Shown in pieces: positions 1 through 41,243 of a stretch of DNA of 41,243 nt. This DNA is from an uncultured Hungatella sp. GTDB taxonomy: Bacteria; Bacillota; Clostridia; Lachnospirales; Lachnospiraceae. The first letter of the stretch is position 1. Every line of letters starts with the position of its first letter. The stretch lies in the NCBI GenBank assembly GCA_947066955.1, contig CAMTAF010000021.1:1-41243 (forward strand). Direction: 5' to 3'. The notes below the pieces were generated by a model, which ran no database searches, was not told the DNA's origin, and worked only from the letters and a program-made list of their open reading frames with translations. The position numbers and the translations under genes were made by a program.

Positions 1-56
1 TTAGGATGCCTTCCGACGACCTGGCAGGTGACGCGAAGCGGCGCGTGCCGATACTC
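1..56 (+). repeat. Repeat A, copy 1 (truncated by window start)
   Basis: This matches the 3' two thirds of the repeat at 6922-7000 and 40832-40999: a GATGCCTTCC block, then a GC-rich hairpin GGCAGGTGACGCG/CGCGTGCC, then CGATACT. The 5' arm of its first hairpin must lie before base 1. An SD-like AAAGGAGG follows at 64-71, as an SD-like sequence follows the other copies. It precedes recombinase-tail debris. Confidence 0.75.
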
Positions 57-60
57 GATT

Positions 61-123
61 AAGAAAGGAGGAATTGTCCCGCAGGGGATAAAGGAGGAGA
101 GTATCAGGGCCGGCGGGTTGTAG
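61..123 (+). pseudogene. Remnant of a serine recombinase C-terminus
   Basis: The frame ending at the TAG at 121-123 finishes KEESIRAGGL. The intact recombinase ending at 4883 finishes KEESMKAGGL, so eight of the last ten residues match. The nucleotide match also covers the stop and part of the GATAA(A)GGAGGAGAG stretch before it. Nothing else of the recombinase is recognisable; repeat A lies immediately upstream. I infer this is the decayed tail of a second recombinase copy. The match is short, so homology is likely but not proven. Confidence 0.5.
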
Positions 124-143
124 TTTCGCCGGCTTTCAGTTTT
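109..143 (+). terminator. Intrinsic terminator on the recombinase remnant
   Basis: A GCCGGCG stem at 109-115 pairs with CGCCGGC at 127-133, followed by the T-rich TTTCAGTTTTT. The stem overlaps the last codons of the remnant. Confidence 0.55.
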
Positions 144-159
144 TGACGGAAAGAAGTGG

Positions 160-188
160 TTGTGTTTTTGAAAATCATTCAGTATACT
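160..188 (+). promoter_or_regulatory. Promoter upstream of the ATPase pseudogene
   Basis: TTGTGT (160-165), a 17-nt spacer and TATACT (183-188) form a sigma-A-like promoter. It has the same -10 box and spacing as the promoter before the intact ATPase gene (4968-4996). Confidence 0.6.
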
Positions 189-227
189 AGAGATAAGGAG
201 TAAAAAGAAGAAGGAGATGAAACCAGA

Positions 228-495
228 GTGACTCGTTACTTTAACACCGAAGGTTTATGTGACCCTGACTTTCATTATATGGTAAAACTTGATGACAGGC
301 TGAACAAGATAAAAAAGTATTTTGTAGACAGAGGAAAATGGAGGCTCAGACCCGGGATGCCAGGCGGACTGATGTGATTGTGGATTATATGGGAGAGCAG
401 TTCGTGGTAGAACTGAAAATATGGCTAAGAAAAAAGAACCAGGTGTAAAGGTTATCGCAGTAGGGGGGAAAATCTTGGTGGAGGCGGTTGTCTAG
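228..495 (+). pseudogene. AAA-ATPase/PD-(D/E)XK nuclease family pseudogene with two internal deletions
   Basis: Three fragments of one protein lie in order. From a GTG at 228 (GGAG at 213-216) about 36 residues read like the N-terminus of the common Lachnospiraceae 'ATP-binding protein' (NTEGLCDPDFHYMV, then LDDRLNKIKKYFVDRGK). At about 338 the frame changes to the C-terminal nuclease segment (TRDARRTDVIVDY, then EQFVVELKIW), which carries the D and E-x-K residues. At about 430 the frame changes again to the tail KKEPGVKV then ILVEAVV and TAG at 493-495. The whole ATPase core and a stretch after KIW are missing. This is a different paralog from the intact gene at 5043. Family assignment is from memory of typical members. 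Confidence 0.75.
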
Positions 496-532
496 TCAAA
501 TTTTTAAAGAAATCCGTATGGTTGCAAAACAC

Positions 533-561
533 TTGTGTTTCCGTGATGCTGTTGCTATAAT
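533..561 (+). promoter_or_regulatory. Promoter of the chemotaxis receptor gene
   Basis: TTGTGT (533-538), a 17-nt spacer and TATAAT (556-561) lie 38 nt before the ATG at 600. Confidence 0.7.
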
Positions 562-599
562 GAAAGTGCCATGAAAAATTACGTTGAGGGAGTACAATT

Positions 600-2606
600 A
601 TGGAACACAGAAAACAAGAGGCTTCCCAGGGCCGCACTGTCAGGCGAGGCTGGGGTATTACTGGAAAACTGGCATCCGCCATTGTTGTCAGCGTTGTGAT
701 CGCTGTGGCGATTCTCTTTGCCATAGTCTATTTTCAGATGTCCAACGCGCTGCTGGATAAGAGCGAGGATCTGCTGCAGACTACTACGGAGCGGACACTT
801 CAGGAGACCAGGGCCTGGATGAACAGTACATTGACCATGCTGGAGGTACAGCGCGATACAATTGAGTACGAGGACATGGATGTTCCCGCTATGATGGACT
901 ATATCAGACACACGGCAGGCGGGAATGACGCCTATCCCGCGGGGCTGTACGTGGCTTTCACGGACGGTTCCCTGTATCATGCTTCCTTTGTGCCCGGGCC
1001 TGATTTTGATGCCACCAAGAAGAGCTGGTATCTGGATGGCCTTAAATCAGATTCGTTTATCTTGGGCGATGTGTATTTTGATGAGGACAGCCAATCTTAT
1101 GTGGTAGGCGCATCCGGCGTGCTGAAGAGCCGGGACGGGACTGTGCGCGGTGTGGCTGCGGCGGATGTGTATCTGGATTCTATTTCCAAGATCGTCAGTG
1201 AAGTACGGATTGAAGATACAGGCGGCATTTTCCTGGTTGACACCAGGACCAACACCATCATCGGCCATCAGGACAAGGAAGTCACGGGAAAGAAGATGGA
1301 AGAGCTGGAGGATGGCAGGTACACTTATATCAATCAGCAGATCCTAGAGGGAAAGACGGGGCTGTCCCTGTATGACAATATTTATATCCAGGTGGAGAGG
1401 GTTCCGGGAAGCGACTGGATGGCTGTGGCCTACGTGTCTCGGACGGAGGTTCTGCGTGAACTGCATCAGCTTACTGCCAGTATGCTGACGGTAGCGGTTC
1501 TGGCTGTGCTGGTTTTGATCTTTTTGGTAGTGATCCAGGTTCGGCGAGTGATCGGCCGCCCCGTTAAAGAGCTGAGTATGGTGGCTACACGGATTGCACA
1601 GGGAGAACTGGACCAGGCCATCCACTACAGGTCCAGGGATGAGCTTGGGGTGTTGGCCAGTGACTTTAACCAGGTCACGCTCCAGCTGCGTGAATATGTA
1701 GCCTATATCAAGGAGATCTCGGAAAAATTGAGGGAGATTGCGGCAGGAAACCTGGACATCACTCTGGAGAACGAATATACCGGCGAGTTTGAAAAGATTA
1801 AGATCGCTCTGGACGAGATATCACACTCTCTGAACGGCACCATGGGCCGCCTGCGGGCCGCATCCAGAGATGTGGCTGCCGGCGCGGAGCAGGTTTCCAA
1901 CGGCGCGACAACATTGTCCCAGGGTTCTACGGAGCAGGCGTCAGAGGTGGAGACTCTGGCAGGACATGTGAACGCTGTTTCGGAAAGTGTACATAATATC
2001 TTTAAGGGGACCCAGGAGGCCAGCCGCATATCTGAGGAGGTCAGGAAGGGACTTTTGTCCAGCAATGACAAAATGCAGAATATGACCGTGGTAATCCGGA
2101 GAATCAGCGACAAATCCACGGAGATCAACAAGATTGTGAAAACCATTGAGGATATTGCTTTCCAGACCAATATCCTGGCCCTGAACGCTGCTGTGGAAGC
2201 CGCGAGGGCAGGAAGTGCCGGAAAGGGATTTGCCGTAGTAGCGGATGAGGTCCGGGCCCTGGCAGGGAAGTCATCTTCCGCAGCCAAGGAGACTACGGTC
2301 CTTCTGAGCCAGACCGTGGATTCCATGGAAGAGGGAGTCCGCGCGGCTCAGGATACGGCAGATTCCATATTGAAGGTAGTGAACCATGCGGACGAGATGA
2401 ATAAGCTTATTGACGGCATCGCGGCTTACACCAGACAGCAGGATGCCAACGCGGCGGAGATCACTCAGGGAATCCAACAGATCTCCACGGTTGTGCAGAC
2501 CAATGTGGCTACGGCGGAAGCCAGCGCCGCTGCCAGTGAGGAGCTGGCGGGTCAGGCGGCCATGCTCCGGGAGCTGGTTGCCAAATTCCGGCTTCGGGAA
2601 CAATAA
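600..2606 (+). CDS. Methyl-accepting chemotaxis protein
   Basis: This is a membrane chemoreceptor of 668 residues that signals ligand occupancy to CheA/CheW. A first membrane segment lies at about 24-46, followed by an extracytoplasmic sensor of about 240 residues that looks like a double Cache domain. A second membrane segment is at about 292-312, with HAMP immediately after; a second HAMP-like segment contains REIAAGNLDITLENEYTGEF. The C-terminal signalling domain includes the conserved hairpin tip (AFQTNILALNAAVEAARAG, then GFAVVADEVRALA). GAGGGAG at 586-592 supports the ATG at 600. The gene is monocistronic, with its own promoter and terminator. No other chemotaxis gene is in the window and the ligand cannot be deduced. 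Confidence 0.95.
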   Translation: MEHRKQEASQGRTVRRGWGITGKLASAIVVSVVIAVAILFAIVYFQMSNALLDKSEDLLQTTTERTLQETRAWMNSTLTMLEVQRDTIEYEDMDVPAMMDYIRHTAGGNDAYPAGLYVAFTDGSLYHASFVPGPDFDATKKSWYLDGLKSDSFILGDVYFDEDSQSYVVGASGVLKSRDGTVRGVAAADVYLDSISKIVSEVRIEDTGGIFLVDTRTNTIIGHQDKEVTGKKMEELEDGRYTYINQQILEGKTGLSLYDNIYIQVERVPGSDWMAVAYVSRTEVLRELHQLTASMLTVAVLAVLVLIFLVVIQVRRVIGRPVKELSMVATRIAQGELDQAIHYRSRDELGVLASDFNQVTLQLREYVAYIKEISEKLREIAAGNLDITLENEYTGEFEKIKIALDEISHSLNGTMGRLRAASRDVAAGAEQVSNGATTLSQGSTEQASEVETLAGHVNAVSESVHNIFKGTQEASRISEEVRKGLLSSNDKMQNMTVVIRRISDKSTEINKIVKTIEDIAFQTNILALNAAVEAARAGSAGKGFAVVADEVRALAGKSSSAAKETTVLLSQTVDSMEEGVRAAQDTADSILKVVNHADEMNKLIDGIAAYTRQQDANAAEITQGIQQISTVVQTNVATAEASAAASEELAGQAAMLRELVAKFRLREQ

Positions 2607-2627
2607 TTCAGGAACCGCAGAGAGAAG

Positions 2628-2667
2628 AAGAACGTTTTCAGGCATATGGCCCGGGAACGTTCTTTTT
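2628..2667 (+). terminator. Terminator of the chemoreceptor gene
   Basis: AAGAACGTT (2628-2636) pairs with AACGTTCTT (2656-2664), followed by a T-run. Repeat B starts in the T-run. Confidence 0.8.
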
Positions 2668-2757
2668 ATGCGCACGGGGCGGAAAGGAAATGTGGCCGCT
2701 TGCGCGGCCCCGCCCCGGCGCGGCGAGTAGGGGAAACGCCTCCCCTACTGGATTATA
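2665..2757 (+). repeat. Repeat B, copy 1
   Basis: About 90 bp nearly identical to 40135-40228. It forms two hairpins. GGGGCGG (2676-2682) pairs with CCGCCCC (2710-2716), enclosing GGCCGC/GCGGCC (2694-2699/2704-2709). GTAGGGG (2727-2733) pairs with CCCCTAC (2742-2748). It directly follows a terminator T-run, as does copy 2. It looks like a REP/BIME-type intergenic repeat. Confidence 0.85.
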
Positions 2758-2778
2758 AAAGGTAACTATGGACAGGTC

Positions 2779-2976
2779 ATGGGCCATATCATAGTAAAAA
2801 AGAAACGGAAGATGGGCCATATGATGATCAAACAGGAAAAGGGGAAATCGCAGATAGATTTTCAGAAAGAAGAAAAAGAAATTTTTATCCAGATGGCCAG
2901 GCTGCTGGTCAGAGAAAATCTCATGAGCAGGGAGGAGCAGCTGCGTTTTCTGTCCCTCCTCAAGGAGGATGAATAA
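2779..2976 (+). CDS. Small protein translationally coupled to the recombinase
   Basis: This is a 65-residue charged, helical protein of unknown function. Its C-terminal half (EIFIQMARLLVRENL, then SREEQLRFLSLLKEDE) looks conserved and folded. Its stop TAA overlaps the recombinase ATG (TAATG at 2974-2978), so the two are probably coupled. The first 22 residues are an imperfect tandem duplication (MGHIIVKKKRK, then MGHMMIKQEKG; 2779-2811 and 2812-2844). The start is uncertain: ATG at 2779 has a poor ribosome site, whereas ATG at 2821 has GGAAG 9 nt upstream and would give 51 residues. A role as accessory or directionality factor for the recombinase is only a guess from position. Confidence 0.7.
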   Translation: MGHIIVKKKRKMGHMMIKQEKGKSQIDFQKEEKEIFIQMARLLVRENLMSREEQLRFLSLLKEDE

Positions 2977-4883
2977 TGGCGCCGCTTCGGGCAGTAATCT
3001 ACTGCCGATGCAGTACGGAGGAAGAGAGCCAGGCAGATGCTCTCCGCAATCAGGTTTTGGAGAGCGAGGCTTGTGTCAGGGAACAAGGGTGGCTTTTGAC
3101 AGACCGGTATGTGGAATTGAAAAGCGGAACCACCACCAGAGGGAGAGGGGAGTATAACCGGCTCTTTGATGATTTGATGACCGATAAATTTGACATTATT
3201 GTCATAAAGAGCCAGGACCGGCTTATGCGCAATGTAAAGGACTGGTATCTGTTTCTGGACCGGATGCTAAAGCGCGGGAAGCGCCTGTTTATGTACATAG
3301 AACACAAATTTTATTCAGCAGACGACGCTTTGGTCACAGGCATCAAGGCTATCTTGGCAGAGGAATACAGCAGAGAACTGAGCAAGAAGATCAACAATGC
3401 CCACCGTCACCGCCAGACGAGGGGAGGAAAGGTCATGGTGAATTCCAGAACTTTTGGTTTTGTCAAATTGCCGGATGGATCCGTGGAGGTGGTGAAGGAG
3501 GAGGCAGAGATTATCAGAAAAATTTTCGAATACAGTGCTGCCGGATATGGAAGCCGCTCCATTGCCGGCATTTTCCGGAATCAGGGGTTTGTAAAACGCA
3601 CAGGAAACCCTCTGACCGCCACGGCGGTGGGAAGGATTATCCGCAATCCCCTGTACAAGGGGGTGATGGTTATGAACCGGCGGCACTATGATTTTGAGAC
3701 AAAAAAGACGGAAAAGGTTCCGGAAGATCAATGGATTCGGAGGGAAGGCGCGGTGCCTGCCATCGTGGACCCCAAACTGTGGAATCAGGCAAACCAGGCT
3801 ATGACAGACAGAGGGGGTTCTTCGGGCCGGAGGGGTTATAAAAAAGGAAGCAGTAAAGGAATGTACGACCTGTCGGGAAAGATCGTCTGCGGCCAATGCG
3901 GGAGAGCGTATTACCGGACATGGAGACATGGCCGGGGAGGCGGGGAGCAGGCAGTGATTGAATGGAAATGCGGCAATTACCTGGAGAACGGGAGAAAGGA
4001 GCCAGGCGCAGGGAGGAAGGACAGCAATGTGAAAAAGGCGTTTTGCGAGGGATGCGACGGCATCCATCTGGAAGAAAAGGCGGTTTTCGAGATCCTTGAG
4101 CAGGCGAGTCAACGGTACCGCCCTTTCACACAGCAGGACAGAGACAAACTTCTGGATCAGGCCATGGAAATTTTAAGAAAAATTCTTGGGGAGACGCCTG
4201 AAAAGCAGGAACAAGAGAGGATAAGGAGGGAAGAAAAAAAACTGGCAGAGCAGAAGGAGTTTTTGCTCACAAAGTTTTTGGAAGGAGTCATATCGGACAG
4301 GGACTACAGGAAAAGGGCTGATGAGATGGAAAAGGCCGCGGCCCGGCTGATGAGGGAGGAGGAGAAACTAAAACAGAGGGAGCGGGGACAAAGGGATCCG
4401 GATCAGAGGATTGAGGCCGTCAGAGCCAGATTGGAGGGCGGAGGAATGAAGAAGGCCATAGGGGCATGGGTGCTTTTGTATATCAAGGAGATCCAGGTGC
4501 ATGAATGGCAGCTGGAGATCCGCTTTGACCCGCTGAGATTGGCAGAATGGGGAAGAGACGGACAGGGGACGGGGGATCCGGCGGGAGAACCGCTGCCGGA
4601 AAACTTAACCATATGGGTGGATTATCCCTTTGGCCCGGAAACCGGGAGGGGGAGGTGCCTGGACCGGAGGAGGATCCTGGACCGGATAAGGAAAGATCCC
4701 GCTGTGACGGCCAGAAGACTGGCCGGGGAGATGGAGCGGTCTGTCTGCATGACCCGCCGCCGCATGGAGGAACTGGTGAAAGGGGGGTATATCCGGTTTA
4801 ACGGCAGAGGGGGACACGGCGTGTGGGAAATTTTGAGAGAGCTTCCGGATAAGGAGGAGAGCATGAAAGCAGGCGGATTGTAG
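2976..4883 (+). CDS. Large serine recombinase
   Basis: This site-specific DNA recombinase of 635 residues belongs to the large serine integrase/transposase class. The N-terminal resolvase domain (about 1-150) has YCRCSTEEESQ with nucleophile Ser13. The 'Recombinase' DNA-binding domain follows (about 155-265). A zinc ribbon has Cys305/Cys308 and Cys357/Cys360, with another Cys at 332. A Lys/Glu-rich coiled coil (about 405-470) and a basic winged-helix-like tail complete it. All core motifs are intact, so it may be active. No phage or conjugation genes accompany it, and I could not identify att sites. The C-terminal residues recur in the debris at 61-123, so a second copy probably once existed. 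A member of the excision/invertase type cannot be excluded. Confidence 0.93.
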   Translation: MAPLRAVIYCRCSTEEESQADALRNQVLESEACVREQGWLLTDRYVELKSGTTTRGRGEYNRLFDDLMTDKFDIIVIKSQDRLMRNVKDWYLFLDRMLKRGKRLFMYIEHKFYSADDALVTGIKAILAEEYSRELSKKINNAHRHRQTRGGKVMVNSRTFGFVKLPDGSVEVVKEEAEIIRKIFEYSAAGYGSRSIAGIFRNQGFVKRTGNPLTATAVGRIIRNPLYKGVMVMNRRHYDFETKKTEKVPEDQWIRREGAVPAIVDPKLWNQANQAMTDRGGSSGRRGYKKGSSKGMYDLSGKIVCGQCGRAYYRTWRHGRGGGEQAVIEWKCGNYLENGRKEPGAGRKDSNVKKAFCEGCDGIHLEEKAVFEILEQASQRYRPFTQQDRDKLLDQAMEILRKILGETPEKQEQERIRREEKKLAEQKEFLLTKFLEGVISDRDYRKRADEMEKAAARLMREEEKLKQRERGQRDPDQRIEAVRARLEGGGMKKAIGAWVLLYIKEIQVHEWQLEIRFDPLRLAEWGRDGQGTGDPAGEPLPENLTIWVDYPFGPETGRGRCLDRRRILDRIRKDPAVTARRLAGEMERSVCMTRRRMEELVKGGYIRFNGRGGHGVWEILRELPDKEESMKAGGL

Positions 4884-4967
4884 ATACGAAAACTCGGTAT
4901 TTCCGGCGCTGGGATGTGCGAAAACGTGGAGGCATGGGCTGGGAAAGGCATGCAGCAAAAGAACTGT

Positions 4968-4996
4968 TTGTATTTTGCAGGAAAATTCGTTATACT
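4968..4996 (+). promoter_or_regulatory. Promoter of the AAA-ATPase/nuclease gene
   Basis: TTGTAT (4968-4973), a 17-nt spacer and TATACT (4991-4996) lie about 46 nt before the ATG. The 4884-5042 gap shows nothing else. Confidence 0.7.
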
Positions 4997-5042
4997 GTAG
5001 ACAGGCAAGTTTGAGGTCTGGGAAAGGAGGGCAGGGCGAATT

Positions 5043-6740
5043 ATGGCGCGGACAGTGGGGATAGGAAATCAGGACTTTGAGGTGATCCGGAAGGGAAATT
5101 ATTTTTATATTGACAAGACAAGGTTTATAAAAGACTGGTGGGAGAGCGGAGACCATGTGACCCTCATCACCCGCCCAAGGCGGTTTGGGAAAACCCTGAC
5201 CATGAGCATGGTGGAGAAGTTCTTTTCGGTTCAATATGCGGAAAGGGAGGATCTGTTCCAGGGCCTTAGCATCTGGCAAAGTGAAAAATTCAGAAACCTG
5301 CAGGGGACATATCCGGTTTTATTTATCAGCTTTGCTGATGTCAAAGAAAGCTCATACGTACAGACAAGGAAAAAAATATGCAGTATCATCAAAGAAACAT
5401 ATCATCACTATCAGTTCCTTTTAGAAGGGGATATACTGAGTGAGGGCGAGAAACAAGATTTTCGGAATATCTCTGTTGACATGGAGGATCACCAGGCGTC
5501 TGGTTCGATAAAGACGCTGACAAATTACCTTTCCCGCTATTATGGAAAAAGAGTTATCATTCTTTTGGACGAGTATGATACCCCTATGCAGGAGTCCTAT
5601 GTAAACGGCTTCTGGAAAGAACTAGTATCTTTTACCAGAGGTTTGTTCAACTCCACATTTAAGACTAATCCGTATCTGGAGAGGGCCATTATGACAGGAA
5701 TCACCAGGGTAAGTAAGGAATCTATATTTTCGGATCTGAACAATCTAAAGGTGGTTACGGCAACATCTGAAAAATATATGGATTGCTTTGGCTTTACAGA
5801 GGGAGAGGTATTTGCTGCACTGGATGAATATGGATGGTCTGGGAGAAAGCAGGAAGTAAAACGTTGGTATGACGGTTTTATATTTGGAAGCTGTCAAGAT
5901 ATCTATAATCCTTGGTCAATTATTAATTATTTAAGCACGGGAAAATTAGAATCTTACTGGGCCAACTCCAGTTCCAACAGTCTGGCGGGAAAGCTGATCA
6001 GAGAAAGCGGAAAAAGGATCAAGCAGGAATTTGAACAGTTGATGAAGGGGGAGTCCATAGAGGTTGAAATTGACGAACAGATCGTGTATGATCAGTTGTC
6101 AGCGAAAAAGAATGCCATCTGGAGTCTGCTGCTTGCCAGCGGTTATCTGAAAGCGATCAAAACAGAATTTGAGGAACGCACAGGGCATCGGAAATACTGG
6201 CTGGCATTGACCAACCGGGAAGTTCACCTTATGTTTGAGACCATGATCCATGATTGGTTTACGGACACAGATGATTCCTACAATGATTTCATCAAGGCTC
6301 TTTTGCGTGATGATCTCAAAGCGATGAACCATTATATGAACCGAGTAGCCCTGTCCACATTCAGCTACTTCGATACAGGAAAGAATCCCTCCGGGGAGGA
6401 GCCAGAGCGCTTCTATCACGGATTCGTCCTTGGCCTGATGGTGGAGCTTTCCGACCGGTATATCCTGACGTCCAACCGGGAGAGCGGATTCGGGAGATAC
6501 GACGTGATGTTGGAGCCGAGAGACGCGGCGGACGACGGGATCATCCTGGAATTCAAGGTGCAGGATAAGGAGGAAGAGAAAGAGCTGTCCGACACGGTGG
6601 AAGCGGCCCTGGAGCAGATCGAGAGGAAGAAGTACGAGGCCATGCTGGTGGAGAAGGGAGTTCCAAGGGAGAAGATACGCAAATACGGATTCGCCTTTTG
6701 CGGCAAGACGGTGCGTATCGGTGGAGGCCGGGATAGCTGA
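5043..6740 (+). CDS. AAA-ATPase-like / PD-(D/E)XK nuclease family protein
   Basis: This 565-residue protein joins an N-terminal AAA-ATPase-like domain (PF09820 type) to a C-terminal PD-(D/E)XK nuclease domain (PF08011, DUF1703 type). The Walker A is RPRRFGKT with Lys50 and the Walker B is IILLDEYD with Asp176/Glu177. TGITRVSKESIFSDLNN is the conserved family block. Nuclease residues are Asp487 (YDVMLEP) and Glu503/Lys505 (ILEFKV). The family is abundant in gut Firmicutes and Bacteroidetes; its biological role is unsettled, with mobile-element or defence roles proposed. GGAAAGGAGG lies upstream of the ATG. The last residues (GGGRDS) overlap, in another frame, the start of an ABC-permease remnant, which suggests a recombination junction near 6720-6730. 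Confidence 0.88.
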   Translation: MARTVGIGNQDFEVIRKGNYFYIDKTRFIKDWWESGDHVTLITRPRRFGKTLTMSMVEKFFSVQYAEREDLFQGLSIWQSEKFRNLQGTYPVLFISFADVKESSYVQTRKKICSIIKETYHHYQFLLEGDILSEGEKQDFRNISVDMEDHQASGSIKTLTNYLSRYYGKRVIILLDEYDTPMQESYVNGFWKELVSFTRGLFNSTFKTNPYLERAIMTGITRVSKESIFSDLNNLKVVTATSEKYMDCFGFTEGEVFAALDEYGWSGRKQEVKRWYDGFIFGSCQDIYNPWSIINYLSTGKLESYWANSSSNSLAGKLIRESGKRIKQEFEQLMKGESIEVEIDEQIVYDQLSAKKNAIWSLLLASGYLKAIKTEFEERTGHRKYWLALTNREVHLMFETMIHDWFTDTDDSYNDFIKALLRDDLKAMNHYMNRVALSTFSYFDTGKNPSGEEPERFYHGFVLGLMVELSDRYILTSNRESGFGRYDVMLEPRDAADDGIILEFKVQDKEEEKELSDTVEAALEQIERKKYEAMLVEKGVPREKIRKYGFAFCGKTVRIGGGRDS

Positions 6741-6864
6741 TCCTATCATTCTGTCCTCACACCTCTTTAAGATGGATATGTTAGTAATGTCTATCGTGAT
6801 CTTATGCATCCTGTCCACAGCCCTCTATCAGGCAATAGCGGCTGCGGAGAAACATTTTTTGTAA
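6730..6864 (+). pseudogene. C-terminal remnant of an ABC transporter permease
   Basis: A frame open from inside the ATPase 3' end encodes GIADPIILSSHLFKMDM, then VMSIVILCILSTALYQAIA, then EKHFL and TAA (6862-6864). The pattern of short amphipathic helix, last membrane helix and basic tail resembles the end of SsuC/TauC-type permeases (nitrate/sulfonate/taurine family). No start, EAA loop or ribosome site is present, so only a fragment remains. Family identification is by pattern and moderate. An ATG at 6772 would give a 30-residue peptide, but no ribosome site supports it. Confidence 0.5.
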
Positions 6865-6877
6865 ACATCCGAAGGCC

Positions 6878-6905
6878 TTTACAATTTCCACAACTGTGTT
6901 ATACT
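6878..6905 (+). promoter_or_regulatory. Promoter of the MATE gene
   Basis: TTTACA (6878-6883), a 16-nt spacer and TATACT (6900-6905) lie immediately upstream of repeat A copy 2, so transcripts carry the whole repeat. Confidence 0.75.
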
Positions 6906-6921
6906 AAGTAAGCTACATTTT

Positions 6922-7000
6922 AGGAGGAAGGCAAATGCGTAAGCGTTTCTTAAGATGCCTTCCGACGACGTGGCGTGTGCCGATACTTTATAAAAAGGAG
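6922..7000 (+). repeat. Repeat A, copy 2 (inside the MATE 5' end)
   Basis: It starts AGGAGGAAGGC and carries the AAATGCG/AGCGTTT hairpin and the GATGCCTTCC arm. It has a shortened second hairpin compared with the copies at 40832-40999 and ends in AAAAAGGAG. One base change relative to those copies (ACG to ATG) creates a start codon 6 nt after the repeat's own AGGAGG. Confidence 0.85.
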
Positions 7001-8401
7001 AAAGTCTGGAAGATGCCGCCGGCAGGCGGCAGGGCCAGTCGCAATAAGATTGAGATGAAAAGTTATGAGATGGACATGTGCACAGGCTCCCTGTGGAAAA
7101 AGATCATGTTTTTCAGTGTGCCCCTGATGTTTTCCAATATTCTGCAGGTGGTTTTCAATATATCCGATGTGGCGGTGGTTGGCAAGTTTGCCGGCCCCAT
7201 CGCCTTGGGGGCAGTGGGTTCCACCAGTATATTGGTCACCTTGTCCACAGGGCTCCTGCTGGGACTGGCAAGCGGCGTCAGCGCCCTGACGGCTCTCTAT
7301 ATAGGGGCAAAAAATGACAGGGAGGTAAAAAAGACGGTGCACACGGCCGCTCTTTTGATGGCATTTTCCGGCCTCCTCATTATGGTCCTGGGGATTGGGC
7401 TGGCAGGGGCGGTTCTGTCTGTCATGGGAACCAAGGAGGAGCTGATCGGGGGAGCGGTGTGTTATCTGCGGCTGTATCTCCTGGGAACTCCGGCCCTGGC
7501 CATGTTCAACTTGGGCAACGCGGTCTTAAGCGCTGCGGGAGATACCAGGAGGCCTCTGTACTATCTGACCTTCGCGGGAGTGGTCAACGTGATCCTGAAC
7601 CTGTTTTTTGTCATTGCCTGCAACATGGGAGTGGCGGGAGTGGCCATCGCCAGCATCATCTCCCAGTATATATCGGCAGCGCTGGTTATCCGGCTCCTCC
7701 TTGGCAGCAGGGAAGCTTTTGGGCTGAGGCTTGACAGCCTGAGAATTGACCAGGATAAGCTTCGGCGGATCCTGAGGATCGGAATCCCCTCAGCTGTCCA
7801 GTATGCTCTGTTCGCTGTGGCAAATCTGTTTGTCCAGGCCAGCGTCAACTCCTTTGACCATGTGATGGTGGAGGGCAATTCCGCTGCCGCCAATGCCGAC
7901 CCTCTGGTGTACGACATGATGGCGGCTTTCTACACGGCCTGCACCAGCTTTATTGCTCAGAATCTGGGAGCCCGCAAGAGGGAGCGGATCCTGAAAAGTT
8001 TCTATATCTGCCTGCTGTACTCTTTTTTGCTGGGGCTTTTTCTGGGACTTGGGATCTATGTGCTGCGTTACCCGTTTTTGTCCCTGTTTACCAGCGATCA
8101 GGCTGTGGTGGACGCAGGGATCAAGCGGCTCTCCGTGATGGCCCTGTCCTACTGCGTCAGCGCGTTCATGGACTGCACCATTGCGGCCTCCAGAGGCCTT
8201 GGAAAGACCATCATCCCCATGTTCATCGTCACGGCAGGGTCAACGGTGTTCCGGCTTTTGTGGATATGGACGGTGTTCGCCTATTTCAGGACCATTGAGT
8301 CCCTGTATCTTCTGTATGTGTTCTCCTGGGTCATCACGGCTGCGGCAGAGATCATCTATTTTGCCGGAATTTTAAGATCAGCAGAGACTGCCGCCCCTTA
8401 G
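6935..8401 (+). CDS. MATE family efflux transporter
   Basis: This is a multidrug and toxin extrusion antiporter of the inner membrane, with about 12 membrane helices and two homologous halves. Family hallmarks are EMDMCTGSLWKKIMFFSVPL, VVGKFAGPIALGAVGSTS and AAGDTRRPLYYL. The start is ambiguous. ATG 6935 has an excellent AGGAGG, 488 residues, and a 26-residue leader encoded by repeat A. ATG 7013 follows an AAGGAG at 12 nt and gives 462 residues. ATG 7055 fits the usual family start (448 residues) but has no ribosome site. The repeat-derived leader is not expected to be part of the fold. The gene ends overlapping the convergent DUF3842 gene by 24 nt. Substrate unknown. Confidence 0.92.
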   Translation: MRKRFLRCLPTTWRVPILYKKEKVWKMPPAGGRASRNKIEMKSYEMDMCTGSLWKKIMFFSVPLMFSNILQVVFNISDVAVVGKFAGPIALGAVGSTSILVTLSTGLLLGLASGVSALTALYIGAKNDREVKKTVHTAALLMAFSGLLIMVLGIGLAGAVLSVMGTKEELIGGAVCYLRLYLLGTPALAMFNLGNAVLSAAGDTRRPLYYLTFAGVVNVILNLFFVIACNMGVAGVAIASIISQYISAALVIRLLLGSREAFGLRLDSLRIDQDKLRRILRIGIPSAVQYALFAVANLFVQASVNSFDHVMVEGNSAAANADPLVYDMMAAFYTACTSFIAQNLGARKRERILKSFYICLLYSFLLGLFLGLGIYVLRYPFLSLFTSDQAVVDAGIKRLSVMALSYCVSAFMDCTIAASRGLGKTIIPMFIVTAGSTVFRLLWIWTVFAYFRTIESLYLLYVFSWVITAAAEIIYFAGILRSAETAAP

Positions 8402-8800
8402 AAGGGAGTCCACTTTCTCGCATACCATGCGGATATATTCGCCCAGCCCTGTCTCCTGGCACCCTACGATGTAATGGTTGCACCGATTCACGGGGATCAG
8501 GATCTTGTAGGCTTTGCTGGAACCGATGGCCTGAGCGATGGCTGGTGTAATCTCTCCCAGCAGAGCGTCGGCAAAGACGATGCCTATGGGCCCGATGATA
8601 ATATGAGAATCTCTGGCATTGACGATGCAGGGATTCTCCCCTGTGGCCCCATGGTCTGCCCCGGCTTTCAGCATGGCGGAGGTGGCGATGGAGTTGGTGC
8701 CGATGGCGTACAGCTCAAGCTCCGGATGGTTTTTCTTTAATTGTTCAATGACAGCACGGCCCATCCTGCCTCCCTGGCCGTCGATGATGGTAATCTTCAT
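8378..8800 (-). CDS. DUF3842 family protein
   Basis: This is a 140-residue cytoplasmic protein with an N-terminal Rossmann-like nucleotide-binding motif (KITIIDGQGGRMG) followed by alternating strands and helices. It matches the Firmicutes DUF3842 family, whose function is unknown. The C-terminal half has several His/Cys residues (CNHYIVGCQETG). AAAGGGAATTGCC precedes the ATG on the minus strand. It is convergent with MATE and divergent from rimP. Confidence 0.85.
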   Translation of the reverse strand: MKITIIDGQGGRMGRAVIEQLKKNHPELELYAIGTNSIATSAMLKAGADHGATGENPCIVNARDSHIIIGPIGIVFADALLGEITPAIAQAIGSSKAYKILIPVNRCNHYIVGCQETGLGEYIRMVCEKVDSLLRGGSLC

Positions 8801-8851
8801 GGCAATTCCCTTTCTGAATTTAGATTTGTCTGGTTGTCAGGCATTTCTTCT

Positions 8852-8881
8852 ATTGTAATAGGAGAAAGCTAAAAATGTCAA
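8852..8881 (-). promoter_or_regulatory. Promoter of the DUF3842 gene
   Basis: On the minus strand a consensus TTGACA (8876-8881) is followed by an 18-nt spacer and TACAAT (8852-8857). It is divergent from the rimP promoter. Confidence 0.6.
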
Positions 8882-8909
8882 CTGCCTGGGAACCTCTGTA
8901 AAAAAATGC

Positions 8910-8938
8910 TTGCAAATGTAATATACTGGTGCTATACT
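8910..8938 (+). promoter_or_regulatory. Promoter of the rimP-nusA-infB operon
   Basis: TTGCAA (8910-8915), a 17-nt spacer and TATACT (8933-8938) lie about 95 nt before rimP. Confidence 0.75.
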
Positions 8939-8967
8939 ACATACGATAACATGATACATTGACTGAT

Positions 8968-8993
8968 AAAGAGTGGGCGCGAGTCCACTCTTT
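8968..8993 (+). promoter_or_regulatory. Leader hairpin of the rimP operon
   Basis: AAAGAGTGG (8968-8976) pairs with CCACTCTTT (8985-8993) around an 8-nt loop, about 30 nt after the expected transcription start. No T-run follows, so it is not a clear terminator. It may stabilise or regulate the mRNA that encodes NusA and IF-2. Confidence 0.5.
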
Positions 8994-9032
8994 CATTGTC
9001 GTAACGGAAAGAGGAAAGAGAGGTGATGGAGG

Positions 9033-9500
9033 ATGACAAAGAGAGAGACATATGAGAGCAGGACGGAGGAGTTTCTTCTTCCGCTGATGGAAGAATATCA
9101 TTTTGAATTGGTAGATGTGGAGTATGTGAAGGAAGGAAGCAGCTGGTATTTAAGGGCATATATTGACAAAGAGGGCGGGATCGCCATAGATGACTGCGAG
9201 ACCATCAGCCGGATCTTAAGTGACTGGCTGGACAAAGAGGACTTTATAGACGACAGCTATATTCTGGAGGTCAGCTCCCCGGGGCTTGGAAGACCTTTGA
9301 AAAAGGAGAAGGATTTTGCCAGGAGCCTGGGAAAAGAGGTGGACGTGAAGCTGTACCGCGCCAGAGAGAAGCAGAAGGATTTCACAGGAACCCTGACCGG
9401 GTATGACAAGAATACGGTTACCATCCAACTGGAAGGCGGAAACAGGATGGTATTTGAACGGCAGGAGATCGCTTTGATCCGTTTGGCATTCGATTTCTAA
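9033..9500 (+). CDS. rimP: Ribosome maturation factor RimP
   Basis: This 155-residue cytosolic factor is needed for 30S subunit maturation. The N-terminal domain includes FELVDVEYVKEGSSWYLRAYIDKEGG and DCETISRILSDWLD, and the hallmark LEVSSPGLGRPLKKEKDF is at about 84-101. A C-terminal SH3-like domain follows (VDVKLYRAREKQKDFTGTL). AGAGGTGATGGAGG precedes the ATG. It is the first gene of the conserved rimP-nusA-infB operon, 29 nt before nusA. Confidence 0.96.
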   Translation: MTKRETYESRTEEFLLPLMEEYHFELVDVEYVKEGSSWYLRAYIDKEGGIAIDDCETISRILSDWLDKEDFIDDSYILEVSSPGLGRPLKKEKDFARSLGKEVDVKLYRAREKQKDFTGTLTGYDKNTVTIQLEGGNRMVFERQEIALIRLAFDF

Positions 9501-9529
9501 TATAGAAGATAGTTGGAGGATAAAAGAAA

Positions 9530-10765
9530 ATGAACAAAGAACTGTTAGAGGCACTGGAAATCTTGGAAAGGGAGAAAAATATCAGCAAGGAGACCATGCT
9601 GGAGGCCATTGAGAATTCTCTGATCACTGCCTGCAAGAACCATTTCGGCAAGGCAGACAACATCAGGGTAAACATCAATCCTGAGACCTGTGATTTTGCG
9701 GTGCTGGCAGAGAAGGAAGTTGTGGAGGAGGTGGAGGACCCGCTGATGCAGGTGAGCCTGGCAGAGGCGAAGATGATTGCCCCCAGATATGAGATCGGGG
9801 ATATCGTCCAGTTCCCCATTGAGTCCAAGTCCTTTGGAAGGATCGCCACCCAGAATGCCAAGAACGTGATCCTCCAGAAGATCCGCGAGGAGGAGAGAAA
9901 ATCTCTCTATAAAGATTGGTATGCCAAGGAGAAAGACATTGTCCCAGGAGTGGTTCAGCGCTATCTGGGGAGGAACGTGAGCATCAATCTGGGAAAAGCG
10001 GATGCTATCTTAAATGAATCCGAGCAGGTAAAGGGTGAGATCTTCCAGCCGACGGAGAGAATCAAGGTGTATGTCCTGGAGGTGAAGGACACGCCGAAAG
10101 GGCCGAGAATCTCCGTGTCCAGAACCCATCCGGATCTGGTAAAGAGGCTCTTTGAGCTGGAGGTGGCAGAGGTCAGGGATGGCACGGTGGAGATCAAGTC
10201 CATTGCCAGGGAGGCGGGGTCCAGAACCAAGATCGCCGTGAAGTCCAATGACCCCAATGTGGATCCGGTGGGCGCCTGCGTGGGGCTTAACGGCGCCAGA
10301 GTCAACTCCATTGTCAATGAGCTGAGGGGAGAGAAGATCGATATTATCAACTGGGACGACAACCCTGCCTACCTGATCGAGAATGCCTTGAGCCCGGCCA
10401 AGGTTATCTGCGTGGTGGCAGATGAGGAGGCAAGGGAGGCTCAGGTCATTGTGCCGGACTATCAGCTCTCCCTGGCCATCGGCAAGGAAGGCCAGAATGC
10501 CAGGCTGGCCGCTAAACTGACAGGATTTAAGATCGATATAAAGAGTGAGACACAGGCAAGGGAGCTGGGCCTGTTTGAAGAGATGGGAATCGAGGGCCAG
10601 ACAGAGGGCGTCTATGAGACTTATGAGGACGCCTATCCGGAGACTTATGATGATTATCCGGAGGGTTATGAGGATAACGGTCAGGCTGGCTTTGAGGAAG
10701 GGTACGAGGACGCGGGTCAGGATGACGATCAGAACAACTACCAGGACGACGAAATGTCTGAATAA
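9530..10765 (+). CDS. nusA: Transcription termination/antitermination factor NusA
   Basis: NusA (411 residues) binds RNA polymerase and nascent RNA, modulating pausing, termination and antitermination. An N-terminal polymerase-binding domain (about 1-130) is followed by an S1 domain (about 135-200; IVPGVVQRYLGRNVSINLG) and two KH domains (DPVGACVGLNGARVNSI; LAIGKEGQNARLAAKLTG). The last 60 or so residues are a Tyr/Asp/Glu-rich acidic tail with repeated YED/YEDN-like units, beyond the normal Firmicutes end after KH2. It lies between rimP and rnpM. The acidic tail resembles, in charge only, autoinhibitory C-terminal extensions of proteobacterial NusA. Confidence 0.96.
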   Translation: MNKELLEALEILEREKNISKETMLEAIENSLITACKNHFGKADNIRVNINPETCDFAVLAEKEVVEEVEDPLMQVSLAEAKMIAPRYEIGDIVQFPIESKSFGRIATQNAKNVILQKIREEERKSLYKDWYAKEKDIVPGVVQRYLGRNVSINLGKADAILNESEQVKGEIFQPTERIKVYVLEVKDTPKGPRISVSRTHPDLVKRLFELEVAEVRDGTVEIKSIAREAGSRTKIAVKSNDPNVDPVGACVGLNGARVNSIVNELRGEKIDIINWDDNPAYLIENALSPAKVICVVADEEAREAQVIVPDYQLSLAIGKEGQNARLAAKLTGFKIDIKSETQARELGLFEEMGIEGQTEGVYETYEDAYPETYDDYPEGYEDNGQAGFEEGYEDAGQDDDQNNYQDDEMSE

Positions 10766-10789
10766 CATTAGAATGGAAGTGACGCATTA

Positions 10790-11065
10790 GTGAGTACAAA
10801 AAAGATACCCCTTCGCCAATGTATTGGCTGTGGAGAGACAAAGAGCAAAAAAGAGATGATCCGTATCCTGAAGACGGAATCAGGGGAGATCATCCTGGAT
10901 GCCACAGGAAGGAAAAACGGCCGGGGCGCTTACATCTGTCCCAGCGCCGACTGCCTGAAGAAGGCCGTAAAGACCCGGGGGCTGGACCGCTCCTTTAAGA
11001 TGCAGATCCCGGCCCAGGTCTATGAAACTCTGGAGAAGGAGATGGAACAGCTTGTGGGAAAATAG
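10790..11065 (+). CDS. rnpM: RnpM/YlxR family RNA-binding protein (GTG start)
   Basis: This 91-residue protein of the YlxR (DUF448) family is encoded between nusA and infB in most Firmicutes. The family has been linked to RNase P modulation. Diagnostic motifs are PLRQCIGCGETKSKKEMIR, then GRKNGRGAYICPS, with Cys residues at both. The start is GTG at 10790 with GGAAGTGA upstream. The 3' end overlaps the next gene. Confidence 0.9.
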   Translation: MSTKKIPLRQCIGCGETKSKKEMIRILKTESGEIILDATGRKNGRGAYICPSADCLKKAVKTRGLDRSFKMQIPAQVYETLEKEMEQLVGK

Positions 11066-11390
11066 AAATAAGATCTTGAACCTGATCGGCCTTGCCACCA
11101 GGGCGAGGAAAACCGTCAGCGGCGAATTCTCCACAGAGAAGGCGGTAAAGGGCGGTAAAGCTTATCTGGCCGTGGTGGCGGAGGACGCCTCGGACAACAC
11201 CAGAAAAAAGTTTGCCAACATGTGTACTTACTATCAGGTTCCAATCTGTTTTTTTGGAAAAAAAGACGAATTAGGCCATTGCATGGGCAAAGAGATGAGA
11301 TCGTCTCTGGCTGTGCTGGATGAAGGATTCGCGAGGGAAATGGTAAAACAAATGAATATCAACGGAGGTAGTAAGTATGAGAGTCAATGA
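11052..11390 (+). CDS. L7Ae/L30e-like ribosomal protein family (YlxQ) (TTG start)
   Basis: This small RNA-binding protein of the L7Ae/L30e/S12e/Gadd45 fold (112 residues) sits between rnpM and infB. The frame reads [19 protein letters not shown] and [23 protein letters not shown] chose TTG at 11052 because AAGGAG (11036-11041) lies 10 nt upstream and the family starts just before this motif. An ATG at 11022 would add 10 atypical residues and lacks a ribosome site. It overlaps rnpM by 14 nt and infB by 14 nt. The YlxQ family likely binds kink-turn RNA; the target is unknown. Confidence 0.85.
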
Positions 11391-14300
11391 GCTTGCAAAG
11401 GAGCTGGGAAAGACCAGCAAAGAGGTAATTGAGATCTTGAAGAAAAATCATATAGAGAAAACCCATTCATCCAATGTCAGTGATGAGCATATCGCTGTGG
11501 TGAGAAAGGCGGTAGCCGCCTCTTCCTCATCCCCATCGCCGTCAGCGCCGGCGCCCTCACCCTCACCGGCTGCTCCCCAGGGAACGCCGCCAGGAGCGGC
11601 GCCCGCGGGCGGAGGCTTGGCTCAGGGGGAAGCGCCGAAGAAAAAAATTACGGCAGTATACCGTCCCCAGAATGCCCAGACTATGAGACAGAGGCCGGGG
11701 CAGGGAAACCGCCCCCAGGGCCAGCCGGCAGGCCGTCCCCAGGGCCAGGGTTCTTCCCAGAGCCGCCCTCAGAATGCTCAGGGACAGAGCCAGGCGGCTC
11801 AGGGACTGCGTCCCCAGACCCTGCAGCAGAGCGCCCGTCCCCAGACCGTCCAGGGACAGCAGCCCCGTCCCCAGACTGCCAATGTCCAGGGACAGCTGTC
11901 TCAAAACCGCGCCCAGAACCAGCAGGGACAGAACCCGCCGTCCCAGACCCAGGCGCCGGCTTCTCAGGGGAGCAGCCGTCCTCAGGGACAGGGGATTCAG
12001 GGCCAGACATCGGGCAGGGACAACAACCGTGCGGCTTCGGGAGCCGCAGGCAGCGGGCAGAACCGGGACGTAAACCGTTCTCAGGGAAGCCGGGACAATA
12101 ACCGTCCCCAGGGCCAGGGAAGCCGAGACGGGAACCGCCCCCAGGGTTCAGGAAGCCGTGACGGGAACCGCCAGAGCGGGTATCAGGGGAGCCGTGACGG
12201 AAACCGTCAGGGAGGCTTCCAGGGAAGCCGCGACGGAAACCGCCAGGGAGGCTTCCAGGGGAACCGGGACAACAACCGTTCCCAGGGCCAGGGAAGCCGT
12301 GACGGGAGCCGCCAGGGAGGCTTCCAGGGAAGCCGCGACGGAAACCGTCAGGGAGGCTTCCAGGGAAGCCGCGACGGGAGCCGCCAGGGAGGCTTCGGAG
12401 GCCGTGACGGAAACCGCCAGGGAGGCTTTCAGGGCAACCGTGACGGAAACCGTCCGGGAGGTTTCCAGGGAAGCCGTGACGGAAACCGCCCCCAGGGTCC
12501 GGGAGGACGTCCCCAGGGCAGCCGTCCGGGACAGAAGGATGGTTCCAAATCCTTTGACACCCCCATCGCGACAAAGCCTCAGAGCAACAGGGCGAATAAG
12601 AATAACTACAAAAACGATAAATACGATAAAAAGAACATGACAGAGGACGGCCCAAGATCAAAGGGCAAGGTCTCCAAGCACCCCTTTATCATGCCCCAGA
12701 AAAATGTGGAGGATAAGGTGGAGGAGACCATCAAAGTCATCACCATCCCCGAGGTTCTGACCATAAAAGAGCTGGCGGAGAAGATGAAGCTGCAGCCTTC
12801 TGCCATTATTAAGAAATTGTTCCTCAAGGGAACCATCGTCACCGTAAACCAGGAGATCGACTACGAAAAGGCTGAGGAGATCGCCATGGAGTATGATGTC
12901 CTCTGCGAGAAGGAGGAGAAGGTGGACGTGATCGAGGAGCTCCTCAAGGAGGCGGAGGAAAGTGAGGACGACATGATGCCCAGACCGCCTGTAGTCTGCG
13001 TCATGGGCCATGTAGACCACGGCAAGACCTCCCTGCTGGATGCCATCCGCGAGACCAATGTGACTGCCAGGGAGGCAGGAGGCATCACCCAGCACATCGG
13101 AGCCTATGTGGTGGAGATCAACGGGGAGAAGATCACTTTCCTGGATACCCCGGGCCATGAGGCCTTTACCGCCATGCGTATGAGAGGCGCCCAGTCCACG
13201 GATATCGCGGTCCTGGTGGTGGCAGCGGACGACGGAGTCATGCCTCAGACCGTGGAGGCCATCAACCATGCCAAGGCAGCAGGTGTGGAGATCATCGTGG
13301 CGATCAACAAGATCGATAAGCCCAGCGCCAATGTGGAGAAGGTAAAACAGGAGCTTTCCGAGTATGAGCTGATCCCCGAGGATTGGGGCGGAAGCACCAT
13401 CTTTGTGCCTGTGTCCGCCCACACGAAGGAGGGAATCTCCGAGCTTCTGGAGATGATTATCCTGGCCGCGGAAGTAAAGGAACTGAAGGCTAACCCCAAC
13501 AGGAACGCCAGGGGCCTTGTGATCGAGGCAGAGCTTGACAAGGGCAAAGGCCCTGTGGCCACTGTGCTGGTACAGAAGGGAACCCTCCGCGTGGGGGACA
13601 ATATCGCTGCCGGCGCCTGCTACGGCAAGGTCCGCGCCATGATGGATGACAAGGGCCGAAGGGTCAGGGAGGCCACTCCGTCCACTCCTGTGGAGATCCT
13701 GGGCTTAAACGGAGTGCCCAACGCAGGCGAGGTGTTTGTGGTGACTGCCAGCGAGAAGGAGGCCAGAAGCTTTGCGGATACCTTCATTTCCGAGAGCAAA
13801 AACAAGCTTTTGGAGGACACCAAGGCGAAGCTGTCTCTGGACGATCTGTTCAGCCAGATCAAGGCAGGCAATGTGAAAGAGCTGCCGATTATTGTCAAGG
13901 CAGATGTGCAGGGCTCCGTGGAAGCGGTAAAGCAGAGCCTTCTGAAGCTGTCCAACGAGGAAGTGATGGTAAAGGTGATCCACGGCGGCGTGGGAGCCAT
14001 CAACGAGTCCGACGTTTCCTTAGCTTCCGCCTCCAACGCCATCATCATCGGCTTTAACGTGAGACCTGACGCCACAGCCAAGTCCGTGGCAGAGCAGGAG
14101 AAAGTAGACTTAAGGCTTTACAAGGTCATTTACCAGGCAATCGAGGATGTGGAGGCTGCCATGAAGGGCATGCTGGATCCCATCTTCGAGGAGAAGGTTA
14201 TCGGCCATGCGGTGGTCCGTCAGACCTTCAAGGCATCCGGAGTGGGAACCATCGCGGGCTCCTATGTTCTGGACGGCAAGTTCCAGCGAGGATGTTCCGT

Positions 14301-14481
14301 CAGGATCACCAGAGACGGGGAGCAGATCTTCGACGGCGCCCTGGCTTCCTTAAGACGTTTCAAGGACGATGTGAAAGAGGTGGCCACAGGCTACGAGTGC
14401 GGCCTGGTATTTGAGAAATTCAATGATATTCAGGAAGACGATATGATCGAGGCATACGCCATGGTGGAAGTGCCCAGATAA
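11377..14481 (+). CDS. infB: Translation initiation factor IF-2 with long RG/Q-rich repeat tract
   Basis: IF-2 is the GTPase that places initiator tRNA on the 30S subunit and promotes subunit joining. At 1034 residues it is long. An IF2_N domain (about 1-50; [21 protein letters not shown]) is followed by an Ala/Pro/Gln-rich and then RD-x-x-R repeat region (about 55-395). A second IF2_N segment follows (about 460-510), then the G domain with G1 at Gly544 (GHVDHGKT), DTPGHEAF and NKID, and domains II-IV. GGAGG lies 8 nt before the ATG. The start lies inside the L7Ae-like gene, so the two are coupled. The repeat region is predicted to be disordered; the catalytic part is normal. Confidence 0.97.
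12010..12510 (+). repeat. In-frame 36-bp repeat array in infB
   Basis: About 14 consecutive units contain R-D-(G/N/V)-(N/S)-R. The best conserved unit is [12 protein letters not shown] (36 bp), and variants carry PQGQG or SQGQG. Every unit is in frame and mostly 30-36 bp, so the array is coding and not CRISPR. Near-identical codons in neighbouring units suggest recent expansion by slippage or recombination. Confidence 0.9.
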
Positions 14482-14502
14482 GATTTTGGGGAAAGGAATC
14501 CT

Positions 14503-14913
14503 ATGCGGAAAAACAGCATAAAGAATACAAGGATCAATATGGAGGTGCAGAGGGAGCTCAGCGAGATCATCCGCACCGAGGTAAAGGACCCAGGCCTGAA
14601 CAATGTGATGGTTACCGTGGTGTCCGCGGAGGTGACTCCGGATTTAAAATACTGCAAGGCTTATATAAGCGTTCTCGGCAGCCAGGAGGCTGCCCAGGAA
14701 GCTCTTTCGGGCCTTAAGAGAGCAGTGGGATTTATCAGGAAAGAGCTGGCCAGGAGAGTGAATCTGCGCAATACGCCGGAGCTTACATTTATTCTGGACC
14801 AGTCCATCGAGTACGGGGTTCATATGTCAAGGCTGATCGACGATGTAACCGGAAGCATGAAGAGAGAAGAAGAGGAAGACATGGAGGAAGGGGACGACTG
14901 GGACCAGGAGTAG
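14503..14913 (+). CDS. rbfA: Ribosome-binding factor A
   Basis: RbfA (136 residues) is a KH-fold 30S maturation factor that binds near helix 1 of 16S rRNA. Family motifs are INMEVQRELSEIIRTEVKDP, VTVVSAEVTPDLKYCKAYIS and LARRVNLRNTPELTFILD. The acidic C-terminal tail (REEEEDMEEGDDWDQE) is common in the family. It follows infB by 21 nt with GGGGAAAGGA upstream of the ATG. Confidence 0.95.
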   Translation: MRKNSIKNTRINMEVQRELSEIIRTEVKDPGLNNVMVTVVSAEVTPDLKYCKAYISVLGSQEAAQEALSGLKRAVGFIRKELARRVNLRNTPELTFILDQSIEYGVHMSRLIDDVTGSMKREEEEDMEEGDDWDQE

Positions 14914-14948
14914 CAGTCAGGGTTAAATCGCAGAAGGGAGAGGATAAT

Positions 14949-15917
14949 ATGACAAAACTGGAAGAAATGCTTGACGGTATTAAGTCCCTTGTGATTCTGG
15001 GACATGTGAATCCGGACGGGGACTGCGCAGGTTCCTGTCTGGCCATGTACAACTATGCGGCAAGCCGAGATCCCCGCCTGTATATCAGGCTGTATCTCCA
15101 GCCGGTCCCGGAAAAATTTGCCTATCTCGAAAACTATGACCAGATCCGGTCAGAAGTCTGTGAAGAGGAACCCTTTGATTTGTGCGTCTGCTTAGACAGC
15201 AGCAACAGCGAGCGCCTGGGGGAATTCGGTGTGTATCTGGAATCGGCCAGGCAGAGCCTGTGTATCGACCACCATGTGACCAATCCAGGCTATGCCCAGG
15301 AGAATATTATTGACCCGAAGGCCAGTTCCACCTGCGAGGTGCTCTACGGCCAGCTTGACCCGGCCGGGATCGACCGGGAAATTGCCGCCTGCCTGTACAC
15401 AGGGATTATCCACGATACAGGGGTGTTCCGCTACAGCAGCACCTCCGGGAAGACCATGGAGATCGCGGGAAAGCTCATGGCCACGGGGATTGATTTCACC
15501 AGGATTATCGACGACAGCTTTTTCAAAAAGACTTATCTCCAGAGCCAGATTCTGGGCAGGGCCCTTATGGAGAGCATCCGGTTTATGGATGGAAAATGTA
15601 TTTTTACCGTGGTGAAAAAACAGGATATGACCTTCTACGGAGTGACTCCCAAGGATTTAGACGGCATTGTGGACCAGCTCAGGACCATTGAAGGGGTGGA
15701 GTGCGCCATCTTTATGTATGAGACAGACAATCACATGTATAAGGTCAGCATGCGGTCAAATAATCTTATAAATGTAAGCCGGATTGCCTCCTATTTCGGA
15801 GGAGGCGGCCATGTGAGAGCGGCAGGCTGCACCATGTCCGGTAGCTTCTACGACGTGGTCAACAACCTTTCAGGGCATATTGAAAAACAGATGCTCCCGG
15901 AGAATGACGATGCTTGA
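14949..15917 (+). CDS. nrnA: DHH-family oligoribonuclease/pAp phosphatase (NrnA-like)
   Basis: This is a 322-residue phosphoesterase that in the family degrades short oligonucleotides and dephosphorylates 3'-phosphoadenosine 5'-phosphate. The N-terminal metal motif HVNPDGD has His19, Asp23 and Asp25. The DHH motif is Asp107-His108-His109 (CIDHHVTNP). The C-terminal DHHA1 domain has GGGGHVRAAGCTMSG. It lies between rbfA and truB as in other Firmicutes, and its stop overlaps the truB start. Functional name is by family; related DHH nucleases differ in substrate. Confidence 0.92.
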   Translation: MTKLEEMLDGIKSLVILGHVNPDGDCAGSCLAMYNYAASRDPRLYIRLYLQPVPEKFAYLENYDQIRSEVCEEEPFDLCVCLDSSNSERLGEFGVYLESARQSLCIDHHVTNPGYAQENIIDPKASSTCEVLYGQLDPAGIDREIAACLYTGIIHDTGVFRYSSTSGKTMEIAGKLMATGIDFTRIIDDSFFKKTYLQSQILGRALMESIRFMDGKCIFTVVKKQDMTFYGVTPKDLDGIVDQLRTIEGVECAIFMYETDNHMYKVSMRSNNLINVSRIASYFGGGGHVRAAGCTMSGSFYDVVNNLSGHIEKQMLPENDDA

Positions 15918-16887
15918 CGGAGTGTTGAACGTATACAAAGAAAAAGGCTATACATCCCACGACGTGGTGGCAAAGCTGAGAGGCATCCTTCATCAGAAGA
16001 AGATCGGCCACACAGGCACTCTGGATCCCGATGCCCAGGGTGTGCTTCCGGTGTGCCTGGGGAAGGCTACCCGGCTGTGCGATATGCTGACAGACCGCTC
16101 AAAGACCTACGAGGCAGTGCTGCTTCTGGGAAAGGAGACAGACACCCAGGACATCTCCGGCCGGATCCTGAAGGAGAGGGAGCCGGATGCATCGGAGAGG
16201 GAAGTCCGTGAGGCGGTTATGGGATTTGTGGGAGAATACGCCCAGATCCCGCCCATGTACTCGGCCCTGAAGGTAAACGGCAAAAAGCTGTATGAGCTGG
16301 CAAGGGCGGGGAAGGTGGTGGAGAGGCAGCCCAGGCAGGTGACGGTGCACCGGATCGTCATCAAATCCATGGAGCTGCCCAGGGTTACCATGGAGGTGGA
16401 ATGTTCCAAGGGAACCTACATCCGGACCCTCTGCCATGACATCGGGGCAAAGCTGGGATGCGGAGGCTGCATGGAGTCCCTGCTGCGGACCCGGGTGGGA
16501 AGCTTCCTCCTGGAAGACAGCCTGACGCTCTCCCGCATTGAGGAACTGTGGGCCCGCGGCCTTCTGGAGGACAAGCTGGCGTCCATAGAGGCGATGTTTG
16601 AACAATATCCAAAGGCAGTGACCCTTTGGCAGGCAGACAATCTGGTGCAAAACGGCAACCCGCTGAAACTGCAGGATGTCCGCATCCGGCATGGATCCCG
16701 GTGGATAGAGCCGGAGGAGCCGCAGGACGGCGGTGAAGACGGCAAAGAGGAGGGGACGCGCCAGGGAGAAAAGGCCGGGGAAGGCTGCCTGAGAGTTTAC
16801 GACAGCGGCGGAAGCTTTATGGGGATCTACCAGTGGGAGCGGGGACAAGCCCGTTTAAAGCCCTGGAAAATGTTTCTGGGAGGATAA
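15910..16887 (+). CDS. truB: tRNA pseudouridine-55 synthase
   Basis: TruB converts U55 of the tRNA T-loop to pseudouridine. The catalytic motif GHTGTLDPDAQGVLPVC has nucleophile Asp39. Other TruB blocks are KTYEAVLLLGKETDTQDISG, PPMYSALKVNGKKLYELAR and CSKGTYIRTLCHDIGAKLG. ATG at 15910 is chosen because CGGAG lies 7 nt upstream; the ATG at 15904 is too close to it. It overlaps nrnA by 8 nt. The C-terminal PUA-like region has an unusual Glu/Gly/Lys-rich insertion (about 275-295) that looks like a disordered loop. Length is 325 residues, slightly above normal. Confidence 0.95.
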   Translation: MLDGVLNVYKEKGYTSHDVVAKLRGILHQKKIGHTGTLDPDAQGVLPVCLGKATRLCDMLTDRSKTYEAVLLLGKETDTQDISGRILKEREPDASEREVREAVMGFVGEYAQIPPMYSALKVNGKKLYELARAGKVVERQPRQVTVHRIVIKSMELPRVTMEVECSKGTYIRTLCHDIGAKLGCGGCMESLLRTRVGSFLLEDSLTLSRIEELWARGLLEDKLASIEAMFEQYPKAVTLWQADNLVQNGNPLKLQDVRIRHGSRWIEPEEPQDGGEDGKEEGTRQGEKAGEGCLRVYDSGGSFMGIYQWERGQARLKPWKMFLGG

Positions 16888-16892
16888 GAGAG

Positions 16893-17834
16893 ATGGAGTG
16901 TTTCATCGGAGAGACAGAATTTAAGATCCAGCAGCCCACGGTAGTTACCATCGGCAAATTTGACGGGCGGCACAAGGGCCATCAGAAGCTTCTGGGGCGC
17001 ATGCTGGAATTTAAAAAAAACAAAGGGCTGGGGACAGCGGTGTTCACCTTCGACATGGCGCCGGCCAGCAGGATCTCGGGAACCGTCCAGAAGGTGATCA
17101 CAACCAACCAGGAACGAAGGGATAATATGGCCAGGATGGGGATCGACTATCTGGTGGAATACCCCTTTACCAGCGACGTGATTCACCTTCCGGCAGAAGA
17201 ATTTGTCAGGGAGATCCTTATAGGAAAGATGAACGCCAGGGCTATGGTGGTAGGGACAGACTGCGGCTTCGGATATCAAAGGTCAGGGAATGCCGCCCTC
17301 TTAGAGAAGCTGTCCGGCAGGTACGGCTATGACCTGGAGGTGGTGGTCAAGGAGAAAGACCACCAGCGGGATATCAGCAGCACCTACATCAAGGAGGAGC
17401 TGTCCAAAGGCAATGTGGAAAAAGCCAATGAGCTTCTGGGACAGCCCTACGCGATCCACGGGATTGTGGTCCACGGCAACCATGTGGGCGGTCCGGTGCT
17501 GGGTTTTCCCACAGTCAACATAATCCCGCCGGAGGAGAAATTTCTTCCCCCCTTTGGGGTCTATGTGTCCAGAGTGTTCACAGGGGGCCGGTATTACGGA
17601 GGCATCACCAATATAGGAAAGAAGCCCACCGTGGAGAAGCATTCTCCTGTGGGGGTGGAAACCTTTATCTTTGGTTTGGATGAAGATCTGTACGGAAAAA
17701 GCATAGAGGTTCAGCTCCTTAACTTTGAGAGGCCGGAGCGGAAGTTCGATTCACTGGAGGAGCTTAAGGGACAGCTGGAGAGGGACAAAGAATATGGACT
17801 TTCCTATCTTGACAAGGAAAATCTCTTGTGTTAA
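16893..17834 (+). CDS. ribF: Bifunctional riboflavin kinase/FAD synthetase
   Basis: RibF makes FMN from riboflavin and ATP, then FAD. The N-terminal nucleotidyltransferase domain has TIGKFDGRHKGHQ (a G-x-FDG-x-H-x-GH motif) and MARMGIDYLVEYPFT. The C-terminal flavokinase domain has GNHVGGPVLGFPTVNI and NIGKKPTVEKH. ATG 16893 follows GGGAGG (16878-16883) at 9 nt; an in-frame ATG at 16833 inside truB is rejected. It has 313 residues, the usual length, and begins 5 nt after truB. Confidence 0.95.
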   Translation: MECFIGETEFKIQQPTVVTIGKFDGRHKGHQKLLGRMLEFKKNKGLGTAVFTFDMAPASRISGTVQKVITTNQERRDNMARMGIDYLVEYPFTSDVIHLPAEEFVREILIGKMNARAMVVGTDCGFGYQRSGNAALLEKLSGRYGYDLEVVVKEKDHQRDISSTYIKEELSKGNVEKANELLGQPYAIHGIVVHGNHVGGPVLGFPTVNIIPPEEKFLPPFGVYVSRVFTGGRYYGGITNIGKKPTVEKHSPVGVETFIFGLDEDLYGKSIEVQLLNFERPERKFDSLEELKGQLERDKEYGLSYLDKENLLC

Positions 17835-17840
17835 TATAGA

Positions 17841-17905
17841 CCGGTGTGAACAGACACCGGGACTCAGCTTTTTGGAGGCTCCAACCATTGCTTGGTTCCT
17901 GGTAT
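17841..17905 (+). promoter_or_regulatory. Structured leader of rpsO
   Basis: CCGGTGT (17841-17847) pairs with ACACCGG (17854-17860) around GAACAG. It is followed by GGAGGCTCCAACC, then a small AACCA/TGGTT hairpin before the rpsO ribosome site. Leaders bound by S15 for autoregulation are known in several bacteria; I cannot match this one to a specific published class. Confidence 0.4.
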
Positions 17906-17929
17906 GAATGAGAAAAGGAGGAGATCGTC

Positions 17930-18196
17930 ATGATTTCAAAGGAAAAAAAGACCGAGATTATCGAGAAGTACGGAAGGAAGCCTGGAGATACAGGTTCACC
18001 TGAGGTTCAGATCGCGATCCTGACCGAGAGGATTGCGGAGCTGACCGAGCATTTAAAGAAGAACCAGAAGGATCATCATTCCAGACGAGGCCTTCTCAAG
18101 ATGGTAGGCCAGAGACGTGGTCTTCTGGATTATCTGAAGAAGACGGACCTGGAAGGCTACCGCGCCCTTATCGAGAAGCTGGGAATCAGAAAATAG
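17930..18196 (+). CDS. rpsO: 30S ribosomal protein S15
   Basis: S15 (88 residues) is a primary 16S rRNA binder of the platform. The sequence is canonical: [17 protein letters not shown], then [20 protein letters not shown] and [22 protein letters not shown] precedes the ATG. It is followed by a terminator and then pnp, the usual rpsO-pnp order. Confidence 0.98.
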
Positions 18197-18205
18197 TGAT
18201 CATGG

Positions 18206-18232
18206 TAGGGTGGAGGAAACTCCACCCTATGT
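18206..18232 (+). terminator. Terminator after rpsO
   Basis: A perfect 10-bp stem TAGGGTGGAG/CTCCACCCTA (18206-18215/18220-18229) with a GAAA loop is followed by the short TGTTT. The weak T-run suggests partial termination before pnp. Confidence 0.65.
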
Positions 18233-18272
18233 TTGGATGCGCGCGGAGTAAAAAGGGCGGCGCGGCAAAAAG

Positions 18273-18367
18273 GCAGAAGATTTGTTCCGAGACCGCTGAA
18301 AAGCACATCGGATTATCCGCTCCAGGGGTCAGCCGGTGTGTTTTTCAGTAGTTTCGGCTTCTTCTGC
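18273..18367 (+). promoter_or_regulatory. Long hairpin in the pnp 5' leader
   Basis: 18287-18311 pairs with 18333-18357 over 25 positions with one mismatch and four G-U pairs. An outer stem GCAGAAGA/TCTTCTGC (18273-18280/18360-18367) is separated by a small internal loop. The apical loop is 21 nt. It ends 39 nt before the pnp ATG. A long RNase III-cut stem in the pnp leader mediates PNPase autoregulation in E. coli; a similar role here is inference. Confidence 0.75.
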
Positions 18368-18406
18368 TGGATAATATCAATGAAACCAAGAAAAGGAGAT
18401 TGAAAC

Positions 18407-20584
18407 ATGTACAAAAGTTTTTCCATGGAATTAGCCGGGAGGACTCTGTCCGTAGATATCGGCAGAGTGGCCAAGCAGGCCAACGGCGCGGCGTTTATGC
18501 ACTACGGTGAGACCACTGTGCTGAGCACGGCTACAGCGTCAAAGGAGCCCAGAGAGGGAATTGACTTCTTCCCCTTGAGCGTAGAGTACGAAGAGAAATT
18601 GTACGCAGTGGGGAAGATCCCGGGAGGGTTTAACAAGAGAGAGGGGAAGGCCAGCGAGAACGCGGTGCTCACAAGCCGTGTCATCGACCGCCCCATGCGT
18701 CCCCTGTTCCCCAAGGATTACCGCAATGACGTTACGCTGAACAATATGGTCATGAGCGTGGATCCGGATTGCCGCCCGGAATTGACAGCCATGCTGGGCG
18801 CTGCCATTGCCACCAGTATTTCCGATATTCCCTTTGACGGCCCCTGCGCCATGACTCAGGTGGGCTTAATCGACAATGAGCTGGTGATCAACCCGTCCCA
18901 GGAACAGTGGAAGAACGGGGATCTGAACCTGACGGTAGCCTCCACCAGGGAGAAGGTGATCATGATTGAGGCCGGCGCCAACGAGATCCCGGAAGCCCGG
19001 ATGATCGAGGCCATCTACAAGGCCCACGAGGTGAATCAGACCATCATCGCTTTTATTGACAGCATCGTGGCGGAGGTGGGAAAGGAGAAGCACAGCTACA
19101 CAAGCTGCGCCATCCCGGAGGAGATGTTTGACGCCATCAGGGAGATCGTGCCCCCTGCCGAGATGGAGGAGGCTGTATTTACCGATGATAAGCAGACAAG
19201 GGACAGGAATATCACTGCTGTCACGGAGAAACTCTCCCAGGCTTTCGCGGAAAAAGAAGAGTGGCTGGAGATTCTGCCGGAAGCGGTTTACCAGTATCAG
19301 AAGAAGACCGTGCGGAAGATGATCTTAAAAGACGGCAGACGTCCTGACGGCCGCGAGATGACCCAGATCCGCCATCTGTCCGCAGAGGTGGATTTGATCC
19401 CCAGGGTTCACGGCTCCGCCATGTTTACCAGAGGGCAGACTCAGATCTGCAATGTGTGCACCTTAGCCCCTCTGTCGGAGCAGCAGAAGCTGGATGGCCT
19501 GGACGAGAACGAGGTGAGCAAGCGGTACATGCACCACTACAATTTCCCGTCTTATTCTGTGGGAGAGACAAAGCCTTCCAGAGGACCGGGGAGGCGTGAG
19601 ATCGGCCATGGCGCCCTGGCAGAGAGGGCGCTGATTCCGGTGCTGCCCAGCGAGGCGGATTTCCCCTACGCCATCCGCACCGTGTCAGAGACATTCGAGT
19701 CCAACGGCTCCACCTCCATGGCATCCACCTGCGCTTCCTGCATGTCCCTGATGGCGGCGGGCGTTCCCATTAAAAAGATGGTTGCAGGTATTTCCTGCGG
19801 CCTGGTGACAGGGGACAGGGATGAGGATTTTGTGCTTCTCACGGATATCCAGGGACTTGAGGATTTCTTCGGGGACATGGACTTCAAGGTGACGGGGACC
19901 ACAGAGGGCATCACGGCCATCCAGATGGACATTAAGATCCACGGCCTCACCAGGCCCATGGTGGAGGGCGCCATTGCCAGATGCCGCGAGGCGAGGCTGT
20001 TTATCATGGACACCTGCATGAAGCCTGCGATTGCCGAGCCGAGAAAAGAAGTGAGCAAGTACGCCCCCAAGATCGAGCAGATCACCATTGATCCCCAGAA
20101 GATCGGCGATGTGGTAGGAAAGCAGGGCAAGGTGATCAACAAGATCATTGAGGAGACAGGAGTGAAGATCGACATCGAGGATGACGGAAGCGTGTCCGTA
20201 TGCGGCACAGACAAGGAGATGATCTCCAAAGCCATCAAGATTATCGAGAGCATTGTCACTGACATTGAGGTGGGACAGATCTACACCGGCAAGGTAGTCA
20301 GGATTATGAATTTCGGCGCTTTTGTGGAGCTGGCTCCCAACAAGGACGGCATGGTCCATATCTCCAAGCTCTCAGAGAAGAGGGTGGAGAAAGTGGAAGA
20401 TGTGGTGAACATCGGCGACGAGGTGACGGTCAAGGTCATGGAAGTGGATAAGATGGGCAGAGTGAATTTAAGCATGAGGCCCTCAGACCTGTCGGGCAGG
20501 AATACCGAAGGCGAATCAGGCCGGGAATCCTCAAGGGAGTCCGGCAGAGAGGGAAGAAGGGACAGAAGACGGTCTGACAGATAA
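18407..20584 (+). CDS. pnp: Polynucleotide phosphorylase
   Basis: PNPase (725 residues) is a 3'-5' phosphorolytic exoribonuclease of the RNA degradation machinery. Two RNase PH-like domains (GETTVLSTATASKEPREG; RPMRPLFPKDYRNDV; ALAERALIPVLP) are followed by a KH domain (IGDVVGKQGKVINKIIEETG) and an S1 domain (GQIYTGKVVRIMNFGAFVEL). A basic/acidic Arg/Ser/Glu tail of about 35 residues ends the protein. AAAAGGAG precedes the ATG. A strong hairpin lies in its leader. Confidence 0.98.
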   Translation: MYKSFSMELAGRTLSVDIGRVAKQANGAAFMHYGETTVLSTATASKEPREGIDFFPLSVEYEEKLYAVGKIPGGFNKREGKASENAVLTSRVIDRPMRPLFPKDYRNDVTLNNMVMSVDPDCRPELTAMLGAAIATSISDIPFDGPCAMTQVGLIDNELVINPSQEQWKNGDLNLTVASTREKVIMIEAGANEIPEARMIEAIYKAHEVNQTIIAFIDSIVAEVGKEKHSYTSCAIPEEMFDAIREIVPPAEMEEAVFTDDKQTRDRNITAVTEKLSQAFAEKEEWLEILPEAVYQYQKKTVRKMILKDGRRPDGREMTQIRHLSAEVDLIPRVHGSAMFTRGQTQICNVCTLAPLSEQQKLDGLDENEVSKRYMHHYNFPSYSVGETKPSRGPGRREIGHGALAERALIPVLPSEADFPYAIRTVSETFESNGSTSMASTCASCMSLMAAGVPIKKMVAGISCGLVTGDRDEDFVLLTDIQGLEDFFGDMDFKVTGTTEGITAIQMDIKIHGLTRPMVEGAIARCREARLFIMDTCMKPAIAEPRKEVSKYAPKIEQITIDPQKIGDVVGKQGKVINKIIEETGVKIDIEDDGSVSVCGTDKEMISKAIKIIESIVTDIEVGQIYTGKVVRIMNFGAFVELAPNKDGMVHISKLSEKRVEKVEDVVNIGDEVTVKVMEVDKMGRVNLSMRPSDLSGRNTEGESGRESSRESGREGRRDRRRSDR

Positions 20585-20640
20585 GTCCGGCCGGCGGTCT
20601 GCCCGAGAAAGAATAGCCGGAGAAGAATAGAGCAAAGCAA

Positions 20641-20686
20641 TGCCCTGCGCGGTTCAAAAGAGAACCCCGCAGGGCAATTTATTTTA
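20641..20686 (+). terminator. Terminator after pnp
   Basis: TGCCCTGCGCGGTTC (20641-20655) pairs with GAACCCCGCAGGGCA (20662-20676) with one mismatch, then ATTTATTTT. Confidence 0.85.
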
Positions 20687-20715
20687 AAAATCTTTATGAT
20701 GCAAGGAGAAAAGGG

Positions 20716-22368
20716 ATGAAAACACTGTACTATAACGGCATCCTGTACACGGGAGACCCGGAGAACCCGAGAGCGTCGGCCATGATGGTGGAAGGGGGAC
20801 AGATCCTGTGGGTAGGCGGGGAACCGGGAAAAAGCCATGGCTGGGAGGAGCTTTTGGGGGAGGCGGTCCCTGAGAACAAGGTGGATCTGGGAGGAAGGTT
20901 TGTGACGCCGGGTTTTATTGACTCCCACATGCATGTGGTGGAATACGGCAAGCTTTTGCAGGAGGTGCCTCTGGCCGGCCACACAGGTTCCCTGGGAGAA
21001 GTGTGCAAACGGGTGAAAGCGTTTATTCAGGAAAACCATGTTCCGGAGGGAACCTGGGTCTGTGGCCGGGGATGGAATCAAGATTATTTTCAGGATGAGA
21101 AGCGGTTTATCACCTGCAGAGATTTAGACCAGGTCTCCACAGAACATCCCATCTTTCTGGCAAGGGCCTGCGGCCATGTGGTTTCTGTCAACTCAAAGGC
21201 AATGGAGATGGCGGGGGTCACCAGAGATACCAGACAGCCTTTGGACGGCCGTTTCCAGGTGGATCTTGAGGGAAATCCAAACGGAGTATTTGAGGAGAAC
21301 GGGGTTTCCCTGATAAAAGATGCAATCCCGGCCGTGACGGTCCAGGAGGTAAAAGAATTTATCCTGGCGGCGGAGAGATCCCTCAACAGTTTCGGGATCA
21401 CCACCGTTCACACAGATGATTTTCTCTCCTTAAACGGGGTGGATTATGAGATGATCCTGAGGGCGTACCGGGAGCTGGAGGAGGAGGGAAGGCTGACTGT
21501 CAGGATCTGTGAACAGTCTCAGTTCGAGAACTTAGAGGACTTAAAGGAATTTGTGGAGAAAGGTTATCATACAGGAACAGGCACAGACTATGTGAGGATC
21601 GGCCCCCTAAAGATCATCAGCGACGGCTCTCTGGGAGCCAGAACCGCCTTTTTGTCAGAGCCTTACGCCGATGAGCCCGACACCAGAGGGATCGCTATCC
21701 TGACCCAGGAGGAGCTGGATGAGATGATCTTCTATGCCCACAGCCATGGGATGCAGGCAGCGGTCCACGCTATCGGGGACGCGGCCATGGAGATGGCGGT
21801 GAACTCTTTTGAGAAATGCCTCCGCAGGCTGCCAAGGCCGGATCACCGCCACGGCATTGTCCATTGCCAGATCACCACAAAGCCCCTTCTGGAGAAATTT
21901 AAGGAGCTGTCTCTTCACGCCTATGTTCAGAGCATTTTCCTGGATTATGACAGCAAAATCGTGGAAAGCAGGGTGGGACGGGAGAGGGCAAAGGACACCT
22001 ACCGGTTCGGGACCCTCCTCCACATGGGCTGCGATGTATCCAACGGCTCCGACAGCCCTGTGGAGATACCTGATGTGATGAAGGGAATCCAGTGCGCCGT
22101 CACCAGGACGTCTCTGGATGGGACCAGAACCTTTCTTCCCCAGGAGGCTCTGACGGTGGAGGAAGCCCTGGCAGGCTACACGGTCATGGGCGCCAGGGCC
22201 TCTTTTGAGGAGGAGAAAAAGGGGATGCTGAAAAAAGGCATGGCGGCGGATTTTGCCGTGCTTGGCGGGAATCTCCTTGAGACGCCCCATGACAGGCTGG
22301 GCCAGGTGCCGGTGGAACAGACGTATGTGGGAGGGGTCCTGGTCTACGAGAGGAACCCAGGCTGCTGA
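20716..22368 (+). CDS. YtcJ-like metal-dependent amidohydrolase
   Basis: This 550-residue protein belongs to the amidohydrolase 3 family (YtcJ/exoenzyme-regulatory AepA-like), probably a cytoplasmic hydrolase of a C-N bond in an unknown small molecule. The N-terminal beta-sandwich start is KTLYYNGILYTGD. The metal-binding H-x-H is at His71/His73 (GFIDSHMH). Later family motifs are GRGWNQDYF, KIISDGSLGARTAFL, HAIGDAAMEMA and SNGSDSPVE. GCAAGGAGAAAAGGG precedes the ATG. It stands alone between two terminators; no substrate clue comes from neighbours. Confidence 0.9.
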   Translation: MKTLYYNGILYTGDPENPRASAMMVEGGQILWVGGEPGKSHGWEELLGEAVPENKVDLGGRFVTPGFIDSHMHVVEYGKLLQEVPLAGHTGSLGEVCKRVKAFIQENHVPEGTWVCGRGWNQDYFQDEKRFITCRDLDQVSTEHPIFLARACGHVVSVNSKAMEMAGVTRDTRQPLDGRFQVDLEGNPNGVFEENGVSLIKDAIPAVTVQEVKEFILAAERSLNSFGITTVHTDDFLSLNGVDYEMILRAYRELEEEGRLTVRICEQSQFENLEDLKEFVEKGYHTGTGTDYVRIGPLKIISDGSLGARTAFLSEPYADEPDTRGIAILTQEELDEMIFYAHSHGMQAAVHAIGDAAMEMAVNSFEKCLRRLPRPDHRHGIVHCQITTKPLLEKFKELSLHAYVQSIFLDYDSKIVESRVGRERAKDTYRFGTLLHMGCDVSNGSDSPVEIPDVMKGIQCAVTRTSLDGTRTFLPQEALTVEEALAGYTVMGARASFEEEKKGMLKKGMAADFAVLGGNLLETPHDRLGQVPVEQTYVGGVLVYERNPGC

Positions 22369-22391
22369 TCCCCTATGGGCCAAACCCTTAT

Positions 22392-22419
22392 GCCCCGGGC
22401 CTAAAGTCCGGCCCGGGGC
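22392..22419. terminator. Hairpin between convergent genes
   Basis: A perfect 10-bp GC-rich stem GCCCCGGGCC/GGCCCGGGGC (22392-22401/22410-22419) lies between the amidohydrolase and the minus-strand gene. Neither side has a good T-run, so termination is likely but imperfect. Confidence 0.5.
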
Positions 22420-22424
22420 CTCTC

Positions 22425-22916
22425 TCACCTGTCAGAACAGAACACCACCACCCGCACAGGCGTAGTCTGGGCAGGGATGCTCCGGGTGTTGGATGTGTAG
22501 AGCACCAGCATATACTGGTTGCCGGGGATGCCCTGGTAATACTGTCCGTTTGGCAGCTGGATGGAGGTGCAGCCGGAGAGATTGAGAACTAAAGTGTTCT
22601 CGCTGTTCCTTAAGTTCTGGTCAAAGTAGTCCAGCATGGCGAACTCGCCGCAGGTGCGGATGACTACTGCCACAGCTCTGTACTGGGGAGGATAGATGAG
22701 GGGAGCGGGCGCCGTGAGGTCGTAGAAGACGATGACAGGGTCCCCCCGGCGTATGGGTTTCTGGTCCAGCACATAGGTGTAAGAATCCACCAGGATCTGG
22801 TAGGTCTCCTGGTAATCGGTCTGTACGTAGAGCAGCAGGGTGCAGCCGGGGCGGCTCCCGTTTTGGATGGGGGCAATGGAAGTGACCACTCCCTCGATGG
22901 GGGAAAACTGGTTCAT
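22425..22916 (-). CDS. Conserved hypothetical protein
   Basis: This is a 163-residue protein I do not recognise as a named family. It is beta-rich, has no signal peptide or membrane segment, and has an N-terminal half (IEGVVTSIAP, CTLLLYVQTD, KPIRRGDPVIVFYDL) whose strand pattern resembles an OB-like barrel. The C-terminal half has a Tyr/Gln-rich stretch (LPNGQYYQGIPGNQYM). AGGAG lies 7 nt upstream of the ATG on the minus strand and a TATAAT-like -10 lies at 22950-22955, so it looks expressed. It is divergent from mgtE. Confidence 0.75.
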   Translation of the reverse strand: MNQFSPIEGVVTSIAPIQNGSRPGCTLLLYVQTDYQETYQILVDSYTYVLDQKPIRRGDPVIVFYDLTAPAPLIYPPQYRAVAVVIRTCGEFAMLDYFDQNLRNSENTLVLNLSGCTSIQLPNGQYYQGIPGNQYMLVLYTSNTRSIPAQTTPVRVVVFCSDR

Positions 22917-22988
22917 GGATAAACTCCTGACAGAGATGTTTTTCTGTATATTATATGCAGGCCCGGATGAGAAAAGGAAGAAAAATGC

Positions 22989-23017
22989 TTGTAGCTGAAA
23001 AAAATTTATGATACACT
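22989..23017 (+). promoter_or_regulatory. Promoter of mgtE
   Basis: TTGTAG (22989-22994), a 17-nt spacer and TACACT (23012-23017). It would give a leader of about 370 nt before mgtE. Confidence 0.5.
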
Positions 23018-23081
23018 GAAGAGACAGAAAGATTAAGATACAGAAAGGAGTGAAACCCAGAATGGAAGGTCGAAGTCACAG

Positions 23082-23353
23082 GATGAAAGCAGAATCTACG
23101 TATCATGAACGCGCGGCAGGGAGGACAGACCGATCCTGTGTGGGACCGCCATTTTGTCGTCACTGCCTTTTTAGAGATAAGCCCTGGGGACGCTTATGTC
23201 AGCTGTGACGTGAGAGGAACAGGCGAAAGCGTTTATGGCAGCCATCCTGCTTTCCGGCGGGGATGGCTATTTTGCTTGTGAGCAGGGGAACAGCTGACTG
23301 CGCCTTTTGCGGGGCTATCCCCTGCCGGCAGGCTTTCAGGTTCTGCTTTCATC
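23082..23353 (+). ncRNA. Candidate structured leader RNA of mgtE (unassigned class)
   Basis: The element is closed by a long-range 16-bp stem: GATGAAAGCAGAATCT (23082-23097) pairs with AGGTTCTGCTTTCATC (23338-23353) with one G-U pair. Inside are AUAAGC/GCUUAU around 23178-23196, GTCA/TGAC, a GCGAAAGC tetraloop hairpin, AGCCATCC/GGATGGCT (23240-23247/23261-23268) followed by ATTTTGCTT, and GCAGGGGA/TCCCCTGC (23282-23289/23318-23325). An alternative pairing CGGCAGGG (23114-23121) with CCCTGCCG (23320-23327) would compete with the last one. I do not recognise the M-box signature. No gene is visible in 22917-23394. Confidence 0.6.
23240..23277 (+). terminator. Terminator-like hairpin inside the mgtE leader
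   Basis: AGCCATCC/GGATGGCT with a 13-nt loop is followed by ATTTTGCTTG. It could attenuate transcription before mgtE; the T-run is short. Confidence 0.35.
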
Positions 23354-23394
23354 GGTTTTGAATTCCGGTTTCAGACAGTGAAAGGAGAAAAAAT

Positions 23395-24744
23395 ATGGGA
23401 CAGAATCAGAAGAAGCTTATGATGGAACTTGTGGATGCCAGGGATTTCAGAAAATTGAAGGACTCTCTGGCTCAGATGCCGGAGGCGGATATCGCGGATT
23501 TTATGGAGGATCTTACAAGGGAGAAGACGGTGGTGGTGTTCCGGATGCTTCCCAAGGATACAGCCACGGACGTGTTCGCTTTTCTCCCTGCAGAAAAGCA
23601 GCAGGAGATTGTCAACAGCATCACGGACGCGGAGCTGCAGGCAGTGATCGAGGATCTGTTCGTGGACGATGCCGTGGATATGCTTGAGGAATTTCCGGCC
23701 AATGTGGTAAAGAGGGTGCTTAAGAACGCGAAGCCGGATACCAGAAAACTGATTAATCTGTTTCTGCAGTACCCGGAGAACAGCGCCGGAAGCATTATGA
23801 CCGCGGAGTACATGGCCCTGAGAAAGGACATGACCGTGGAGGAGGCATTTGCCTACATCCGAAAGCACGGGGTGGACAAGGAGACCATCTACACCTGCTA
23901 CGTCATGGACGGGAGGAGGACCTTGGAAGGCGTGGTGACGGTGAAGGATCTGCTGATGAACCCTTATGAGACCCGGCTTGAGGACATTATGGACCCTTAT
24001 GTGATCAAGGCCGTGACAACGGAGGATCAGGAGGAAGTGGCGGAGAAATTCACCAGATACGACCTTTTGAGCCTTCCCGTGGTGGACGGGGAGGACCGGC
24101 TGGTGGGCATTGTCACGGTGGATGACATTGTGGATGTCATGGAGCAGGAGGCCACCGAGGATTTCGAGAAGATGGCTGCCATGATGCCCAGCGAAAAGCC
24201 CTATTTAAAGACCAGCGTGTTCATGCTGGCCAAGAACAGGATCCTGTGGCTTTTGATCCTGATGGTGAGCAGCATGGTCACGGGAGCGATCCTGGCCAGG
24301 TATGAGAACGCGTTCGCGGTGATCCCCCTTTTGGTGACCTTTATTCCCATGCTCACGGACACAGGAGGCAACGCGGGCAGCCAGAGCAGCACCCTGATCA
24401 TCAGAGGTATGGCCGTAGGAGAGATCATGCCAAAGGATATGGGAAAGGTGCTGTGGAAAGAATTGAGAGTGGGCCTGGTGGTGGGGGCGATCCTGGGGCT
24501 GGTCAACTATATCCAGCTGATCCTCCGGTTCCCCGGCAATGAAGCGATCTGCCTAACCGTGGTCTTAAGCCTCTTTGCCACGGTGATCCTGGCAAAGACC
24601 GTGGGCAGCGTTCTTCCCATGGCGGCTAAGCTGGCAAAGCTGGACCCGGCCATCATGGCGGCGCCTCTGATCACCACCATTGTGGACGCCTTCAGCCTGG
24701 TGATCTATTTTCAGATCGCCTGCTCCCTTTTGAACCTGGCATAA
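23395..24744 (+). CDS. mgtE: Magnesium transporter MgtE
   Basis: MgtE is a homodimeric Mg2+ channel gated by cytosolic Mg2+. At 449 residues it has the full architecture: an N-terminal superhelical MgtE_N domain (about 1-125), two CBS domains (about 130-250; VTVKDLLMNPYETRLEDIM; GIVTVDDIVDVMEQEA), a connecting helix, and five membrane helices from about 285. The conserved pore segment PMLTDTGGNAGSQSSTLIIR is intact. AAAGGAGAAAAA precedes the ATG. It lies behind an unusually long structured leader, consistent with riboregulation. Confidence 0.96.
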   Translation: MGQNQKKLMMELVDARDFRKLKDSLAQMPEADIADFMEDLTREKTVVVFRMLPKDTATDVFAFLPAEKQQEIVNSITDAELQAVIEDLFVDDAVDMLEEFPANVVKRVLKNAKPDTRKLINLFLQYPENSAGSIMTAEYMALRKDMTVEEAFAYIRKHGVDKETIYTCYVMDGRRTLEGVVTVKDLLMNPYETRLEDIMDPYVIKAVTTEDQEEVAEKFTRYDLLSLPVVDGEDRLVGIVTVDDIVDVMEQEATEDFEKMAAMMPSEKPYLKTSVFMLAKNRILWLLILMVSSMVTGAILARYENAFAVIPLLVTFIPMLTDTGGNAGSQSSTLIIRGMAVGEIMPKDMGKVLWKELRVGLVVGAILGLVNYIQLILRFPGNEAICLTVVLSLFATVILAKTVGSVLPMAAKLAKLDPAIMAAPLITTIVDAFSLVIYFQIACSLLNLA

Positions 24745-24751
24745 AATAAGA

Positions 24752-24780
24752 TTGTTTTTTCACATATTAAGGTTTATAAT
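24752..24780 (+). promoter_or_regulatory. Promoter of gltX
   Basis: TTGTTT (24752-24757), a 17-nt spacer and consensus TATAAT (24775-24780). Confidence 0.75.
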
Positions 24781-24816
24781 GTTCGGGTAATAAGTGTTCA
24801 CTGGAGGAGAATGATC

Positions 24817-26271
24817 ATGAATAAAGTGAGAACAAGATATGCCCCAAGTCCCACAGGAAGGATGCATGTAGGCAATCTGCGGACAGCCCTGTACGCCTAT
24901 CTGATCGCGAAACACGAGGGCGGCGATTTCCTTCTGCGCATCGAGGACACGGATCAGGAGCGTTTTGTAGAGGGGGCCACGGAGATCATCTACAGGACCC
25001 TGGAGAAGACCGGCCTCATCCACGATGAGGGACCGGACAAGGACGGCGGAGTGGGGCCTTATGTCCAGAGCCAGAGGCAGGCTGCCGGCATTTATCTGGA
25101 GTACGCCAAGAAGCTGGTGGAGAAGGGGGAGGCCTACTACTGCTTCTGTACCCAGGAGCGGCTGAACTCTCTGAAAAAGACGGTGAACGGCGAGGAGATC
25201 ATGACCTATGACAAGCACTGCCTCCATCTGACCCAGGAGGAGATCCAGGCAAACTTAGACGCGGGGATCCCCTATGTCATCCGCCAGAACAATCCCACAG
25301 AGGGGACAACCACCTTTCACGACGAGATCTACGGCGACATCACCGTGGACAATTCGGAGCTTGACGACATGGTGCTGATCAAGTCCGACGGCTACCCTAC
25401 CTACAATTTTGCCAATGTGGTGGACGACCATCTCATGGGCATCACCCATGTGGTCAGGGGCAATGAGTATCTCTCCTCCTCCCCCAAGTACAACCGTCTC
25501 TATGACGCTTTTGGCTGGGAGGTCCCGGTGTATGTCCACTGCCCGCTGATCACCAACGAGGAGCACAAGAAGCTGAGCAAGAGAAGCGGCCACTCTTCTT
25601 ATGAGGACTTAATCGAGCAGGGCTTTGTGTCCGAGGCAGTGGTCAATTATGTGGCCCTTCTGGGCTGGTCGCCGGAGGACAACAGGGAGATCTTCTCCCT
25701 TGAGGAGCTGGTGGAGGCTTTTGACTACCGCCACATGAGCAAATCGCCGGCAGTATTCGACGTGACCAAGCTGAGATGGATGAACGGCGAGTACTTAAAA
25801 GCCATGGATCCGGACAGATTCTACGAGATGGCAGAGCCCTACATCAGAAAGGTGATCAAAAAAGATCTGGACTTAAGAAAAATCGCGGCCATGGTAAAGA
25901 CCAGGATCGAGGTGTTCCCGGACATTGCGGACCACATTGATTTCTTTGAGTCCATGCCGGAATACGATCCCCAGATGTATGTCCACAAAAAGATGAAGAC
26001 CACCAGAGAGACGTCCCTTCAAGTCTTACAGGAGGTCCTGCCCCTTTTGGAGAAGCAGGAGGACTACTCCAACGACGCCCTCTATGAGACTCTGGCTAAG
26101 TACGTGTCAGACAAGGGGTGCAAGACAGGAACTGTGATGTGGCCGATCCGCACCGCGGTGTCCGGCAGGCAGATGACCCCGGCAGGGGCCACGGAGATCA
26201 TGGAGGTCCTGGGAAAGCAGGAGTCTCTTGAGAGGATCCGCAGAGGGATCCAGCTGTTAAATCAGATTTGA
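24817..26271 (+). CDS. gltX: Glutamyl-tRNA synthetase
   Basis: This class I aminoacyl-tRNA synthetase charges tRNA(Glu); non-discriminating versions also charge tRNA(Gln). It has the HIGH-type motif [17 protein letters not shown], the anticodon-side helical domain and the KMSKS-type motif [12 protein letters not shown] 24817 is chosen because GGAGG (24803-24807) lies 9 nt upstream; ATG 24811 would be only 3 nt away. Length is 484 residues, as usual. It is followed by a helicase gene after 32 nt. Confidence 0.96.
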
Positions 26272-26303
26272 CAATCAGGGCGGAAGGGGAGGAATGGGAA
26301 TCT

Positions 26304-28214
26304 ATGGCATTTAATCCTTCTCAGGAGGAGGCGGTGAACCATATTGACGGACCCATGATGGTTCTGGCGGGACCCGGTTCAGGCAAGACCACGGTGATCA
26401 CCCACAGGACCAGAAACCTGATTGAAAAGGGGATCGATCCGGGCAATATCCTGGTGATCACCTTTACCAGGGCTGCGGCCAGAGAGATGCAGGAGAGGTT
26501 TGCCGTTTTGATGGAGGGAAAGGGCACAAGGGTCAGTTTCGGCACCTTTCACTCCGTTTTTTTTACCATCTTGAAATACGCGTACCGGTATCAGGCCTCG
26601 GACATTGTCCGGGAAGACCAGAGGTACCGATTGATCCGTGAGCTGATTGAAGAGTGCGGGCTGGAGATCGAGGATGAACACGAGTTCGTGCCTGCTGTTC
26701 TGGGAGAGATTGGTTTTGTAAAAAGCGAGATGCTTTCACTGGATCACTATTATTCCCGGAATTGTTCCGAGGCGGTGTTTAAAAAGCTGTACAACGGCTA
26801 TGAGGAGCGGATGCGCCGGGCGGGCCTTCTGGATTTTGACGACATGCTGGTGATGTGCCATGAGCTGTTTGTCCAGAGGAAGGACATCCTGAAGGCATGG
26901 CAGGACAAGTTCCGCTATATTCTCATCGACGAGTTCCAGGATATCAACAAGGTTCAGTACGAGATTGTCAAGATGCTGGCCCTGCCCCGGAATAACCTGT
27001 TTATCGTGGGAGATGACGACCAGTCGGTGTACCGTTTCCGGGGGGCAAAGCCGGAGATCATGCTGGGGTTTACCAAGGATTACCCGGAAGCGAAAACCGT
27101 GCTTTTGGGAGTCAATTACCGCTCCACAAGGGAGATCGTGGACACAGCCTCAGCCCTGATCAGCTGCAACGGGAAAAGGTATGAGAAAAAGCTGACCGCC
27201 GCCAGGGGCGCGGGGAAGCCGGTGGTGACCTGCGTCAGCACGGACCCTCAGGAGGAGACCCTGAGGATTGTGGGGGAGATTCAGGATTACGTGAAGGCCG
27301 GCTATGCTCTGGAGGACATAGCGGTTCTGTACAGGACCAATTTAAATCCCAGGCTGATGATCGAAAAGCTGATGGAGTACAACATTCCCTTTACCATGAA
27401 AGATTCCCTGCCCAATCTCTATGAGCACTGGATATCTCAGAACGTGCTGGCCTATATCCGGGCAGCCGGAGGGGATTTAAAGAGGGGCAATATCCTTCAG
27501 ATCATAAACCGCCCCAACCGCTACGTCAGCCGGGATGCCCTGGAGGACCCCGTGGTCTCATGGAACAAGGTGAAGGCTTTTTACCAGGACAAAGACTGGA
27601 TGGTGGAGAGGATTGAGCGGCTGGAGTACGACCTTCTGATGCTTAAGGATATGCCCCCTGTGGCCGCGGTTAACTATATCCGAAAGGCTGTGGGCTATGA
27701 CGATTACATAAAAGAGTACGCCCGGTTCAGGCGGATGAAGCCCGAGGAGCTTCTGGAGGTGCTGGACCAGCTTAAGGAGAGCGGCTCCGGCTTTAAGACC
27801 ATGGAGGAGTGGTTTGATCACATGGAGGAGTACAAAAAGCGCCTTCGGGAACAGGCTCAGGCCCAGAAGGCGGCTCCCCAGGGCGTATCTCTCATGACCA
27901 TGCACAGCTCAAAGGGGCTGGAATTTAAGATCGTGTACATCCTGGATGCCAACGAGGGCATCACGCCCCACAAAAAGGCGGTGCTTGACGCGGATATCGA
28001 GGAGGAGCGGCGGATGTTCTATGTGGCCATGACCAGGGCCAAGGAGCGGCTCCATGTGTGCTATGTCCGGGAACGGTACGGGAAAAAGCAGGACATGTCC
28101 CGGTTTATTGAGGAATATCTGGAAAAATCCCAGACAGCCGTTGGGGCAGGGGAAAGAGGCAGGGCAGACAGGAAGGAGAGCGCCGGTGGCGGAGACAGGA
28201 AAACTATCAGGTAA
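26304..28214 (+). CDS. UvrD/PcrA-like superfamily 1 DNA helicase
   Basis: This is an ATP-dependent 3'-5' DNA helicase of about 636 residues. It shows motif Q (FNPSQEEAVNH), Walker A (AGPGSGKTT), Ia (ITFTRAAAREM), Walker B (ILIDEFQDINK), motif III (VGDDDQSVYRFRGA), motif IV (NYRST), motif V (LMTMHSSKGLEFK) and motif VI (RRMFYVAMTRAKERL). It is about 100 residues shorter than PcrA, ending soon after motif VI, as in a second UvrD-like group in clostridia. GGGGAGG supports ATG 26304; an in-frame ATG at 26268 overlaps gltX. Its end overlaps the next gene by 29 nt. Confidence 0.92.
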   Translation: MAFNPSQEEAVNHIDGPMMVLAGPGSGKTTVITHRTRNLIEKGIDPGNILVITFTRAAAREMQERFAVLMEGKGTRVSFGTFHSVFFTILKYAYRYQASDIVREDQRYRLIRELIEECGLEIEDEHEFVPAVLGEIGFVKSEMLSLDHYYSRNCSEAVFKKLYNGYEERMRRAGLLDFDDMLVMCHELFVQRKDILKAWQDKFRYILIDEFQDINKVQYEIVKMLALPRNNLFIVGDDDQSVYRFRGAKPEIMLGFTKDYPEAKTVLLGVNYRSTREIVDTASALISCNGKRYEKKLTAARGAGKPVVTCVSTDPQEETLRIVGEIQDYVKAGYALEDIAVLYRTNLNPRLMIEKLMEYNIPFTMKDSLPNLYEHWISQNVLAYIRAAGGDLKRGNILQIINRPNRYVSRDALEDPVVSWNKVKAFYQDKDWMVERIERLEYDLLMLKDMPPVAAVNYIRKAVGYDDYIKEYARFRRMKPEELLEVLDQLKESGSGFKTMEEWFDHMEEYKKRLREQAQAQKAAPQGVSLMTMHSSKGLEFKIVYILDANEGITPHKKAVLDADIEEERRMFYVAMTRAKERLHVCYVRERYGKKQDMSRFIEEYLEKSQTAVGAGERGRADRKESAGGGDRKTIR

Positions 28215-28743
28215 GGCCTCCCGGGGCTGCATCCACATCTACTGCGGGGACGGAAAGGGGAAGACCACCGCTGCCCTGGGGCTGGCCCTAAGGGCAGCGG
28301 GAAGAGGGAAAAAGGTGGTCATCGCCCGTTTCCTGAAAAATGACGATTCCGGTGAGGTGCGGGCGCTCAAGGGCGTCCCGGGCATCCGGGTGATTCCCTG
28401 TGAGAAGGCTTTTGGTTTCTTCCGTTTCATGACAGAGGAGGAAAAGAAGGAGGCAGGGGAGTACTATGAGGCGCTGTTTTTCCGTGCCTGGGAGGAGGCA
28501 GCGGAAAGTGAGTGCCGGCTTTTGATCCTGGACGAGATTTTGGCGGCCTGCAATCACAGGCTGGTGTCGGAGAGGCAGCTGATCAGGCAGCTGGAGACAA
28601 AGCCTCCGGGCCTTGAGGTGGTGCTGACAGGGCGGGACCCGTGGGGAGAGCTTCTGGATCTGGCAGATTATGTGTCAGAGATCAAAAAGAGAAAGCACCC
28701 TTATGACCAGGGGCTGGAAGCCAGGGAGGGGATCGAATACTGA
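28186..28743 (+). CDS. Corrinoid adenosyltransferase family protein (BtuR/CobO-like) (GTG start)
   Basis: This is a P-loop protein of 185 residues similar to ATP:cob(I)alamin adenosyltransferases of the BtuR/CobO/CobP family, which form adenosylcobalamin. IHIYCGDGKGKTTAALG is the family's phosphate-binding motif. VVIARFLKNDDSGEV, LLILDEILAACNHRLVS and LEVVLTGRDPWGELLDLADYVSEI also match. GTG at 28186 with AAGGAG 7 nt upstream is chosen; the frame is open further upstream but only inside the helicase gene. No other cobalamin gene is nearby, so it may serve salvage or be a paralog with another role. Confidence 0.88.
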   Translation: MAETGKLSGKASRGCIHIYCGDGKGKTTAALGLALRAAGRGKKVVIARFLKNDDSGEVRALKGVPGIRVIPCEKAFGFFRFMTEEEKKEAGEYYEALFFRAWEEAAESECRLLILDEILAACNHRLVSERQLIRQLETKPPGLEVVLTGRDPWGELLDLADYVSEIKKRKHPYDQGLEAREGIEY

Positions 28744-28848
28744 TCGTGAATATTGGATCAGAAAGTCCTTGCGTTTTGGCGGTGGTTCTGATACAGTGGA
28801 GTTGAAAACCATAACCTATTTTTATAGCAAAAGAGAGGATCAAAGATC

Positions 28849-29175
28849 ATGGAAAATGACAATATGGAGCCCCAGGAGGAGATGACCGTCACCGTCAGCA
28901 TGGACGACGGCAGCGAGGTGGAATGCGTGGTTCTGACCATATTTGAGGCAGCGGGAAGGGATTATATCGCTCTTCTCCCCATGGACAGCGCCGAGGCGGA
29001 GGAAGGAGAGGTGTACCTGTACCGCTACTACGAGACAGAGGGCGAAGAGCCGTCTCTGGGGAACATTGAGGACGATGAGGAGTACGAGATCGTGGCGGAT
29101 GCCTTTGACGAGCTTTTGGATGCCCAGGAGTACGATGAGCTGGTGGGGGAAGACGATCTGGAAGAGTTGGAATAA
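28849..29175 (+). CDS. DUF1292 domain protein
   Basis: This is a small, very acidic cytoplasmic protein of 108 residues. The DUF1292 core is at about 10-70 (MTVTVSMDDGSEVECVVLTI, YIALLPMD, YLYRYYE). The tail is Asp/Glu-rich. The family (YrzB-like) is common in Firmicutes and has no established function. It has a ribosome site AGAGAGGATC upstream and ends at a bidirectional terminator. Confidence 0.88.
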   Translation: MENDNMEPQEEMTVTVSMDDGSEVECVVLTIFEAAGRDYIALLPMDSAEAEEGEVYLYRYYETEGEEPSLGNIEDDEEYEIVADAFDELLDAQEYDELVGEDDLEELE

Positions 29176-29186
29176 GATAGAGACAG

Positions 29187-29236
29187 AGCCGGAAGGCCCG
29201 CGATTTGCAGTGCAAAGGCAGGCCTTCCGGCTTTGT
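29187..29236. terminator. Bidirectional terminator
   Basis: A 12-bp perfect stem AGCCGGAAGGCC/GGCCTTCCGGCT (29187-29198/29221-29232) followed by TTTG lies between the convergent DUF1292 and CYTH genes. Confidence 0.75.
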
Positions 29237-29688
29237 CAGCCTTTTTTGAGAGCCAGGCGGCTGTTCTGGTATTCGCCGGAAAGAGTTACATCCCGTCCGA
29301 ACCAGTCCGGCGGCAGGAACACTTCCGCATCCTTTATTGTTTCAAATTCCACCTCCGCCAGAATCAGACCTTCATAATCCCCGGAAAAGACATCCAGTTC
29401 TATGGTGAGATCAGATCCCTCCATGGGAATCCGATATCTGCGCTTGGTCAGGGTGATTCCGTCGGCCTTGGCCAGGAGATGGACATAGGCCTCTCTGGTC
29501 AGGGGAAGATTATACTCCTCCCGGGCCAGAAGCCCTTTGGATTTGTAGGTGAGATAGTACCGCTCATCCTCCTTGCGGATCCGTACCACAGGGTCTGTGC
29601 ACAGGTAGGCCTGCTGGATCTGGCAGGAGGGGAAAGCCTCATAGCCGGCAGGGGGTGAGGGGATCAGGTATTTGCGTTCGATTTCCAT
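29236..29688 (-). CDS. CYTH domain protein
   Basis: This is a 150-residue CYTH-fold protein (triphosphate tunnel metalloenzyme superfamily). The N-terminal signature MEIERKYL contains the E-x-E-x-K motif. Alternating charged strand residues follow (VVRIRKEDERYYLTYKSKG; LTKRRYRI; DLTIELDVFSGDYEGLILAEVEFE), as expected for a tunnel lined by Glu and Lys/Arg. Likely activity is on a triphosphate such as inorganic triphosphate or ATP; the substrate is not deducible. ATG at 29688 follows AAAGGAG at 6 nt; the upstream in-frame ATG at 29706 would put the ribosome site inside the coding region. Confidence 0.9.
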   Translation of the reverse strand: MEIERKYLIPSPPAGYEAFPSCQIQQAYLCTDPVVRIRKEDERYYLTYKSKGLLAREEYNLPLTREAYVHLLAKADGITLTKRRYRIPMEGSDLTIELDVFSGDYEGLILAEVEFETIKDAEVFLPPDWFGRDVTLSGEYQNSRLALKKG

Positions 29689-29735
29689 AAATGGCTCCTT
29701 TTCCATGATTTGCGGGTTCTTTTGACCCTGGCATC

Positions 29736-29764
29736 ATCTTACCACGGGCGGGAACAGGATGCAA
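29736..29764 (-). promoter_or_regulatory. Promoter of the CYTH gene
   Basis: On the minus strand TTGCAT (29759-29764), a 17-nt spacer and TAAGAT (29736-29741). Confidence 0.5.
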
Positions 29765-29783
29765 GGAGGGGCGAAAGTGCTTC

Positions 29784-29812
29784 TTGTATTTCCAGAAAAC
29801 CTATGCTATAAT
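29784..29812 (+). promoter_or_regulatory. Promoter of tig
   Basis: TTGTAT (29784-29789), a 17-nt spacer and consensus TATAAT (29807-29812). Confidence 0.8.
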
Positions 29813-29880
29813 GCTAAATTGAAGTGTAGCGCCCAAGTTGAGCAGGCGATTCACATATCGATTAAGGAGGAACCTATAAC

Positions 29881-31167
29881 ATGAGTTTACAGGTAGAGAA
29901 TTTAGAGAAGAACATGGCAAAGCTTACCGTAGAAGTACCGTCTGAGCAATTTGAGGAAGCGATCAAGACCGCATATAATAAGAATAAAGGCCGTTTTTCC
30001 ATCCCGGGCTTCCGCAAGGGCAAAGCGCCTCTTGCCATGATAGAGAAGATGTATGGTTTAGAGGTATTTTATGAGGACGCGGTGAACATCGTGCTGGATG
30101 CCACCTACGGGGATGCCGCCGACGAGAGCAAATTGGAGATCGTGTCCAGACCGGAGATTGATCTGGTGCAGGTGGAGAAGGGCAAGCCCCTGATCTACAC
30201 CGCCACCGTGGCAGTGAAGCCGGAGGTGACCCTGGGCCAGTACAAAGGCGTGGAGGTAGAGAAAGCCACGGCGGAGGTAACCGACGAGGATGTGGAGAAG
30301 GAGCTTAAGAAGGTTCAGGATCAGAACTCCAGGCTTCTGACCGTGGAGGACAGACCGGTGGCGGATGGGGATCACACCATCATTGATTTCGACGGATTCG
30401 TGGACGGCGCCCGCTTTGAGGGCGGCAAGGCGGAGGACTATGCCCTGGTTATCGGTTCCCACGCGTTTATCGACACCTTCGAGGAGCAGCTGATCGGGAA
30501 GAATATCGGGGAAGAGTGTGAAGTCCATGTGACCTTCCCGGAGGGGTACCATGTAAGCGAACTGTCTGGAAAGCCTGCCGTGTTCAAGGTGACGGTGAAA
30601 GAGATCAAGGTGAAGGAGCTGCCGGAGCTCAATGACGAGTTCGCGGGAGAAGTTTCCGAATTTGACACATTAGATGAATATAAGGCAGATATCAGGGTGA
30701 AACTCTTAGAGACAAAAGAGAAGCAGGCTGCCGCGGAGAACGAGAACCGGGTGGTGGAGAAGGTTGTGGAGGGCGCTTCCATGGAGATTCCGGAGCCCAT
30801 GCTGGAGTATCAGATCCAGAACATGATCAACGACTATGCCCGCCGCATGCAGAGCCAGGGAATGTCTTTCAGCGAATACTTAAAGTACACGGGCATGACC
30901 GCCGACAGGCTTAAAGATCAGGCAAGGCCCCAGGCCGAGAAGACCATCCGCACCAGGCTGGTGCTGGAGGCCGTGGTGAAGGCGGAGAACATCGAGATCA
31001 CCGACGAGAAGATGGAAGAGGAGCTTCAGAAGATGGCCGGCACCTACAAGATGGAGCTGGATCAGGTGAAATCCTACATGGGAGAGCAGGGCCTTAAGCA
31101 GATGAGGGAAGATCTGGCAGTACAGGAAGCCGTTGATTTCCTTGTAGCGGAGGCTGTATTGGTATAA
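29881..31167 (+). CDS. tig: Trigger factor
   Basis: Trigger factor (428 residues) is the ribosome-bound chaperone and prolyl isomerase for nascent chains. The N-terminal ribosome-binding signature is GRFSIPGFRKGKAPLAMIEK. The FKBP-type domain (about 160-240) includes GDHTIIDFDGFVDGARFEGG and VTFPEGYHVSELSGKPAVF. The helical C-terminal substrate cradle follows. AAGGAGG lies upstream of the ATG. It leads the tig-clpP-clpX-lon-ysxC quality-control cluster typical of Firmicutes. Confidence 0.97.
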   Translation: MSLQVENLEKNMAKLTVEVPSEQFEEAIKTAYNKNKGRFSIPGFRKGKAPLAMIEKMYGLEVFYEDAVNIVLDATYGDAADESKLEIVSRPEIDLVQVEKGKPLIYTATVAVKPEVTLGQYKGVEVEKATAEVTDEDVEKELKKVQDQNSRLLTVEDRPVADGDHTIIDFDGFVDGARFEGGKAEDYALVIGSHAFIDTFEEQLIGKNIGEECEVHVTFPEGYHVSELSGKPAVFKVTVKEIKVKELPELNDEFAGEVSEFDTLDEYKADIRVKLLETKEKQAAAENENRVVEKVVEGASMEIPEPMLEYQIQNMINDYARRMQSQGMSFSEYLKYTGMTADRLKDQARPQAEKTIRTRLVLEAVVKAENIEITDEKMEEELQKMAGTYKMELDQVKSYMGEQGLKQMREDLAVQEAVDFLVAEAVLV

Positions 31168-31178
31168 AGCGGTTTTGG

Positions 31179-31213
31179 AGTTCTGGGTCCGGCGTCCGGG
31201 CTCAGAACTTATT
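31179..31213 (+). terminator. Hairpin between tig and clpP
   Basis: 31179-31192 pairs with 31196-31209 over 14 positions (two G-U pairs, 3-nt loop CGT), followed by TATTCG. The T-run is weak, so it may be a partial terminator or an mRNA-end stabiliser setting the tig:clpP ratio. Confidence 0.6.
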
Positions 31214-31242
31214 CGTGATGAATGAAGACTGGAGGAGTAGGG

Positions 31243-31824
31243 ATGAGTTTAGTACCATATGTGATTGAACAGACCAGCAGGGGAGAGCGCTCCTACGACA
31301 TCTATTCCCGGCTGTTAAAGGAGAGGATCATCTTTCTGGGAGAAGAAGTAAATGATGTGTCTGCAAGCCTGATTGTGGCCCAGCTTTTATTTCTGGAATC
31401 AGAAGATCCGGGAAAGGATATCAACCTGTACATCAACAGCCCCGGAGGTTCCGTGACCGCCGGTATGGCTATCTATGATACCATGAATTACATCAAGTGC
31501 GACGTGTCCACCGTGTGCATGGGCATAGCGGCCAGCATGGGGGCTTTCCTGCTGTCAGGAGGCGCCAAGGGAAAGCGCTACGCCCTGCCAAACGCCGAGG
31601 TTATGATCCATCAGCCTTCCGGCGGAGCCAGAGGCCAGGCCACGGAGATCCGGATCGCCGCGGAGAACATTTTGAAGACAAGGAAGAAGCTCAACGAGAT
31701 CCTGGCAGCCAACACAGGGCAGCCCATTGAGGTGATCGAGAGAGACACGGAACGAGACAACTACATGACTGCGGAGGAGGCCAAGGCTTACGGCCTTATT
31801 GACGCGATCTTGACAAAGCATTAG
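31243..31824 (+). CDS. clpP: ATP-dependent Clp protease proteolytic subunit
   Basis: ClpP is the tetradecameric serine peptidase that degrades substrates fed by ClpX or other AAA unfoldases. The catalytic triad is Ser98 ([11 protein letters not shown]), His123 (VMIHQPSGG) and Asp172 (DTERDNYM). ATG 31243 follows GGAGGAG at about 8 nt and gives the normal 193 residues starting [19 protein letters not shown]; the upstream in-frame ATG at 31222 would add seven residues. clpX follows after 69 nt. Confidence 0.97.
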
Positions 31825-31893
31825 TCATTTACCGAAAGGCGGTGACGGATAGAGCCATTCATTATGGAGAAGAAGAAAAAGCGAGGTGGTAAG

Positions 31894-33195
31894 ATGCCGG
31901 GTAGAATGGAAGAGAAGATTCGCTGTTCTTTTTGTGGAAAGACCCAGGATCAGGTGCGCAAGCTGATCGCCGGGACCAACAATGTGTATATCTGTGACGA
32001 GTGCATAGAATTGTGCGGGGAGATTCTGGACGAGGAACTGGTAGATGAAGAGCCTGTGAGCGAGGAATTCGGCGAGATCAATCTGTTAAAGCCAAAGGAG
32101 ATCAAGACATTTCTCGACGAGTATGTGATCGGGCAGGACCAGGCAAAGAAGGTGTTGTCCGTAGCGGTATACAACCACTACAAGAGGATCACTACCAGAA
32201 AGAATATGGATGTGGATGTACAAAAGAGCAATATTTTGCTCCTTGGCCCTACGGGTTCCGGCAAGACGTATCTGGCTCAGACCATGGCAAAGATTCTCAA
32301 TGTGCCTTTCGCCATAGCCGACGCCACGGCCTTCACAGAGGCGGGGTATGTGGGCGAGGATGTGGAGAATATCCTCTTAAAGCTGATACAGGCTGCTGAC
32401 TATGACATCCACAAGGCAGAGTACGGCATCATCTATATTGATGAGATCGACAAGATCACCAAGAAGTCCGAGAACGTATCCATCACCAGGGATGTGTCCG
32501 GCGAAGGCGTGCAGCAGGCTCTCTTAAAGATCCTGGAGGGAACCGTGGCCAGCGTGCCTCCCCAGGGAGGAAGAAAGCATCCCCATCAGGAGCTCCTTCA
32601 GATCGACACCACCAATATTCTGTTTATCTGCGGCGGCGCCTTTGACGGTTTGGAGAAGATTATCGAAAACCGCACCAGCAAAGGTTCCATCGGCTTCAAC
32701 GCCGAGGTGGTGGATAAGAAGGCTTCCGATATCGACAAGCTGTTAAAGCAGGTGGAGCCTCAGGACTTAATCAAGTTCGGACTGATCCCGGAGTTTATCG
32801 GCCGCGTGCCGGTGACGGTGTCCCTGGAGCTCTTGTCGGAGGAGGCCCTTCTGCGGATCCTGAGAGAGCCCAAGAATGCCCTGGTAAAGCAGTATCAAAA
32901 GCTGTTTGAGATGGACGACGTGAAGCTGGAATTTAAGGAGGAGGCCCTCAGAGCCATGGCCAAGCTGGCTATGGAGCGGAAGACAGGGGCCAGGGGCCTG
33001 CGGTCCATTATGGAATCCACCATGATGGATCTGATGTACGAGGTGCCGTCGGACAATACCATCGGCATCTGCACCATTACCAAGGAAATGGTGGATAAGG
33101 AGGGACTCCCGGAGATCGTGTACCGGGATACAGCAGTGCCCAGGAAGAGCCTGGGACAGAGACTGAAGAAAGACCGGGCAGGAGAGATCGCGTGA
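31894..33195 (+). CDS. clpX: Clp protease ATP-binding subunit ClpX
   Basis: ClpX is the hexameric AAA+ unfoldase that recognises and threads proteins into ClpP. The N-terminal zinc-binding domain has CSFCGK and CDECIELC. Walker A is [14 protein letters not shown] and Walker B is [10 protein letters not shown]. The pore and sensor regions are typical ([27 protein letters not shown]). ATG 31894 follows GAGGTGG; an in-frame ATG at 31864 has no close ribosome site. At 433 residues it has the normal length. Confidence 0.97.
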
Positions 33196-33214
33196 CCGGA
33201 AGCAGCTGAAACGG

Positions 33215-33243
33215 AATGGGAGCTTTGGGCTCCCATTTTTTTC
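33215..33243 (+). terminator. Terminator after clpX
   Basis: AATGGGAGC (33215-33223) pairs with GCTCCCATT (33229-33237), followed by a strong T-run. Confidence 0.9.
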
Positions 33244-33330
33244 AAAGCATCCAAGGGACCGGGGGAAATGGTTCGCCGGAAGCGGTGAAGAGACTGCACG
33301 GTCAAAAGATACAGAAAAGAGGGAACAGAG

Positions 33331-35685
33331 ATGGAAGAAACCATTATGACCATGCCGCTCATTGCATTGAGAGGATTGACGATCCTCCCTGGGGAGACCA
33401 GACATTTTGACATCAGCAGAAAAAAATCCATTGCGGCCCTGCAGCAGGCTATGGTTACGGACCAAAAGCTCTTTCTGGTGACACAGAGATCTCCTGACGT
33501 TCCGGACCCGTCTCAGGAGGAGCTGTGGGAGACGGGAACCATAGCCGAGATCAGGCAGCTGGTGAAGCTGCCGGGGAATATTCTCAGGGTCATGGTGGAG
33601 GCAAAGGAGGCAGGGGAGCTTTTGTGCCTGGAATCCACAGAACCCCTTCTCACAGGACAGGTGGAGAAGATCCGGTTTCAGGAAGATGTGGATGATGACA
33701 ATGCGAAAGAGGCCATGGTCCGGATCCTGAGGGATAAGCTGGAAGACTACAGCGGGGAGAATCCCAGGATGGGCAGCGAGACCCTGGCAGACCTTCTCAT
33801 GATCCAGGATCTGGACAAACTGATGGCCCGGATAAGCCTGCAGGTACCGTGGGACTACACGGTGCGGCAGAAGATCCTGGAGGCCTCCAGCCAGAGCCAG
33901 CTCTACCAGGTGCTGGTGGAGCAGCTTCTCATTGAGACGGAAGTGGGGAGGATCAAGAAAGAATTTCAGGGCAAGGTGAGGACTCGGATCGACAAGAACC
34001 AGAAGGACTATGTGCTGCGGGAGCAGATGAGAGTTATCCGGCAGGAGCTGGGGGAGGAAGACGGGGAGAGCGAGGCGGAGGAATATTTATCCGCTCTGGA
34101 CAAACTGGAGGCAGATGAGGAGACCCGGGAAAAACTGGCCCGGGAAATCGGGCGGTTAAAGACCATGCCGCCCAGCAGCCAGGAGGCCAATGTGCTGCGG
34201 ATCTACATCGAGACCCTTTTAGAGCTTCCATGGAAAAAAATGTCCCAGGACAACGATGACATCCGGCACGCCCAGGAGATCCTGGAGCAAGACCACTATG
34301 GCCTGGAGAAGGTGAAAGAGAGGGTTCTGGAATACCTGGCTGTCAGGAGCCTGACCTCCAGCGCAAGCGGCCCCATTCTCTGTCTGGTGGGACCGCCCGG
34401 CACGGGAAAAACCTCTGTGGCCAGATCTGTGGCCAGGGCCCTGAACAAAAAGTATGTGCGGATCAGCCTGGGAGGAGTCCGGGATGAAGCGGAGATCCGG
34501 GGCCACAGAAGGACTTATGTGGGAGCCATGCCCGGCCGCCTTGCCGAGGGCCTTAAACAGGCAGGGGTGGCAAATCCCCTGATGCTCTTAGACGAGATCG
34601 ACAAGGTGAGCAGCGAATACAGAGGAGATACATCCTCAGCCCTTCTGGAAGTGCTGGATGGGGAGCAGAATATGAGATTCCGTGATCACTATGTGGAGAT
34701 TCCTCTGGATCTGTCCAAGGTGCTCTTTATCGCCACGGCCAACACCACAGAGACCATCCCCAGACCCCTTCTGGACCGCATGGAGATTATAGAGGTCAGC
34801 AGCTATACGGAGAATGAGAAATTCCATATCGCAAAAAAATATCTGGTAGGCAAACAGCTGGAGAAGAACGGCCTTGGGGAAAGCAATCTGTCTATCAGCG
34901 ACAAAGCCCTGAGAAAGATTATACACAACTACACCAGGGAGGCGGGGGTGCGGAACTTAGAGAGACGAATCGGGGACATATGCCGCAAAGCCGCCAGACA
35001 GTACCTGGAGGAGAAAAGGACAGGGATCCGGGTGACGGAATCCAATCTTGACAAATATCTGGGCAAGGAGAAGATTTCCTTTGAGGATGCCAACGAGGAG
35101 GACGAGGCGGGCATCGTGAGGGGACTGGCCTGGACCAGCGCAGGGGGAGATACCCTTCAGATCGAGGTCAACGTGATGCCGGGCAAGGGGGAGCTGAAAA
35201 TGACAGGAAACATGGGGGATGTGATGAAGGAGTCCGCGCAGATCGCCTTAAGCTATGTGCGCTCCGTGTGCCCTGAGTATCATATAGAGGATGATTTCTT
35301 TGAAAAGCATGACCTCCATCTCCATATTCCGGAAGGGGCGGTTCCAAAGGACGGCCCATCGGCAGGAATCACCATGGCGTCGGCCATGGTATCAGCGGTG
35401 ACAGGCCGCCTTGCTGACGCTAAGACAGCCATGACAGGGGAGGTCACCCTGCGGGGGAGGGTGCTTCCCATCGGCGGCCTCAAGGAAAAGATTCTGGCAG
35501 CTAAGATGGCCCATATGAAAAAGGTGCTGGTGCCGGAAAAAAACAGGCCCGACATCGCGGAGCTTCCCGGAGAGATCACAAAAGGCCTTGAGATCGTGTA
35601 CGTAAAGCACATGTCCCAGGTTTTAAAGGAGATCCTGGTGGTTCCTGACAGAGAAGAAGAATCTGACAAAGGGAGGGTTTTATGA
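33331..35685 (+). CDS. lon: ATP-dependent Lon protease
   Basis: Lon (784 residues) is a soluble AAA+ serine protease for damaged and regulatory proteins. An N-terminal LAN domain (about 8-200; PLIALRGLTILPGE) is followed by a coiled coil (REQMRVIRQELGEEDG) and the AAA+ module (LVGPPGTGKTSVARS; LLDEIDKVSSEYRGD). The protease domain has Ser677 (PKDGPSAGITMASA) and Lys720 (PIGGLKEKILAA). AGAGGGAAC precedes the ATG. Its TGA overlaps the ysxC ATG (ATGA), indicating translational coupling. No clear promoter was found between the clpX terminator and lon. Confidence 0.97.
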   Translation: MEETIMTMPLIALRGLTILPGETRHFDISRKKSIAALQQAMVTDQKLFLVTQRSPDVPDPSQEELWETGTIAEIRQLVKLPGNILRVMVEAKEAGELLCLESTEPLLTGQVEKIRFQEDVDDDNAKEAMVRILRDKLEDYSGENPRMGSETLADLLMIQDLDKLMARISLQVPWDYTVRQKILEASSQSQLYQVLVEQLLIETEVGRIKKEFQGKVRTRIDKNQKDYVLREQMRVIRQELGEEDGESEAEEYLSALDKLEADEETREKLAREIGRLKTMPPSSQEANVLRIYIETLLELPWKKMSQDNDDIRHAQEILEQDHYGLEKVKERVLEYLAVRSLTSSASGPILCLVGPPGTGKTSVARSVARALNKKYVRISLGGVRDEAEIRGHRRTYVGAMPGRLAEGLKQAGVANPLMLLDEIDKVSSEYRGDTSSALLEVLDGEQNMRFRDHYVEIPLDLSKVLFIATANTTETIPRPLLDRMEIIEVSSYTENEKFHIAKKYLVGKQLEKNGLGESNLSISDKALRKIIHNYTREAGVRNLERRIGDICRKAARQYLEEKRTGIRVTESNLDKYLGKEKISFEDANEEDEAGIVRGLAWTSAGGDTLQIEVNVMPGKGELKMTGNMGDVMKESAQIALSYVRSVCPEYHIEDDFFEKHDLHLHIPEGAVPKDGPSAGITMASAMVSAVTGRLADAKTAMTGEVTLRGRVLPIGGLKEKILAAKMAHMKKVLVPEKNRPDIAELPGEITKGLEIVYVKHMSQVLKEILVVPDREEESDKGRVL

Positions 35686-36263
35686 TTATAAAAAGCGCCC
35701 AGCTTGAGACGGTGTGCGGCATAACCAGCACATTTCCGAAAAACATCTGTCCCGAATTTGCTTTTGCGGGAAAATCCAATGTGGGAAAGTCCTCTCTGAT
35801 CAACGGTCTCATGAACCGAAAGTCTTTGGCCAGGACTTCCTCCCAGCCGGGGAAGACCCAGACCGTAAATTTCTACCTTGTCAACGACCAGATATATTTT
35901 GTGGATCTGCCGGGCTACGGCTACGCCAAGGTCTCGGTGGAGGTAAAGGAAAAATGGGGAAAGATGATCGAGAGGTATCTGAAAAGCTCCCAGATGCTGA
36001 AAGGCGTATTCCTTCTTGTAGATATCCGCCATGAGCCGTCGGTAAACGATAAGACCATGTATGACTGGATTGTGTACAACGGGTATCATCCGGTTGTCAT
36101 CGCCACCAAGCTGGACAAGATCAACCGCAGCCAGGTACAAAAACAGGTGAAGCTGCTTCGGTCCGGTCTGGGGATGGAAAAAGAAGAGATCCTGATCCCC
36201 TTTTCGGCCCAGACAAAACAGGGGCGGGATGAGATCTGGGAACTGATGGAAAGCCTGATGTGA
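35682..36263 (+). CDS. ysxC: Ribosome biogenesis GTPase YsxC/EngB
   Basis: This is a 193-residue TRAFAC GTPase needed for 50S assembly. The G1 motif is FAGKSNVGKSSLING, the G2 region is TSSQPGKTQTVNFYL, G3 is VDLPGYGYAKV, G4 is ATKLDKI and G5 is IPFSAQTKQG. The ATG overlaps the lon stop by 4 nt, the usual lon-ysxC arrangement, and the lon 3' end supplies the ribosome site GGGAGG. Confidence 0.96.
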   Translation: MIIKSAQLETVCGITSTFPKNICPEFAFAGKSNVGKSSLINGLMNRKSLARTSSQPGKTQTVNFYLVNDQIYFVDLPGYGYAKVSVEVKEKWGKMIERYLKSSQMLKGVFLLVDIRHEPSVNDKTMYDWIVYNGYHPVVIATKLDKINRSQVQKQVKLLRSGLGMEKEEILIPFSAQTKQGRDEIWELMESLM

Positions 36264-36298
36264 TATTTTTCATATGATTTTTTTCTCTGAATTTGTCC

Positions 36299-36328
36299 TT
36301 TACGGGAAAACAGGGAACGTGCTATACT
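36299..36328 (+). promoter_or_regulatory. Promoter of the PurF-like gene
   Basis: TTTACG (36299-36304), an 18-nt spacer and TATACT (36323-36328). Confidence 0.6.
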
Positions 36329-36358
36329 GATGTAAAAAAGCCAAAAAGGAGAACTGAT

Positions 36359-37774
36359 ATGGGCGGTATTTTTGGAGTCATTTCCAAGAGAAACTGTGTG
36401 CTGGAATTGTTTTACGGAGTAGACTACCATTCACACCTGGGAACAAGGAGAGGCGGCATGGCCACTTATGGTCCGGAAGGGTTTAACCGGGCTATCCACA
36501 ATATTGAGAATTCCCCCTTCAGGACAAAGTTTGAGAGAGACGTACAGGAGATGGAAGGCAATATGGGGATCGCCAGCATCTCTGACTATGAACCCCAGCC
36601 TCTGCTGATCCAGTCCCATCTTGGGAGCTTTGCCATTGCCACTGTGGGAAAGATCAACAATTTCGAGACTCTTTTGAGAGACGTCTATGACCATGGAAAT
36701 ACCCATTTCCAGGAGATGACCAGCGGTCAGGTCAACGCCACGGAGCTGGTGGCCTCTCTGATCTGCCGAAAAGACAGCCTGGCGGAAGGAATCCGCTATG
36801 TCCAGGAGAGCGTTGACGGTTCCATGACCCTGCTTTTGATGACAAAGGACGCAGTCTACGCAGCCAGGGACAGGCTGGGCCGTACCCCCCTGGTTTTAGG
36901 CAAAAAGGATGACAGCTACTGTGTGTCTTTTGAAAATTTTGCCTACATAAATCTGGGCTACAGCGATTACCGGGAACTGGGTCCGGGGGAGATCGTGAGG
37001 ATCACTCCGGATGGCGTGGAGACCCTTAAAGAGCCTCAGGAAGAGATGCGGATCTGCTCCTTCCTGTGGGTATATTACGGCTATCCCACCTCCTCCTATG
37101 AGGGCGTCAACGTGGAAGAGATGCGCTACCGCTGCGGCAGCATGTTGGCAAAAAGGGATGCTGCCGCGGAAAATGTCCATCCGGACATGGTGGCAGGAGT
37201 GCCCGACTCCGGCATTGCTCACGCCATCGGCTATGCCAATGAGTCCAACATCCCATTTGCCCGCCCTTTTATCAAATACACCCCCACCTGGCCCAGATCT
37301 TTTATGCCCACCAACCAGGAGCAGAGGAACCTGATCGCCCGCATGAAGCTGATTCCGGTGAAGGCGCTCATCGAGAACAAGAAACTTTTGCTCATCGACG
37401 ACTCCATTGTCCGTGGAACCCAGCTTCGGGAGACAACGGAATTCCTTTATCAGAGCGGAGCCAAGGAGGTTCATGTCCGTCCCGCCTGCCCTCCCCTTCT
37501 TTTTGGATGCAAGTATTTAAATTTCTCCCGTTCCAAGTCTGAGCTGGATCTGATTACAAGGCGGGTGATTCTGGAGAAAGAAGGGGAGAACGCGGAAAAT
37601 ACACTGGAGGAGTACGCGGATCCTTCCAGCCAGCGCTATGAGTGCATGTGTTCGGAGATATGCAGACGCCAGAATTTCACCACTCTCCGCTATCACAGGC
37701 TGGATGATTTGGTGGAATCCATCGGACTTCCAAAGTGCAGGCTGTGTACGTACTGTTTTGACGGCAAAGAGTAG
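36359..37774 (+). CDS. PurF-like amidophosphoribosyltransferase paralog lacking the catalytic Cys
   Basis: This 471-residue protein has the two-domain layout of glutamine phosphoribosylpyrophosphate amidotransferase: an N-terminal class II glutaminase fold (GVDYHSHLGTRRGGMATYG) and a C-terminal phosphoribosyltransferase domain with the PRPP loop LLIDDSIVRGTQ (Asp347/Asp348). The start is MGGIFGV, not MCGIFGV, so the Ntn nucleophile Cys exposed after Met removal is absent. ATG 36359 is firm, with AAAAAGGAG 8 nt upstream. The tail retains clustered Cys (CPPLLFGCKY; CRLCTYCF), like iron-sulfur ligands of B. subtilis PurF. It is not in a purine operon. It may use free ammonia, have another amine donor or act as a regulator. 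Confidence 0.88.
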   Translation: MGGIFGVISKRNCVLELFYGVDYHSHLGTRRGGMATYGPEGFNRAIHNIENSPFRTKFERDVQEMEGNMGIASISDYEPQPLLIQSHLGSFAIATVGKINNFETLLRDVYDHGNTHFQEMTSGQVNATELVASLICRKDSLAEGIRYVQESVDGSMTLLLMTKDAVYAARDRLGRTPLVLGKKDDSYCVSFENFAYINLGYSDYRELGPGEIVRITPDGVETLKEPQEEMRICSFLWVYYGYPTSSYEGVNVEEMRYRCGSMLAKRDAAAENVHPDMVAGVPDSGIAHAIGYANESNIPFARPFIKYTPTWPRSFMPTNQEQRNLIARMKLIPVKALIENKKLLLIDDSIVRGTQLRETTEFLYQSGAKEVHVRPACPPLLFGCKYLNFSRSKSELDLITRRVILEKEGENAENTLEEYADPSSQRYECMCSEICRRQNFTTLRYHRLDDLVESIGLPKCRLCTYCFDGKE

Positions 37775-37776
37775 GG

Positions 37777-40089
37777 ATGATGGAGAAATTAGATAAAAAA
37801 GAGCGCGCCGCACTCTTCCTCCTGGCGGTGCTTGTGCTGGGAGCCATAGGGTACTCTTTCTGGAGACTGTTTGTCACAGGAACCTTGTCCTGGCACATCA
37901 GGCAGAGGGAAAGCCTTCTCATGGCCGGGGAGTGCCTGCTGCTTTTTGTGCTGCTCTGGGTGATCTTCAAGACAGCAGGGCCGGCAGCGGTGCGCCTTGG
38001 AGGGGCAGGGCTGGTGTCCTGCGTATTTCTCTGGGCCCACAGGCTTCTGGTTCCGGTGATTTTCTCCGGAATGTACGCGGCTTATCTGTGGGTCTTTGGG
38101 GGGTGGATCCGCCTGCGCTTCATGCCTCCCCTGCCCGATCACACAGGCCCCGGGAGGAAGTCCGCCTTATGGGGAGAAGAGAAAGGGAGGGGATGGAGAA
38201 ACTTCCTTACGGGAAGTCTGGGGGCCATATGCCTTTACTGTCTTATGTCAGCGGCGGGCTTTGGAAAAATCAAGGTTCTGTGGGCAGTGATAGGGGCGAC
38301 GGGAGCAGCGGCCCTGCTGGATGGAACCTACAGAAGGCTTTTGATAAAGACTTTGCGGTCAGGTGTCAGGGATCTTGGAAGGCGGGACAGAACAGGCAGG
38401 GGTGTCGGCTTTTGGGAAGCAGCGGCGGCAGCGGCTGTGCTCATTGCTTTTTTTATACAGGCGGGAAGGATGAACATTGCCGTGGATTACGACAGTATCT
38501 GGTACGGCGTCCGCTCCCCCTATGTGCTCAGCAACGGGAAAGGCATCTATGAGAATCTGGGGCTGATCGGAATCGTCTACACCTACTCGAAAGGGTTTGA
38601 GGTGCTCCTTCTCCCCCTGTCTGTCCTTCCCTCCTACAGTTTCATGATCTCCTTTAATCTGTGGCTGGCAGCGGGAATCCTGTCCCTGGCATACAGGATC
38701 GGGGAGATGTGCGCGGAGAAAAAAGCCGCGGAGATGATGGTGGTTCTCCTGGCTGCCCTTCCGGGAATCATGAACATGACCATCACCGCCAAAAGCGATA
38801 TCGCCACCCTGTATTTTCAGCTTGTCATGGCGGCTGAGATGCTTTGTTATCTTTCAGGGGACAGGGAGGCTCTCTGGTACAGCCTGGCGGCGTTTTTTGC
38901 CACCTGGACCTTAAAGCCCACGGCCATGGTGTTTTCCACGGCAGTTATGGGCATGAGCGGTCTGTATCTTGTGGGCTCAAAGAAGGTGTCATTAAAAGGC
39001 TGGAGGGCAGCCCCGGTGCTTGTGCTGTCTCTGGGGGCCCTGGCGGGGATCTGGGCAAGAACCTTACTGATCACGGGGCTTCCGGTGACTTCCGTGTTCT
39101 CCTCCCTGCTGACAAAAGTGGGATTTAAGATGAAATATCCCTTTGACGTTCAGAAGATTCCCAACAACAGCTCCGGTCTGGAGGCAGGCGAGATGCTTGC
39201 GGGCATAGGAAAGAGGATTTTTCAGATTCTGTTTGATCCCCAGGGCGACGACATGGCCCATGTGATCCTGGCGTGGGGAGGCACGACTCTGTGGTTCTTT
39301 TTCAGCGTGTGGTTTGTATGGCGCTTTCTGAAAAAGAGAGAGGAGAGCAGCGGGGAGCGGCAGGTGAGCCGGTATCTGACAGTGGTGTTCCTTCCCTTTC
39401 TGGCCTGCAATGTAATCAGCTTTATCATGCTCACTCAGGTGGACGGCAATTACTTTATGCTGCTCCATGTGCTCCAGGCCATGTATGTGTTCCACCTGGT
39501 TTCCCGGCTGGAAAAAAAGAAGGTGAGAGATCAAATTTATGGGCTTGCCGTTCCGGTGATTCTGTTTTCCCTGCTTGTGGCGTGGGTGACCAACTGGAAC
39601 TGGACCCTGGGATTTACGCCCATATCCTGGCGTCACAAGGGATTTTACAATCATCAGGAGATTCAGAGACAGCAGATGGAGGAGAAGGGCAGGGGAGGCA
39701 TATGGCATATTCTGGCCCAAAACCCCAGAAACCGGGTTATTATCATAGGAGACCATCCCAGATCCCTGGTATTTCCCTGCAGCACCCAGTCGTATCTGGA
39801 TATTACAGGCACCTGGGGAAATGTGGTTCTTGTTGCCAATATGGAAAATTTTGTGGAGTTTTTGGAATACGCGAAAACGGATTTCATCTACGTGGAGGCA
39901 GGTTACGTGTCCCCGGAGGACCGGGGGTGGAGCCTGACCCGGGATCTCATCCAGTCAGGAATTCTGGTTCCGGAATGCTATGAGTGGGGCAATCTGCTGG
40001 CCAGAGTGAATCTTGACGGACAACCGTCAGAGAGTTCAGAGGAATATCTGAGAGAATTTGATAATCTGTATGTGATTAAGTATGATTGA
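37777..40089 (+). CDS. Large polytopic membrane protein, possibly a GT-C glycosyltransferase
   Basis: This is a 770-residue protein with about a dozen hydrophobic segments (for example about 12-31, 47-64, 75-110, 146-188, 215-236) and a soluble C-terminal domain (about 600-770). The first large loop has MNIAVDYDSIWYGVRSPYVL, reminiscent of the acidic first loop of GT-C enzymes such as PMT/ArnT-type transferases. The C-terminal domain has RVIIIGDHPRSLVFP and TDFIYVEAGYVSPED. I do not recognise a named family, so the GT-C call is pattern-based. It starts 2 nt after the PurF-like gene stop (ATG 37777 or 37780), so the two are probably cotranscribed. It ends at a strong terminator. Confidence 0.7.
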   Translation: MMEKLDKKERAALFLLAVLVLGAIGYSFWRLFVTGTLSWHIRQRESLLMAGECLLLFVLLWVIFKTAGPAAVRLGGAGLVSCVFLWAHRLLVPVIFSGMYAAYLWVFGGWIRLRFMPPLPDHTGPGRKSALWGEEKGRGWRNFLTGSLGAICLYCLMSAAGFGKIKVLWAVIGATGAAALLDGTYRRLLIKTLRSGVRDLGRRDRTGRGVGFWEAAAAAAVLIAFFIQAGRMNIAVDYDSIWYGVRSPYVLSNGKGIYENLGLIGIVYTYSKGFEVLLLPLSVLPSYSFMISFNLWLAAGILSLAYRIGEMCAEKKAAEMMVVLLAALPGIMNMTITAKSDIATLYFQLVMAAEMLCYLSGDREALWYSLAAFFATWTLKPTAMVFSTAVMGMSGLYLVGSKKVSLKGWRAAPVLVLSLGALAGIWARTLLITGLPVTSVFSSLLTKVGFKMKYPFDVQKIPNNSSGLEAGEMLAGIGKRIFQILFDPQGDDMAHVILAWGGTTLWFFFSVWFVWRFLKKREESSGERQVSRYLTVVFLPFLACNVISFIMLTQVDGNYFMLLHVLQAMYVFHLVSRLEKKKVRDQIYGLAVPVILFSLLVAWVTNWNWTLGFTPISWRHKGFYNHQEIQRQQMEEKGRGGIWHILAQNPRNRVIIIGDHPRSLVFPCSTQSYLDITGTWGNVVLVANMENFVEFLEYAKTDFIYVEAGYVSPEDRGWSLTRDLIQSGILVPECYEWGNLLARVNLDGQPSESSEEYLREFDNLYVIKYD

Positions 40090-40138
40090 GAAGGCTGGTT
40101 CCGGAATCCGCCAGGATCCCGGGAACAGCCTTCTTTTT
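40090..40138 (+). terminator. Terminator after the membrane protein gene
   Basis: GAAGGCTGGTTCC (40090-40102) pairs with GGAACAGCCTTC (40122-40133) with one bulge, then TTTTT. Repeat B starts in the T-run. Confidence 0.9.
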
Positions 40139-40228
40139 ATGCACATGGGGCGGAAAGGAAATGTGGCCGCTTGCGCGGCCCCGCCCCAGCGCGGCGAGTA
40201 GGGGAGGAAACGCTTCCCCTACTCGATT
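40135..40228 (+). repeat. Repeat B, copy 2
   Basis: This is nearly identical to 2665-2757, with the same GGGGCGG/CCGCCCC and GTAGGGG/CCCCTAC hairpins and a 3-nt expansion in the second loop. It again begins at a terminator T-run (CTTTTTATGC). Confidence 0.85.
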
Positions 40229-40269
40229 GTGCACGGGTCCCGAGAGGAGGTTTGCTGGCAAAATTTTGC

Positions 40270-40297
40270 TTGCGTTTTCAGGAAAAGTGAGTATAAT
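40270..40297 (+). promoter_or_regulatory. Promoter of marR
   Basis: TTGCGT (40270-40275), a 16-nt spacer and consensus TATAAT (40292-40297). Confidence 0.75.
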
Positions 40298-40304
40298 AAA
40301 AAAA

Positions 40305-40318
40305 TAGTTAATTAACTA
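40305..40318 (+). promoter_or_regulatory. Probable MarR operator
   Basis: TAGTTAATTAACTA is a perfect 14-bp palindrome placed at the expected transcription start, 8 nt after the -10 box. The position and AT-rich symmetry fit an autoregulatory MarR site. Confidence 0.65.
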
Positions 40319-40362
40319 ATTGTAAACCTGCTAATCATTGGCAGGCAAAAGGGGGATATGAG

Positions 40363-40860
40363 ATGGGGAGGTTTGGCTGCCGGGGAGACACTCCGGAGAG
40401 CAGGGTCATGGAGAAATTTATAAGGGTCAACAAAAGGCACAGGAGAGCTCTGGAAGGAATACTGAATTCCACCGGAGTGTTCCGGAGTCAGCACCAGATC
40501 CTGATGTTTATCGCGGACTGTCCGGGGGTATCTCAGAAGGAGCTGGCAGGGCAGCTGGGAGTTTCTACGGCTACAGTCGCCGTGTCCTTAAAGAAGCTGG
40601 AACAGGGCGGCTACATCAGCAGGATCGTGGACCCCAGGGACAACCGCTATAACCAGATCTGCGTTACCGAGAAAGGAAAGAAGGTGGCCCAGTGGAGTAT
40701 CTCCATCTTTGAGGAGATGGAGAGAGCCATGTTTCGGGGATTTTCCCAGGAAGAGTTTCAGCTGCTGGGCCAGCTTTTAGATCGGGTCTATGACAATCTG
40801 GAGACCTTTGCGCCAGAAAAAGAAGATGATAGGAGGAAGGCAAACGCGGAGCGTTTCTAG
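40363..40860 (+). CDS. MarR family transcriptional regulator
   Basis: This is a winged-helix repressor of 165 residues. The core is FRSQHQILMFIADCPGVSQ, then KELAGQLGVSTATVAVSLKK (recognition helix) and the wing DPRDNRYNQICVTEKGKK. The start at 40363 has GGGGGATATGAG upstream; ATG 40408 is an alternative (150 residues). The last nine residues and the stop (RRKANAERF, TAG) are encoded by repeat A copy 3, so the repeat has replaced or extended the native C-terminus. It is followed by an ABC exporter gene, which it probably controls together with itself through the palindrome at 40305. Confidence 0.92.
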   Translation: MGRFGCRGDTPESRVMEKFIRVNKRHRRALEGILNSTGVFRSQHQILMFIADCPGVSQKELAGQLGVSTATVAVSLKKLEQGGYISRIVDPRDNRYNQICVTEKGKKVAQWSISIFEEMERAMFRGFSQEEFQLLGQLLDRVYDNLETFAPEKEDDRRKANAERF

Positions 40861-40911
40861 GATGCCTTCCTCCGACATGGCAGGTGGCGCGCTGCGCCGC
40901 GTGCCGTTACC
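40832..40911 (+). repeat. Repeat A, copy 3
   Basis: This 80-nt unit is identical to copy 4. Hairpin 1 is GGAGGAAGGC/GCCTTCCTCC (40832-40841/40864-40873), enclosing AAACGC/GCGTTT. Hairpin 2 is a 12-bp GC-rich stem beginning GGCAGGTGGCGC with one mismatch and a 3-nt loop. It overlaps the marR 3' end. Confidence 0.9.
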
Positions 40912-40919
40912 ATGAAAAG

Positions 40920-40999
40920 GGAGGAAGGCAAACGCGGAGCGTTTCTAGGATGCCTTCCTCCGACATGGCAGGTGGCGCGCTGCGCCGCGTGCCGTTACC
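40920..40999 (+). repeat. Repeat A, copy 4
   Basis: Tandem to copy 3 with an 88-bp period and identical over 80 nt, pointing to recent duplication. It is followed by AAAAAAGGAGG, the ribosome site of the ABC exporter gene. Confidence 0.9.
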
Positions 41000-41023
41000 C
41001 TAAAAAAGGAGGAAATTTTAGAA

Positions 41024-41243
41024 GTGGAACGGTATATGAAATATATAAGACCGTATGCCGCGGCGTTTGTTTTAGCGCCCTTGTGTATGCTGACGGAAGT
41101 CTTCGGCGAGATCATGCTGCCGAAGCTGATGTCCATGATCGTCAACCGCGGAGTGGCACAGAGAGATATGTCTTATATTGTGGGCGTGGGGGCGGTAATG
41201 GTAGTATTCGCCATGCTGATGGCATTAGGAGGAGTGGGCGGCG
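41024..41243 (+). CDS. ABC exporter, permease-ATPase half transporter (partial)
   Basis: A frame from GTG 41024 (or ATG 41036) runs off the window end. It reads YIRPYAAAFVLAPLCMLTEV, then MLPKLMSMIVNRGVAQRD, then YIVGVGAVMVVFAMLMALGG. This is the typical start of an MdlB/LmrA-like multidrug ABC exporter: first membrane helix, then P-x-LM-x-x-IV-x-x-GV, then second helix. GGAGG (41008-41012) from the end of repeat A lies 11 nt before the GTG. The ATPase domain lies beyond the window. MarR followed by such exporters is a common clostridial arrangement. Confidence 0.85.
   Translation, partial: MERYMKYIRPYAAAFVLAPLCMLTEVFGEIMLPKLMSMIVNRGVAQRDMSYIVGVGAVMVVFAMLMALGGVGG

Follow-up and report, generated by a model that had tools for sequence, protein, structure and literature searches.

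A putative translational attenuator built on a conserved short ORF in the mgtE leader of Hungatella and related Clostridia

Control of MgtE in Firmicutes is usually explained by the M-box. The DNA studied here, a 41,243-nucleotide stretch from an uncultured Hungatella species (hereafter the window), holds a gene that is a true mgtE by its domains, and a preliminary description had proposed that this gene is preceded by a switch-like structured cis-regulator, perhaps a divergent or new ion-sensing riboswitch, built around a 16-bp long-range stem. What kind of device, then, is this leader? The stem, which joins 23082–23097 to 23338–23353, is exact, and folding positions 23082–23353 gave -126.2 kcal/mol, compared with a mean of -95.7 kcal/mol for shuffled sequences (z = -6.4, with 0 of 200 shuffles as stable). 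As argued below, the leader is probably a translational attenuator controlled by a short ORF (uORF), and the 16-bp stem is best read as one half of a translation-controlled switch rather than as part of an ion-binding aptamer.

Searching Rfam at the gathering score returned no match in the leader; the only match in the window was a GA-cis RNA (RF02987) at 6919–6991 (38.4 bits, above the gathering score of 34.7), which is unrelated to the leader. Up to E = 10, the leader had three sub-threshold matches (freshwater-2, ZNRD1-AS1_1 and IS1222_FSE), none of them RF00380, and nothing was found in the leaders of seven loci from the genus or of 17 wider relatives. This Rfam/Infernal search, which the preliminary description had suggested with RF00380 in particular in mind, agreed with its impression that the M-box core was not evident. 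We rejected M-box identity, because no match to RF00380 reached the covariance-model gathering score in the window, the seven genus loci or the 17 relatives, and the idea of a structured cis-regulator of mgtE gained support with no known class matching it. None of the 26 genus genomes yielded an M-box, among them 11 with a completeness of at least 90% and little contamination; as a control, the same search detected it in 2 of 14 control genomes, those of B. subtilis and L. lactis. It was present in 20 of 150 genomes of the same family, and these 20 share none with the 14 other genomes that carry the new leader upstream of mgtE, not all of which need be among the 150. At the M-box loci that we fetched, an mgtE-like gene came next in three out of three, and the one in G167 (L141) encodes a protein 54.6% identical to the window MgtE. 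The M-box (ykoK) thus resembles the new leader in being a Mg2+ transporter leader in Firmicutes that precedes mgtE-like genes in the same family, and differs from it in that RF00380 matched neither this leader nor anything in the 26 genus genomes.

Relatives of the leader were found by several searches. A close mgtE (80–100% identity) was present in 8 of 26 genus genomes, and a search of 41 genomes gave a leader match in the same eight. With a covariance model built on eight sequences for the 5′ part, we obtained matches in 18 of 397 family genomes, at 19 places. These were the window, 14 sites that precede mgtE, and 4 weak matches (E 0.001–0.008) not upstream of mgtE, so that mgtE lay downstream in 14 of the 18 matches outside the window's genome. 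A pattern scan of named genomes added 44 leader loci, with an MgtE-like stretch downstream in 40; the other four loci end too soon (191–406 nt, counting up to 100 nt before the match), and among the 40, L090 was matched by its C-terminal part only and some others were cut by the locus end. Named carriers, many of them from the gut, include Hungatella hathewayi, Enterocloster, Lacrimispora, Clostridium symbiosum and C. clostridioforme.

Beyond the family, we searched 344 genomes of the order with a sequence model built from 39 leaders. Ten gave a match: the window, six genomes of one genus in another family, and three weak matches not upstream of mgtE. Five of the six other-family leaders precede an mgtE whose product is 62–68% identical. 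In the sixth, L136, the leader lies between tandem mgtE-like genes, with the 66% copy just before it and a second, weaker one (43% over 60 amino acids) that is cut by the locus end after 180 nt. Across 291 genomes of the class the window was the sole match. The family, order and class sets were samples of genomes passed through strict filters, and the weak matches not upstream of mgtE (L053–L056 in the family search, L137–L139 in the order search) were treated as chance. The 61 leaders found include 42 unique ones, all selected for a downstream mgtE match, and because they were chosen in this way they do not constitute a test of gene context. We dropped L089, whose MgtE is only 51% identical and whose X′:SD pairing (see below) fails (p 0.96), from the pairing and coding tests, which left 41 leaders, and we left L135 out of a 46-leader hexamer analysis because it is near-identical to L134.

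Aligning the leaders placed the highest conservation at a Shine–Dalgarno (SD) sequence, the start codon that follows it, and the codons for MEGRS.K. In all 41 unique leaders the corresponding frame starts with ATG or GTG, stays open for at least 31 codons and ends before mgtE, whereas the median distance to a stop is 18 and 13 codons in the two alternative frames. Over codons 2–11 (33 unique blocks), pN/pS was 0.43 for the uORF frame, against 1.70 and 0.98 for the two others. Because the search pattern had fixed much of codons 1–6, with a bias toward synonymous changes in codons 2–5, we repeated the calculation on codons 7–11, outside the pattern, and the signal held (0.41 vs 1.21 and 1.36; 28 unique blocks). 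By eye, gaps in the first 57 nt of the uORF in the 39-leader alignment were multiples of three. There is thus, in the leader, a conserved short ORF that has an SD of its own and that we predict from these comparisons to be translated. Its length ranges from 12 to 60 codons across leaders, the short leaders (108–126 nt) carrying uORFs such as VDGRSRNTKAES, and codon 2 is acidic in every leader used (Glu in 41/41, Asp in the 6/6 other-family leaders). The uORF peptide had no match in Pfam. Its C-terminal part shifts frame in three of the eight genus leaders (G006, G022 and G015), for which reason this part is probably constrained within the genus as RNA (the P3 helix) rather than as peptide. The mgtL leader peptide of mgtA has acidic and proline codons before a Mg2+ transporter gene and acts on transcription; a stretch resembling it, ADAHPEPEA, occurs in some distant leaders only, and the window peptide differs in lacking the motif. 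Leaders of the MgtL/MgtQ type, in which intrinsic ribosome destabilisation aborts translation at low Mg2+, are marked by an N-terminal run of acidic, or acidic and proline, residues; here codon 2 is acidic throughout, and an acidic/proline run occurs in part of the relatives. Upstream of the uORF, a promoter scan found CTGACA-16-TATTAT at 22927–22954 (1 found, 0.5 expected), and a weaker promoter-like TTGTAG-17-TACACT near 22989–23017 was seen by eye only. The features of the locus are collected in Table 1.

Table 1. Parts of the mgtE leader and the downstream gene, in window coordinates. Energies are duplex energies.
Feature	Position	Strand	Basis
uORF SD, AAAGGAG, part of segment A	23044..23050	+	Sequence; conserved in alignment of 39 leaders
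uORF, 48 codons + stop, MEGRSHRMKAESTYHERAAGRTDRSCVGPPFCRHCLFRDKPWGRLCQL	23062..23208	+	Open frame and coding selection across leaders
Segment A, uORF SD and start region; can pair with B	23041..23070	+	A:B -24.8 kcal/mol
Segment B, inside uORF; partner of A or, as P3 3′ strand, of the P3 5′ strand	23145..23173	+	Duplex energies, permutation
P3 5′ strand; pairs with 23153–23167, competes with A for B	23115..23129	+	P3 -20.3 kcal/mol
P3 3′ strand, within B	23153..23167	+	Duplex energy; two-sided changes in genus leaders
Segment X, P1 5′ strand, uORF codons 7–12	23082..23097	+	X:X′ -25.6 kcal/mol; two-sided and column-wise changes
Segment X′, P1 3′ strand; alternative partner is the mgtE SD	23338..23353	+	Duplex energies, permutations, concerted changes
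mgtE SD region (TGAAAGGAG at 23379–23387), X mimic; pairs with 23341–23361, -16.2 kcal/mol	23371..23389	+	
P2 5′ strand; pairs with 23229–23239	23102..23112	+	94.3% of cells paired in 8 genus leaders; no two-sided changes
P2 3′ strand	23229..23239	+	Same pairing analysis of 8 genus leaders
P4 hairpin (AGCCAT...ATGGCT), then U-rich run; accessory, not seen in shortest leaders	23240..23268	+	
mgtE, Mg2+ channel; MgtE_N, CBS and MgtE domains	23395..24744	+	Pfam PF03448, PF00571, PF01769

Two segments of the leader each have a choice of partners. X′, just upstream of mgtE, can pair with X in the uORF or with the mgtE SD, and B can pair with A or with the P3 5′ strand. In the 41 leaders, X′ paired with the SD of its own leader at a mean of -13.1 kcal/mol, compared with -10.3 kcal/mol when partners were swapped, and 0 of 5000 permutations did as well; for 22 dissimilar representatives, which reduce but do not remove shared ancestry in the permutation tests, the values were -12.6 and -9.7 kcal/mol (0/5000). 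Leader by leader, X′:SD was better than with shuffled X′ zones (p<0.05) in 25 of 41, and p exceeded 0.05 in four of the eight leaders of the window's genus. (This test used uncorrected mgtE starts for L100 and L117; the mask test described below used corrected ones.) Likewise, A:B gave -17.9 vs -14.4 kcal/mol for own and swapped partners (0/5000), with p<=0.05 in 27 of the 41 leaders, and -16.9 vs -13.2 kcal/mol for the 22 representatives (0/5000). Automatic choice of B missed it in several leaders including the window, for which the energies come from hand-given ranges. The six short leaders of the other family (five distinct) gave p<0.03 for X:X′ in five of six and p=0.003 for X′:SD in all six. 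Mutually exclusive stems, one sequestering the mgtE SD, are therefore predicted by these energies for the leader, a prediction that fails in part of the leaders.

The mgtE SD resembles X. A single X′ hexamer pairs at five or more of six positions with both X and the SD in 30 of 46 leaders (a count made with no shuffled control), and within those 30 the X–X′–SD column 3 reads G-C-G in 15 and A-T-A in 9, while column 5 reads A-T-A in 10, A-T-G in 9 and G-C-G in 9. These columns suggest concerted change of X, X′ and the mgtE SD. The covariation check that the preliminary description had proposed for the 16-bp stem gave modest counts. The stem is conserved, and among the eight genus leaders two-sided changes were present in 3 of its 15 pairs (P1), as well as in 2 of 11 pairs of P3 and none of P2 or P4; the total for P1–P4, 5 of 43 pairs, was reached by only 5 of 500 shuffles, but a +3 slide gives 4, and the number of pair types across P1–P4 was no higher than in shuffled sequences (357/500). 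P4 offers no covariation evidence because its outer six pairs are invariant in these eight leaders. An ungapped search for P1 in all leaders was weak (p<=0.05 in 15 of 41) and struck B instead of X′ in many of them. P2 is visible by eye in leaders of the Hungatella hathewayi type but not in the shortest leaders. The preliminary description had also named two competitors for one partner, CGGCAGGG (23114–23121) and GCAGGGGA (23282–23289). Both are indeed complementary to 23318–23327, but the switch at 23282 is not conserved, because relatives have only a short stretch, an unrelated one or none at all in place of that hairpin (in the genus, four leaders out of eight carry little sequence at this point). 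Competition is conserved elsewhere: X competes with the mgtE SD for X′, and B is contested by the uORF SD region and the P3 5′ strand.

These pairings suggest the following mechanism. X would pair over a long range with X′, and the mgtE SD, as a mimic of X, would take X′ when X is unavailable. The second triple, in which the P3 5′ strand mimics A in competing for B, would bring the SD of the uORF under the same switch. In fold I, A:B and X′:SD would form together and hide both SDs; in fold II, P3 and X:X′ would form instead and expose both. A ribosome that pauses at the uORF start, or is lost before covering X, would allow X:X′ and hence translation of mgtE, and a ribosome sitting over X or the P3 5′ strand would force X′:SD. 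The rule that fits best would thus be that mgtE is closed with a ribosome on X or the P3 5′ strand and open with the ribosome held at the start or gone. Comparative sequence analysis supports the uORF, the alternative pairings, their concerted change and the link to mgtE; that the position of the ribosome is the effector in vivo, we infer.

Folding with a ribosome mask gave predictions of the same kind for the window. The accessibility of the mgtE SD was 0.80 in the free leader, 0.83 with the P site at codon 1, 0.44 at codon 4, 0.12–0.13 at codons 7–22, and 0.79–0.80 from codon 25 onward, and the uORF SD was also closed (0.00) with the mask at codons 10–22. Of eight control masks placed downstream of the uORF or at its end, three (within 23205–23267, over P2 and P4) closed the mgtE SD as well (0.14–0.24), from which we conclude that P2 supports the open fold in the window's species, and the remaining five left it at 0.50–0.79. 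Across the 41 leaders, masking X lowered the accessibility of the mgtE SD by more than 0.2 in 12 and raised it in one; masks at uORF nt 30–66 and 45–81, the latter beyond X, produced such a drop in 12 and 11 leaders, and the X and 45–81 masks did not differ (Wilcoxon p 0.42). A mask at the uORF start raised accessibility by more than 0.2 in nine leaders (from 0.17 to 0.85 in L118) and lowered it in six (from 0.97 to 0.20 in L110), so this simple model does not generally predict an open mgtE SD with the ribosome at the start. Of the six short leaders, four had the mgtE SD opened by the start mask, and the X mask left it at 0.17 in every one. The predicted effect of ribosome position on the fold is thus clear in the window and clear in only a minority of all leaders. 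Because thermodynamic masking ignores folding during transcription, we give more weight to the evidence from pairing and coding.

The same observations could be read in other ways. One is a new Mg2+ riboswitch, in which the leader RNA would itself bind Mg2+ and flip between folds I and II without ribosomes, translation of the ORF being a by-product. Such a device would account for the strong fold (z -6.4), the alternative folds, the presence of mgtE downstream in the checkable loci, weak model matches aside, and the conserved nucleotides GGTCGAAGT at the 5′ end, yet we think it unlikely, because the reading frame is under selection with its SD and start codon kept, the shortest leaders (108–126 nt) leave little room for a complex junction, and no block is strongly conserved except the helices and the first uORF codons. 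The ion sensing suggested in the preliminary description, read as the work of an aptamer, is not supported, for similar reasons: conservation peaks where a short ORF under coding selection begins and not in an aptamer core, and the minimal relatives keep little beyond that start and the X/X′/SD pairings. In a transcription attenuator, P3 and P4 with their U-runs would act as intrinsic terminators, and translation of the uORF would control termination before mgtE. U-rich runs do follow P3 and P4 in the window, and the outer stem of P4 is invariant in the genus. A terminator scan nonetheless found 0 terminator-like sites in 22917–23420, many relatives have GTT in place of the run after P3, and no P4 is seen in the shortest leaders although the SD pairing is kept, all of which makes this a very unlikely account. 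An intrinsic terminator as the core device was accordingly rejected, on the scan and on the U-runs not being kept in relatives; of the enclosed hairpins in the preliminary description, one of them said to be terminator-like, several stand, two with U-rich runs after them, and the terminator does not.

A further possibility is an arrest peptide, whose nascent chain would stall near the end of the uORF, which reads CxxCR-stop in many relatives. The signal would be not Mg2+ but, for example, a transition metal, and in the mask model such a stall leaves the mgtE SD open. The C..CR motif does recur at the C-terminus, and masks from codon 25 on leave the mgtE SD of the window open. Against this, the nucleotides encoding C..CR are strand B of P3, and that role is enough to account for their conservation; the reading frame of the C-terminus shifts in three genus leaders out of eight; and C..CR is missing where short leaders have ORFs of 12 and 16 codons, so we give an arrest peptide only a slim chance. 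The uORF peptides of L091, L101, L117–L119, L122, L123 and others end in C..CR-stop, which could be an arrest motif or merely strand B of P3 in frame.

The uORF-controlled attenuator that we favour has a close parallel in Salmonella mgtQ/mgtB, where the alternative-stem logic was tested by mutation and low Mg2+ was proposed to pause or drop ribosomes at the first codons (PMC8092293). As described there, mgtQ shares with our leader a short ORF before a Mg2+ transporter, an ORF region that is itself one pairing partner, an acidic codon 2, and two exclusive sets of stems, one of which hides the ribosome-binding site of the transporter (PMC8092293). It differs in having 8 codons rather than 12–60, in preceding the P-type ATPase gene mgtB rather than mgtE, in being intergenic rather than a 5′ leader, and in its phylum (PMC8092293); two SD mimics, with a second switch on the uORF's own SD, distinguish the present leader. 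We rejected membership of the mgtQ family proper, with a homologous ORF in an mgtC–mgtB type locus, on the mgtE context and the length of the ORF. On account of the mgtE gene, the mgtQ parallel and the constant acidic codon 2, the signal may be low Mg2+, acting through pausing or dropping of ribosomes at the first codons. More broadly, and only tentatively, since we hold it somewhat short of an even bet, the ribosome in two families of Clostridia might serve as the Mg2+ sensor for MgtE, and its early pausing or loss on an MEGRS/VDGRS ORF would flip a switch with two SD mimics. Firmicutes would then have invented the Salmonella mgtQ principle independently, for an unrelated transporter and in place of the M-box. 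If the model holds, ribosome-based Mg2+ sensing has more than one origin, and leaders of 110 nt would offer a very small system for testing it. The mgtE leader of these Clostridia, many of them from the gut, is quite unlike the M-box and centres on a conserved tiny ORF.

Among other known leaders, the Thioalkalivibrio mgtE motif (SRC-65-1), a riboswitch candidate reported only in Thioalkalivibrio, is likewise a structured mgtE leader whose model includes the mgtE SD (PMC11109978). Judged by that description, it differs in its restriction to a single genus and in the lack of any mention of a uORF (PMC11109978). The Mtb M-box with a uORF is different from the present leader because it is an M-box (PMC12810186). 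We found no published description of the leader or its short ORF in the titles and abstract openings of the open-licence PMC papers that our searches retrieved; the mode of action is of a known kind, and in those titles and openings nothing covers the leader family with its gene, host group and doubled SD mimicry.

Other arrangements were seen upstream of mgtE. Three loci (L061, L066 and L083) have a second type of leader with a uORF beginning MDGRSRSC... or VDGRGRSC.... The start of this uORF (GAGTCC[AG]TGGAC) has a pairing partner further along, and for that partner there is an alternative closer to the mgtE SD. Duplex energies, calculated with no control, indicated a similar alternation, and this type is perhaps the same device with other sequences. 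A third type, a long leader with a uORF beginning VDICGRS..., occurs in L081, L082 and L085 and has the GRS codons in common. In L068, L069, L077 and L079, mgtE lies close behind the end of a pnp-like gene, and the MEGRS leader was not seen. In L074, at about 1400–1500, mgtE has a much shortened leader with no MEGRS ORF, in which the sequence right after the conserved GGAAGTGAACA could fold into a hairpin covering the mgtE SD.
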